A stretch of 64,000 bases of DNA. Origin: Mesaphorura yosii. Lineage: Eukaryota; Arthropoda; Collembola; Poduromorpha; Tullbergiidae. The position numbers and the translations under genes are program-made. Numbering within the stretch: the first letter of the stretch is position 1; every line of letters starts with the position of its first letter. Below, piece after piece: positions 1 to 64,000 of the stretch. The stretch covers positions 19,334-83,333 of the forward strand of contig WIXG01000339.1 of assembly GCA_009869945.1 (NCBI GenBank). Reading direction: 5' to 3'. Below the pieces are notes generated by a model. The model ran no database searches, was not told where the DNA came from, and saw only the letters and a program-made list of their open reading frames with translations.

Positions 1-259
1 GCTGATTCTTGTGGGTGAAGGATTTGAACGGAGTTCATCCGTTGGAGATCCACGACGAGAGTTCGTTCGTCTCCATAGCCGTATTTCATGTACGAATGTC
101 CCCCACCTCGAGCCACAACTCGTACGCCTGTTTTCCTGCAGCAACGAACCGCGGCCTGGACTTGTCTGGTGCTTGTGGGGAGCAAATAAGCAAGCGGTTT
201 GATTATTCCATGCAGCAGACTCCATTGGTAATTCAGATCTTCATATTGCAGACGTTCTC
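1..259 (-). CDS. FAD-linked oxidoreductase, berberine-bridge type (partial, runs off left edge)
   Basis: One open exon on the minus strand is the N-terminal part of an FAD-binding PCMH-type oxidase. The family (berberine bridge enzyme/reticuline oxidase-like) oxidises small substrates using covalently or tightly bound FAD, and is usually secreted. Reading from 259 downwards, the frame gives a P-T-S-T-R-Q-V-Q-A-A-V stretch, then V-R-V-V-A-R-G-G-G-H-S-Y, then a G-D-E-R-T-L-V-V-D-L segment ending in Q-R-M-N-S-V. This is the FAD pyrophosphate-binding signature; the H of GGHSY is the position that carries the flavin in bicovalent family members. A splice acceptor (TTCAG) at 260-264 bounds the exon on its 5' side. 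The first exon, presumably with a signal peptide, was not found between 260 and 586, and the C-terminal half lies outside the window. Family call is firm; substrate is unknown. Confidence 0.75.
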
Positions 260-586
260 CTGAACTGGACGCACCACGTGAAAATAGTTGATGAAATCGA
301 GCTGCACGTATTCTTATCTTCGTGACTTCTCGGGTATTTGCCCTACTTCTTTCGAATTTCAATTTCCAATTTTTCCTCACAACGCCCAAAAATGACACCA
401 ACAACGGAATATGAAATGCCTTCGGGAAAATGCAAAGTTGTCGCTAAGTAATCAAATACCTAAGCAAATACTTGTGTTGTTCTTCGATATCGATCCTGTG
501 TCCCGTCGTCTTCGAAGCATGCAACGTGTGTCATTCGCCATTTCAGGTCCACGTTTGCAGTCATTTTGCTTACGGTGCGAGCCAAC
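260..586. other. Gap between FAD oxidase and receptor gene
   Basis: No convincing coding exon was seen. It should contain the upstream intron, first exon or promoter of the minus-strand FAD oxidase and the 5' leader of the plus-strand receptor gene. A TTTCAG at 541-546 could be a leader splice acceptor for the latter. Confidence 0.4.
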
Positions 587-2272
587 ATGAGAAATTTGTC
601 GATCTTGACCCTTGTTGTCATTTCCGGGCTCCTGCCCCACTTTAAAGCCCGAACCTTTACCCTGCGTCACCTGCTGACCAGTTTCAAGGACTGCGAGCAG
701 ACTCTGATTTTTGACACAACGTTGACAGACTCGATTTCTCGTGGCAGTACCGAAAATCCGGTGAGGATATTCACGCCTTGGACCACGTATGACGAAGTGA
801 CCGCGAGTCGGGGCGTCCTTGATTCGTTCAACCACAAGCAACATTGCTCCCTGAACGTGGCGTTCGTGTCCGACGTCGGGTCGACCATCTCCCCAACTTT
901 GGAAGACTTGGCTCAACTTCTCAGTCTCTCCAACACCTACCTTTATCAATCAATCACGTACCTCGCCATTGTTCTGCCCGATCCGGGGAATGTTGGTCGT
1001 ATGCTGTCCAAGTTGGAAGCATGGAGGAATACGATATTTAGGAATGCGCCACTGGATAATAATGATGCCTTCAAGTTTGGCCTGCACGTAGAATTACAGA
1101 GACTCCTGCTGTTTACCCCTCTTACTGAGGGGAATCTCACGGTTTCTGAAGGAGAATTTGGCTCATGGCGACTTGAAGCCCGTACAGTCTGCTTTCATTG
1201 CTATTGCATGACCACAACCAAAATCCAAGATGCTGAGGTGCTACGGGAGTCTGTGGATACTGCACTGCAGCAACAGCTCAGGCTGACTATGTTTGGCTGG
1301 TTGCTCATGTCCATGATCTTGGTCAACTGCTATCAAAGCATCGTCACATCTCACATGACCATTCCACCGAACAAGGAGCCAATTTTGACATTCGACCAAT
1401 TGCAAGACTTTAAGTTATTTGGTGAACTTTACCCAAGCTTAAGGCAGCTTCAAGAATTGTATGCGAACTCCACTGAAGAAGGTGAGTCCCATCCGACCGT
1501 AGAGCAGCCCTGTGAGAGCATTAACTTGACGGAGGTGTGTACAGCTGTGGCGTATGGCTATGAGGTGGCGAACATTTTCTGTTTTCCACTAGTTAAAGTG
1601 TTGTTCGAACTACTCCATGTTCATATCAACCGGGATCAACTGCCTGAGCATATTCAGAACAGAGCGCAGTTTGTGTTGCAAAGGCTCAGAGTGCCTTCAA
1701 GCCCATGCCCGTCAGAATCCATCGACCTAAAGCTGCTTCAATGCCACAGAACCGCGTTCGTCGGCCTTGACTATGAACTTAAGCAATACTTAAGTCGGGT
1801 GGAAGGCACCCGCAGAAGATTCACAAAATCAAGTGACGCGTTCCTCTCCGGAAATTATGGCTGGGAAATTGAGCTCACTGACGGGGGTATAATGAAGCGG
1901 CTTATTCGGGCGCTGATGGAGTCAGGAATTCATGGCTGGCTTCACTTAATCTATGGAGGTGGACGCAAGAAGCATGCACGGGCAGACAGCTTTCTCATCG
2001 ATCTGCTGAATCCACACAAGCTGATCCTGGATGAGAGCACGACCACAATTTTTGTCATATACGGAGCGTGTGTTGGGGTTTGCATTGTTGGCCTTGGGGC
2101 TGAAATTGGGTGGTCGAGGCTGCCGTTGATCGTGGGTCGAGTCAGGGCTTGCCTGCGTGACTTCACGAAATGGGTCCAATTCTGGGGGAATCCCTTTAGG
2201 GAATATTCTCGTGGAAGATTCCCATCTCCCGGGACTAAAGTGGATGTGCAACCTGCCCATGATCCCATGTGA
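587..2272 (+). CDS. Ionotropic-receptor-like protein with internal deletion
   Basis: A single-exon gene for 561 residues. I start it at the ATG at 587, which gives a clean signal peptide (M-R-N-L-S-I-L-T-L-V-V-I-S); the open frame reaches a TTG at 566 but no ATG. It is a diverged paralogue of the 711-residue protein at 30760-32895. Shared marks are a C-F-H-C-Y box before the membrane domain, the C-Y-Q-S-I-V-T-S-H-M-T-I-P segment where ionotropic receptors have SYTANLAS, an L-Q-D-F box, C-P-S-E-S-I-D, R-R-F-T-K-S-S, and a hydrophobic helix near the C-terminus. About 160 residues present in the paralogue, including membrane segment 1 and the pore region, are missing at the junction near 1268-1283 without loss of frame. 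Such receptors normally sit in the membrane as ligand-gated channels; this one cannot form the usual pore. It may be a decoy, a non-channel subunit or a decaying gene. Confidence 0.8.
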   Translation: MRNLSILTLVVISGLLPHFKARTFTLRHLLTSFKDCEQTLIFDTTLTDSISRGSTENPVRIFTPWTTYDEVTASRGVLDSFNHKQHCSLNVAFVSDVGSTISPTLEDLAQLLSLSNTYLYQSITYLAIVLPDPGNVGRMLSKLEAWRNTIFRNAPLDNNDAFKFGLHVELQRLLLFTPLTEGNLTVSEGEFGSWRLEARTVCFHCYCMTTTKIQDAEVLRESVDTALQQQLRLTMFGWLLMSMILVNCYQSIVTSHMTIPPNKEPILTFDQLQDFKLFGELYPSLRQLQELYANSTEEGESHPTVEQPCESINLTEVCTAVAYGYEVANIFCFPLVKVLFELLHVHINRDQLPEHIQNRAQFVLQRLRVPSSPCPSESIDLKLLQCHRTAFVGLDYELKQYLSRVEGTRRRFTKSSDAFLSGNYGWEIELTDGGIMKRLIRALMESGIHGWLHLIYGGGRKKHARADSFLIDLLNPHKLILDESTTTIFVIYGACVGVCIVGLGAEIGWSRLPLIVGRVRACLRDFTKWVQFWGNPFREYSRGRFPSPGTKVDVQPAHDPM

Positions 2273-3970
2273 ATGAATACTTAATGGAGTACCTTATCTA
2301 CAATGCCTAAATGTCTTTTACTTATGCTGAAAGTGAAACTGATGAGCAAAGAGTTCGAGTTCTTTTGAATTCTCACGAGCGAGCCGCCGAGTCTAAAGTA
2401 CAACTTTTCACATTCCGACTTTGATCTCTTCATCCAAGAATCAAAACTTAATTAACATGGGTGGAGGACGGAGCAAGTTAGCTGGGCTAATGCACAAGAT
2501 CAACCTCATGGTGCCGTCCGCCTGGAGGCACCACTTTAAAACCCGAACTCTGTTAACCTAGCCCACTATCGCCTAGGACTAACCGTATCCTTCCTACTCT
2601 GCCGCCCTTACAAGGATCTTACGAGGGAAACTGCTCCGAATCTTATTCTCCCGTTGTACGAAGTTTTGATTGAAAGTCCGCAGGATACGAGTGGACCCAT
2701 ACCACCAGTACAGGTCGAAGCAAAGCTCATGGCCGTCTGCTTTGAAACGGAGACAAAAGTACTTTGCTCGGCCGAAATTGTCCGATTTGATCACGCAGTT
2801 CAATTTGTGGAGGACGAATCATTCAACGAAATGCTGGATCGGAATATGCCTACCAATACTCGCGAGTCTGCTTGGGAACTGGTACATCCAACAAATCGCC
2901 CACACACAGTACAACGTTTTGGTTGGGAGTAAGGGAGCAACCACATATGTGTGCCGGAATGAGACGGAGTGTGCTGTAAATACGCCCATCATACAAATGG
3001 CAATGACTAATTTTTGCGGGTTAATTATGGAATTGCAAGTTTATACGAGGAGCAGGATCCGATCGCTTAGCAATGATGTGTTTTTCTTGCACGGCACTCT
3101 TGATCGACATAATGTTGACAATACTTGATAGTGATTAAATCATTAAATTGACTAACTCAATAAAATAAATACTCCTAGTCCAAGTGTCCATAGACATCGC
3201 TGCTTTTGAGGCATCTGCGCATGCACGACCCGGGCAAGTGCGCCAACTCCAAAATGGGGATTTTGTGACTGAAAGCTCCTTCGTGTCTGGATTGCAGCTC
3301 ACTGGAAGCAAAGGGGAATTTCGGAGACAGGACGTAAAAAGGCCGTCGTGTGTTTCTGCTTGTGTCGGAGACATTTTGACGGTTTTGCTCAGAAAGTGTC
3401 ATCTAAAATATGAGTTACACGTGGCAACCATGATATTAGCAAAATTGGCCTAACAAATTGAGTGGAAAGTTCTATTCAACAAGTTGGCATTTAAAAATTT
3501 ACATCAACATTGAAAACAAGTTCAGTTTTGTGTACTGAATTTTTCAAAAGAATTTTACAACACGTACGAGCGAATCACGTACGACAGATCACATAACTTA
3601 ATTACTCACTAAGCAAAAATTGTGAAGGTGTGATGTGGAGATTTTCTATTTATTTTCTATTGACAACTACATCATTCTCTTTAATCGAACAGTCTTAATC
3701 ACCGACGACTGATCCTTGCTGCACAAGTCAGCAGAAAATCAATGGTCATGTCTGCCTCCCGTCGCCGTCACAACGGCAAATTTACCCGGTCATAGCAAAT
3801 GCACAGAATTGCCACCAAAACTTCTCACTTTCCCCCAACTGCTCTCCGAATCGCACAAACCGTTGGTGCGGGGCCAGCCGCCCTGGGAACAATAGAAACC
3901 ATGGCAAAATGTCGTCGGTTGAATTTGTATCATTATTTCAATAGCATTTATTTCTCTCTCTCTCCCGTAT
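2273..3970. other. Gap between receptor gene and GPCR; no confident gene
   Basis: No reliable gene. Two overlapping open stretches (2654-2932 and 2670-3128, plus) lack an ATG-led frame with a recognisable fold. A short run near 2515-2550 (H-H-F-K-T-R-T-L) resembles the N-terminal P-H-F-K-A-R-T-F of the receptor just upstream, so this could be a badly decayed paralogue. The block at 3851-3970 is one copy of a direct repeat (see 6602-6721). Confidence 0.3.
3851..3970 (+). repeat. Direct repeat A, copy 1
   Basis: About 120 bases closely matching 6602-6721 in the same orientation. Shared landmarks are GGTGCGGGGCC, GGGAACAATAGAAACC, ATGGCAAAATGTCGT, a T-rich stretch with ATTTATT, and a short CT microsatellite at the right end. 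It sits just beyond the 3' end of the minus-strand GPCR. Confidence 0.7.
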
Positions 3971-5874
3971 TAGATGCAGAGAATTCAAATATACATTGAA
4001 ATCTAGACACAAAGGTTAAGAAAGTACTGGAGGTCCCGAGCTACTGGAACTAGGAGTCGTAGGAGTCACTATTCTATCAAGAAGCTGTCTTAACCATGTT
4101 CCACATATTAAATCTACAAAACATTTTCTAAATCTTGAGCCTGCCACACAGTAAATGATGAAGTTGAGTGAGGCCTGAAGGACGGACGAAAAAAGGGGGA
4201 CACAGGACAAATCGCCTAGAAGAAGAAGTGTGTCTGGCTCCACATTGAACTCAGTGATACTCAGGAATAAGATGAGTAGAAAGTAGACTACCCAGGGGAA
4301 CATACAGATTATGAAGACGGACACGGTTGCAATCAACATGGGAGTCACAGAGTCCGGTTCGACCTCGTTCTGTCTCAGCTCCGCTCGTTCAATTCTTTGC
4401 TTCCTGTTCTTGACCAGTGTCAACATATTCAGTGGGCACACAACCAACATTGGGACGATTAGCAGAGTGAGGACATTAGTAAAGACAACGAGTGACGTAA
4501 TCCACTTCATGGCCGGATCACTGGATCCGGGAGAAGAGCTGCACCCGAATAACGGGGTCCATATGAATGAAAAGACACGTATCAGCGTACAAAAGATGAC
4601 GACACCTCCAATTAGAATTTTCTTGTGTGCCCACGTGTTAAATGAACGAGCTTTCAGAGGATACGCCACAATGATGTATCTCTCGATTGTGATGACCACA
4701 ATGAAGTAAACGGAGAATGAGGCTGAGGTATACAACAGCTCTAACAGGATGAAATCTTGCAGTCGACAGTTCTCGTAGCTGTAGCCAAGTAACCCTCCCA
4801 GGCCACCAGCAATGTTGATGGTGACCAACGTGAAGCTATCTGCGAGTTCCAAGGCAATGATGAGTGCAGTGACTGGGGAAGAACGCAGACCTGGCTGAAG
4901 GCAGACAATGATGGAGAGTGTGTTTCCAATCAATCCAAAAAGTGACACAATGAAAATACCCCAAGTTCTAAGCTGGATAATGATCTGGATTGCTATTGCC
5001 CCCATGTTATGTCATGGACAGATGTAGACTTTACGCACAGACACCAGGGTTGCAGACTGATTTATATCAATGATCTTTTTGATTTTTTCGTCAAACGCTG
5101 GGTTCCGATGAAAAAGGCATTTTTTTAAAACAAAATCCGGTCAAACTATGAAAAAATCGATGAATTTTTTGTGAAAACATCTAATCTTTTTTATCTTTTC
5201 AGAACACATCAAGATTGAAAAATTTCCCTCTCTACACATTCAAAATTTTAAAATTTTAGATTTTGGACTGGACGTTTGAAAATTACTCATTAATTACTCA
5301 TCACGGACAGAATGGAGGCAAATTCCGGGTGGTTTGGCAAATTTCCCCTTTAAGGATATGTATAAAAAATATTTGAAGAAATACTACAAAGGATTAGATA
5401 TTTGCTGTTTATAGTGGAAAATTGATAAATAAATTAACAAAAAATGCGATGGACTTATGAGGAGCGATTTGTTAATTTTTTTGACGTATTTTGTGGTTTT
5501 CGAAAAGATCAGATATAAATCAAGAAGATCGGATCTTTTGATATTTTTGCAAAAATCACGATCTTTTTCAACATTGACACACACTTCACACACTACACTG
5601 CACAGATCAGGTCAGTATACATACTAATTGTGTTCGGATTAGTCCTGACTGCGCTCGATCATCGAGTCTGCATGTGAATAAATTAAAAACGTGTTTGGAC
5701 AGTTTGACTCTACGAATACAATGAACGAGACGAAATTCTGAGAAATTACAATTTGACATATAAAGGACACCAAGTTCCAGGTTTTGTTCTCATCAGAAAT
5801 ATTGTTCAGATTTCGCTTCACCAAAATGCAGTCGCTTAAATCGCACTCAAATGATGTCTTGATATTTTAATAAC
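3971..5874 (-). repeat. Inverted segmental duplication, left arm
   Basis: This 1.9-kb segment matches 38565-40410 in inverted orientation. Homology covers the GPCR coding region, about 50 bases of its 3' flank (including TGTGTCTAGATTT on the gene strand) and about 870 bases upstream of the start codon, ending at GTTATTAAAATAT. Upstream identity remains high with small indels, so the copy is of genomic DNA and not of a processed transcript. Confidence 0.75.
4016..5005 (-). CDS. Rhodopsin-family (class A) GPCR, peptide-receptor-like
   Basis: A single-exon gene for 329 residues with seven hydrophobic segments. It would sit in the plasma membrane and signal through a heterotrimeric G protein. 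Visible class A marks are G-N-T-L-S in helix 1, A-L-E-L-A-D in helix 2, a Cys before helix 3, E-R-Y at the end of helix 3 (I-T-I-E-R-Y, the DRY position), and a P in helix 6 (F-P-W-V-V). The NPxxY motif of helix 7 reads N-F-I-I-Y. The overall look recalls FMRFamide-type neuropeptide receptors, but the ligand cannot be told from sequence. The ATG at 5005 is the first in frame. A paralogue of 318 residues lies in inverted orientation at 39400-40356; the first ~60 residues are almost identical, while the second extracellular loop and the loop before helix 7 differ. Confidence 0.88.
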   Translation of the reverse strand: MGAIAIQIIIQLRTWGIFIVSLFGLIGNTLSIIVCLQPGLRSSPVTALIIALELADSFTLVTINIAGGLGGLLGYSYENCRLQDFILLELLYTSASFSVYFIVVITIERYIIVAYPLKARSFNTWAHKKILIGGVVIFCTLIRVFSFIWTPLFGCSSSPGSSDPAMKWITSLVVFTNVLTLLIVPMLVVCPLNMLTLVKNRKQRIERAELRQNEVEPDSVTPMLIATVSVFIICMFPWVVYFLLILFLSITEFNVEPDTLLLLGDLSCVPLFSSVLQASLNFIIYCVAGSRFRKCFVDLICGTWLRQLLDRIVTPTTPSSSSSGPPVLS

Positions 5875-6864
5875 TGACTATTTGTGTCTCATTGTAAACA
5901 TTCTTGATTCCTTTTCACTCTGTTTCTGACTTTGTACGTCCATGTTTACTGACCGTTCAGTCTAAACTCCGATCTATTTTTAATCTCTTTTCTGATTTGA
6001 GTCTTGGTGTGTTTATGTATATTTAAATTTCCGTTTAGCGTTCTTTCAATTCTAATCGAATCGGCTAAGTTTATATAAACTCCGTGTGTCCAATGCAATT
6101 GATTGATAAAATTAACAAGTAATGCAATTACCATTGACTTCCATACGTGGTTGGGCACGTTATATTTTCACTTGACAACTCGGGAATTGCAGGGCACATA
6201 TGTTTTAGGTGTGGCGATTTTCCTCCTTCTGTGCAATAGCTCATTTTTTAAAGTAATGTTGAGCTGTGAAACCCCCGACTTTTGAAAAAGTCTTGAGGTG
6301 CCGATCATTCCCGGTTTCTCTTATGTCCAATCATGGAGTGTCTGGGAGTTTTCAATCTGCACAGTTTTCGTAACCGGCCATTCGATTCGTATAATTACTC
6401 GTCTGCGGTGTTCATAAGTGGAGGCAGCTTGTGAAAGAGAGCGGAGCACGAGAGCAGAGGTTTCATGGGGCCACTCACCAAAATTCATAATTAGAGCTGT
6501 TGATTTCCATTGCTGTTACTTTTAATGAGGCCTCACCAAAGGAACGTTTTCCATATGACAGAATGGAACCGAGTTTCAAAGCAATATCATCAGGTACAAG
6601 TTGAGCACAAACTGCTGGTGCGGGGCCGCCGCCATGGGAACAATAGAAACCATGGCAAAATGTCGTTGGTTGAATTTGAATCATTACCTCAATCGCATTT
6701 ATTTTTCTCTCTCTCTCGTACATAAGCTCTAGTATAATGACATGCACACATTGCATAAAGATGAGGAAACTAGACTAAAAGAGTGTGTTTAAAATGAGGA
6801 AGTTTTAGTATTTCTATAAAATAATACGGTGAAAATCAAAGTCTCCATGGATCCAAGTCGTAAC
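5875..6864. other. Gap containing FRRS1-like 3' flank and repeat A
   Basis: No confident gene. The right part is the 3' flank of the minus-strand Reeler/DOMON/b561 gene; a TTTATT at 6698-6703 would read as AATAAA on that strand. An open minus-strand stretch at about 6482-6620 ends at a good splice donor (GTGAGTGG) and could be an orphan exon, but no family was recognised. Confidence 0.4.
6602..6721 (+). repeat. Direct repeat A, copy 2
   Basis: Second copy of the ~120-base block at 3851-3970, same orientation, 2.75 kb away. Differences are scattered substitutions plus a few small indels. It lies in the probable 3' UTR or 3' flank of the FRRS1-like gene. Confidence 0.7.
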
Positions 6865-9800
6865 TCACAGCTTCCTCGTCACCAGGACAACAAGAGTAAT
6901 CGCTACCCCACACGCGACGAGGACATATAAAGAGAGGAGGGCGGTGCGGAGGGAGGTGCCCTGCATGGAATTATTATAAGGATTATATTTTTCCATTCCG
7001 GAAACCCACCGAAGACATTTAAAAAAGAATTCAAATTACCGGCGCCTCCTCGCTCTTCCCACTCGGTTTCATGGGTCCAGGCCGGACTGCACGCATTCTG
7101 TTCCTCGAATTTACTTCTAATTTCTTATCAGCCCAGACGGTGTGGATCTGCAAATTATTCAAGAAGGAGATGAATCTCTTGCATGGCAACCCCTGCCTCA
7201 ATCTCCTATAGCAACAGGACTCACCGACATCACGACGTGCATCGCCACGTGAAAAATTACGAACCCAACTAGTACGTACAGGTAAGGTTTATCTCCATGG
7301 ATACCAGATTTAGATAATGACTCGGCGAGGAAGAGGCAGGCGACTGTTGGAGAGAGAGTTAACAAATTATAAGGCCCGCCAAAAAATTCAAAAGCTTTTT
7401 TTAAAAAAAGTACTGCACTCACTCCCCACGATATGCGCCACATTCCCAATACTCCAGTGGACCCAATTAAACAGAGGGCGTCTCGCCGTTCCGGGGTGTG
7501 GTCTGAATAATGCTATCAAAACCTGGCATACAGCTAGTCCTTCTAATATCAACCCTAGCACAGGGTGCCATTTGGCTGCCCCTTCTAGTCCTTTACTATA
7601 ACCCCCTATTTGGATAAAAATGAAGATCCCCCCACATATAGTTAGTAGGACGGTGGTGGCCATGCAGGAGAGGTGGACCTGTGGGTGAGAAGAGTATACT
7701 TAAAAATTTAGCGGGCCGGAAAGTTTGAAAAAAGGAGGGTTGAAAGAAAAACGGGGGCAATTTTAAAAACAAGGGGGAATAAAAAAACCATGGGAAGAAT
7801 TGACAAAAACCGGAGAGAATTTCGAAAAAAACGCGAGAGATTTGAAACGGTTCTTGAACGTGGTTTTTAAAAAAAGTGTTTCACGGGGAATAAATTTTTT
7901 TTAAAACAAAAATAAAAAACTCACCACGAACCAGAACGCCTTATTCAATGGATTAATGCTTGTATGTGTTTGCTTATAGTAGCGGGCGGTGAACATCCCA
8001 GTACTGGCGCACAATAACCAAGCGAATATCATAAAAGAAGCGTGGAGCTCTATCAGTATATCAGATTTGGGGCCGAGGATTCCTATATAAGACAAATGCT
8101 CTGCTGAGGGTGTTGAGGCACGATCGGAGGGAGAAGGGTGTTTGGAGAGGTAGCCTGTAGGTTAATAAATTTGAGGATTAAATTTTCACTCAAAAGAAAA
8201 AGCACTCCCCATGGAGACAGCGTATGAAAGTATTTCAGAAACTCACCCACATCCGCCGCATCACCCCTACTCAGTAGGAAGTGGTACTCGTCTTGTTCTA
8301 GATTGAATACTCTCCCCAGCTCTTGTGAGTCTATCATTGGATGACGTTTATACTCGCAAAACATCCACCCATCTATTACTGTTGCTGTTGCGGATCCTTG
8401 CACGATCCCCTTGTTGGGGTCGTTAGTAAAGCCCTGATTCAGTTTCCCATCCTGCACGTTGTAGAACGACGAAACACGGGGATTTCCCTGTAGTGCATAG
8501 CAGCCGGTGACGAGGTCCGTTCCCTGTTAGGGTGAAAGGAGGGGAAGATTAGGTAGTGCCAACCAAAACAACAGAGTACAGAGCGCCCCCCGCAAATGAA
8601 AACAATCGCGACCAAAACACAAAAACCCGTTTCCATGACAACGAACAAACACGAGTCACGAGTAAGTACAAAATTACAAAGACGTCAACCCCAAATGAGG
8701 ACGATGGATTTTGAGACAACGGCGATCGACGACGGATTTGACCATGGCAACAAATTTCCCCTCCAGTACCAGGACGCATACCATCTTATCATCGAAGCTG
8801 AGTCCTAATGCTACATATCCTTGTGTCTTTCCCATCAATTTGAACTCTAACTCTTGATTGAATGCTCCGAGCATCTCACAGCTCTTATCTTTAACACAGT
8901 TCTTCTTAGGGAGGACGAAGCAGCCATAATCAGTCTCGCACCCACTGTAGTAATGGTCTAGTAGCTCTTCTAGGGTGGGTGTTGGGGGGTCGAAAGTGTA
9001 ATACTCTTCAGATGTTAGTGAGACTGGGTTTGGAGTACTGGAGCGATGGAGTGCGGAGGGTTCATGCTGGCCGAGCAATTCTGCGAGTTGGAAACAAAGT
9101 TTGAAAATAGTTATTAAGGGATTGTCTCCTTTGTTTAAAAAGCACTCACCCGGGGCACCAATGCGGCTCCTCGCTAGTAACAAGTGGTACTGTATGTTTT
9201 CTAAATCGAACTCCTCATCCAGCTCTTCTATAATGAGACTTGGGGTTCTCTGGAACGTGCAGTACAGATTCCCATTCATGTAGGTCCCGGACTCAAAACT
9301 ATCGAGTCCTGATGATGCGTTAGCCATCGGAACAGAGTACCTTGACAACGTATCTGCGTAGTTGTAGTAGGCCCTCGCTCTTATTTCAGTTTGTGCTGGG
9401 TGGAGGACGCAGGCGGTGGTGGAGGCGGGCGCCTGCCAGAGATTTTAAAGGGGAGAGATTTAGTCGAGGGCTCTGATATTCTAAAAGCAGCGAACTCACC
9501 ATCTGTCCATCCCTACTCAACCCCACGGCTATGTAACCCTGCTCATTTGCATCTGGTATTGAACCCATCAACTGCAACTCGAATATTTCATTATAAGTTA
9601 CTAGCATGAGACAGTCGCGTGTTCGCCAGCAGCCTGTGGGGACTCCGAAACAGGATTTTGATATACCACACCCCCCATAGAACTCTGCTTTCAATTTATC
9701 TTCTTCCCCCTCGTCTAATATTTGGTAGTCGTCCAGTCTTGTCGTAGAGCGGGACGAGAGGCGATTGCTGTGGTAGTCCAGGGGCTCTGTATACAAAACA

Positions 9801-11359
9801 AGAGTTCCGTGTCCATGGGCGACTGCATAAAGAATATTTTATTAGAGTGGCCACTCACCGGGGGATCCTGCAGGCCCTGTAGCTAGTAGCAAGTGGTACT
9901 CATCTTCTTCAAGGTTGAAATCCTTCCCGTTCTCTATTGATACCTGGGGGTTCCGGACGTACTCACAAAGCAGAAACCCATCCTCGTATTTGGAACTGGG
10001 GGAGGTGAACGCCGGCTGCGTGTGTGCAAGAAAGGTTGCCATGATGAAAACCCTGACACCCTCCATTAATTTGAAACTCACCTCCGCCCCCTGAAGAGTG
10101 TGGCCCCTCGAGTAGAATGAGTACAAACGAACTTGCCCATTCGAGTTGAGGAGGCAGGCCACGATGGAGCTGTCGGACTGTTTATACATTTTATGGGGGT
10201 TGTATGGGGGGGGGGGAGAGGGCCACTACAGTGCAGCATTGCAATTTTTTTATTCGCTCTGCATACATGGTAAATTGTACTGCAGCCGCTACAGTGTTCG
10301 TTGCCATGGAAACCGTGAAGGGCTCTATTACCCCGGTACACGTTAGTTTCTCTCTTCTTTTTAAACATCGCGCCCCACCCAGCTTAAAAATATCGCGCCA
10401 TTTTTCTAAACTCACCATCTTATCATCAAAGCTCAACCCCTGCGCTATGTAGCCTTGTCCATCTTCTAATCGTCCCCCAATCTGGAACACGTGGTCTGAT
10501 CCCCGCTTTTGAAAGGTTGTGAATAGTTCACAAGACTGAGATGAGATGCACCCGGAGGGGAGGCCGAAGCAGCCCTTTGTACTTCCGCAGCCTTCATAAT
10601 ATTCTGCGGATTTGGAGGCGGCGGCGGGGGAGGGGGCTTTCTGTGAAGGGGGTAGCTGCTGTGGGGGGGGGGGAGAAATTGAGGTGGAATTAGACTTCGC
10701 CAAAGTACAAATAAAGAGGGGAATTGCAAGGCACCCACCTGTTCCCCCTGCGGAACGGCCGCTGCATCTCCACCTTTGACTCTTATCAAGGGGGAGGGCT
10801 GGCGGATCCAGAAGGTGGAGTAGTCGCGGACGATGGAGACACTGCGGGTAGAGAAAGAGGGAGCATTTTTAGAAAAATCGTCTAAAAACAGCGACAAAGT
10901 CCCCACAACTTACAGCACGACGTACTCCCCTCCTACTGCTGGGGCCACCCACTCAAATTGAACTTCTGACTTTTTTTCTCCCGATTTGTGGGTCACCCCA
11001 CTACCAATCCTCTTATGGCATCTTAGCAGTTGGGATTTGTCGTCTTGCGTTTTGAATTCCCCATACGATGATGACGTTTCCCCATATTTTCCATTCGCTG
11101 AGGATGGCTGTGCGATCGCGATGAACCCGTTGAAGTGGGAGGAGGCAGGGGATGTGATTTTAACTGTTGTTGACTCGCCTGGCTGGAGCTCCGATTTAGA
11201 AACAGTTATTGTATACGGACTCTCTGACTTTTGAGGATCCGTATTATGACCGGGTGTAAGATTAGAGCACTGGCTGGGTGGCGCGCCGAGGGAGTAGGGG
11301 GAGGTGGGGTGGAGCGATGCAAGGAGTAAGACGAGGTTGAGGAGGTGTGAGGAGGGCAT
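6865..11359 (-). CDS. FRRS1: Reeler / triple DOMON / cytochrome b561 protein (ferric-chelate reductase 1-like)
   Basis: Fourteen exons: 11359-10914, 10841-10739, 10658-10416, 10177-10082, 10015-9859, 9786-9500, 9432-9150, 9080-8782, 8523-8247, 8154-7925, 7678-7423, 7343-7225, 7147-7040, 6960-6865; together exactly 1000 codons (999 residues). Order: signal peptide, Reeler domain (about 20-170), three DOMON domains (about 205-345, 360-535, 560-728), a cytochrome b561 core (about 745-930), and a last membrane helix near the C-terminus. The b561 core keeps four histidines (E-L-H-A-S, V-H-L-S-C, K-W-H-P-V-L-G, V-H-W-S-I-G) for two hemes. Each DOMON keeps a Met (F-D-D-K-M, R-D-G-Q-M, F-D-D-K-M) and a His (E/Q-Y-H-L/F-L-L), the usual heme b ligands. 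FRRS1/SDR2 proteins move electrons across membranes and reduce ferric iron; the vertebrate form has one DOMON. Introns are mostly 66-92 bases. Confidence 0.9.
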
Positions 11360-14219
11360 GGCTAACTTGCACTGCTGGCGGTATGCTGGAAATTCTCGTA
11401 GTTGGCGGTGGCTCCCTGTAAAGAGAGTGTTACAAAAAAGATAATAAGAGGGTGTTGCTATGGAGCCTTGAATAATTTTGCGCTGCGCCCGAGACTTGAC
11501 TCAGGATTCGGTAAGAATTTGCGGGGAGCAGCAGCCGTGTTGGTTGCGGAGAGCAATGGAGAGTCTATGCAAATCGGTGATGGGGAAGGAGAGCGCACGA
11601 GAAATGAGATACGGCTCTCTCTTATAAGAATAGAATGCAAATTTGACGAGAGACGCTCCTCTCTCAAGGAAATTAGAGTGCCCAGCAGAGGTTCACTGCT
11701 CGCTGCAGGTGGGCTCACGGAGAAAAGCGGGACAGAGAGAGCGAGTGGCTGGCTGGACTCTTGACCCCGACTCTTGTATTTGTGTTTCGGGACCGGGGTT
11801 GCCATGGGAAAGACCCGAGCAGCACAACAACCACTTATGAGTAAATAAACATCACTCTCGAGCCGACGCACGAGTAACTTGACGCCTTGCACGCAAAATG
11901 TCAATGGCCAATTATGAGCCAGGCTAAATGCTAAATGGGGATCATCGAAACTCCTTCAGTCAAGAGACCGGTCGATCGGCAAGAATTGTTCGCGCATGAT
12001 GAATCCCTCCAGTGCCCCCGGCCGTAAACCAATCCTAAGCCGTGTCGGTCTTTTACCGCCCCCTCAACTCCTGGATAAGTTTATCCAGAAAAAGCTAACG
12101 AGCACTCGCATTGCAGATAGCGCGCGCGCGCGCAAATGATCGCATGGCGTGTCGCCCCACTTCCAATGCAATCGAAATCTTCGAGTCGTGAAATGATTAT
12201 GTCAATAGAATGCCTCAAAATGTGTGTTTGTCTCAAATGAGTGTATGACGTGCGCGTGCGCTGAGCAGATTCCGAGAATTTGTTAGCATTCACCCACGCA
12301 ATCACGACTCGATCGCGACCAGCATACAAATTTTACATGTTTTCGTGGCAACAACTGCCCATTTAAAAGACTGCGACCATTTGCATTGACAACGAATGCA
12401 AATTACAAATGCTACTGCAGAAGTAATTGCAACTGTACACAAAAAAACACTGCGGCCGCGAATGAGCGAAATTACTCAGAAAAACTGTGAGTCAATTTTT
12501 TTCAATGAAACTCTGCTGTTTTTCTACTCGTTTTTCTTACAAAGCGCGAAGCTTCTTGTGTTCAAGGTCGCCTCTCACAGTGCGACGAGAGTTTGTGTAA
12601 TTTTTGAGGTGGCTGAAGCGGCCTTCGCGCATGGGTGGCGGTTGACGGTGGGGGCCGTGTCCTTATAATAAAAAGGCGAAGGGCTCGCCCCTGAAACGCT
12701 CTCCCCAGAGTGCCCCCTAATTGCATGTGAGTCTCTGTTTGGGAGGAGAGCCTTACCTTCTCCGAGTGAGGCCAAACGCTCACTGGGTGATGGCGGTTCA
12801 GCTATCGGCGGGTTCACTGCTCGAGTTAAGCCTGAGCCAATCGAGGGTTTCCCGGAATTCCTCTCTGCAAGTGCACAAAGTACTCTTAAAATAACTTCTG
12901 GTACAAAACGAAAGAGACACGAGCTGAGGAAATACTCGCTGCTACACTGGCTGCTGTTGAATCGAGACTGAGCTGAGATTGTGTGTGTGTGCGTGGAATT
13001 CACAGCAGCAGATCCGCCTCAGGGAATACGTTGCAGTTGCAAAATAGACAACTGTTATGACCACCACACTTGTTAAAGAGCGCAGTAAAATTGAGCGTAT
13101 GAGCACATGCAAGTTTACGATCGTACATCGCTGCTGGGCGCAGTTTCTAATTCAAGCCATTGTTTCAGTTGGAGGATTGCGTAAACGACGGCGTCGGTGA
13201 CTGATGATTTAAAGGTAGGGTAAATTAGCGAGCTGATAAGCTGATGTTATTTATCGCAGCAGTCACAGCTGGTTGATAAGCACTGCATTCCATAGACTCA
13301 CGACTCGGCATACGCTCACGACTCTACACACGCGACCGACCCGTGCCCCTCCGATGATGAGCTCAGCCCGAAGTTTAGGAGGAATTCCCGCGATGAGCTG
13401 GACGGAGTTTGGGTGATATCATCGGAGCCAATTCTCGACTCTGACACACGGTACAAAGCCCAAGTCCTCGGTTTTCTCTCGGTTCTGGTCTGCCGGTGTT
13501 GTCAATCTAGTCAGACCAGTGACCAATGGCTACTGGCTGTAATTGGTTATAACCACTCAATGGTGGCCAAAATGAAAAATTATTAAATTCGCAAGATTTT
13601 TGACAACACTGACGAGAGAGGAGCAGCGGAGCTGGTTACCCCGCATTCCAGATACTCACGATTGTGTACGCGACACCCCACGATGCCAGAGAGATACACA
13701 GAAATTCATAACACACACCAAAAAACTAGCAATGACACATAATCCTCTCTGAAATTGAGCGCTCAATGACTCCTTCCAACAAGGGTTCTCGAGCACGAAC
13801 CTTCTGTAGAGTCTGAGCGATAGAAGGTTGGTTGGAGTCGTCTCCGGTTTTAACAACTTCAGACTCTCGCCCCTCCGAGGAGGTCAAGGCGCGACGGCTC
13901 CCGGGGGGAAGAGAGACGAGATGTAACTCAACTGCTGTATGAGACCGAGTCACGTGCACCTCTCCGAGGAGCGAGTTTACAATCGCTGCTGCTGCTGCTC
14001 TGAACACGTCAATCCACCGTACTCTCTCAAGAGAGAATTTTCTCGCACAGTTTACAGCATTTGCTCAGTCAGCATCCTCGGCTTTTAGGAACCGTAATTA
14101 AGTCAGGTGCTCCCGGCTCGTGATTCTCCACCGCAGTCCCCCGTGAAGGATTTCACAGCCCCGTACTGTACTCGCCGGCAGTCCACTCGACTTGCAAAAA
14201 CACACGTAGTAAAAATAAA
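11360..14219. other. Intergenic region between FRRS1-like and GANAB-subunit genes
   Basis: The two flanking genes are divergent, so both promoters should lie here. No coding exon was supported; several open stretches in several frames lack conserved content. A pure GC dinucleotide run sits at 12120-12133. Confidence 0.5.
12120..12133. repeat. (GC)7 microsatellite
   Basis: Fourteen bases of alternating G and C, flanked by GATA on the left and AAATGATCGC on the right. Such runs can adopt Z-DNA, but no function is claimed. Confidence 0.9.
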
Positions 14220-16102
14220 ATGCCCGGATCTTCGCCAAAGGAGCCGCCATCGGGCCACCATCAAACTCTGTACCTCTACCTTACACTCACCCTAGTTTTA
14301 TTACTGACCAACGTGCCCACCTCGGCTATCAATTCTTTCACGCCGAGGGGTGTTCCGCTATCGAGTGAGTCGAGTACAAACGTATTACATTTCGAGTACT
14401 TCAATGGAACCCTTCTTTTAAATCCACGCAGGAGCCGCCCTATACGACCCTCAGAAGGACTTTAGCTGCCTCGACGGGTCTAAACTCATCCCCTTCTCTT
14501 TCGTGAATGATGGTGAGTACTGCAGCTCCTCTTGATATCATGTGGGATGACCATCCCTCTTCTCTAAACAGACTACTGCGACTGCAAAGACGGCTCTGAC
14601 GAGCCAGGAACCTCTGCCTGCAACAAAGGTTCATTTTACTGCTTGAATGCGGGGCATGTCTCTGCATATTTGAGGTCTTCCAAAGTGGGGGATGGGGTGT
14701 GTGGTGAGTTGGTTACTTGAATATTAGATCATTAGAGTCTCGACTAATTCCCTACTCTTATGAGCAGACTGCTGCGACGGCTCCGACGAATTAACCGCCT
14801 GCCCCAACACCTGCGCCTCCCTCGGCCGGGCCGCACGTGAAGAAAATGAAAGACTAGAGAAGCTATCAAGGGAGGGCTACCAAAAGCGGTTAGAATTGAG
14901 CAAGGTGGGGAAGGAGCTAAGAAAAGAAAAAGAGAATGAAAAGGATAGATTGGAGGAAGAGCGCCAGAGAGCTGAGGTTGTTAAAGTAGAAAAGGGGCAA
15001 TTAAAAGAGTTAGCAGAGGCCCCTGAGAAAGCAGCTCTTGATAAATATGAGGAGTTGGAAAAGGAGAAGAGGAGGTTAGAAGAGGAGGAGGCGAGCGCAA
15101 AGAGCGATAATGACGCCACAAAGTTGTTCAACATGCTGGACTCCAACCAGGATGGACTATTAACAATAGAAGAGTTAAAAACCCGCTCGACATTCGATAA
15201 GGATAAAGATGGGCAAGTGACCGAGGAGGAGGCAATGTTCTTCCTTAACATGGAGACGGAGATGGGGAGAGAAGAGTGGGTTAAAGTAGGCTACTCGATA
15301 GCGAAGCCGTTCTTCTTGCTGGAGGAGGGGGCGTTCCAACCGCCAGACTCAGACCGGGAAGAAGAGCACCACGAAGACCACAATGAAGAAGAGCAACACC
15401 AGTACGAGGACGACGAGGCGGATGACCTGCAGGAGCAACGGGAGTTTAGTGAGGATGAAGGCGTTGATGCGTCCAACGAGCAGGAAGAGCCGCCACCTTC
15501 TCCGTCCCAGCCACCGGAAGAAAAGTACGACGAGGCGACGAGGTTCCTCATATCAGAGGCGGACCACGCCCGTAGTGAATACAATGAGGCCGATCGAGTA
15601 CTAAGGGAAGTGGTACAGAAGCTACAAGATTTAAATGACCTATTAAACCTGGACTTTGGTGATGACGAACGATTCGCTTCGATGCACGGGCAGTGCTATG
15701 ATTTTGAGGATAGGGAGTACGTGTACAGCCTCTGTCCTTTCAAAGAGGTGAGTGGATTTTGGCTTGAAACTGGGGAATGATGGAAAGATGAAAACCTATT
15801 CTCTAATTTCGCAGGCCACCCAACGTGGTAAGTCAGGAGGCTCCCACGTCAATTTAGGAAAGTGGGGTGAGTGGTCAGGCTCTGAAAATAAGCACTCGGA
15901 GATGCTCTACAATAACGGGCAAGGGTGTTGGAACGGACCGGCCCGCTCTGCACGAGTAAAATTAAGCTGTGGTCTAGAAAATAAGGTAACATCAGTTAGT
16001 GAGCCAAGTAGGTGTGAGTACCACATGGAGTTTGAGAGCCCGACGGCGTGTGATAAATTGGATTTAAAGGGGGAAGGAGCGCAGGGGCATGACGAGTTGT
16101 GA
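14220..16102 (+). CDS. PRKCSH: Glucosidase 2 subunit beta (PRKCSH/80K-H)
   Basis: Five exons (14220-14364, 14432-14512, 14572-14703, 14768-15747, 15815-16102) give 541 residues, close to the family's usual ~530. The protein is the non-catalytic subunit of ER glucosidase II: it retains the alpha subunit in the ER and presents N-glycans for glucose trimming in the calnexin cycle. Order: hydrophobic signal (residues ~20-38), two Cys-rich LDL-receptor-A-like repeats ([10 protein letters not shown] and D-C-C-D-G-S-D-E), a charged coiled coil (~145-215), two EF-hand loops (D-S-N-Q-D-G-L-L and D-K-D-K-D-G-Q-V, ~238-270), an acidic stretch (~315-364), and an MRH lectin domain (~427-530). The C-terminus is H-D-E-L, the ER retrieval signal. 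An AATAAA lies at 16130-16135. Confidence 0.96.
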
Positions 16103-16129
16103 TTGAATGTCAGTTGAATTATGATGTGA

Positions 16130-16135
16130 AATAAA
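16130..16135 (+). terminator. Polyadenylation signal of PRKCSH
   Basis: Canonical AATAAA 28 bases after the stop codon of the glucosidase II beta gene. Confidence 0.7.
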
Positions 16136-16834
16136 TTACTTGAAGCTTGTCTTGAGAAAATTTCCTTTTATTTTCATGGAGTCTCTTGTGTATGTCGGTC
16201 ACTACCTTAATAAAAGAAACAATCATCGCGCGCTCGCGGGGGGAATGTCTTGCAAATTGTACGACGCTCTCTCGCAAGGGGGCTCCGTAATTTACATATA
16301 CGTGACTCATTAAGGGAGTGGGGAACGCGGGGGCGGGGGCTGCTCCACTCTTCCATTCCCGCTGTTGTCGTGGTGAAGGTCTGTCTCACCTCTTTTTCAT
16401 TAAAAGGGATTGGCGCGAAATTGGTCTCCAGCTCAGGAATGGAGGCTTCCACTCTCAACTCTGGCAACACTTTCAAACTCCTCGTGGGAGACACACCTCA
16501 AGTCAGCCTTAACAATAACATTTAACCTTAAGCATATACGACGATCATATACACTTGGTGTATAGCGTACAATTAAAGGGAGGGGTACAGCAAGTGAAAG
16601 AAGAAGTGGCGGCTGAATTTTCGAAAATTTAGGAGAGCGGAAACACACGTGTCTTCCCGTACTCTAGAAACGGGGGGTGTACGAGGGGGGTCTTTAAAAC
16701 AGACACACTCTTAACGTCATAATCAACTCGCGCTCTCATCTTAGAAAAGACGAGTTAACCTTAAATTTTATACTTACATATGTTTAAAAGTCATATACCA
16801 AAAAGAGGAGAAACACTTATTATAGAAGTCTAAA
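16136..16834. other. Gap between convergent PRKCSH and Ras genes
   Basis: The flanking genes converge here, so this should hold the Ras 3' UTR. No coding exon, RNA gene or repeat could be supported. Confidence 0.5.
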
Positions 16835-17764
16835 TTACAGAATCGCACACTTCCACCTCCCAGGTCTTCCGCTCCCAGGTTTCTTCCGCTCTTTCCTCTT
16901 CTCCTTCTGTCAAACAAGTCATCAGCAGTCAGCATTGCCTAAAATCACAAGTTCTAAAAAAAAACCACTCACATCCTTCCGTATCTCTCTCACTAGCGTA
17001 TAGAAAGCCTCATCCACTCCCATCCTGGTTTTAGCGCTCGTCTCCACAAAGGGGATTCCGCACTGCTTGGCTACCTCACGAGCTTCCGACATGCGTACGG
17101 TTCGGGTTTGGAGGTCGCATTTGTTGCCGACCACTGTGCAGAGTGTAGGGAAGGGCAATTAAGGGCACGTTCAGTATAGTCTGTATTATAGTGTATGGGC
17201 ACTCACAAACCATCGGCACATCATCTGCATCCTTCACCCTCTTTATCTGTTCCCGGTACATGGAGATGTCCTCGAAGGACTTGCTATTGTTGACTGCGAA
17301 CACGAGGAGGAACCCTTCCCCAGTCCGCATGTACTGGTCGCGCATGGCGCTGGATTGAGAAGATTATTTTATAGTTAAGGGGGTTGAGCTGGTTGATGAA
17401 AGTCTTGTAGTAAATACCTGTACTCCTCCTGCCCGGCCGTATCGAGTATGTCTAGTAGGCAAGTCTCCCCGTCAATGACGACCTGCTTCCTGTATGAGTC
17501 CTCTATCGTGGGGTCGTACTCGTCGACGAAACTGTTGTGGGAGAATATGGAAAATGAGCACTCCAACATCAAAGGGGAAAAGGACTCAAGATGGTACTTA
17601 CTGGTTCTGGATGAGCTGAATGGTCAAGGCACTCTTGCCAACTCCACCAGCTGTGGAATTGAGAGAGAATTGAGTTTAGAACCAGTGAATCTTGTACAAT
17701 ACCAACAATACCAAGGGCCAAACTGTAACTCACCCCCGACGACCACGAGCTTGTATTCCGTCAT
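16835..17764 (-). CDS. Ras85D: Ras small GTPase (Ras85D/KRAS type)
   Basis: Six exons (17764-17734, 17650-17602, 17531-17418, 17349-17207, 17133-16973, 16906-16835) total 190 codons, giving 189 residues as in other classical Ras proteins. It is the membrane-bound GTP switch downstream of receptor tyrosine kinases, acting on Raf and PI3-kinase. The start [17 protein letters not shown] has wild-type Gly12 and Gly13; switch I contains Y-D-P-T-I-E-D-S-Y, switch II contains D-T-A-G-Q-E-E-Y-S with Gln61, and N-K-C-D and E-T-S-A-K complete the guanine pocket. The hypervariable tail is rich in Lys/Arg, then C-A-I-L. The final Leu of this CAAX box suggests geranylgeranylation. R-Ras or Rap are less likely given the N-terminus and length. 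Confidence 0.96.
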
Positions 17765-19194
17765 GGTGCGTGCTTGTGGTGTGCTCCTCCAAAGAAAATG
17801 GGGGAAATTCGCCCTTTAAAAGGGGGCCGACGGTGCGGGGACCTCTCGAAAAGTCACAATCTAAACAAATGTTGGCTGGTAGCTGCAGAGATCACTCAAA
17901 GTCCACGAATTGGACACTGATTTCAAACTCTAGTCCACTGGGGCACAGCACACTTTTCACTACTTTCAAAATAAAGTCGGATGGCAGCTCCTTTTTTGCA
18001 AGTACCGCCAGAAAGTGACCGTCGATCGCCGTAAATTACCCAACAGTAAATAACTCGCAAAGTATCGTCACCGACGATGCACTTTGCACCTCTTGCACTA
18101 CGTAATTAACTGATCGTTGGAGAGCTCGTGCTGCTACAGCTACTCGCTCGATCGGAGATCAGCGACGATGAAACGAGCAAGATCGCGCTGATCGTACCCC
18201 GTAGCCTCGTACCCAATGAACTCGATCGAGTACAGCGAGTACGGGAGATCGAGAATCGATGTCCACAACACTCCCTACTGCTGCTGGCCACTCGCTACCA
18301 CTACGCACTCGAAATCGAGTTTCAGTTTAATAGAGAATGCTGGCTGGCTGATCCATCTCTTCAATTGGTCACCTGTGCTCTTCTGCTACTCTGCCACACC
18401 GTCGACCGATCGCACCTGGACCAGGAGTGTTATGCAACCGCTGATGCTGGGCGCAAGTCGTCTCGCAGTCTACAACGGTCTGATCTCTTTAGTAGACAAA
18501 ATCAAGAAGTCTAATCGACGGCCCGTGTTTAATTAAAACTCGTCGTACCCTCACAGAAAACAAACCCTTTTTTATTACGGTAGACACCTCGGAGGAGAGT
18601 TTCTCTGTGGATCTGTGCACGGTTTTTGAGGACGGCATAGCCCCACTACTTGGTAGTCCTTTCCCGTGCAATTCACATAGTAGGAGCAGCAGCAGTGGAG
18701 AGTGTCATCATGCGAGAGCAGAGAGCTGCTTGTTGCTTCCACCGTGCCCAGCGCACGATCATCATTTGAGAGAGCATCGCATCGGAGGAAGATGTACAGT
18801 CGGCTGGCTGCCATTCCACCTCGCTTAGCTGGTGTAGAGTCTCTGCTGCTGCTGCGCCTGTGCTCGTACGCAATCGGAGAGATCTCGGCTGCTGTACTCG
18901 GGTGACTCTTGTCTCTGTGTAGTAGTACTGCCACACTCCGCTGGCTGGCCGTGTGTCTCTTCCCCGGTGGTCTCTCGTCGTCGGAACGGTGGTCATTCAG
19001 AGAGATTGGAATCGCAGCGTGCGCGGATGTCGATCACCCTCCACTCCATCTTGCCCTCGAGAAGTGTCCAAGCGCTGCGCTGAATCTCTGAGATAATTTG
19101 GTCAAAAACAGTGCACGTCAGCACAAAGAATCCGATTTATTCCTGAATAATTTCACCGCCCACCCCCCCAGTAAATCTATACACACAATGGAGG
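17765..19194. other. Upstream region of Ras and 3' flank of ABCG gene
   Basis: Holds the Ras promoter and leader and, at the right, the 3' UTR of the ABCG gene, with a minus-strand AATAAA (TTTATT at 19136-19141, 54 bases past the stop). Open stretches such as 18128-18514 (plus) have no recognisable domain and several are open in multiple frames, as expected for GC-rich leader DNA. Confidence 0.45.
19136..19141 (-). terminator. Polyadenylation signal of ABCG gene
   Basis: TTTATT on the plus strand, AATAAA on the gene strand, 54 bases downstream of the stop codon. Confidence 0.6.
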
Positions 19195-21631
19195 CTACTC
19201 CCTGAACTTGGTCTTAACCAGGCCAGGGGTTGGAATCAATAAAAGTAGCAAATTCAACAACACCGCACCTAATAGAAAAACGTAGACAAGTCCAAAATTC
19301 ATATAAATACCCAAATCGTTCTTCTCCTCATAACCGCTCCCATCGTAGTACCTCTCCTGCAAATAGTGACTCCCATTTGTGTACCTGCACCCATCTATCC
19401 ATGAGTCAAGCTCTATGGAGCAGGGGCGGCCAGAGGGCAACCTTGCTGACCCGCTCAATTTATCGTTAAAAGTGGAATAAAACTGCTCATTCAAGAACAA
19501 ACCTGCGTAGCGGACCTGCATTATAAAAGTGGTGTAGTAGAGCCACTCTGGTAGGGCTCGGAGAGAGCGGAGCGTCCCCGAACTGCAGGTGATTAGCAAA
19601 GAGTGGAGGGCACTTAATAGGCTTGCTACAAGTATTCTGTTCTTTAGAAAGAGCATAACTGTAACTGTTAACTGCTGTGAGGTGGTGTAACACGCGAATA
19701 TGATACTGTAGATTAGCAGCCACTCGGAGTGGGATTTGAGGGGGGTGCACCTGCAGTTGGATATAAAAGAGGGTTAGAAACCCGGGTTTCCCCTTTGATA
19801 AAGTGGCGATTGGGCACTCACTCAAACACAATCCGACTCGCAATGAGGCAGGATACGAGGTTATACGGCAATGAGGCCAGCGTGTAGGATATTAAAAACA
19901 CCGGTCCCCCGTATAATCCATCTCTAGACTCTTGGTAGTAGGTGGTGCGGTGGGGGGCGACTGCATGGAATTTTTAAACGCAAATTACTTATGCGGACAT
20001 GGTAAAGGCGGAGTGCGGGAGAATATAAATGACTCACAAGTATAAACAGTGCTCCAAACCGCCCCGAAATAAGTCGTACATATAGTATTCAGTACAAGCC
20101 CATTGAGAGTGTAGTAGCTATGCTGATACTTGGATCCAGCACCGAAATAAAACACCCACAGTACAAACATGAGGATTGGTAGGAGTAATAAATTGAAGAA
20201 GATGTTGAAAACGGCGGTCCAGGTAAAACTGAAGGTTGTCGAGTAGTTTCTCCTGCGAGAAAAAATGATTCATAGGGGTTTTTCAAATTCTCCCGCCGAC
20301 GGCTTCATGTTCATATAAATTATATAGGAGCTATAAATGACTCACATCACCAGCGCCCCCATAACACTCAACGTGCTAGGTTTTCCAAGTGCGTGCAGCG
20401 GTGTGGAGGAGCCCACTCGCACCGACCCACCCTCCACCATTCCAGTACGGAAGGAGCCCCCCTCCAATCTAAACTTCTCAACCAAGAGTCCAACCTGATT
20501 ACTCGACTCTATAAAGCGCTCGTGTGAGCGGCGGTCGACGGTGGCGAGGCAGACTATATAGAAATACAAGGTGATATTAGACAACTATATGTATAAGTAA
20601 AGTGCATAAAAACTCACGGTAGTACATCAGAGGATTCTCAACCTCCGGACAGGGAAAGCCTATAGCCCTATAGTACTCCAACATAACCCTCGTATTCCCA
20701 GTATAAACAACATCACCCAAACAAAGATAGGTCACCCTATCCAGAAAGGGGAATATGTCCGAGCGGGGTTTCTCCATAGTCAATATTACTAATCGGCCGT
20801 ACTTCTTAGCGTAGTTACTCAGTATAGATATTATAAAATAGGTGTTGAGTGGGTCTAGATTCCATGTGGGTTCGTCTGCTAGTAGTATAACGGGGTCCTT
20901 TATTAACTGGATGCCTATAGCCAAGCGGCGGCGTTCGCTGGGTGTTAGTGATTCTATACTTGTGGACATTGCTTGTGTGAGGGCAACGTCTGCAAGGATT
21001 TGGCGGATTCGGGCGCGGCGGAGTGATGGGGGGATATTTAAACACATGCAAGCGTTGTAGTGGAGGAGTTGGGAGACGGTGAGCCCGGTTGGTAAGTGAG
21101 AGTCGGAGGGGCCGGAGAGGTAGCTCCCGGCGGACTGTGGAGTGGAAGAGAGTGATTAGAATATTCGGTATTCAAGGCAAAATGAATTACAACTCACCTG
21201 AAACAACCTCCTGTTCAGAGTGACTCCATTCAATAGAACGTAGCCTTTGCGGGGGCCGTTAGAGCGGGAGGCGAGGGTGTCTAATAAGGCTTTCTTCCCG
21301 CTTCCTGTTCGAAACATACTAATTTTGATTGGTACTCTTGTGGGGTGTAAAGAATGGCTCACCCTTCGACCCGAGCACAGCCGCCACCTCTCCCGCGTGC
21401 ACTTCAAACGAGACGTCTTTCAATATAACACCAGAGCGGGTCGTGCCTGTCAACTGCTTGAGCCATGTGGGTGGTTCGACCTGCGATTTGGAAAATGGGA
21501 ATTTAGGGGATTTGGGCCGCGTAGGATCCCCGTAAACAAGTAAATTCCCTTACATGCCCCGTGTGGCAGAGGTTCACAACTTCAAGCACGTAGTCGCTTG
21601 GGGGACCGCCGCCGCCCATGATCGTGGACAT
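19195..21631 (-). CDS. ABC transporter subfamily G half transporter, ABCG8-like
   Basis: Eight exons (21631-21554, 21480-21363, 21304-21198, 21134-20618, 20553-20346, 20252-20038, 19960-19822, 19750-19195) give 645 residues. Layout is the reverse ABCG order: nucleotide-binding domain, linker, then six membrane helices (~340-640) with a large last extracellular loop. Walker B reads I-L-L-A-D-E-P-T. Walker A reads G-S-K-G-S-G-K-K, with Lys where Ser/Thr is normal, and the signature is S-L-T-P-S-E-R-R-R. The segment after the domain (F-P-C-P-E, then T-V-D-R-R-S) matches the G-Y-P-C-P / S-I-D-R-R-S region of ABCG8, whose Walker A is also degenerate. ABCG5/ABCG8 form an obligate dimer exporting sterols; this would be the partner with the weak ATP site. 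Its ABCG5-like partner is not in the window. White/Scarlet type is less likely. Confidence 0.88.
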
Positions 21632-23465
21632 TCTTGGCAGTTGGAGTCTCTTTATTTGCTTATCCTGGCAGTGGTCAAACTAGAGAGAATGCGCTGTGAA
21701 ATTTGGTCGTGGCTCCTAAACGGTAAGAAGATAGACTGCGTCCAGCGAAGAGCCCATTCGCCAACTGCTTCTGCTGTCAATTCACGAGCAAGACACAGGA
21801 GAGGATGGGTTCGATGAACAGAAACTCTGCTTCACGCAGGAATTTTCCCCCGAGGGCTTGCTCTGCAATGGGACATATACACCTGTTGCGCTACTCCAAA
21901 GTAGTACGCATGCATTTCATTGTTGTCGGCCAGGCAGGATGGGGCTTTTAAAGTGCTGCTGCTGCTGCAAAAGTGGTCGCATGGCCCCCCAATTCACTAC
22001 AGAAAAGTCTTTGTTCTCTCCACATAAATTTTCTCGGCCGTAAATTTCCAGCGTTCACCGCTTTCTAATGGTGAATTACTCGCCCGGCCACTTTCCCCAC
22101 CAGCGCACGCTAAACTGTCGGCAATCGTGCACGAATGCACGGTTTGTGTGCACGTACGGGAAAGAAGGTCACTGGAACACATTTCTCGAATATCGATCTG
22201 GATTGAAGTAAACCACGAATTTTTGAGTAAGAAGGCGTAAACGTTCATAATTGGACATTGCGGTCAATTATCGCGTTTGGCTGTTGGCTTGTGTGCGAAC
22301 ACTGCCTACCCGAGTCCTTACTTCAAGCGTCTCCCAACATGGCCCAAGGTGGCATTAATTCGTGTGGAAGATGCACAATCAGCAATTTACGATGATTGGA
22401 TGGGGAAATGGATCTCAAGTACGTACTCGGGGACGTCGTACTCCGAGGAATACCTCTTCAAGGGGAGGTTTACATCCAAATTCCCATAAGTTTTCTTAGC
22501 AGTACGGCCCATCAGTTCGTAACACGTTTCCCGTGACTTCCACACGAGAGCACAACAACTCTCCACGATTCTATCATGCACACACTTCTGCAGTACGTCC
22601 CCAATGACTGCGCTGAAGCCCGCCATCAATTATGCAGTTTATTTCCATGTTACTACTGTAAAAGTCGACGTGTCACGGACGGAGAGTGCTTACAGTACTC
22701 TGTGCAAGAAGGAGTCGTGTTTGCTGTCACCACCGCAACCATGTGGGCGCAGTGGTCCTCAAACCAACTCTCTGTTTTTGCATAGACTACAAGTGTGAAC
22801 CAAAAGTGTCGTGTAATTAAGTTGAACGAAGGGAGTCTTCTCAAAGAGCCGAGAACTGAGCCACCACCCGAAATAAATTACCCTTAATTATCCCGGGCAG
22901 TAGCTATTAAGTGTCATTTTCCCATGACCGGGCATCCCATCATTATTACCGCTCCCGTGTCAACATCACTCCAGCAGTGCTTGTAATCAAGTGTGATTTC
23001 CTCATCGCGCCGTCTCATAGTGTACAATTAACGGTGCTGGAATTCGGTGGAATTAAAAGTTGTTTTGCCATCGCTGAAAGGGGACACATGGAAATGAGTG
23101 AGAGAGACGCGGTCGGGGAGTTTCTACGCAAGGCTGCGAGGATGGCGAAAGGACGAGTCGATAATTAAATTATTTATGCCCGTCATCAGCCGAAGAGTTG
23201 AGTCGCGAGTCTGTTGCGTTTCTGCAGGCGACCGGAACGAACATTGACTGCAGTGCGCCCACAAACAGTGACAAAGTGGCTTTCGTGGCTTCCATAAGAC
23301 TCAATTTGCTCAAGAAAGCCGGAAGTTGCTCAAAGAAAGTTGCTCAAAGGAAGTTGCTCAACGAGAATCTATAGTTTTTTTTAGGGGTGTGTTAGAAATT
23401 TTTTTTTTGAAACTTTTCAAATTGCGCATTCTTTTGATACATCTCATCCGAACGTCTCCGATGGA
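21632..23465. other. Gap between divergent ABCG and stomatin-like genes
   Basis: No supported exon. It should include the promoters of the ABCG gene and of the upstream first exon of the stomatin-like gene. An 80-codon minus-strand frame at 22387-22629 was considered and not accepted. Confidence 0.4.
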
Positions 23466-26400
23466 ATGGACCTCCTCGGCGATCCGCGGAGCCCTTCAAG
23501 CTTACAACTGATTCTTAATGCGAATGGCAACTCACCCGGGGACGTTGATGAGGTTTTGGAGGAATTGAGCGAGATCAACCCGCCTCCTCAGGGGATTCTT
23601 AAAACTAGCAGTATGGCTGCTCAAAATTCTTCAAACGTCCCGCAAGTCGTCATCCCAAGTACGAGCTCGAGGGCGGCGATGGACAGTAAGTGAATGCAAA
23701 TTTGTGGGGCCACCGCCCCCATTTCGATTTAGCCTTAAACCCGCTCTCTCTCTCTCCAATAATGCCGCTGCTCTCTCGCGCGCAATGTTCCCACGTACTT
23801 GAGTGTGACGGGGAACTGAAAGTGCCCTCTCGCCCCTGCGCTCCGATTCCGGAGCCCCAATTGGTCGAGAATTTCAGAGAACAATTAATTCAATAATACA
23901 GATCAAATTTGTAGAGTCCATGCCCGTTTCCCTTCCCGTCATCAATAATGGAGATGGTATGGGAAATCGATGACCCGTTCCAATTTCGAAATCACGTGTT
24001 CGATCGGCTGGGCACATAATTACCGGGAGAGAGGCGTTTTAATTATAGAGTATTCTGTTCAGAGGGGGTTAATTGTTCCGATAATTAGAGCGCGACTGAA
24101 GCGAGTGGACAAAAGGGTGACTTGCCCGTTCATATGAGTCTGATTTCAAGTTACATTTGTCGTAGGCTGGCTCGAGAGAGTCAGAAGGCGACCTTCGACA
24201 CAGGCTAATTGGAGCCGGGGACAGTTGCATTTAATTCAATAACCGCTGCCACAAATTGGCTGGAGAGTCAGAGCATGCACGAGCTCGAGTAAATCCACCA
24301 GTTTTTGCGCATGTAGGCTCTAATTGGACTCGATCCGCATTGTACAGTCGTGTAAACTCATAGAGTGGACAACATGCAAATACCACCAATTATTCCACAT
24401 GCAAATGTACTTCAAAATGGGCCTTTGTAAGCCCTCTCTGAATGTTATGGAAATAAAATGCAGAGTGTGGCTTGCACGAAAGAATGGGGTTTTTATGCAT
24501 TAGACATTTGTCCAATGTTTATGATTCCCTAACACGGACAGAGAAGGAAACAAAGCGCAGGAATTTCGATTACGCAATATGCCGTATAGGCAAGAGAGTG
24601 CAGAGAGTAGAACATAGCCGAGAGTGCAGTAGGCGTAGTGAAATAAACTCTTTTAAGAACGGATGTAATGATAGTTGCTTCGCCTATTGTTAGAAAAATT
24701 AATGCGGCCTGTGACTTCGGCGGCAGGAGACGCATGTGACACGTTGCAATCATGTGTGCGCCTGACACAATACACAGCCATTCATGAATGGCATTTCATT
24801 TTATAATCTGCAAAACGGCTCGCGACAGTCTCAACACCACCCGTCGCTCAACACCCACTGCATTTAGCTTCATGTAATCTCATTCTCATTAGACGCTGTG
24901 GTCCCTCGTCACCTTTTCAATGACACGTTACCCCATAGCTCCGTCGGGAGTCGAAGAATCCGGCTGGAAAACATTCTCAACCTTGCTTCTGATCCCCAAA
25001 ATATACTCTAAAATTTTCAATCGAATCCGATGATCCGTTCACGAGATAATGCGGAAACAGATTGACGGCTGGACGGATTGACGGACCATGGCAAAGCCAA
25101 TATAGCTGCTTCGCAACTATAATAATTACGCCTTCGTAATTCACATACACATGCAAATACAATTCACAATGATGAAAGCACGAAGTAAACAAGCAGCGGA
25201 GGAGATTGTACGTTCCCGTGCTTCGCAAATAAAATATACAACAGAGAGTCAACTCCAGCCTTGTGTGCCAGTGTCTCGGAGTCTTGAATGAGTTTCACGT
25301 GTCGTGTGCCTTAACTCTTATTCACTGTTTCTACATCAGATCAGAGTGCGCATATCATCAGTTTGTATCAAAAATAGTAGAGAGACAGTTGGAGGGGAGC
25401 TCTCGTTTCTCTGCTGCCCGTTCCAAACGAACTCTTGAGTCAGTGTCAGCCGTCCATCTACCTTAATTATTCAAGAGTGTCATCAGCCTAATGGACCGCA
25501 TGCACATTTACTAGTAGTAGCAGCCAGCAGCGGTGTGACTCCACCTCAGAATGGTGTAATTAATGTGAGTAACTCGTGAGTAACACGGACAGTTGCCTGT
25601 GCGCAATCTTGCTGGTGACTACCGCCGATTCCCACGAATCCGCCCTCCGAACTCTTGTGTTTCACTTTAATTGGGGTTGTGCAATTGACGGGCTCCGTCA
25701 TTTGGAGCTCAAGTGGCGGCCGATCGGTGACGGCATTGACGCGTCGTAAATTGGTGAGAATGACGTGCTGAATGACGCAGTTATTTGCGAAATGAGGTTG
25801 GAGTTTAAAGAGCCTTATCTATCCAGTCCATTGTTCTACCACTTGAATTTCGTTCGGTGAATATAAAAGCTCTTCCATACACAATTTAATTGACGTATGC
25901 CACGAACATTAAACTGTTTATCAAGAGGAGTGCCAATGCAGCTCTCTCAGTTGATATCGAGGGCAGTTTAAGTGAATCGGGTCAGTTCTCACCACCTTCC
26001 AAGCTCTTCCAGCTGAACAATGGCGGACGGAAAGGAGCCTACCATTATGGTCCCACCGCATGTGGTCGTGGAGCAGCCTCCAGGCGGCAGCACACGCCCC
26101 CACCTCGACAAATCCATCCCCGCGCGTGGAGTCGAGGCTTCCCGGCCCCTCACCTCCTCAAATGACAGGAGGGAGGTGTACACATCGCGTAAGGGTTGCT
26201 TTAGAGCGCGCTTTCTCAGTTCAATGGTGATGGGTGGGTGATTGACGAGAAGTCGTATACGAATCGGGAACGCGATCGAGATCGGGGAGGGTGCCAAAAT
26301 GCCTCCGATTCAGATCATCATTTCTCATGTCCCCGCCATGTAAGCTCGATAGAAGCCACCGCATTCCACGCGGAGACTAATCTCACTGTAGATCTTTGCT

Positions 26401-28172
26401 GCTCTTTGTGGTCGTCTCTCTCGTCGTGATTGTCATCCTTCTCACCGGGAAAGCGTACGCCTATTGTGTTGATCCAGCCGATTAGCACCGCGCGCTGCAA
26501 AATTTCTCGCAAACGCGTTTCTATTTTTAGCAATTCTCTCAGCCCGACTTGTGTCTGTTCTCTGTCGACGAGCATCCTCTCGATGAGGAGACAGTGAGCG
26601 ATGCCGTGTGCTCTCGATGTAACGTTACGAATGGCAGTTTGAGAGCGTGGAATGTGGAAATGTATCTTTAAAGAGATGCTCTTGTTTGTGTGCCATCATT
26701 ACTCACGCGGGCCGTTAAGAGCTTCATGTCTTTTCTGTAAATAGCAAATTCCTTCCTCAGAGTTCAGTTCGTGCGTGAACATCAAAACACACACGCGAGG
26801 AGGAGAGGCTCTGTTGGCCTTTGATTGAACACTCCGTCTTATCAGTTTGAATTACACTGCCTATTTCATAATCTCTAAACGATTCCCGACCAACTGTAAG
26901 AATAGAAAAGAGAGATGGGCCTCGACCGCCAGATGACTGTGACTACTTCGAGTAGTATTGGGAGGGTGGGGTACAACTTGGAGGGGAGAGGTTGGGGGCT
27001 TTTAGTCGCGAGGCGCCAAAATCGCTTTATTGCAATCTAAACTGAGTCCTCTTCTTCCATAGCCGAGCCGGAGCACTCTGGAGTTATTGAACTCCTCGCC
27101 ACAGTCGGATCAGTTGTACTCCTCATCCTCACCATCCCGATCGCCATCTTCTTCTGCTTCAAGGTGAGACCATCTTCTAAAGTGATGGCCCGCCAACATT
27201 CAAATTCATTCCAAAACCTCCCCCTTTTATAAACTGCAGGTCGTTCAAGAGTACGAGCGCGCCGTCATCTTTCGCCTTGGCCGATTACGTCGTGGTGGTG
27301 CACGCGGCCCCGGCATCTTCTTCGTCCTCCCCTGCATCGATGCCTACCGTTGTGTAGACCTCCGAACAGTCAGTTTCGACGTCCCCCCTCAAGAAATTTT
27401 AACACACGACTCTGTCACGGTCGCGGTGGATGCGGTGGTTTATTATAGGGTCTACAATCCAACGGTGGCGGTGTCTAATGTGGTGGATTACAGGTGAGGA
27501 GCGGGTCTTGGAGGTTTGGACTCTTCTATTTTGGGTTATAAACTCCAGCTTTATTTTTTAATGTAGCCACTCCACCCGCCTCCTCGCCGCCACAACCCTG
27601 CGTAATGTGCTCGGGACCAAGAATCTGGCCGAAATCCTATCAGAGCGTGAGTCCATCTCACACACGATGCAGTCAAGTTTAGATGAGGCGACCGACCCGT
27701 GGGGCGTTAAAGTGGAGAGGGTTGAGATGTGAGTCTTTTAGTCTTGTTCAGAATGATGGAGGAACCACTAATCACACTGAATTCCTCCCCTGCCTACAGA
27801 AAAGACGTCCGCCTCCCCGTCCAACTCCAGCGCGCCATGGCTGCGGAAGCTGAAGCAGCGAGGGAAGCACGTGCAAAAGTCATAGCAGCCGAGGGGGAGA
27901 TGAAGGCGAGCAGGGCTCTCAAAGAAGCCAGTGATGTGATGATGGAGAGTCCGGCGGCGTTGCAGGTAAGGACCTCTTATAAAAGACACAAAAGGCCCGG
28001 TGTCTAATCCCCCCTCTTTAAAACTCCACAGCTCCGCTACCTCCAAACACTAAACACCATCTCGGCGGAGAAGAACAGCACAATCATCTTCCCACTCCCA
28101 ATAGACCTGATCACTCCTTTCTTGACGGCGACAAGCAGTACGCTGGGGGGGAGGGGTGGTGGGAGCAAGTAG
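23466..28172 (+). CDS. Stomatin / MEC-2-like band 7 protein, long isoform with distal first exon
   Basis: Exons 23466-23685, 27063-27163, 27240-27493, 27567-27728, 27800-27965, 28032-28172 give 347 residues. Stomatin-family proteins sit in the inner leaflet as a hairpin, bind cholesterol, oligomerise and tune ion channels such as DEG/ENaC and ASIC. The common part starts [11 protein letters not shown], then a hydrophobic hairpin with the key Pro (L-T-I-P-I-A-I-F), then the band 7/PHB domain with [24 protein letters not shown], and the [16 protein letters not shown] helix. The first exon ends M-D-A/ with a good donor (A|GTAAGT) in phase 1, the phase needed by the acceptor at 27063. It has no known motif. 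An alternative first exon at 26020-26188 fits equally well. AATAAA at 28468-28473. Confidence 0.85.
23686..27062 (+). other. Large first intron of the stomatin-like gene
   Basis: At 3.4 kb this is by far the longest intron modelled in the window; most are under 260 bases. Apart from the alternative exon at 26020-26188, no coding or RNA feature could be supported. Its length suits an intron holding a second promoter. Confidence 0.5.
26020..26188 (+). CDS. Alternative first coding exon of stomatin-like gene
   Basis: Begins with an ATG at 26020 ([11 protein letters not shown]) and ends with a strong donor, C|GTAAGG, in phase 1. Joined to the acceptor at 27063 it gives a 330-residue isoform differing only in its N-terminal ~57 residues. 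Because it and the exon at 23466 both start with ATG and have the same exit phase, they look like mutually exclusive first exons driven by separate promoters 2.5 kb apart. Confidence 0.7.
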
Positions 28173-28467
28173 AAAGTGATGCCTCCTCACCTGTAATCAA
28201 GAAGTACACGCCTTTCCTTTACAGAATGGGACCACACTGCAACAAACTTGATAAAACCAGTGCTTATGACCAAATGCTTTGCTGCTTTTAAGAAAAAATT
28301 CAAGTCCACCCGCTCTTTTAATTTTTCCTTTCCTCTTAAATTGTAGCACACCACAATCACGCAATAACAATCATCAACAAATTACTCTATATGGACTCTA
28401 CGCTAATTGTACACAATGTTGACTTCGTGTACTATTATAAAATGGGTTATATATAATTCACCACCTA

Positions 28468-28473
28468 AATAAA
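28468..28473 (+). terminator. Polyadenylation signal of stomatin-like gene
   Basis: AATAAA about 296 bases after the stop codon; the nearest canonical signal downstream. Confidence 0.5.
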
Positions 28474-28478
28474 TGAAT

Positions 28479-29214
28479 CTTCACCAAAAAATCGGTGAAT
28501 TTACCCTCACCTTTCTACCACCAACTTCAGGAATAAACGAAAGTGCCACCAACCAGGGCCACAACTAGGAATCAGTAAAGGTTCACCGGTAAAAATAGAA
28601 TTGTCACAAGGTGATGATATCACCAGGTTACGCTAATTGATTCCTTGTCCTTAACGGGAGAGCCTGAACATCGAGATGCCTCGACCGCTTCCATGTCATT
28701 ACCACGACAGCCTGAAGCGCGTCACCAGAAGCGCCTTTCCCGAACAGGGTAAGCCTGAACCGCGTCATGCATTAACAGTGAACTAACCGCGAAATGGACA
28801 AACGCAAAGAGTTTAAGATCGGACAATTTGCATTGCGAAGTAAGAATAATTTATTTTTCACAACAAAGTCAACGGAATTTAAAAAACAAATATCAGAAAA
28901 ACCCGGGTGACGCGGTTCAGCCTGTCAATAATAAAATGACTTAACTGGCCATTTTTAAATATTTGACTTTATTTTGAAGTTCCCTCTTTTAGATGACATT
29001 TTCATTTCTTCCGGTCTTCATTTTCGTGGTGACATTTTCCTTTTTTCCGGTTGTACTAAACTCAAAATATTGTGGTAATAAATTCATTGGTTTTTCCGGT
29101 GACAAATTCGTTTAAGTTGGTGATAATTTAATTGCAACCCCGCACTCCCCGCTTTTAACAAATGGCTACTTAATATTGAATAAACATGTTTGCAATCTAC
29201 CAACCGGGGAAATT
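28479..29214. other. Gap between convergent stomatin-like and mRpL10 genes
   Basis: AT-rich, no coding exon seen. Short phrases recur with variation: AAGCCTGAACCGCGTCA at 28752-28768 resembles AGCCTGAAGCGCGTCA at 28709-28724 and the inverted TGACGCGGTTCAGCCT at 28908-28923, and CATTTTC...TTCCGGT occurs twice near 28998-29050. These suggest local tandem or fold-back duplication, but no element was identified. Confidence 0.4.
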
Positions 29215-30228
29215 CTACTCTTGCTTCTGAACACTCGAAGAGTACATATCAAGGCTATTTAGTAAACTTAACTGAGGACTCTCCAACACCCTCGCTAAAT
29301 TACCCCCAGCCAAGTTGAGGGTGGAACAAAGCTGGGCCCTCTGCGAGCTAATCTCCATCGTCGCTAAACGATCAACATCATCTTTACTTAATAATCTATT
29401 TTCTAGAACGAGTCCTAACAACAAGAATTGTGGCATCTTCTTCATTGCTTTCTGTAGCTTTTGCAAATCAGGTTCCTGGCAGAACCCGAGAGCCGTGTTT
29501 TTAGTGATGAGACGGAGCATTGGCGAGTAGGGTGTGCAATTGAGGGCGTGCCGGGCTAGTAATGTGTTGATGCTGTACTGGATGCGCATTTGGAAGCCGA
29601 GGTCGAAGAGGGCGAGGCGGATCTGTGAATTGAAACGGAGGATTATAAGCAGCTCGATCAAGTTATACTCTCGCTGCAGCTCACCTTGATAAACTCCGAC
29701 CGCTTGAACGAATTCGTGTGGAACACTGCAATCATGGGGTGCGATTCTACCGCTTTGCGGAGTTCACGGACTAGGAACTGGTGGTAGGGTTTTCCCTGCA
29801 TGAAATAGTGAAACTGAATTGGGAGGTCAGTCACTGCGTGAAATCCATAGTCAACCTCCACTCACCTCAAGCGATCCCGCGACCCCCCTCACTTTCTCCT
29901 CCTCCTCATACCTCTTACAAAATTTAGGCTCCTCAGGGTAGGATGGCAGGGCGACTGCTAGCAAGCGTTTTCTTTTGTAGTGCGTTGGTAGTGGGCGCTG
30001 CAGGTTGGGGCGATTGGAGCCACCGCCATGCCGGAGAAGGGTTATAAGGGGGAGGAAGATGCGGGATGATAAGAGGGGTGGTGCGGGGTGGGAGTGGTGA
30101 GCTGTGAATTGGAGAGGAGACATTAGTCGACGCAGATTAATAAATGCAAGAATACAGTGTCAAAAGAGTTTTGTAGGCTCACCCAAACACAAACCGGCGG
30201 CTGATGCAGCGGCGGGGATGAGCGCCAT
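29215..30228 (-). CDS. mRpL10: Mitochondrial ribosomal protein L10
   Basis: Four exons (30228-30183, 30101-29866, 29795-29685, 29622-29215) give 266 residues, close to the family's ~260. It is the uL10 protein at the base of the L7/L12 stalk of the mitochondrial large ribosomal subunit. The N-terminus (M-A-L-I-P-A-A-A-S-A-A) is basic-poor but Ala-rich and is followed by an Arg-containing segment, consistent with a cleaved targeting peptide. The family marks seen are H-Y-K-R-K-R-L-L-A-V-A, the L-V-R-E-L-R-K-A-V segment, H-P-M-I-A-V-F, and the helix leading to the L12-binding tail. The first exon is only 46 bases; its GTGAGC donor and phase-1 exit match the acceptor at 30101. The 3' end converges with the stomatin-like gene. 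Confidence 0.88.
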
Positions 30229-30759
30229 CGCTACTGCTTTTCTCTCCACGTGTTGGACTATTATTGGAGGGAAGGACAAGTTGTCCTTCCAAGAAGAGTG
30301 AGATGTCTCATTTACTCAGGAACTGCGTGGATAGCCGGGATTTTGTAAGGAGGTTGGAAGTGCTCATACGAACTCAAACTCTTCTTTCCCACTCCAAATC
30401 GAGACTGATGCGAGTGTGTGTGAGATGGAGCCCGAGAGCTCTGTTCTTTGGGTGCTGCTGTGAGTGTCTCATTCGAGAGAGAGTTTCAGCGCCGAGCTCC
30501 GTGTGTCTCCTTCAGATGAGATGGTTTACGAGAGAATCAATCAGGGATCAGTCGTCTCTTTGTCTTTTATTGCACAACATAAGAGCGAACGCTCGATAAA
30601 TTACGTAGATGTGATAAGGCTCTGAATTGAAAGATGAATAGAGTAGCCATTGTAGCTTATATTCACAAACTATTACTATAATTTCGATCGTAGCACTTTG
30701 GATAAAACCTAACACAAATAGAAGTTTGTAAGTTTTTTTATTCAAACGCTTTCCTTCGG
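30229..30759. other. Gap with mRpL10 leader, direct repeat B and receptor 3' flank
   Basis: Left part is the promoter/leader of the minus-strand mRpL10; right part, including repeat B copy 1, is the 3' flank of the receptor gene ending at 30760. No coding exon was seen. Confidence 0.5.
30533..30700 (+). repeat. Direct repeat B, copy 1
   Basis: About 170 bases matching 41023-41219 in the same orientation. Shared landmarks are AATCAGGGATCAGTCG, CTTTGTCTTTTATTGCACAA, ATAAGAGCGAACGCTCGATAA, GATGTGATAAGGCTCTGAATT, and ATGAATAGAGTAGC. The other copy carries small insertions. It ends 60 bases from the stop codon of the receptor gene at 30760. Confidence 0.75.
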
Positions 30760-32895
30760 CTATTTCCATTTGTTTCTCTGTTCAGTTCTGAATTGAAGCA
30801 AAATCTGAACTAAATTACCAATAAATTTCCTGCTGGCGTTCAAAAATTGTGCCAACCGCTGGAAAATTGCATGCCAATGGAAAATTACCAGCTCAGCAAA
30901 CAGAGAGGCCAAGGAAATGGCCACACAAATTGCATAAATTATAAAAACCGTTCCCGTGCTCGCGTACAAACTGAGCTTCTTAGGTTCTACGAGATTAATT
31001 AAATACTTTTCCGAGTTCCTGGAATTCTCCCGAGTAATTTCATAAATCCTGTAAAGCCAATCATGAATCCCAGACTGGACAATCTTCTGGATTTGCTTGT
31101 ATAGCTGACCTCCATCTCTCAGGTCCATTTCCCAACCATGATTTCTTGTAAGAAAACTTTCGCTTGATTTCGTAAACTTTCTCCGCATGCCTTTCACATC
31201 CTGGAGGAACGGGTCGAATTTGTGGTCATAGTCAACAAGTGCTGAATGGTCACATCGAAGTAATTGGCTGTCAATTGACTCCGAAGGGCATGCATTTTTT
31301 GGTTGTCGTAATCTTTTTCTTAAAAATGTGACATATGGATGATCAGCCGAATTTTCCAGCATATCGTCAATTAAGAACCATAAATCAGCTGAGAGTGGAT
31401 AGCAAAGCCTCCAATTTCGAAACCGATCTTGCTCAGGTTCTGGAGGACAATCGTCCAAAAATGTAACTTGATCGCAAGTACGATTTTGGTGTCCAGGATC
31501 TTGGAAGCCTTGACCAGCTTCTTTATACACGTCGAAACTTGACGTTAAAAATGGTCCAGGAGTTGAATACAATGCAAAATCTTGAAGTTCATTGAATTTC
31601 ATTACTGGAACGTGTGCTGCTGGAATTGTCATGTGTGATGTGACAATACTTTGGTAACAATTGATAAGAATGGGTGATACAAGCAACCAACCAAACATTA
31701 TGACTCGAAACAGTTGTCTGGATTCCAATTCAGCGCGTACGTGATAATTACCAAGTAAAAGTCCGTACAAAAATGCGACTGAATTGAGAAATACGTTCCG
31801 GGCGACATCTTTCCATATCGCAACGCACAATGCAGTGACCAGAATTGATACGAGTATAGAAATCCAGATGGCCCGATCAAATGGTTTGAGATAAACCCCA
31901 AAATACGATTGTGTATAAAGTGAATGACATGACACAAATGAAATGCTGGTTGTTTTAGTGACAATATGACCAGTCGAGCCAAATAACCCTAGATATCCAT
32001 AAATAACGAGTTGATTGTGGGGATCCTCCATCCCAATTGTGGGAAGAAAAGTGCGGTTTGTGTCGTTACAAATTTGTATAATGAAAGATAGCGGACCTTC
32101 AGCCCAAAGCAAGGATTTTCGGCTGGTCTGAGCATGTTTGATGTGAGGCCGGAGATGTGCCCGCCATGTTGATACTGTTTTCATGTGGTCATGCTGCAGA
32201 GCCGAGTCCACTGATATTCTGAGGCCTTGTCCATCTATGGCGACGTGTATTCGACTTATCTCCATGTGGTAACAATGAAAACAGATTGTGTAAGCTTGTA
32301 ATGGGAGATTTTGAATCTCGCTGCCACGATTACTCTGATTATATGACCCCGAAGTAAAAGAGGACATGATAAGCCGGGAGTAATCCATGTCAAATGGCAT
32401 GAAATCGGACGGACGCGCAACTTCGAGTTCTTCCAAAGCAGTTGTGATTTGAAAATGATTCGGCAGTATCATGAGAACGTAGGTTGTTGAAGGATTCGTT
32501 CCCGATTTGGTGAGACGTCCAAGATTTTCGAGCTGCCGGGAATTCGTGAGAGGCAAGGTTGAGACAAAGATGACGATCAGAACGCAATGAAACTTGTAAT
32601 GGAACATCTGTGCCAAGATCCCGGACTCTGATTCCAAGTTCCGAACCATGTCAGCATACTTTTGTACTCCAGTGAAGATTTTAATGGGACTAACACACTC
32701 TTGAATTGGTACTTGTGATTTCAGGAGTTGTCTTATATGTTCTTCGTCCAGGATAAGTGTCTCTTCGCAATCGCTGAATCCATTCATCCAGTCTTGAATT
32801 GTTAAAGCGTTATTCCCTTCCAGACGCTGTCTGCCATACGCGTTTATAAGATGAATGATTAAAAGCGTGATCAATTTAAGTTTTATTGTCGTCAT
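30760..32895 (-). CDS. Ionotropic-receptor-like protein, full length
   Basis: Intronless gene for 711 residues, starting with the ATG at 32895, followed by a signal peptide (K-L-I-T-L-L-I-I-H-L-I-N-A). It resembles the diverged ionotropic receptors that arthropods use as chemosensors: an extracellular N-terminal region, ligand-binding lobe S1 (about 240-335), membrane segment 1 (341-360), a pore region (365-385), membrane segment 2 (398-418) ending in C-Y-Q-S-I-V-T-S-H-M-T-I-P where the family has SYTANLA, lobe S2 (about 430-635), and a third segment near 645-670. I do not see the classical glutamate-contacting Arg/Thr/Asp set, which is usual for divergent members. The ligand is unknown. A truncated paralogue lies at 587-2272 and small relics at 33300-33440 and 40620-40652. 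Confidence 0.85.
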   Translation of the reverse strand: MTTIKLKLITLLIIHLINAYGRQRLEGNNALTIQDWMNGFSDCEETLILDEEHIRQLLKSQVPIQECVSPIKIFTGVQKYADMVRNLESESGILAQMFHYKFHCVLIVIFVSTLPLTNSRQLENLGRLTKSGTNPSTTYVLMILPNHFQITTALEELEVARPSDFMPFDMDYSRLIMSSFTSGSYNQSNRGSEIQNLPLQAYTICFHCYHMEISRIHVAIDGQGLRISVDSALQHDHMKTVSTWRAHLRPHIKHAQTSRKSLLWAEGPLSFIIQICNDTNRTFLPTIGMEDPHNQLVIYGYLGLFGSTGHIVTKTTSISFVSCHSLYTQSYFGVYLKPFDRAIWISILVSILVTALCVAIWKDVARNVFLNSVAFLYGLLLGNYHVRAELESRQLFRVIMFGWLLVSPILINCYQSIVTSHMTIPAAHVPVMKFNELQDFALYSTPGPFLTSSFDVYKEAGQGFQDPGHQNRTCDQVTFLDDCPPEPEQDRFRNWRLCYPLSADLWFLIDDMLENSADHPYVTFLRKRLRQPKNACPSESIDSQLLRCDHSALVDYDHKFDPFLQDVKGMRRKFTKSSESFLTRNHGWEMDLRDGGQLYKQIQKIVQSGIHDWLYRIYEITRENSRNSEKYLINLVEPKKLSLYASTGTVFIIYAICVAISLASLFAELVIFHWHAIFQRLAQFLNASRKFIGNLVQILLQFRTEQRNKWK

Positions 32896-33299
32896 TTCTT
32901 TTTGCTTTTATGAACTTTTCTTGAATATCAAAGATTCTGGTCAGATGTGCAACTTAATTTCGTAACGGATATGGCAAAACCCTTCTACAGTAAGGTAAAA
33001 AATAAGTGGAACGTATATGATGCGGGCACAATGCTTTACGTATGCGTATCTATAGTTACGCTTAACAATCGGGCGTGAAAATATAGGTAAAATCAGATCT
33101 TCATACGTTCCATTTATTTTTTATCTGTATAGTATGGCACTAAAGTCTAACACTTTGTTTTTTAGTGGGATTGTTATTTTATGCGCTTAACTTGCGTGTC
33201 AAATTGATTTCCCTTGGAGTTACGAGCAAAATATTCTGTCTCCATCCTTCACCGGATGTTTTGAATTCGTCTCATGCAAACTTGTGCCAATTGTAACTC

Positions 33300-33440
33300 T
33301 CTTTTTAAAAAAAATGATCCAACTCTTATCCATGGCACAACTTTTCGAATCCAGTGGGAAATTGATTGACGATGGAAAATTACCATTTCCAACAAGAATG
33401 AGGTCAATGAAATGGCCACACAAAACCCGCATTGAGTACA
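33300..33440 (-). pseudogene. Relic of ionotropic-receptor C-terminus
   Basis: On the minus strand, the frame covering 33249-33452 contains C-V-A-I-S-L-T-S-F-L-L-E-M-V-I-F-H, matching C-V-A-I-S-L-A-S-L-F-A-E-L-V-I-F-H near the third membrane segment of the neighbouring 711-residue receptor. Only this piece survives: no start codon or upstream domain remains, and the downstream frame soon diverges. It lies 400 bases upstream of the intact gene, in the same orientation, so it is probably the tail of a lost tandem copy. Confidence 0.65.
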
Positions 33441-33801
33441 ACATGGTTTCAAATTGTGGAAAATGTACCAATTTTTGAAGGTGGAGTTGGCCTAACTCCC
33501 TTGTAACGTTTTCAGCTGATAAAGGCCAATAAAGCAGAAAAGGGAAAGTTACAAAAAATTACATTACAAAATCCATTGATGATTAGGCTAGGTTAGCTGT
33601 TTATGTTGGTTGGAGGCAAGTCTCATCAAATCCAAGCTAAAGGTCAGGCTAGTACTCTCCTCAGTCTTAGTAGCCTCCTCACCATCACCCCGACTTTCTC
33701 TTCCCGTTGATGTATACTGCTAGGGAGAGGAGATTAACCTGTAAGCCGAGGGTTTACGCTGGATTCCAAGGCCAAAGTAAACTAATTTATTCATTTGACC
33801 G
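33441..33801. other. Gap between receptor relic and CARD-NB-ARC gene
   Basis: Likely 3' flank of the NB-ARC gene. No feature beyond AT-rich sequence was seen. Confidence 0.4.
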
Positions 33802-36800
33802 TCAATTCCAAAGCTGCTCTTCAGAGTCTGACTGGTGTGCGGGTTCCCTTGTGATTTGTTCATAGGCTTCCTTCAGCTTGCCCACAACAAGTTGTAGCGC
33901 CTCAGGATCATCGCGATTTATGCCTGAAAGAATCTTCGACAAGCGTTCTAACACAAGAATTTCCTGTAGGTGCCTAAACTTCTCATCCATTTCGTACATG
34001 ACCCTAGCCAGGAGTTTGGCTGCAGTCTCAACAAACCCAGACGATACAAGTCGCAGGAGTATTCGAAGCAAGTTCTTGCTTTTGTAATTAGAACACATGC
34101 CGATTTGCTGCTGCAGTGGAGTTTGTGCGCACTTCTCAATATCTCCCATGAACGTGCGCATCGTCTGCGCTGCCCTTTCGTCCTCGGCCTGCCTCTCCAG
34201 CCACCCCAATGTCTGTTGGCCGATTCGCATGACTAAAGAAAGAGAGCAGGGCCCCACCGCATTGGGTCCAAGTATCAATTCCATGCTGGTCGACCAGAGC
34301 TCTTTGGCTTGCTCAAATCTCCCCAAACACAGCTGAATAAGACAAGCAACGTCAAATGTTTGCATGACTGAAGAAATGGAGGTGAGATCAAAGCAGTCTT
34401 TATCCTCCAGGGTTAATTTAATCACACTCCCCATGAGCAATGCTTTACTCTCCAGCATACGCGTCCGGTCCACCTCGTTTATACTCATCAAGGAAATGAT
34501 TGGCAGACTCAGATGGTCAGCAGTTTGTGCTGACCGTTTCTTGTGGAACCGAGCCCAATCAATGGCCGAACCATTTAAGAGTTTGGTGGTGATCACATCA
34601 GTGGCAAGGATCTTGTCTATTAGTTGACCGTCCAGCAGGAGAACGTGTGAGACAGCAGCATTCAGCTCGAGTAGCTTCCCACAGCATTCAGCTTTGATTT
34701 CGTGGCCTCTCAAACCAGAAGTTTCGATCGGGCTCTTAATGATGGTCGTCAAATTCTTCCACCCAACACGAAAAATGTTTAAAAGTGCTTGCCAATCAAC
34801 TGAACTCACGTTGAGTTGAACAGGTAGCAACATTTGGTTCTTAAAAAGACGTAGCATTCCATTGACCAATGAAGGAGTTTGGCCTGGAGTCCATCTCATT
34901 TGACAGATGTCAGAAAAAACGCCGACAACCTCGTTGAGTGGCTGTTTATCCTTTTGTAGCCAGAGTGCATACGACTTCAGGAAGTCAGAAACTGTCTCGC
35001 TTCGTTTGCAATCCTGCTCAGTCAGCGATTGCTCTTGAAGGCTTAATCTGAGTTGCTGATACAGTTCTGACATCACTGCCCGCAGTTGGACAGGCGGCAG
35101 TGAACATTTTGCTTGAACTAAGAAGTGTCGAATGGCGTTGATGTAACTCAGGTTCATTTGTCTAGCTACTAAACTCCAGTCCTCCAGCTCAGTTCGTATG
35201 AAGTCGATGGCAGTAGGGAATTGTTGGGCGAGGCACAGTCCGAGCACGTATCTCAAACTCAGGACCATTCTTAGGCTCAAACCCTCTTCCCCGACTTTAG
35301 TGGGAAAGTAAAGATGAGCGTCTCCAATTTTGCCATCGTAGCCTGAGGATGTCAGTTCCTGCAGCAATTTAAGTTGAGCTTCAAGGAAGGTGGCGTAGCA
35401 TGTGCTCAAATCTTTCTCTACGTTCTCCTCTTCCACAAGACATTTCTGTATGTCCAAACCAATGATGCGGAGGTGGAGAGTTAACTCTGCTCTGAAAGGT
35501 GTGTCAATACGACTCTCATCTCCCAACATGTTGATCAGAGATGTGTAAACTTCCTCGGCCTCCTCCAGATCACGATCTACTTGATCGAAAAGCAGTTTTT
35601 GAATTCGAACCAGCTGCAGTTGGATGATGGGTAGCTCCCATTCTGCAAACACTCTCCTGAGGTGAGATATCGACCTCCTAATAAAGGAGACTGAATCTGA
35701 AGGAAGAACCTGCGCAACTTCAAAAGGAAATGAGTGACAGGTGCGCAAAATCTCGTCAAATTGTTCACTCGCCGTGTCCCAAGCGCATATAGCATGTCTC
35801 TGAAGCTCGATAAGGTTCACTCTCATACATTCGAACGCCAAATGAATTGCTCGAATCGCTCGCTCCGAGTCCACGAGCACTTTGTGCCGGATAACATGCT
35901 GAAGGAGCCGATGAATTCCAAAGTACCGGAACAGGTCAGCGAATTTCTCGAATGAGACGAGTGAGTAGACGAGCAGCTGATCCACTGCGGTACGCAGCGT
36001 CTCTTCCCTAGCGTTTGGGAGGCCAAAGAAGAGGGTCTCGGAAATATCGTTTGGTTCGCAGTACGCAGCCACATTCAGAATGACGAGACAATACTCACGA
36101 ACATCTTCCTCAATGTCCTCATCACGTTCAATCTGCTCCACTGAAAGACGAAGTGTTGCGCTGATTGTTCGCTCGTACTCGGTGAGAATCTTCTTCTTGT
36201 CCATCAGTACAAGCAAGTCTTTATGAATCGTCTTTGTGTAGCTGGCGACTGTGTATTGTTTTGATCTTAGAATAGTCGCAGCTGCGCACTGCAGTGCTAG
36301 CGGAAGGAATCCGAGTTCTTCACCCAAAGCCAGTTGCTCCGCCTTCGTCCCCGCCTTGCCCTCCGCTCCCAATGCTTTGGTCAGCAACTCCACACACTCC
36401 TTATCAGTGAAGACTCCCAACTCAAAGGTAGAAATCCGACCAAATTCGTTTGGAAGACCCCATTCGTGGTTCCTGGATGTGATGAGGGCGTGATGAGCCT
36501 CTTGTCTTGGAAGCAACTTGCACAGCCTCTCAAAACGTTCAGCATTGTCGAATATGAACAGAGAGCGAGCACACGCTAGTTTCTCATAGATATGCATCAC
36601 AAATTCAACGGTGCTCCCAAACTCGTCTCTTTTTAATTTTAGGCGTTTTCCAAGAGCGTCGAAGGAGTTGAGCAGCGAATCGCCCTCAGAATCCATCCAC
36701 AGAATATGATCGTACTCAGCCTCGTAAGCATTTGCGTACCATTTGGCTGTGCTCGTTTTTCCTATTCCACCCATTCCAACAATTGCATGCTTCTTAGCCA

Positions 36801-37345
36801 CGATGGCAGCCACTTTACGTTCTGTGGAGAGTAACTGCTGGCGGAGGTGGTGCACGAGAAGGCCTCCTTCTTCGTCGCTACGTGGTACGAAGGACGTGAT
36901 GAGTTCCTTGTGCTCTGGCCACCACTTCTGGAGTAAAACTCCCACTCTGCCCTGCTTTGCGCGTGTCGGGCCATCGTCGTCGGACAGGCTTTCATATCCA
37001 AACTCCTCCACAGCAGAACGAAGGATCTTCCAAAGTGGGGCTTTTGATTTCTCTTGGCGGAGGAATGCCAGAACAACGTCGAAGACACGAACTGATCTAA
37101 GATCAGACCCAAATTAAATCAAAGGCAATGCGCAGGTTACAGGTTGCTTACTTCTGACTAAGAATGTCCAACAGGTATCGACTTTTTTCAGACGGTGTTT
37201 GCAGGCAGTTGACCCACTCCTTCTCTTCGACCGTGATGCATTGCTGGGTGAAGAGTCTGTCGACAAGTGACGAGCAGAAGAATCCACCACTGACCAACTG
37301 TTCGTAGCAGAATTGGTAGATTTGCGGTATTTTTGGCGAAGTCAT
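33802..37345 (-). CDS. CARD / NB-ARC protein (Apaf-1/CED-4-like NTPase, no visible WD40)
   Basis: Two exons, 37345-37152 and 37096-33802, with a 55-base intron, give 1162 residues. Residues 1-95 form a death-fold domain of CARD type (L-V-D-R-L-F-T-Q-Q-C-I-T-V-E-E-K, later P-L-W-K-I-L). The NB-ARC follows: P-loop G-M-G-G-I-G-K-T-S-T-A (~171-181), a kinase-2 strand L-F-I-F-D-N-A-E (~244-251), a T-S-R motif (~271-273), and F-L-P-L-A-L (~328-333). These build the nucleotide-driven switch that lets Apaf-1 and CED-4 oligomerise and recruit caspases. The remaining ~700 residues look helical and Leu-rich; I see no WD40 repeats, LRRs or clear TPRs. It may be an apoptosome or inflammasome-type sensor; activity is inferred. 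The second Walker Asp is followed by Asn rather than Asp. Surroundings are receptor genes and relics. Confidence 0.85.
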
Positions 37346-38019
37346 TGCACTTCATATGGCAAATGCCAAACCCAACCACAATGTCAATGCAACGACAGTT
37401 GGTTCAGTTCTCATGCCCTTTGCCTCTATTTGCAATGCACAATTTGCATAAGATAAGCGAATGCCAATCAGACACACCAAACCTCAATTCAAACATAATT
37501 TGAACTCAAACTGCTTAGTGTTTTATTACCAAGAAGAAAGAAATTAAAACTCGTGTACGATGAAGTGATGAGAATTATGGCAAACAATTACTGATTGCGT
37601 GGACCTTTCTGTCAAGCTTGAGTTTACTTTAATATAGGGTCGGTTGGACTAACCCAATCTAAATGATCGATTGAACGCAGTTCGACCATATTTCCAGTTC
37701 TCACTATGGATTTGACACAACAATATTATGGATTTAGCCAGGACTCCGAGATCTACTCTTTGGTATCGGGAGATTCCAAAACTTTTTACACTGCACATTG
37801 TGGATAAATCGCGATATTTATTGAATGCAAAAAAGATCAAATGTGTACTCAAATCGTGCTAAAAATTAATATGGGTTAGCAATTGTAAAATTTGTAAACT
37901 AAAAGTTAATTCACATACAAAAAATAAGAATGTGTTCGCTGAAGATCGCCTTCAAACTTTTCTATAATTGATTGAAAACTTACAAACATTAATTCTAGGT
38001 CAATCGTAAAATATACACG
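37346..38019. other. Upstream region of the CARD-NB-ARC gene
   Basis: AT-rich and without a supportable exon; the promoter of the CARD-NB-ARC gene should be in the first part. Confidence 0.4.
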
Positions 38020-38564
38020 TCAGTACCAAACGATAATATACAAGTCACGAATAATAAAATTGGCTCTGACAGCGGAATTCAAGCAGTAATATTCAAACAA
38101 AGTGTCTGGCCCTGTTCTGGGAAAGAAAATGTTAACTTTCCAGTTTTGAGGCTCACTGGCGTTTTCGGCTTTACTCCAAGCTCTGAGCTGTGCCTCCAGC
38201 TTCTCTCTCACATGCACGCAATGCAAGGGTGCAAGGTGATCATCTATTTCGACGCTTAACATGCATGTCCTTCACTTGGCCCAGCCGGAAACCGGAGATC
38301 TTGTGCTTCTGCACGCATGTTGCCTCCAGATCGATGTTTAATGGATGTTTACGTCCTGATGGAAATGCAACATTTACAAAATTGAAACTTTACGAACATA
38401 TCATGATATCTGAAAGCGGTAAACCTCTTACTATTCTTCTGCAATGTGACGATCGAACCATTTGACTCGGCATCCTTTTTGAATTCTTTGAGTTGATTTT
38501 CAACCTTTTCCACATTTTAAATGGCCAAGAACTCTTGCTCTGATGAACGTGCCAGCTTCTCCGC
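38020..38564 (-). pseudogene. Decayed gene of unknown family next to duplication border
   Basis: Reading down from 38564, one frame gives a coiled-coil-like stretch (N-A-E-K-L-A-R-S-S-E-Q-E-F-L-A-I), an in-frame TAA near 38519, then N-V-E-K-V-E-N-Q-L-K-E-F-K-K-D-A-E-S-N-G. A donor A|GTAAGA and an acceptor CATCAG about 76 bases on keep phase into a stretch with K-H-P-L-N-I-D-L-E-A-T-C. A frame change near 38260 then leads into L-E-A-Q-L-R-A-W-S-K-A-E-N, ending at 38020. The charged, periodic composition and splice-like joins argue for a former gene; the stop and shift argue that it is dead. I do not recognise the family. Its upstream end coincides with the border of the GPCR duplication. Confidence 0.35.
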
Positions 38565-40410
38565 GTTATTAAAATATGAAGACATCATTTGAATACGATT
38601 TAAGCGACTACATTTTGATGAAGCGAAACCTGAACAAACCTGGATCTTAGCGTCCTTTATGTGTCAAATCTGAATTTCTCAGAATCTTGTCTCGTTCATT
38701 GTATTCGTATCGTCAAAATGTCCATACACGTTTTTAATTTATTCACATGCAAAATCGATGATCGAACGTAGTCAGGACTCATCCGAATACAATTAGTATG
38801 TATACTGATCTGATCTATGCAGTGTAGTGCGTGATGTGTCTGTGTCAATGTTGAAAACACATCGTGATATTTTCAAAAATATCGAAAGATCCGATCTTCT
38901 TGATTTATATCTGATCTTCTCGAAAACCGCGAAAATACTTCAACAAATTAAAATATCGCTCCTCATAAATCCATCGCATTTTGAGTCGCGTCGCACTATT
39001 AACAGCAAAATTCTAATCGTTTTTAGTATTTCTTCAAATATTGTTATGAATATCATTAAAGGGGAAATTTGCCCGACCAGCCTGAATTTGCCTCCATATT
39101 GTCGGTGATCAGTAATTAGTGTGTAATTTTCAATTGTCGGGTCCAAAAATCTAAAATTTTAAAATTTTGAATGTAGAGAGGGAAATTTTTTAAATTTTAA
39201 TGTGCTCTACAAAGATAAAAAAGATCAGATCTTTTCACAAAAATTGCATCCATTTTTCATAGTTTAACCAGAATATCTTTAAAAAATGCCTATTTAACCG
39301 GAACCCAGCGTTTGACGAAAAATCAAAAAGATCATTCATATAAATCTGTCTGCAACCCTGGTGTGTGTGAATGAAGTCTATATCTGTCCATGACATAACA
39401 TGGGAGCAATAGCAATCCAGATCATTATCCAGCTTAGAACTTGGGGTATTTTCATTGTGTCACTTTTTGGATTGATTGGAAACACACTCTCCATCATTGT
39501 CTGTCTTCAGCCAGGTCTGCGTTCTTCCCCAGTCACTGCACTCATCATTGCCTTGGAACTCGCAGACAGCTGCACGTTGGTCACCATCAACATTATTTTT
39601 GGCCTTGGAGAGTTGCTTGGCTACAGCTTTGATGATTGTCGACTGCAAGATCGTATCCTGGAAGAGCTGTACGCACTCTCGGCCTCATTCTCCATTTACT
39701 TCATCGTGGTCATCACAATCGAGAGATACATCATTGTGGCTTATCCTCTCAAAGCTCGTTCATTCAACACGTGGTCGCAAAAAAAAATTCTAATTGGATG
39801 TGTCGTCGTCGTTTGTACGCTGCTACGACTCTTTTCATTCACATGGAAGTGGTTATTGGAGTGCAATCCTCAATATACGGACTCGATCAGGTTACTCGCC
39901 AACTACATTAATGCCTTCACTCTGCTAATCATCCCAATGTTGGTTGTATGTCCAGTGAATATATTGACATTGGTCAAGAACAGGAAGCAAGCAATTGAAC
40001 GAGCGGAGCTGAGACAGAACGAGGTCGAGCCAGACTCTGTGACTCCGATGTTGATTGTAACCGTGTGCGTGTTCATACTGGGTATGTCCCCCTGGGTAGT
40101 CTTCTTTCTACTCCACGTATTCTTGAGTATCATTGACTTCAATGTGGAGCCAGACACACTTGTCCCCGTTTTTTGGTTCATCCTTCAATGCTCACTCAAC
40201 TTCATCATTTACTGTGCGGCAGGCTCAAGATTTAGAAAATGTTTTGCAGATTTAATACGTGGAACACGGTTAAGACAGCTTCGTGATAGAATAGTGACTC
40301 CCACGACTTCCATCGAACTCACTTCCAGTAGCTCAGGGCCACCAGTACTTCCTTAACCGTTGTGTCTAGATTTTCATGTATATTTAAATTCTATGCATTC
40401 AATATGTGTC
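38565..40410 (+). repeat. Inverted segmental duplication, right arm
   Basis: Inverted copy of 3971-5874, holding the second GPCR with its upstream ~835 bases and a short 3' flank. The left border is at GTTATTAAAATAT, shared with the other arm; sequence outside is unrelated. The arms are 32.7 kb apart. Confidence 0.75.
39400..40356 (+). CDS. Rhodopsin-family GPCR, paralogue of the 4-kb gene
   Basis: A single exon for 318 residues with seven hydrophobic segments, the I-T-I-E-R-Y end of helix 3, P-W-V-V in helix 6, and N-F-I-I-Y in helix 7. The N-terminal ~60 residues are the same as in the 329-residue copy, as is most of the third intracellular loop (E-R-A-E-L-R-Q-N-E-V-E-P-D). Differences concentrate in the second extracellular loop (only W-K-W-L-L-E-C-N remains of a longer loop) and before helix 7, where about ten residues are missing. 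Such changes in ligand-facing parts would fit altered ligand choice. It is intact, with no stops. Ligand unknown. Confidence 0.88.
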   Translation: MGAIAIQIIIQLRTWGIFIVSLFGLIGNTLSIIVCLQPGLRSSPVTALIIALELADSCTLVTINIIFGLGELLGYSFDDCRLQDRILEELYALSASFSIYFIVVITIERYIIVAYPLKARSFNTWSQKKILIGCVVVVCTLLRLFSFTWKWLLECNPQYTDSIRLLANYINAFTLLIIPMLVVCPVNILTLVKNRKQAIERAELRQNEVEPDSVTPMLIVTVCVFILGMSPWVVFFLLHVFLSIIDFNVEPDTLVPVFWFILQCSLNFIIYCAAGSRFRKCFADLIRGTRLRQLRDRIVTPTTSIELTSSSSGPPVLP

Positions 40411-40619
40411 TTTATGTGTTACGGGGTCCAAAAACTGCTCCACAAGTACGAAACTCAACCGAGCCTAAGTGACCACAACAGATCCGAATTGGTTGTCTCG
40501 ATCTCTTGGCTATCTGCAAGATTCCAAGCAGTATGAATGACATCTGGGCCACAGCAACTATGGACCACTAACTCATTGCCGGAGCCATGTTCACCATGTC
40601 ATGAACCTTGTCAATGAAT

Positions 40620-40652
40620 AAATTCAATGAACTTCAAGATTTTAAGCTCTTA
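40620..40652 (+). pseudogene. Minimal ionotropic-receptor relic
   Basis: Eleven codons read K-F-N-E-L-Q-D-F-K-L-L, matching K-F-N-E-L-Q-D-F-A-L-Y of the 711-residue receptor and T-F-D-Q-L-Q-D-F-K-L-F of the truncated one. A TGA lies in frame just upstream. The match is short, but the sequence is specific to these two neighbours. Confidence 0.4.
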
Positions 40653-41022
40653 AACTTGTCGAAGAGAATCAAAACCAACTTCTTCAAAACAAAATGAAAA
40701 GAATTCTAAATTTTATTTCTTTAATCGTATTCATAAGATCAAATTAATTACTCATGACAGGATGCAATCAAATGATTACACTTTGATGATTCTACCAATT
40801 ATAACCCAAACCATGGGTGCCATGAAAGATTTGGAACGGGATCGACAAGACAACGCGAACCAATTCTTCTCAACGCTTGATATGGCCCTTATGATATGAT
40901 ACGCCACTTACGAATCCAGACCTTGGAATAACAGTTCAATCGAACGGGTCGCATCGCTTTTTTATGGGAAAACAGTGAAAGAAGAGTCAAAGTCTCGTTC
41001 AGGAGGTGCCATGGATTGCGAA

Positions 41023-41219
41023 AGAATGAATCAGGGATCAGTCGGGGTCCGCGAACTCTTTGTCTTTTATTGCACAAACATAAGAGCGAACGCTCGATAA
41101 TTTACGTAGATGAAAGCGAACATCAAACAGATGTGATAAGGCTCTGAATTTAATGATGAATAGAGTAGCTACTCTAGACAATATTCACAAACTACTACTG
41201 TAATTTCGGTTGTGGCACT
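41023..41219 (+). repeat. Direct repeat B, copy 2
   Basis: Second copy of the block at 30533-30700, with three insertions of about 8 to 20 bases (for example GGGGTCCGCGAA and GAAAGCGAACATCAAACA). No terminal inverted repeat or target duplication could be made out, so a mobile element is possible but unproven. Confidence 0.75.
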
Positions 41220-41329
41220 TAAATCGTACGGCTAAGCACCGTTCTTTATAATTAGCAATCTTGATAAAAATGGGGTGTTGAAGAAGGCACTCTTGAATTC
41301 ATTGTTCATGTCCCAGCATCAGCCAGAAG

Positions 41330-44300
41330 TCACTGGTGACTGGCCGCCGCCGAAGGTCTAAACACGACCGGTCTGAACTCTCTGCTTTTCCCCGCTCCGT
41401 GGTAGGGTCGAGGTTGGAGAGCGGAGGAGTTGAAGGTGGTTGGTTGGTGGAGTTCTGCTGGGTGTCTGTAGTTCTGTGATAGAAGTGAACACGCCAGCCA
41501 TTTTAGCGATAGAATGACTAAAATTATGGAAATTACAAGCTCACACTCACCTGCGCCCCACCACCCGTCGTGATTAGAGAATGGCTCTCTTGTTCGTAGT
41601 CCCCATCGTTATTGTAGGGCTCTGGAGTGTGGACTGCTGCTGTAGGGTTCTGCTGGAGGCTCAGTGAACTCGACGCCCTGCTCGGCCCCGTTATCTGAAT
41701 TACTGAACTACCACCTGCAGTAGTTTTCTGCTGCGCCCACTCCCTCCTGTAGTTATCTGAGATTAGAGAGGACGGTCCAGAGTGGAGGCTGGAGCGGTCG
41801 TCCCCGGGCAGGAGGAGCAGGTTGGATGCAGAACCGGAGTGTCCTGAGAGCGGGGAATTCGAATTTAAAAAGCGAACTCTCAACCGAGACTATTTAAGAC
41901 TCTTGTGTTACAACTCACTGCTGCTGCCTCCGCCAGCCCTCCCCGCCGGTATCTCACAAACCACTTCAGGGTGACGGTAGGCTGCTGGGGGTGCCCTTCT
42001 TCCCTGCCTTCCTCCGAGATGGGATGAGGAGGCCCTGCTGTTGGAGAGCAACTCACTGGAGGAGTCGCCACCATACCTTAAAACAAAGGAAAAGATAATG
42101 AATGACTATGAACCATGAAAACCTACACGCAGAGTACACGCAAAACGGTGGATAAAGTACTATTGTGAAGGGCACGAGCCTTCTGTCAAAATCCTCCACC
42201 ATTCTCCACACCATTGTGTGCTTAACCCCCTTTGTTCTGCTCATTCTAATTCGCACATACAATGCTAATAACGGGCTGACAATACTGAATTGAAGACTGA
42301 GAATGGCTGGGATTGAAAAGGAGCTCAGGGAAGCGTGACGGGTCTGACAAAAGACGAAGGTATTTGCTCGAGAGAGTCTTCACGACTCTTTAAGAGAAAA
42401 AGTGAGTGCCAGAAACGAGTGTGATTACCTGCTCGACGACGACGGTGCTCCTCCTCCGACCCGCACCTTGACACCAGGCTCCCTGCTGCAGTAGTCCCAG
42501 TACTGCCTCGCCTCCTGCCTGTACTCGGAGAGCTCCTGCGTCTGCAAAGCGGGGTCCGAAGTTTGTGAGGTTCCGTTCCTCCTCCTACTCGCGTGGATGA
42601 GTTCTCGGCGGAGGTCAACAGTGCTGCTGGATGGGGCGCCTTCCGGTTCTAGGCGTTTCTGGTGGTTGCCTAGCGGGGCACTTGTATGGCTGGAGCCACC
42701 GCTGCTACTGTTCGAACTCTTCCCCAGGAGCGGACTGTGACTGTTGACGATAGACAAGACGGTCGTCCCTCCAGAGAGCACCGCCGATGGCCCCGCAGGG
42801 GTTTGGGATCTGGCCGCTGGATTGTCCACGAAGATCCTCGAGTTGCTCGACTCACGGTTACCCTGCCACGGGACGACCCTCACCACAGCCGCCACACTCT
42901 GCTGCTGCCTCTTTCTCTCAAACTCCTCTTCCACCTCCCTCATGCGCTCTAATTCCCTTAACCTCTCCATCTCTCTCTCCTCCGCCTCCATCGCTAATCT
43001 CTTCTCAATCATCTTCCTCTCGAGTACTCGGAGAGTGGACTGGAACTTGAACTTTTTGCGGCGGGCTGCATCAGCGAAATTTGATGTTGGAAGTTGCTGC
43101 TGCTGGGGCTCTAATACGTAGGGTTCTTCTAGTAAGACGATACTCGGGTCGTATTTAGATGGTTTGCAGACAAGAGACAGATTCTCCACACTCTTCGCCT
43201 TCCCCCGTTGCTGCCTCGTACTCGAATCGGGCAAATAAATCGAATTCCTAGAGAACGGCCTCCTCCACCCCCTACCATAGCTCTTATAAGGCAGGCTACT
43301 CGGTCCGTATCCAATGTCTGATACGTTAGAGTGGAACTCGCCCATGCTGCGCGTTGCGTCCTCTTCAGACTCCCAGCCGTCGGCTGGGCTCCGTTGCGAT
43401 ACCTCCCTCGTGTTTAGCATAAAGTTGACTGGGGCAGAGGAACCGAACCCAGCCGACATCATGCGGAGGTTATTTAAAGAGTTCGGTTCGGATTTGCTGA
43501 GAAACCAGTTGGCGTTCCCAAGCCCGGTATGGTGCTTCGATCGCTGGTGGATTCGGCGGAGGCTCGGCTTTGCAGTCTTATACTCTAGATTGAAGAAGCT
43601 CGTATCCATTTCAGGATGTTCCTCCTCTTCTGTACTACTCTCATCCAAATCCTGCTCCGGTGTCCAGCACTTGACTAATGGCACTACAGCTTCAGGGACG
43701 GCGGGCGAGTCCCCTGCGCTTATGCCCGAGTCCCCGGACCTCTCATTCCTATTCTGCTGCAATACTGGATGATAACCCTCCTCCGAACTCAAACTTCTCC
43801 CTGGGGGGGAATCCAGCGCCCTCCATGCAGAAGAGGGAGAGAACCGGGGGAGCTCTTGCTTTTTTATGGGGAGTACGGGGCGGAGGAGCACGGCGGGGAT
43901 GTCCAGCTCTGAGCTTGATAGGGAGCTCTTGCTGTAGTCTTCGAATGTGCCCGAGTCTTGCCGAGTGTGGTGATCGGAGTCGGAGTTGGGGTGGATGGGA
44001 GGTGGTGGTCGAGGCTGTGATGGCCCCTGACCCGGTCTTTCTTTTGCTACACTCTCACCATGTCTGTTATCAGCTGAACGCTGACTCGGTTGACTACTGG
44101 CGCAGAGGAGCCTCTCACTTTTCACGTCGCGGAGTGGTGAGTTGACTCTCTGCTGGGACTCACGGGAGGAGGGCCGTTTTTCATTGCTCTTCATTTGACT
44201 ATCTCGAAGGTCTGCTGCTCTTTTGTCTCTGTCATTCTTTGAAGCTGTCTTGCTCTGCTGCTCCGTACCGGCGGAGCGTGACGGAGACGAGCGCTGCAAC

Positions 44301-45355
44301 TCTGCGCTCATCTTGTTACTATTCTGACACCTCACCCTCATCGTATTAACCGTACCCTCTTCCTCCATGCCAAAGTAGAAGGTGCGCTTTTGTACTTCGG
44401 TGTTTGGGGGGAGGTCCTCATCGGAGCTGGAGGGGTTGTCAGTCTTCGTGTGGCTCCCGTTCAGTGGTGCGGAGGCTTCTTCGGGAGGAGGAGGGCGACG
44501 GGAGGAACTCGATTGAGGAGGGCGGGAGGATGGTTTGGAGACCCGGTCGCGACTAGGTTTCGATGCTCCGAGGAGCGGGGTGACTACAGCTGGTGTTTTC
44601 AGCTCGAGAATTGTAGTTCTCTCCCTCTTCAAATCCAATTCCAAGGATGTGTCCTCTTCCCGCTGCTTGGATGAGGAGGATGACGAAGGTCTACCTTCGT
44701 TCTTCGTCCTGAAAAGTCTTTCCTTCTTCGGGGGCTCCCGACTCGATGGATTTCTTTGCTCGTAGGAAGCGAGTCGGATCCCTTCGGTGATCAAGGTTGT
44801 GCCCTTCTGCTCAACAGCTCCTGCTGCAGCCTGTGATGGTGGAAGTGGAGCGCTGCTCTTTTTCCTCCCCTTCACCCTACCGCACTTTCCCGTAGGGATG
44901 GAGGGGTTTATCACCGAAGAGTCCGGCTCGCTGTCCCTCCTCCTTCCGCTCTTGACCGCTTCAGCAGCGACAGCCGCCACCAAATTAGGAGTGGACCGCC
45001 CAGACCCCAGATTCGACCCCCTCACAAGACTACTACACTCACTTCCGGTTGACAAGTCAAGCTCATTCAGTCTTCTCCCCGAGATGGTCCCACCATGCAT
45101 GAGGATTTTCCCGTTCTCCGTCGACTTTAACTTTAAATCTTTCTTGCTGACTTTAGAAGGTAATACTAAATGTTGGGGCTGGACGAGGAGGGGGTGATTC
45201 GTAGGCGTTCGTGGAGAGACAAGGAAGTTGTTTGAAGGGGGAAAGTAGGCCCGATTCATCCTGGAGCGGTGATGCCCATCCTGCTCGACCGGAGCCCATT
45301 TGGATGCGATGGGGGCGTGTCCTACGTGGACGGTGGAGGAGGAAGAGTTGCCCAT
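41330..45355 (-). CDS. Large, probably N-myristoylated disordered protein with coiled coil; family unknown
   Basis: Four coding exons (45355-42429, 42076-41919, 41843-41551, 41473-41330) give 1173 residues. A further 5' non-coding exon is implied by the acceptor TTTTCAG just before 45365. The N-terminus M-G-N-S-S-S-S is a textbook myristoylation signal, so membrane attachment is likely. Most of the protein is rich in Ser, Pro, Arg and Glu and looks disordered, with proline-rich stretches (R-P-P-P-P-I-H-P) that could bind SH3 domains. Residues ~770-815 form a strongly charged coiled coil (repeated E-R-E-M-E-R-L-R-E-L-E-R). A short conserved-looking motif, Y-R-Q-E-A-R-Q-Y-W-D-Y-C, sits near residue 950. 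I do not recognise the family; a membrane or cytoskeletal scaffold is the natural guess. It is clearly a gene: 2.9 kb open, with phase-matched downstream exons. Confidence 0.75.
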
Positions 45356-48300
45356 TCTTCAACACCTGAAAATTGAGGGGGAAATTGATTAATTAGTAGC
45401 GCCTAGTAATAGTTTGGGCTGCGAATTTCAGAACGCATGAGTTTCTGACAGCGAACCATTGACAATAATACGCGTACGCTTTTGCGGCGGTTTGCGCAAT
45501 CGTGCATTTAACCTGCATTCATTCAAGTTGCTTAATAAATGTACTATTTACGTGATATTATCATATTAAATGGGTTCTGTGAATGGCTCTCATTATTATA
45601 CAGTGTTGAGGTGAATTATTTCTCTGCGTGTACTTAAATACTTAAATAGTGCAATCATAATTTATGCAGTGTTTAACCAACACCGGATTTGAGCACGCGC
45701 AATATGCGAGTTGCGTAAAGTAATAGAGTACGGCCGGTCGTACCGCCACCAACTCCATCTCGAGGTCGGTCGAGCAAAGGTGATGGACAGCTAACAAACA
45801 CCATAAACACAGTTTCGGGCCTTCTGTGCAAATACTAAATACAGTGTGGGAATTATATTCCCTCGAGACCATTCCTGACCCGATTCTCACGCCTTCTCCA
45901 CTGTACTCGGTGTGTATTTGCATTGTGCACACATTTCTCACACTTCCAACTGCTACGCCGTAATTTTAATACTTTACGGCCGACACTTCAGTACCGTACT
46001 CATAATTTGCACGAGGAGCAGCGGATGTTGGTGGCTGCCCCGGTGAATTTTTTCTCGTTTTGCGTAACGTAGATATGAATCGAAGGAGTCGTAAGGATTC
46101 TCAGGACTCCTCTTGTAAACAAATTCCTCTCGGTAAATTACTCTTTGTAAGAGTAGCGATTGCGTCATCCCCAGCGTGAGTTCCTTCCTCCGATAACGGA
46201 TTGATTTTACATGAGTGATGCGTTTGTGAGCGTCATGGTCGCGTTGACAAATTGGGGAAGCGCAGCGAGTGTAGTGGTCATGCAATCGCCTCCGATCAGA
46301 GAGGAGAGTGCGCGCGTTGTGCAAAAGCTCGTCCAAGAATAGACCGCAACAACAATGGGGCTCATCGACCAAAAGAAGAAAAAAAGCAAAATCTCGAGCA
46401 CAGCTTCTGCACAATTTCGCACTCTGTGGCTTCGATCTTCCACTCATGACTAAGAATGGCTAACGATACGCCGTTTAGACAGAAGTGCGACAGTGCAGAA
46501 GCGAGGAGATGCTGAAGCGAGAGTGGAGAATCGTTTCGCCAACTTCCCCCCGTGCTTGTTTATAGCGGCCGCTTTGAAAAAGAAGATTCGCATTTCGAAG
46601 GACAATGCACTCTTCTTCCTCTGACGAGAGAGCGAGAGATGCTGAACGGAGAGTGCTGTTTGAGCAGTTTTATCGTGTTTTACTCCTCAGTAGCATCTTC
46701 GCTGCGGCGTCGGCGGCGCTGCCAATTGGAGTGTAGAAGGACGCGACTCGGGCAACGGTATTTATGAATCTCTCAAGAATTTGATTCAAACTGTTTTTCG
46801 CTCAGAGTATGGGCGCGACTCATATGAGGGAAATTTGAGGATGGTGGGCCCTTTGCGAATCGCAATAAGAAATTAATTTTTTGAGGCAACAGTCTTCTAA
46901 CTCGCACCTACAATTCGCACGCACTCGCGAGAAAAATGGATCGGCATTATGAAATGACTCCATTTCGCAGACTCATGTGAAGCAGCAGTCGAGAATGACA
47001 ATGGAATAATACGCGAATTAGCAAATCGTTTTTAATTAGCGAGATTACATCACTGCCTAATTCATGCACTTCACTCATTCGTAGAGTTAATTTATACGAT
47101 GAATTGAGAGCGGTAATTAACACAATACAGTAAAGACAGTTTTTATTGTGGATGACTCTGCTCGCGGAGCCGTGTGAATCCGTTTTTATGTAGTTTCGTT
47201 CATCGAGGCATTTTTATTTCTATGGCTCTCGGAGGAATTTTGTGATATTCGTATTTTTAATTAGTTTGTCACTCATCAGGAGGGTGGAGTGTGCTATTTC
47301 TTGCCAGACTGCAGGAGTCATCTCGTGGCTGGGTTCAAGGCTCAGCGTCGACTTCCTCCTCTTCATCCACTTACAACAACGAAGGGCCTCCGCCCAACAA
47401 AAAAACCAGAGCGTCCAATCTTAAATGAACAATCGCCGCAGACGAACGCTGCACTTTCATTTTCGAATATTAAATCTGGATCGACCACTCGCACTTGTTC
47501 TCTCGAATTCTTAATATCGAGTTTATGAATCAAATGGACTCTCGTTGAATTGTTTGCCGCTCCAATCACAGATTTTCATGCACGCAGAATTTCATCATGA
47601 TCGTATTAAATAGTCACGATCAACGACGGCGGCCATCCGCCGCTCTCCTGTCCCTAGTGCACATTTGCAGGCCTCAGCTTCAACTCAATCGAGTGGCCAT
47701 CACACGAAATCCACTCGCCCTCTCCAACGTGTGACCTCCGTAGTGATGATAAATTCAGAGGTCGCTCGCAAAAATGGAAGGCAGTGTGCCAGACGTACTG
47801 TGTATGTTTGTGGATTATTTGGCAGTAAAACTAAATTGATGGTTCCCACACTTGACTCGATTGTGCACATTTGCCTCTCCGCTGCGGAAGAGTCATAAAC
47901 CCCATTGCCACTTTAATGAACAAACTACACTTTAACGACCATTTTAGTAAATGCTCTAACTAAAAAGGTTTTTACGAGATGGTTAAAAGAGTACAGCATA
48001 GGAGCTTGGAGTATCTCATGACTCTGCAGACGTGTGCTCGAGAATTTCATGCATACACCATGCAGTGAGGGCCAAAATTGCAATTACTCTGCTGCACCTG
48101 CAATGAACGTAAATCAATGACCCAAATCCCTCTCTCCTTCGCATGCGAAAAGGAAGTGTGCAAGACTGTGTGTGAAGCACCGGAGTTCCTCGCAGTTAAT
48201 TGCTGTATTATTGGAATTTGATAGCCCATAAGTTAATACTTTCAGAATGAATTGTTCGCACTGCTGACAACAGATTCGAATCTCAACACGAGAGAAGGAC

Positions 48301-51300
48301 GAATTCTTTTGCTGCAATCCCGTTCACGGCCTGCTGTTTAACAGCAGAGAATCTCACTCGTCAATCGCGACGTCCAATGAATGAGCACTCGATTCTCGTT
48401 GCTGACAAGATTCACCCTGAGAGTGTGCACTGCAAGGAAATATTGCGATTGGATTGGCAATCTTGGAGTGTGCATTCACTTCGCTACATTCTTTACAATA
48501 TTAATAGAATTATTACAGTCAAAGTCAAGTTGTCAGTTCGCTAGAGCTGTTAATAATCCTCGTCTCTCGTCGTACTCGATATTGAGGGTGAGTGAGTGGC
48601 GAGAGAGAGCCACCACTCGTTTGGGTCAACCTCGCAATCCGTTCACGATTTCCTCTGCCGAAACCGCAACAGCCACTACCGCATCAATGCTCACTGCTGT
48701 CGCCTTTCCCAATCAAAATCAACAGTAGCGACAGACGAGTATTGGACTTTTCTTCTGAGATTGATTTAACCCAAATTCTCCTGCTCCCGTGCGCTCTTGT
48801 TTGCGCTGCTTGCTATAGGCAAGTGATTTTTATGAAATTGTCTCCCACCAAGCACACTTGTGAATGTTTTGAATAAACAAATTACAGGGATTGTTTGCTC
48901 TTTCGGTGGCCCAAACAATTAAAAAAGTCTCGCGTGTGTATTTGCTCAACGAGTTGGCAGTAGCTCTTTGAATTTCAGGTCGTGGGAGTCCTGTTCGAGA
49001 AACTCCCGAAAACAATCACGTACATTTCACACAAGTGTCAAATGAGGCAAGACGAAAAACGAAGAGCAAATACAATCCCCAATTGTGCAAAGTGCATTGC
49101 GTGTGAGAACTTTGCCAGTCACGGCTACCCTAACAACACACTTTTAGAATAAAGAGTGTCCACAGACGGGGAAATGGAAAGAACGGTGACCCCACTTTAA
49201 GAGAGTCGCAGATTCGGGTCAGCAATCACTCAGAGGAAAATGTGTGACGGCGGCCACCGCAATAAATCCATCATCCTTTTCATATTCAAGCTACTAAAAT
49301 CGCGTGTGTGCTCATTCGAACATGAATGAAGAAACTTCGAAAGAATTTCTGTGGACGTTCAAAATGAAGCACCAATTTTTGTACGCAACGCAGGTTCTTG
49401 CCATTAATTCAGCGATTCCTTTCGAAATGTAGTTTGCAGGATTCTTTAAAAGCGGATTGCATATTTAATAAAAATCGCAAATGAACGCTGCACGTCCACT
49501 CCTCGCCTTTTCCGCCTGAGAATACAGCAGAATCTTGCAAAAATTCCGTGACCCCACAATCATCATCTAAAACGTTCGTTATGTTAATCTTGCGCACAGA
49601 AGAGCTCGAGAGTCTTAAATACATCAGTAAAAGCTCGAGTGACCACGCGAGCGTTTCGCCTTTTGCGTCGTGTGTTGCGTTGCATCGTGATCCTCGCGAG
49701 TCAAGTCTCTTAATTGAAAGCTCAACTCTGAGCGAGTGCTCAGCGATTACTGCTCAAGCTCAGTCGTGTCCGAGTAATTAACGAGTTTTAATACTCTCAT
49801 CAGCTTTAATGACGATGGATTTTAATTTTACGATGGGTCGTCATGACAGCTTTAGAGATAGAAGACACGAGGAAATGGCTGCCGACGTCCACATCTGCAT
49901 TGAATGCACAAATTAAATTGCTTGGAGATGATCGCCACCATGAAAACAGACTGCAGCGAGTATGCAAATGTCTCGTGTGTAGCGTGCTAATTTCGGGGAG
50001 CAGGAAGCGTACGCGCTGCTGCCCCCAATCGATCGAGAGTATGAATCAAGAACTCATTCAGTCATATAAAATTTTGTGTTAATGGGTCAGCGGAGGGCAT
50101 GTGACGGCTCATCTTTGTTCAGGATTGAGGGGGACAGAAGTAGGAGGACGACCGCGCGGATCGGAAGCTTGAGCTTCGAAATCAATTTGCAATCATCCTG
50201 TCATGTAAATCTCATCATGTGGATTGTGAAGAGTCCACCGAGGCAGCGATGGCGATGCGGATTGGAGACGATTTCTCTCTGATTTCCTTCACTCTGTTCT
50301 AAATCTGCATGCAAATGAGGATGTTCATTTTTAGCGATCACCGCAGCAATCGCAGAGTCCACTTGTTCGCTCTGCTCTCGAGAAATCTCTTTTTCACTCA
50401 AACAGCTCGAGGGAACCGCACTCACTGAGATTAAGTACAGTGCCCGAAGGCGTTTGAGAGCGCATTATTCGTTGTGGTGATGCACCGACTGCGGTATAGA
50501 TGAAATATACGCACACGACGAGATGTGGTCAGAGGAGCGGTGCTCTTCTTTTGACGCAAACGTCAAAAGAAGATAAGGACTAATAAATCCATGGTAGTCA
50601 CTTGGCACTCTCGCATGGTTAAAGCTTTAAAATACTAAACTCAAAGTCACTCTGCCAAAGGATTGTGATTGGGGAATTGTGTAAAGACGGTAAGCGGATC
50701 GTAGTGAAACTGCATTAAATGAGATTAATAAATGAGGATGCGTATGACGTCTTGGGAACGAGGTGAAATTGTCATTCCTGATTTGGTTTTCGGGCAGGAA
50801 AGTGAACTCCAGTCTTTTTAGTAGGAAGAAACCATTGGCAGGGAACCACACACTCGAATCTCAATCACTCACACGGCGGAGACAAGTTTGTGAAGTGTCA
50901 AAACAGAGCCTCATTATGAATGCGAGTTGTATACACTGTTGTCACAGCGATTGACAAACGACGACGGTTGCTGTGATAGTTAAGGAGCGATGTCGCATGT
51001 AATCGTATGCCTACAATTTATTCATCATCCACTCTTCCAGATGAGTGGGTAGGAGCAGCAGCGGTTCACATTCATCAACATACACACACTTGTTGATGCA
51101 AATTGATTCTTTGATGCGAAAACAGTGTAAGCAGAGTCAAAGTCACTGAGTAAAAAAAAAATTATGTACAATTACAGTTACACATACTCGTAAGGGAGCG
51201 GTAATGAGGAAATTGGAGGAAACGGAGATTCTGAACTTTATTCAAGAAGTGATTGTACTGTACATGTAAAATGGTTGGTTGTTGTTGGTTAACCACCATA

Positions 51301-54025
51301 CGTGTTACTATAGCAGGATTTGAATGTGAGAATTCTTCTTTTAAACGAGTATCTTTCATATCATATTCTTTCGTATACGCTTGCATAAATCATCTCCCTC
51401 TCTTGAGAGACTCACTTCCTCCATTCGTATTCTCGTCGCAATTTACACGCGCACATTCTCATCGTATATGAATTTAGTAATCACATGAAAGAAGAAACAA
51501 CTCGGCTGAGTAACTGTAAACTGCTGCTGCTCCGAGCGAGCAAATTCATCAGGAGAACGAGCATCAGAGTGGATTTATGGGAACGAAGCGCTTGGAACTC
51601 TGGATTCAGTTTGTGATTTCATAATCGATGAAGGACATCATCGCTCGCCTTCTTGCGTGGGCACGTACGACTCTTATATTTTGACGCATAATTTCCAAGC
51701 CAGAGCATCCTGCCAAAGGAGCGAACGTCATCCCCGTCAGTCCTTCTCGTTTCCAAGACATTTGCACTGATTGTGAACGCACGTTCGCATAATCAAATGC
51801 AAATTGAGCTGTTCCTCCTCTTCGTTCTCGATTACAACAGCAGACTGCGTAACGAGGAAATCGACGAGGAATAAATTACGCTGTACAACCAAATCATTGT
51901 TCATAAAAATTGGGGTGCTTATTAAACTACGAGGAGATTGAGAACAATGAGGGATTTGCTCGACGACTTGCACTTTATTTGGGACTGCTCAGAAATCTTG
52001 CTCGATCGACGGCGATGATGGTGGCGGTCGTGCTCTCGAATCCATTCCGAATGCAAACGCAAGTGAACAAGCTCGTTAATTAATACAGGAGAGAATCGTG
52101 AATCAGAGAACGAGCGGAGGAGAGCGAGAGCGCGTGTCTTCACGACGACGAGAGAACGGCGATCCATCTCGAGCTCGTGCAAACAAATTCGTGATCTCTA
52201 AAGTAGTAGTAACAGCAGCAGAAGTGCACTTTTCGCTCTCTTTTATTACAGCCCTGTCAATACAGTAGTTGGTAGTAGAATGTACGAAATGCTCGTTGGT
52301 AGAATCGCAATCGTTAAATGCTATTTGCTATTAAGATAAGAGATGCGACACTTCCTGTCTGCTGCACTGCTCTTTAAAACGCGCACTTGTTGCACATTTC
52401 TAATTTATTATGCTGGCTGCTGCCTTATTTGAGATGGGCAAATATGAGAAAATGCATGGCAAATATATTTGTGGAATCTTTGCGGAGGAATGCGCATTTG
52501 GAAGGGTCTCTCGCAGATTCACGCGTGGGGAATTCTTAGCGGAGGTCTCCAGCAGGAGCTGAGATCCGGCTGCTGGATATGTGGAGGGGAGAGAAATGTT
52601 GAAAGGGGAAAGTGTGTCATTCGAGAGAGACTGCGTAATGGGAATCTCAACTGGAATGCGGCTAAATTGAGAAAGTCTCGCCCGTCTACTGCTCGCGACT
52701 ACTGAAATGTGAAAGGATGGATGGAGATTCTCACCTTGAACCAGTTTTATAGATCCGAGAATTTCAAGCAGCTCCAAAAATCCAAATACACATTTCTATT
52801 TTCCGGTCCGCGAATTGCACGACAGCGGCCGGCCGGAAGTCACAGATACCTCCGCACTTTTCACGAGCGAAAAAGACGTACTTGGCACAATTTTTCTCCT
52901 TCGCATACATACACTGCCTCGGCAATCCAGCTAGAACCGTAGCACAGGTAGCAGCCGGTCAACGGTGGCCGAGAATTCACTTCTCTCCAGTATTTCTCTG
53001 AAGTAATTTCGAGAGTAGCACCACCACTTTACAAGAAATGCAGGAATCCAAGTCTCGAACAACAGCACTCACGCAGTTCCGCTCCCACCGACTACTCGCA
53101 GTGGAATGAGAAGAATGAACAGGTGCGCTGCGTATGTTGATTGTTGCTGCAGGTAAAAATTGAAGGTAAGAAAGAGAAGGGGTTGATCGAGTAGAAGTGG
53201 CGGGGGAAGGTGAGCGCATTCTCAACAAACAGCATACAAAAACAAATCCCCGTTCGTTCGCCACAGTAACGGCGGCCGAGCGAGCAGCAATGAGAAATCT
53301 TAAAGGCACACACGGCTTAACGAAGATCGAGCAACTTCTTGAACTTGTACAGCGACTGCAGCAGGAGCAACGAATTCATTCGCTAATCCGGGAAAAATTG
53401 CAATAATTTCACGCAAAAGAAAACGAAGCGAAAAGGCGAAAAAACGAAAATACTCCATTGTTCTCTTATTCCAAGATCATCATCATCATATAAATTACAG
53501 TTAATCATACGTGGCTGAATACGCACCCAATAAACAAAAAGTTATCTTTGTGAATCTTAACTCTAACGAAGGCTTAACATTAGCGACTCTTTCTTATCTT
53601 TACGGCTCACGTGCGTGTGGAATTCTTTTCAGTGTACACAAGTCAGTTTGAAGGTTTCTCTCGACATTCTCTCTCACGGGATCATCCTTGAAGGGACTCT
53701 GTAAAAATCCTGAATGCTCTGACTAAATTAAAAATTGAGTTGGGGGAGGCTACGCGATTCTGGAAAGGAGCTGGGGAAAGCAGGGGAAATATCTTTAAAA
53801 TATTCTGGGCGCTGTTTTTTTAGAGGAAATTCGCTAAAAAGTGAAAACCTGAAGCAAAAGTATGGAAACAATTCATGTGCTTTTTAATTTAACAGGGAAC
53901 GACTCTCTCTTAGATTTCTACTAGAAAGGATTTTGTTCAACTTGCAATTCATATACACGTATTGCTCTTAGTAGTGTACAATTCTTGACCACCGAAATAT
54001 ATTAAATTAAATCCTTAATTAGCCT
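45356..54025. other. 8.7-kb region without recognisable genes
   Basis: The longest stretch without a supported gene in the window. It lies upstream of the large minus-strand gene, so it probably holds that gene's 5' non-coding exon, long first intron and promoter. It is rich in AT with many stop codons, and its open frames show no family signature. A frame at 53197-53406 (plus) reads well in part (I-E-Q-L-L-E-L-V-Q-R-L-Q-Q-E-Q-R) but lacks a fitting start or neighbours. No tRNA, rRNA or satellite array was seen. Confidence 0.45.
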
Positions 54026-55672
<1,647 letters not shown>

Positions 55673-56233
55673 TCAGAACCTCATCCCATCCCCCCGAATC
55701 CTATACGCTAATTGCAAATCCTTCGCCATGAGCGTAACCCTCTTTGCATGAATCGCTAATAAATAAGAGTCTTCTAATATGCCAGTAACATAAGCCTCAG
55801 CAGCCTCCTGGAGAGCGGTGAGGGCGGCGAGCGAGTAGCGAAGCTCATTGCCTCCGAGCTGAATTGTTAACTCACGGACGAGTCGGTGGAAGGGGGCGCG
55901 TGGGATGCAGTGGTCGAGTTTCTGGGCCGTGCGGATTTCTTGGATGACGGCGCGGGAGGGACGGTACTGTGTGGCGGGGGTCGGTGCCTTCTTCTTGGCT
56001 AGGGGCTTGGCGGCGGTGTTCTTTGCTGGAGGTGGTGGTCTTCTCCTCCCATCCGGACTTCGCCCAGAAGACTGTCGCCTCTCCTTTGCCCTCCTCTTCT
56101 CCCTCTCCGACTCTGAAGAGGAGCTCTCACTCGTCTCGAGGAAGGACGACTCTTTCTCACTACCATTCTTGTAGGGTTCGAAGCGGGTGTACAGGCTGTT
56201 TCGGCGGGGTGGGGCGGTGGAGCGGCGGACCAT
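55673..56233 (-). CDS. cid: Centromeric histone H3 variant (CENP-A/CenH3)
   Basis: Intronless gene for 186 residues. The C-terminal part (about 92-183) is a histone H3 fold: R-P-S-R-A-V-I-Q-E-I-R, P-F-H-R-L-V-R-E-L, L-Q-E-A-A-E-A-Y, and I-H-A-K-R-V-T-L-M-A-K-D-L-Q-L-A close to canonical H3. Three things mark it as centromeric. The N-terminal tail (1-90) is long, Ser/Arg/Pro-rich and has no resemblance to the H3 tail. Loop 1 (Q-L-G-G-N-E) is one residue longer than in H3, a CenH3 hallmark. The helix 1 to loop 1 region is strongly diverged while helices 2 and 3 are conserved. CenH3 replaces H3 in centromeric nucleosomes and specifies the kinetochore site. The ATG at 56233 is the first in frame. 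A merely diverged replication H3 is unlikely given the tail and loop. Confidence 0.9.
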   Translation of the reverse strand: MVRRSTAPPRRNSLYTRFEPYKNGSEKESSFLETSESSSSESEREKRRAKERRQSSGRSPDGRRRPPPPAKNTAAKPLAKKKAPTPATQYRPSRAVIQEIRTAQKLDHCIPRAPFHRLVRELTIQLGGNELRYSLAALTALQEAAEAYVTGILEDSYLLAIHAKRVTLMAKDLQLAYRIRGDGMRF

Positions 56234-56930
56234 GGCTACGATTGCTGTGGTTGATTCGTGGAGTGGTGATTGAGTGGCATTCAGACGGAGGCGGCGGCTG
56301 CTGCTGCAAGACTCAGTCGAGGTCTGAGTAGGGGAGTCAATTCAGATTGGACAATTGAAGAGTACGTCAGATGGAGCAAACTAAAGGGCAGATTTTTTTA
56401 AAACTTACTCTTCGTCTCGATGGTGGTCGTCATCACTTTGAATCGGTGTGGTCGTGGTTGTCGAGCTGAACACAACTGGAAGGAAGAGAAGAGTGGTTGA
56501 ACTCGAAGACGAATTTTTTCTTATAAATGGAGCTCAAGCAAATATTTTACACGAAAGTCAAGTCTTTAATTTAAATAGATGTAAATAGGGCCAATACTTC
56601 CAGGATCAATCGCATCTAAACACTTTCCTTCAGCGGAGCACCGCCGGCCAAACTCGATCGAGAGCTGACAGCGGGTTGCTGCTACGAGTTTGTAACAAGA
56701 AGAAAACTGGAAGAGAGAACCGACTGCAAAGATGCGCAAACCTGCCAGCCAACAGCCGCCGCTTATTCATTTGTGAGCGCGCTCAGCTTTCAAGTTTCTC
56801 AGCAGAGTCTTTTGCCTGTGTGAGATTTGCACGTGTGTGCCGTCGTCGTCGTTGTGAAGGGAACAATCGACAGCTGAGAATCCAAGGAGGGTGATTATTT
56901 AAATTCCGAGATAAGGAGCCTGAAATCAGG
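56234..56930. other. Divergent promoter region between CenH3 and DUS3L
   Basis: The two start codons are 697 bases apart and face away from each other, so both promoters or a shared one must lie here. No exon was identified, though the DUS3L leader is likely toward the right end. Confidence 0.5.
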
Positions 56931-59183
56931 ATGGCCACCAACCCTGGCGCCGCCGCAGGTGTCGCCTGCATCAAGGCAGAGTACCTCGTGCACGCTGGGG
57001 GCGGTGGGAACGAGGAAACTTCCACCACTGGCGCCCGAAATGGGGGACCATCAGCAGGGCACCTGCACGAGGAGCCCGACGTCAAGAAGCTGAGGGTGGA
57101 CGATAAAGTGCCCGGAGGAGAACCGGAGCTGAGTAAAAGGCGGCGGAGAGGTGAGCGGCCGAGGGCCTTTGACTTGAATGTGCCGGAAATCTGACTAACC
57201 TCAAAATTGCACAGGCCAGAACAAAAGCAAAGACCGCCCACGCGTCCAGAAGCAGCAGAATAGCGAAAAGCTGTGCCCGGACTACGCCGACGGGGCACCT
57301 GATGGCGGATGTTCGAGGCAGGGATGCGAATTTCTCCATGATATTGAAGCGTACTTGGGTGAGAGCCGTCAGTACTTTTATATGGATTTTCAGGAAATCC
57401 ACAATCAATTTTATACACCGCAGCTACCAATCAGAGAAAAATCAACGAACCCTGCCCGATCTACACCACGTACGGCAAGTGCCCGCGGGGCCTTACATGT
57501 CTCTTCTCCCCGAGTCACACCACAAGCGGGAGCCCTCCACGGAACTGCGTCAACGAAGAGCTGTGGGCGGAGATGGACTCCGTGTATGAGGAGACCCATA
57601 AACAAATACTAGACAACGAAAGTAGATTAAAATTAAGGAGCAGGAAGTACGACTTTGATAGAGTGGAGGCGTTATGCAACGGGGCGATCAACAATGTAAA
57701 TAAAAAGAAGACGGGAGGGCCTTTCACGGATGAGGACAGCGTTAGAGTGAGAGTGGAGGAGATTAGGAAGGTTGGTCTTTGTCGTTTGCGAGTTAATCGT
57801 GATTCTGGCGGGCAAATCTTATCTAAATGCAACTCCACAGTTCGACTGGTCCGACAAACTCTACCTGGCCCCACTCACAACGGTGGGGAACCTCCCCTTT
57901 CGACGCCTCTGCGTCGAGTTCGGGGCCGATGTGACGTGCTCCGAGATGAGCCTCTCGACTTCACTCCTGCAGGGGCATGCGCATGAGTTTGGATTGCATA
58001 GGAGGCAGTAAGCGCTGTTTCCATAAGAGATTATTATCACCGAATTAATTCAAACTCCCCGCACAGCCCCTCCGAGAAATTCTGGGGCGTGCAGCTCTGC
58101 TCAAACAACGTGTTCACGGCGGCGAAGGCGGCCCAAGCATTACTCGACGTTGGAGTGGAGTATGATTTCGTTGACCTGAACATGGGCTGTCCACTGGACA
58201 ACGTTTACAGGACGGTGAGTTCAGATTTTCTTGGCAAGAGTTCATCACCTCTAAAAACTCCTCCTTTTGTCCGCCGCAGGGCGCCGGCTCAGGCCTGATG
58301 ACCCGTGGTCACACGAAGCTGGAGTCGTTCGCAAGAGGGATGTCCACCCTTCTCGCATCGCACGGGAAGCTATTCACGGTCAAGATGAGGGCTGGAGTGA
58401 AGATGAATAATTATACTGCACATAATCTTATTCCGGTTTTCAAAGAGGCTGGGGTGGCGATGATGGCGGTGAGTTTACAAAGCTCCTCCAATCCAGCCCT
58501 TTCAATAAACTCCATTTGCCGTTTTCAAAGGTCCACGGCCGAACCCGCGAACAGCGCTACACCCGCACCGCCGACTGGGCGTACATAGCCCGCTGCTCTC
58601 AACTCGCCGCCCCCGTACCCCTGTACGGGAACGGTGACGTCCTCTCCTGGGAGGAGTACGAGGAGAAGAAGCTGTTATCCAACACAAAAGGAGTCATGAT
58701 CGGCCGTGGTGCATTAATGAAACCGTGGCTCTTCACCGAGATCAAAGAGAAGAGAACTATTGACATGCCTTCGAGTGAGAGATTAGATGTAATTAAGAAA
58801 TATGCAAATTACGGGCTGGACCACTTTGGGAGCGACGCGCAGGGGGTGGAGACGACGAGAAGGTTTTTATTGGAGTGGCTCAGCTTTCTTTGTAGGTACA
58901 TTCCTGTTGGGGTGCTTGAAAAACTTCCTCAGAGGATGAATGATAGGCCGGCAAAGTACAGGGGGAGGGACGAGATGGAGACTTTAATGGCGAGTGGGGC
59001 GAGTGCCGATTGGGTTAAGATTAGGTAAGGTGGTCGTTTCGATATCGATTGTTGGAGTTGTTAGACTCTTCCTAACTCTGGTTTCCTGGGTTGGTTGGTT
59101 TTTTTCACAGTGAAATGTTCCTCGGCCCCGTCCCGGATGGGTTCGTTTTTCTCCCGAAGCATAAGGCCAACTCATGGGCGTGA
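56931..59183 (+). CDS. DUS3L: tRNA-dihydrouridine(47) synthase, DUS3L type
   Basis: Eight exons (56931-57150, 57215-57358, 57394-57770, 57841-58007, 58067-58214, 58280-58468, 58531-59024, 59111-59183) give 603 residues. The enzyme uses FMN and NADPH to reduce uridine 47 of tRNAs (and some mRNA sites) to dihydrouridine. N-terminal CCCH zinc fingers bind RNA: C-P-D-Y...[10 protein letters not shown] and [10 protein letters not shown]...C-L-F-S-P-S-H. The synthase core starts [16 protein letters not shown], with the catalytic N-M-G-C-P (~residue 340), H-G-R-T-R-E-Q-R-Y and Y-G-N-G-D-V for FMN phosphate, and a C-terminal helical domain ending near L-P-K-H-K-A-N. The third intron's donor is GTTGGT, weaker than the others. 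AATAAA at 59246-59251. Confidence 0.95.
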
Positions 59184-59245
59184 GTTTCGTGCTTTTTTCG
59201 GAGTGATTTCGGTGCGTACTTTAATTTGGATTGATGTAACTGTTG

Positions 59246-59251
59246 AATAAA
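59246..59251 (+). terminator. Polyadenylation signal of DUS3L
   Basis: AATAAA 63 bases after the stop codon. Confidence 0.6.
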
Positions 59252-59628
59252 TTCGTACTTATTGATTGTTGAGTGTATCACTGAGCCGCTGTCACTCTGA
59301 ATTATTTATTCGCCGAATTCGAACGTCGACTCGACAAAGACGCTTGAAGGAAGCGTAGCTCGTTTCTTGCCAAAACTTGAATTCCGTAAGCGGTAAAGAA
59401 GAGCAGCGTAAACATTCGTTCAGTCTTTCACCGCTGCGTTGCCGCCGTTGCCGTTGCAGAGTTTTGTAAATTTTTCAACTTTTGAAGGTAGCGCTATCAG
59501 GTACAACAGTTTATCAGTTTCAGCTCCAGCTTATCACTTTGTGAGGAACAACGTCCTAATGGCCAGTGTCACCATCACTGTCATTTAAAATCTGCCTGTT
59601 TAGAAGCAAAGGTAGCCAGAACTGAAAT
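59252..59628. other. Spacer between DUS3L and RAD54
   Basis: Both genes read rightward; the space holds the RAD54 promoter and leader. No further feature was seen. Confidence 0.5.
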
Positions 59629-62390
59629 ATGAGACGAAGTAAAGCTCCAAGCCAGTTGGCGAAGAGGGTCAAGCTGTCCAGCGCCAGTAGCGAGAATCGT
59701 CCTTCGACCTCGAGATCAGTGTCAACGGTGACGGCCAAATCTGGGGATGAGGACGCCGCTAGTGAAGGCGTTGACCCCTCTACCCTTCAAAGGACGCCCC
59801 TCAAAACCCTCTCCCACCATGAGGCCTTCATCAGATCCATCCTGGTCAGACCTTTCAAGGTCCCTATTCCTGGGTACACTGGGAATACGTACGGGAGATC
59901 ACTCGGGATCAAGAGGAGTTCGGGGAAGAGGGCGCTACATGTAAGGATGTGGTTTAGTGATTACATTTCCTTTTGGTGGATGCTTCTGACAATTTCTTTC
60001 TGATTATAATTTTATGATAGGACCCTGACGCGCCAGGAGCTCTTATCTTGTACCATCCACCGGAACCCAAACTTGGAGTTACCGTCGTAAGTGGACTTTT
60101 GTATTACACTTTTATTCAACACGATGATTATGATTTGCATAAACGTATATTAATTGTTGCATTGCAGAAACCGGAAAATCAGGAGGTTCACGTCGTGGTT
60201 GATCCTGTGCTCTCAAATGTTCTCAGACCTCACCAGCGTGAAGGTGTAAAATTCCTGTGGGAGTGCGTCAGCGGAATTCGAATTCCTGACAGTTATGGAG
60301 GTAAGCGGTCACTATTCTACGCCCAATTGGAGATTTCGAGATTTGATCAACTTACTAAACTTCCACTCTCTTCATAGCGATCATGGCCGACGAAATGGGC
60401 CTGGGCAAAACACTCCAGGTCGTCTCCCTCGTCTGGACCCTTTTGAAGCAATCCAAAACTGGTCTACCAGCGATAAAGAACGCTGCCATCGTCACGCCAG
60501 CCAGTTTAGTTAAAAACTGGGAAAAGGAATTCGTAAAATGGCTTGGCAACCGAGTCCCAACATTGGCGATTGAAAGTGGATCCAAAGATGAGATTGACAA
60601 GGAGCTGAGCAGTTTCGTAATGGCCCCAATTCTCTACGGTGGTCGAAGGCTGCCAACGCCAATCCTGATTGTGTCTTATGAAACTTTCCGTCTTCATTCA
60701 CATGCCCTGTCAAAGGGCGAGATTGGAGTTATTATCTGTGATGAAGGGCATAGGCTTAAGAATCGGGAGAATCAGACTTACAGCGCATTGGGTGAGATTA
60801 AAATTGTGAATTATGTGATTTGGTTGATTTGTTGAAATTGAGTTGGCTAATAATTTCCAGTTGACCTCAAATGCAAACGACGTGTGATTCTCAGCGGTAC
60901 GCCGATTCAGAATGATCTCCTCGAGTACTTTTCATTAGTTCATTTCGTTAATGAGGGCATTCTTGGAACTGCTCAAGTAAGTCCATCTTTTCGCTTCAGT
61001 GACGAGGGCCACTCCTGCAGAAATGAAAACCGTGTCACGTGCTTCACTTTTCTCTGCAGGAATTCCGAAAGAACTTTGAGCTGCCGATTCTCAAGAGCCG
61101 AGACTGCATTGGGACGGATGAGGACCACAAAAAGGGTCAGGAGAAGCTGCGCGAATTAACAGCGACGGTGGAAAGATGTATGATCCGAAGAACAGCGGCT
61201 CTCTTGACAAAATACCTTCCACAAAAGGTCGAGCTCGTGGTTTGCTGCAATATGACGGCTAGTCAGAAGGAGATGTATCAGGTAATTGTTTGTTAGACTC
61301 GAAAATCAACCTCAATGAGTAAAAACTCTCTCCAACGTTCCCGCAGGAATTCGTGAGAAAATTCACGTTAAACACTGAAAAAACAACCACAACCCTCGCC
61401 GCCATCACAAAACTCAAGAAACTCTGCAACCACCCCGATTTGACGAAGGATTCGATCCCGCCAAAGCTCGACGTCGAAGCTTCCGGGAAGTTCAAAGTGC
61501 TCGACATGCTCCTCGCCGTCGTCCGCTCCACGACGGACGACAAAGTTGTGCTCGTCTCGAATTACACGCAGACACTGGATTTATTCCAGACTCTCTGTCA
61601 ATTACGAGGGTACGGCTACACTCGACTGGACGGGTCGATGGCCATCAAGAAGCGGATGAAAGTTGTAGACAAGTTCAACGACCAGGCGAATAAGAATGAG
61701 TTTGTTTTCATGCTGAGCAGTAAGGCGGGTGGGTGCGGGCTGAATTTGATCGGAGCCAATCGACTCGTCATGTTCGATCCGGACTGGAATCCCGCGAACG
61801 ATGCGCAGGCGATGGCTCGAGTTTGGCGTGATGGGCAGAAGAAGCAGTGAGTTGAAGGGACTTTGCATTGGAATTCAAAGGCAGATTGTGATTTTTGCGC
61901 TCGCGCAGGTGCTTCGTTTACAGATTCCTGGCTACTGGGACCTTGGAAGAGAAAATCCTACAACGCCAGTCGCACAAAAAGTCTCTGAGCAGTTCGATTG
62001 TTGACCAAGACGAGGAACATATTGTTAAGAAGTTTGATCTCGCCACGCTGAAGAAACTCTTCAAGCTGGAGGCCGACACGGTCTCGGACACGCACGACAG
62101 TCTGAAGGTGAGAGAATTGCTGTCAGTGTAGTCGATTTCCTAAGTCTGAACGACAATTAAGACATTGCCTGATTTCCTTTTCCTCCCTTCAACAGTGCAC
62201 CCGCTGTGTGAACGGAATTCAAGTGAAGAAGCCGCCCGAGTCCTCCGACTGCAACTCCGATCTCAGCGACTGGAATCACACGAAGGAGCGGAAAGGAATT
62301 CCCGACCTCGCCATGAAGCAGGTTTGGGCGTCGGGCTCCGTCTCCTTCATCTTCCATCACATTTCTCACGAGCCAATCGTAACGCCTTAA
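59629..62390 (+). CDS. RAD54L: DNA repair and recombination protein RAD54
   Basis: Nine exons (59629-59940, 60021-60086, 60168-60300, 60378-60791, 60861-60976, 61060-61281, 61347-61846, 61909-62107, 62196-62390) give 718 residues; human RAD54L has 747. It is the Swi2/Snf2 motor that works with RAD51 in homologous recombination, remodelling chromatin and driving strand exchange and branch migration. All helicase motifs are visible: I D-E-M-G-L-G-K-T (~175), II D-E-G-H (~290), [12 protein letters not shown] (~320), [24 protein letters not shown] (~580). [11 protein letters not shown] and the C-terminal zinc-type cysteines (C-T-R-C-V-N-G) identify RAD54 rather than another Snf2 member. The N-terminus is basic and Ser-rich, as expected for RAD51 binding. 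Confidence 0.95.
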
Positions 62391-62565
62391 GCCGCCTTGT
62401 GCTCAAGCCAATTGGTGTTTTATTCAATGACATCTTGTATTTTAAGTTATTTACAAAGTTACTTACAAAGCTACCTACAAAGTTGAAAGTCGCGCTTTGT
62501 GATTGGTGGAAAATAAGAAAATCATGAAAGTTACACAAAACATTCGTTTCGCAACTGCCCTGAAT
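62391..62565. other. Short space between convergent RAD54 and TAF8 stops
   Basis: Only 175 bases separate the stop codons. A TTTATT at 62419-62424 would be the TAF8 AATAAA on the minus strand, placing its RNA end near the RAD54 stop. No AATAAA for RAD54 is seen before the TAF8 coding region. Confidence 0.5.
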
Positions 62566-63564
62566 TTACTTTTTCTGTGGGGATTTCTTAATCTGCCGAA
62601 CCGGTCTCAAGAAAGGGTTATCAATAAGTTCCCACTGATCCTCCTCCGCCGCGGCCGCCGTCGCTCCTGTCGACCCTCCCTCCTCATCCTCATCGTTCAG
62701 CTTAGGCACGTTATCCACAGCAGTTTTCTTCACGTAGTTGATCCGGAGCTGAGACTGGTCCTCTTCGAACATCTGATCCTTTGGGATCAAGTGATCCAGG
62801 TAGCTGACGGGCTTTGGCGTGATGAGCGGGAACAGCGACTGGTTTTCCGGGAAGAGGTACGTGCACGGGAGAGTTCTGGCGTAGAATTTCGCGAGAGATC
62901 GCTCCAAGTCTCTGCTTTGTTGGGATAGCTTCTCTCTGCACGTCGCGTAATCTGTGATTGGCTGGCGGTGGGTCTGCGGGGAAGTATTTTGGTGATTAGT
63001 AACAGCTTAGCGAATTGATTAGTTGATAAATCGATTAAATCCCAATATTTCACTTACCGGAGTACGAATGTAAGTGTGCGGATCGGGCATTGGAGGGAAG
63101 TAGTCTGGGATGTACGATGGAAGTGGTCGCTTCTTTCCAACGGATAAAATGACGGGGTTCTTTGGCTGTGGCTGCCCCTGCGGAGCGCTTATGATTGGTC
63201 TACCGGGCCGTTTCGCGAACGCTCGCAGTCCAATCGGATCGATCTTGATGCCCAGATCAGCAAGTGCCATTGTGAGGTCGCCAACGTTCGGGTCGACACG
63301 TCCGGCCAGTTCTGCGAACTGACGTGTCGTGCGGCCCAGTTCGATCAGCACTGCGGAAGCGAAGCGAATTAATTCTTGTCAACCGTGGGATCATTCCCGA
63401 AGCTTGCATTAAATAAGCCTCCGCTTACAACTTTGAAACATTTCCAGCACCGTCTCCACGAGCAGAGGGTCCTCAGTCTTATCGTAACCGACTTCTTGGA
63501 TCATCGATGCCACTAGCTGCATCAGGAATCGACGACGTGGATTGGAGGGGGTGAGCTCCGCCAT
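62566..63564 (-). CDS. TAF8: Transcription initiation factor TFIID subunit 8
   Basis: Three exons (63564-63429, 63350-63058, 62973-62566) give 278 residues. TAF8 pairs through its histone fold with TAF10 (and binds TAF2) inside TFIID, linking lobes of the general transcription factor. Residues ~8-85 form the histone fold (start M-A-E-L-T-P-S-N; later E-M-F-Q-S-L-L-I-E-L-G-R). The second region shows the TAF8 C-terminal signature: D-L-G-I-K-I-D-P-I-G-L, P-S-Y-I-P-D-Y-F-P-P-M-P-D-P-H-T-Y-I-R-T-P, and R-E-K-L-S-Q-Q-S-R-D-L-E. The protein ends with I-D-N-P-F-L-R-P-V and a basic tail like the nuclear import signal of the human protein. Confidence 0.95.
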
Positions 63565-64000
63565 TCTTATCGCCTTTCTTCAAACTGTCCAAGCGTCCAG
63601 CGATGCCTTCGAAGTATTCAACCAAATAGTCCGATTCGAACAAACGAACTTTAACTTCAGGAACGACCGCTGATTAAATTAGGCAACGGAAAAGCAGATG
63701 CCACCGAAGGACACCGACTCATCGACACTATTTTATTTCTTAATCGCCAACTGAACTGAGCGAGCGGTGGAGCAGGCAAGCGAGAGGCAATATGCAAATT
63801 GAACCTGGCGCGTTGTCACTTCAGCAAAGTAAGCGAGAGGCTTCCCTTCTCAAGTTTCCCTCATTTTTATGATTCAGACATGAAACGATACAATTAAGAT
63901 GAGTTTGATATTTGATATATTTATTAAGTTAACGATACAATTAAGACTTGCGATTAGCACGCAGTGTTCACAAATTCACACATTTAATACAAATTGCATA
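63565..64000. other. Upstream of TAF8 to window end
   Basis: TAF8 promoter and leader; no coding exon of a further gene could be recognised. The last ~120 bases are AT-rich, with a near-duplicated AACGATACAATTAAGA phrase at about 63885 and 63931. Confidence 0.4.

Follow-up and report, generated by a model that had tools for sequence, protein, structure and literature searches.

Gene structure and domains at the locus

The gene described here lies on the minus strand of the window, that is, the whole stretch of 64,000 nt that was analyzed, and consists of two exons. Exon 1 (37152..37345, minus strand) carries the start codon and most of a CARD; its coding part is 64 codons long, plus two bases of the codon that the intron splits. 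It is followed by a phase-2 intron of 55 nt with GT..AG boundaries (GTAAGC..CTTAG; 37097..37151, minus strand) and by exon 2 (33802..37096, minus strand), which encodes the end of the CARD, the NB-ARC switch, a winged helix, the tail and the stop codon. An AATAAA polyadenylation signal (33786..33791, minus strand) is located 10 nt past the stop codon. When the exons are spliced, they encode a protein of 1162 aa with a CARD-NB-ARC-winged-helix arrangement and a tail of about 690 aa. Further exons encoding WD40 repeats downstream of the gene were judged to be excluded, because the frame closes in TGA with AATAAA behind it and because an ionotropic-receptor-like frame comes next.

The Pfam CARD covers residues 25-81 (5.2e-6; 26.8 bits versus a cut-off of 23.9) and crosses the exon junction at residue 65. 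The NB-ARC switch (PF00931, 4.1e-10) spans residues 169-385 (36136..36786, minus strand). Its motifs, all on the minus strand, were compared across eight aligned members of the family. The three glycines and the lysine of the P-loop GMGGIGKT (36754..36777) are invariant in all eight, as are the F, D and N of SLFIFDN (36544..36564), which we take to be Walker B-like, the I, T and S of ITSR (36472..36483), presumably an RNBS-B/sensor-1-like motif, and the complete LPLALQ (36289..36306), which we assume to be a GLPL-type motif. The winged-helix region (residues 403-471; 35878..36084, minus strand) yielded a weak match to DUF7779, below the cut-off (E 5.2e-4), and contains the sequence IHR (35908-35916, minus strand), presumably MHD-like, the histidine of which is invariant in eight of the eight aligned members.

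Homologous CARD exons with a phase-2 donor are present at seven family loci including that in the window, two of the six other donors being judged by eye; the joining of exon 1 to exon 2 is thus supported by six further loci. The window gene shares its donor position (AA/GT) with four other family loci, with a CARD-caspase gene, with two CARD-x genes and, judged by eye, with a fifth other family locus (L034), while at L029 the donor lies one codon on, again by eye. As far as sequence analysis can tell, the gene is real and its exon-intron structure is confirmed. The preliminary description, a reading of the letters alone, had proposed a CARD-like domain joined through a 55-base intron to a complete NB-ARC switch, and this holds: both domains exceed their Pfam cut-offs, the intron is of the GT..AG type and the motifs are in place.

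The tail of about 690 residues (33805..35868, minus strand) belongs to no known family and is probably the sensor. The Pfam scan of the window protein matched no repeat family in the tail, and none of the eight aligned tails of the subfamily matched WD40, LRR or TPR at E<=1, in agreement with the earlier description of the tail as lacking these repeats; WD40 repeats in the C-terminal part, which would have spoken against that description, were not detected in the window protein. A search of the tail profile against the PDB gave no matches at E<=5, and the profile-profile comparison of the tails alone with TPR gave a probability of 1.9%. With our own TPR HMM, applied to 216 sequences, the tail of L034 ranked first (E 0.0038), a weak trace of TPR, and the window tail ranked 24th, within the shuffles. 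AlphaFold, run on the single sequence without an alignment, returned no confident fold (pLDDT 40.7 for exon 2 and 40.8 for the tail). The composition leans towards alpha-helix, an indirect indication from composition and periodicity that was obtained with hydrophobicity and propensity tables, with a slightly higher value for strand in two of the eight tails and mixed results for the TPR controls. Taken together, the window subfamily probably represents a sensor type without recognizable repeats.

The NB-ARC family of the genome and its N-terminal domains

Apart from Apaf-1, this arthropod genome of 93 Mb contains about 58 NB-ARC loci. Its assignment to the arthropods is based on 66 matches to Chitin_bind_4, a mostly arthropod family. 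In the NB-ARC tree, in which only the loci of sufficient length were placed (27 of 58), these 27 loci form one clade (96/90) with Apaf-1 outside, and the window gene belongs to a subfamily of nine loci (100/98) that begin with a CARD or a Death-like domain and end in long tails in which no repeats are recognizable. TPRs above the cut-off were found in 7 of 11 scanned proteins of the other NB-ARC group of the genome. The mean pairwise identity is 46% in the NB-ARC versus 20-23% in the tail. The paralogue count that had been proposed as a check therefore revealed an expanded family distinct from a separate Apaf-1 orthologue. The remaining NB-ARC loci of the contig all lie to the left of the window, and tblastn with 16 family proteins revealed no further NB-ARC relics within it (E<=0.01), so that the placement of the gene among relics had to be given up as far as NB-ARC relics are concerned.

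The CARD exon was found in five of the eight long members, whereas the N-termini of L030 and L036 are Death-like and L033 was assigned to neither type. Pfam detected no CARD in L029 and only a sub-threshold one in L047, and the CARDs are too short for their tree to resolve more than pairs. The Death-like domains are all below the Pfam cut-off. An HMM built from three of these N-termini (L030, L036 and L051) also matches L046 and L009, as well as the second domain of a CARD gene on contig C171 (8.6e-7; the best of 800 shuffles reached 0.02). It did not match the second of the two CARD-x genes, L021 (0.3), and the N-terminus of L050 is not among the matches listed. The CARD-Death-like gene on C171 shares the CARD intron, and contig C895 carries a CARD-caspase gene with the same CARD junction as the window gene and, by reading, the active site QSCRG. 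These two genes offer a candidate downstream route for the family.

Comparison with known NB-ARC proteins

The genome also encodes a complete Apaf-1 on contig C277, with APAF1_C, a winged helix and WD40 repeats, which matches mouse Apaf-1 at 1e-55. The window protein resembles Apaf-1, Dark and CED-4 in having a CARD followed by NB-ARC and a winged helix. However, it lacks the APAF1_C helical domain and the C-terminal WD40 propellers of Apaf-1, its gene is a member of a multigene family without single-copy orthology, and its closest NB-ARC kin are not Apaf-1. In contrast to CED-4, it runs on past the winged helix with the long tail. At E<=1, the NB-ARC profile of the window subfamily matched neither Apaf-1 nor CED-4 nor Dark; it matches AfsR and plant Roq1. 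The CARD of the C277 Apaf-1 is, by eye, split at another place than that of the window gene. The claim that the protein fits neither Apaf-1 nor CED-4 is thus borne out, and a one-to-one Apaf-1/Dark orthology, named at the outset as a possible refutation, was not found.

Vertebrate NLRs have the layout CARD-NACHT-LRR (e.g., NLRC4), and plant NLRs the layout TIR/CC-NB-ARC-LRR. The window protein shares with both the effector-switch-sensor plan, the large family and the combination of a conserved switch with a variable, in its case putative, sensor. It differs from the vertebrate proteins in having NB-ARC instead of NACHT and from the plant proteins in having a CARD instead of TIR/CC, and it lacks the LRRs of both.

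Among the relatives outside this genome that were examined, the best-scoring NB-ARCs are those of bacterial NB-ARC-TPR/Sel1 proteins, with identities of 23-31%. These include a TIR-NB-ARC-TPR protein of an Oscillospiraceae MAG and NB-ARC-Sel1 proteins of Paracaedibacter, Odyssella and Caedibacter. In the 5 of 11 bacterial loci that were scanned, there is no CARD, and a TIR in one. Being bacterial, these genes lack introns.

The layout most similar to that of the window protein has been described in placozoans and Hydra, for which the sections consulted of one study report CARD or Death-like-NB-ARC-TPR genes; Trichoplax sp. H2 has 42 NACHT/NB-ARC genes, 39 of them NB-ARC (PMC6321704). The N-terminal CARD or Death-like domain, the NB-ARC, the many paralogues and the non-LRR C-terminus are shared. 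However, according to the same sections, the placozoan C-terminus is always TPR or WD40 (PMC6321704), whereas the window subfamily has its long tail without a detectable repeat. The TPR C-terminus, absent in the window gene, is found in the 7 of 11 scanned members of the other NB-ARC group of its genome. Furthermore, placozoans and Hydra are non-bilaterian, whereas the host of the window gene is an arthropod. With such relatives on record (PMC6321704, in the sections consulted), the suggestion of an undescribed signalling system is not borne out in that form: on the evidence of its domain layout, the window gene varies an architecture that is already known, though unexpected in an arthropod, and is not an orphan.

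Proposed function and alternative explanations

The window protein combines a death-fold domain, an NB-ARC switch and a long variable C-terminus, and the expanded family of which it is a member has a conserved switch and a fast-changing tail. In the broad sense it is thus of the NLR (STAND) type, with sensing as the presumed activity. We consider it fairly probable that it is an intracellular sensor of an expanded family that recruits a CARD-caspase. At rest, the tail would be folded back onto the ADP-bound switch and keep it inhibited. A ligand derived from microbes or from damage might bind the variable tail, whereupon the NB-ARC would exchange ADP for ATP and oligomerize. The clustered CARDs could then draw in an initiator caspase through its CARD, a caspase for which the gene on C895 is a candidate, and caspase recruitment would lead to cell death or inflammatory signalling. 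Death-like members may reach the same caspase via a CARD-Death-like adaptor, for which the gene on C171 is a candidate. The earlier proposal of an immune sensor rather than a conserved apoptosome is retained in part: the expanded family, the conserved switch and the fast tail fit it, and the immune role itself is presumptive.

NB-ARC proteins of fungi and bacteria serve in allorecognition and phage defence. An expanded family with retained CARD signalling could, accordingly, have been assigned to allorecognition, to defence of the genome against transposons or to the control of endosymbionts, and the prokaryotic relatives, including the TIR-NB-ARC-TPR protein and the NB-ARC-Sel1 proteins of intracellular bacteria, would agree with such a task. 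We regard this as unlikely, though a serious alternative; the CARD and the caspase partners point to a cell death or inflammatory output, which is still compatible with symbiont control.

Improbable, in our estimate, is a decaying family whose open frames stem from recent duplication, are under relaxed constraint and serve no present role. Some features of the recent duplicates L032, L034 and L035 are as expected from decay: omega is 0.59-1.0 in their tail blocks, their C-terminal ends lie at different places, and the winged helix is fast as well (0.59-0.96). As omega in the tail does not exceed 1, constraint on the tail may be relaxed even though its frame is open. An internal stop was present within 8 of the 42 matches of one NB-ARC search of the genome. 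However, omega in the switch of the same trio is only 0.17-0.45, a contrast with the tail that was found in three of three pairs, and the aligned tails contain no stops in 570 codons, versus 22 expected if the 454 substitutions were unconstrained (300 simulations, minimum 10 stops). Furthermore, open frames of at least 900 aa are present at 16 of 59 loci, splice sites are kept, and the window gene has kept its polyadenylation signal.

It is very improbable that the window protein is a diverged apoptosome scaffold of the Apaf-1/Dark type, now devoid of WD40 propellers and serving ordinary developmental apoptosis: the CARD-NB-ARC order is shared with Apaf-1 and CED-4 and a CARD-caspase is present, but the genome has its complete Apaf-1 on C277, with a CARD split elsewhere (by eye), the family profile matches AfsR and Roq1 but none of Apaf-1, CED-4 and Dark at E<=1, and the family HMM scored 155-182 bits on eight bacterial loci, a favoured sample that had been fetched with a family profile, versus 18 bits on the Apaf-1 of the same genome.

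Implications for arthropod immunity

The consulted sections of a survey from 2024 describe arthropod NLRs as lacking an N-terminal effector domain and, for this reason, conclude that several phyla could have an inflammasome, "except for Arthropoda" (PMC11508797). In a comparison of arthropod immune systems from 2015, the terms NOD-like, NLR, NACHT and Apaf are absent from the main text (PMC4833078). In the literature searched, we found no publication on an NB-ARC expansion in arthropods, which does not prove that none exists. An arthropod in which numerous NB-ARC proteins carry N-terminal CARD or Death-like domains, and which also has a CARD-caspase, would be at odds with the survey from 2024, as far as its consulted sections go (PMC11508797). 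The family would be a concrete and testable candidate for cytosolic pathogen sensing in an arthropod, and it offers an animal case of NB-ARC proteins that are closer to bacterial switches than to Apaf-1. Tentatively, and with chances that we put somewhat below even, an arthropod lineage may have rebuilt a whole NLR-style intracellular immune repertoire of about 58 NB-ARC receptors, with a switch closer to that of bacterial NB-ARC-TPR/Sel1 defence-type proteins than to Apaf-1, swappable CARD and Death-like modules wired to a CARD-caspase and a CARD-Death-like adaptor, and, in the window subfamily, a novel, fast tail as sensor, possibly involving horizontal transfer. If true, this system would be the first in arthropods in which NLRs are equipped with effector domains.

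Structure of the CARD-NB-ARC gene

The gene lies on the minus strand and consists of two exons. Exon 1 (37345-37152) contains the ATG and most of the CARD, and it is followed by a 55 nt GT..AG intron in phase 2 (37151-37097) and by exon 2 (37096-33802), which encodes the rest of the CARD and then more than 1000 open codons up to a TGA, with an AATAAA 10 nt past it. The spliced product of 1162 aa has, according to Pfam, a CARD at residues 25-81 (26.8 bits, cut-off 23.9) and an NB-ARC domain at residues 169-385 (39.8 bits). Residues 403-471 match the winged helix DUF7779 below threshold, and beyond them no Pfam family scored above its cut-off. The splice of exon 1 to exon 2 is supported because the CARD match spans the junction. 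To check the gene model, we sought homologous CARD exons in related loci (numbered with the prefix L), and found them upstream of the NB-ARC exon at L029, L032, L034, and L035 as well as in two broken copies, L039 and L047. Altogether, the arrangement is present in 7 loci, including the window gene. A scripted check located an AA/GT phase-2 donor at the homologous lysine in the window gene, L032, L035, L039, and L047 (introns of 55, 101, 104, 77, and 94 nt, respectively); by eye, L034 has the same donor, and that of L029 lies one codon further on, also in phase 2. In a Pfam scan of the joined exons of four of these seven loci, the window gene and L035 exceeded the CARD cut-off, L047 fell just below it, and L029 gave no CARD match. 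L030 and L036 carry a Death-like N-terminus in place of the CARD, and a search for an N-terminal domain in L033 gave none. The junction-spanning CARD and the homologous exon in relatives support the joining of CARD and NB-ARC through the 55 nt intron that the preliminary description had proposed; as read from the sequence, the CARD-NB-ARC finding is real.

Beside this gene, a single frame of 715 aa (30763-32907, minus strand) matches Lig_chan just below the cut-off (9.1e-7) and, by its sequence, is a divergent ionotropic-receptor-like gene. An open frame of 977 aa (42428-45358, minus strand) matched no Pfam family at E<=0.001. A rhodopsin-type GPCR gene occurs in two copies of opposite orientation some 35 kb apart (4019-5011, minus; 39394-40353, plus), an inverted duplication with 76% protein identity and 84% DNA identity over 1.9 kb.

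An expanded NB-ARC family

In the genome of M. yosii (93.0 Mb, 1127 contigs), 52 NB-ARC matches and 42 exon 2 matches merged into 59 loci, one of which is Apaf-1. The paralogue count thus reveals an expanded family of 58 further loci, a number that takes in fragments and perhaps a few weaker NB-ARC matches from outside the family, and that is a lower bound because the searches score best candidates only. Open frames of at least 400 aa were present at 43 of the 59 loci and of at least 900 aa at 16; the same genome yielded 66 cuticle-protein matches. Many NB-ARC loci sit on small contigs. The contig of the window (C339) also bears genes usual for an animal (SNF2 and, as weak matches, PRKCSH-like and DUS3L-like ones) and, left of the window at C339:9225-14693, three further NB-ARC loci, all on the minus strand, among them L046 with TPRs over the cut-off.

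A maximum-likelihood NB-ARC tree was built from 40 rows (27 M. yosii loci of enough length, 10 bacterial loci, AfsR, and two Apaf-1), leaving out fungal and other animal NB-ARC-TPR proteins. The 27 loci group together in a single clade (96/90), in which the window gene falls within a 9-locus subfamily (100/98), and the other 18 cluster at 80/81. Deep placements are unsure, since the tree was rooted at midpoint, AfsR and the two Apaf-1 rows join each other on long branches (a tool warning), and the branches of L075, L076, and L054 are long as well. Among 11 proteins scanned from loci outside the subfamily, seven (L043, L046, L048, L049, L050, L052, L053) have TPRs over the Pfam cut-off and four (L051, L054, L057, and L056, whose locus is cut) do not; in a PDB search, an alignment of eight of the 11 matched the TPRs of kinesin light chains (about 1e-16).

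Relation to Apaf-1, CED-4, and bacterial proteins

That the window gene is itself Apaf-1 can be rejected, as the preliminary description had held. An orthodox Apaf-1 is encoded separately on contig C277, with CARD, NB-ARC, APAF-1-like winged helix, APAF1_C, and WD40 repeats (1e-55 against mouse Apaf-1), and its CARD is split, by eye, at a different place from that of the window family. PDB entries retrieved by the subfamily profile included AfsR, a regulator from bacteria (4e-10), and Roq1 from plants (4e-4); Apaf-1, CED-4, and Dark were absent at E<=1, which bears out the distinction from CED-4 as well. The family HMM gave 155-182 bits for 8 of 11 bacterial loci and 120, 101, and 51 for the remaining three, compared with 58 for AfsR and 18 for the M. 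yosii Apaf-1; the bacterial loci are a favoured sample because they were fetched with a family profile, a bias of which the PDB search is free. The nearest prokaryotic relatives found are a TIR-NB-ARC-TPR protein from an Oscillospiraceae MAG (L067) and proteins of the intracellular bacteria Paracaedibacter, Odyssella, and Caedibacter (L068-L074), NB-ARC-Sel1 in the four scanned.

The tail and its evolution

None of the 8 aligned subfamily tails matched any repeat family at E<=1, in agreement with the earlier reading of a tail lacking WD40, LRR, and TPR, and their profile had no PDB match at E<=5. G+P content was 5-8%, compared with 13% in the WD40 part of Apaf-1, and helical periodicity was 1.19-1.48 times the shuffled value, compared with 0.85; the strand value slightly exceeded the helical one in two of the eight (L032, L033), and TPR controls were mixed. 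On G+P content and periodicity, we lean toward all-alpha tails. AlphaFold prediction from the single sequence gave a pLDDT of 41. From its position, the tail is plausibly a degenerate TPR-type solenoid; tests of the subfamily tails as TPR-type were negative or weak.

Mean pairwise identity in the subfamily was 46% for NB-ARC, 39% for the winged helix, and 20-23% for the tail. Among the recent duplicates L032, L034, and L035 (dS 0.20-0.25), omega was 0.17, 0.45, and 0.25 in NB-ARC; for the winged helix it was 0.59-0.96, and for the tail blocks 0.59-1.0. The 570 aligned tail codons contain about 454 substitutions and no stop, compared with 22 stops expected if unconstrained (300 simulations, minimum 10); L032 ends 82 columns and L035 39 columns before L034. 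The tail thus retains an open frame despite rapid residue replacement, as would be expected of a recognition surface; relaxed constraint on these tails may be an alternative.

Known architectures

In placozoans, genes with a CARD or Death-like domain ahead of NB-ARC and with TPR or WD40 at the C-terminal end are numerous and are said to resemble those of Hydra (PMC6321704), and TIR-NB-ARC-WD40 is described for amphioxus (PMC2575513). A 2024 NLR survey reports that arthropod NLRs lack an N-terminal effector domain (PMC11508797), and the main text of a 2015 comparison of arthropod immune systems lacks the terms NOD-like, NLR, NACHT, and Apaf (PMC4833078). A literature search of limited reach found no arthropod NB-ARC expansion. 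Given the known placozoan layout, we regard the window family as a variant of a known architecture.

Candidate partners and proposed mechanism

Caspase matches occur on eleven contigs. On C895, a CARD-caspase has its CARD split at the same phase-2 site as the NB-ARC family, and so do CARD genes on C284 (L021) and C171 (L023). Just after the split, these read GSQPH (C284) and DGTQPH (C171). Four family CARDs, that of the window gene not among them, have the similar strings DGTQPH, DGTQLH, and GNQPH. An HMM built from three of the family's Death-like N-termini, domains below the Pfam cut-off or unseen by Pfam, matched the C171 domain (E 8.6e-7, compared with 0.02 for the best among 800 shuffles) as well as L046 and L009; the C284 domain did not match (0.3), and the L050 N-terminus was absent among the matches listed. 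The C171 gene, with CARD and Death-like domain, presumably resembles a RAIDD-type adaptor. In a single case (C800:15837-19432), an NB-ARC match (minus) and a caspase match (plus) stand head to head, separated by about 2.3 kb.

Beyond the anatomy, we infer that the window gene product is an NLR-type sensor. Its tail would autoinhibit, a ligand would trigger nucleotide exchange, and the protein would then oligomerise and recruit a caspase through CARD-CARD contact; for Death-type family members, the C171 gene would be the signalling route.
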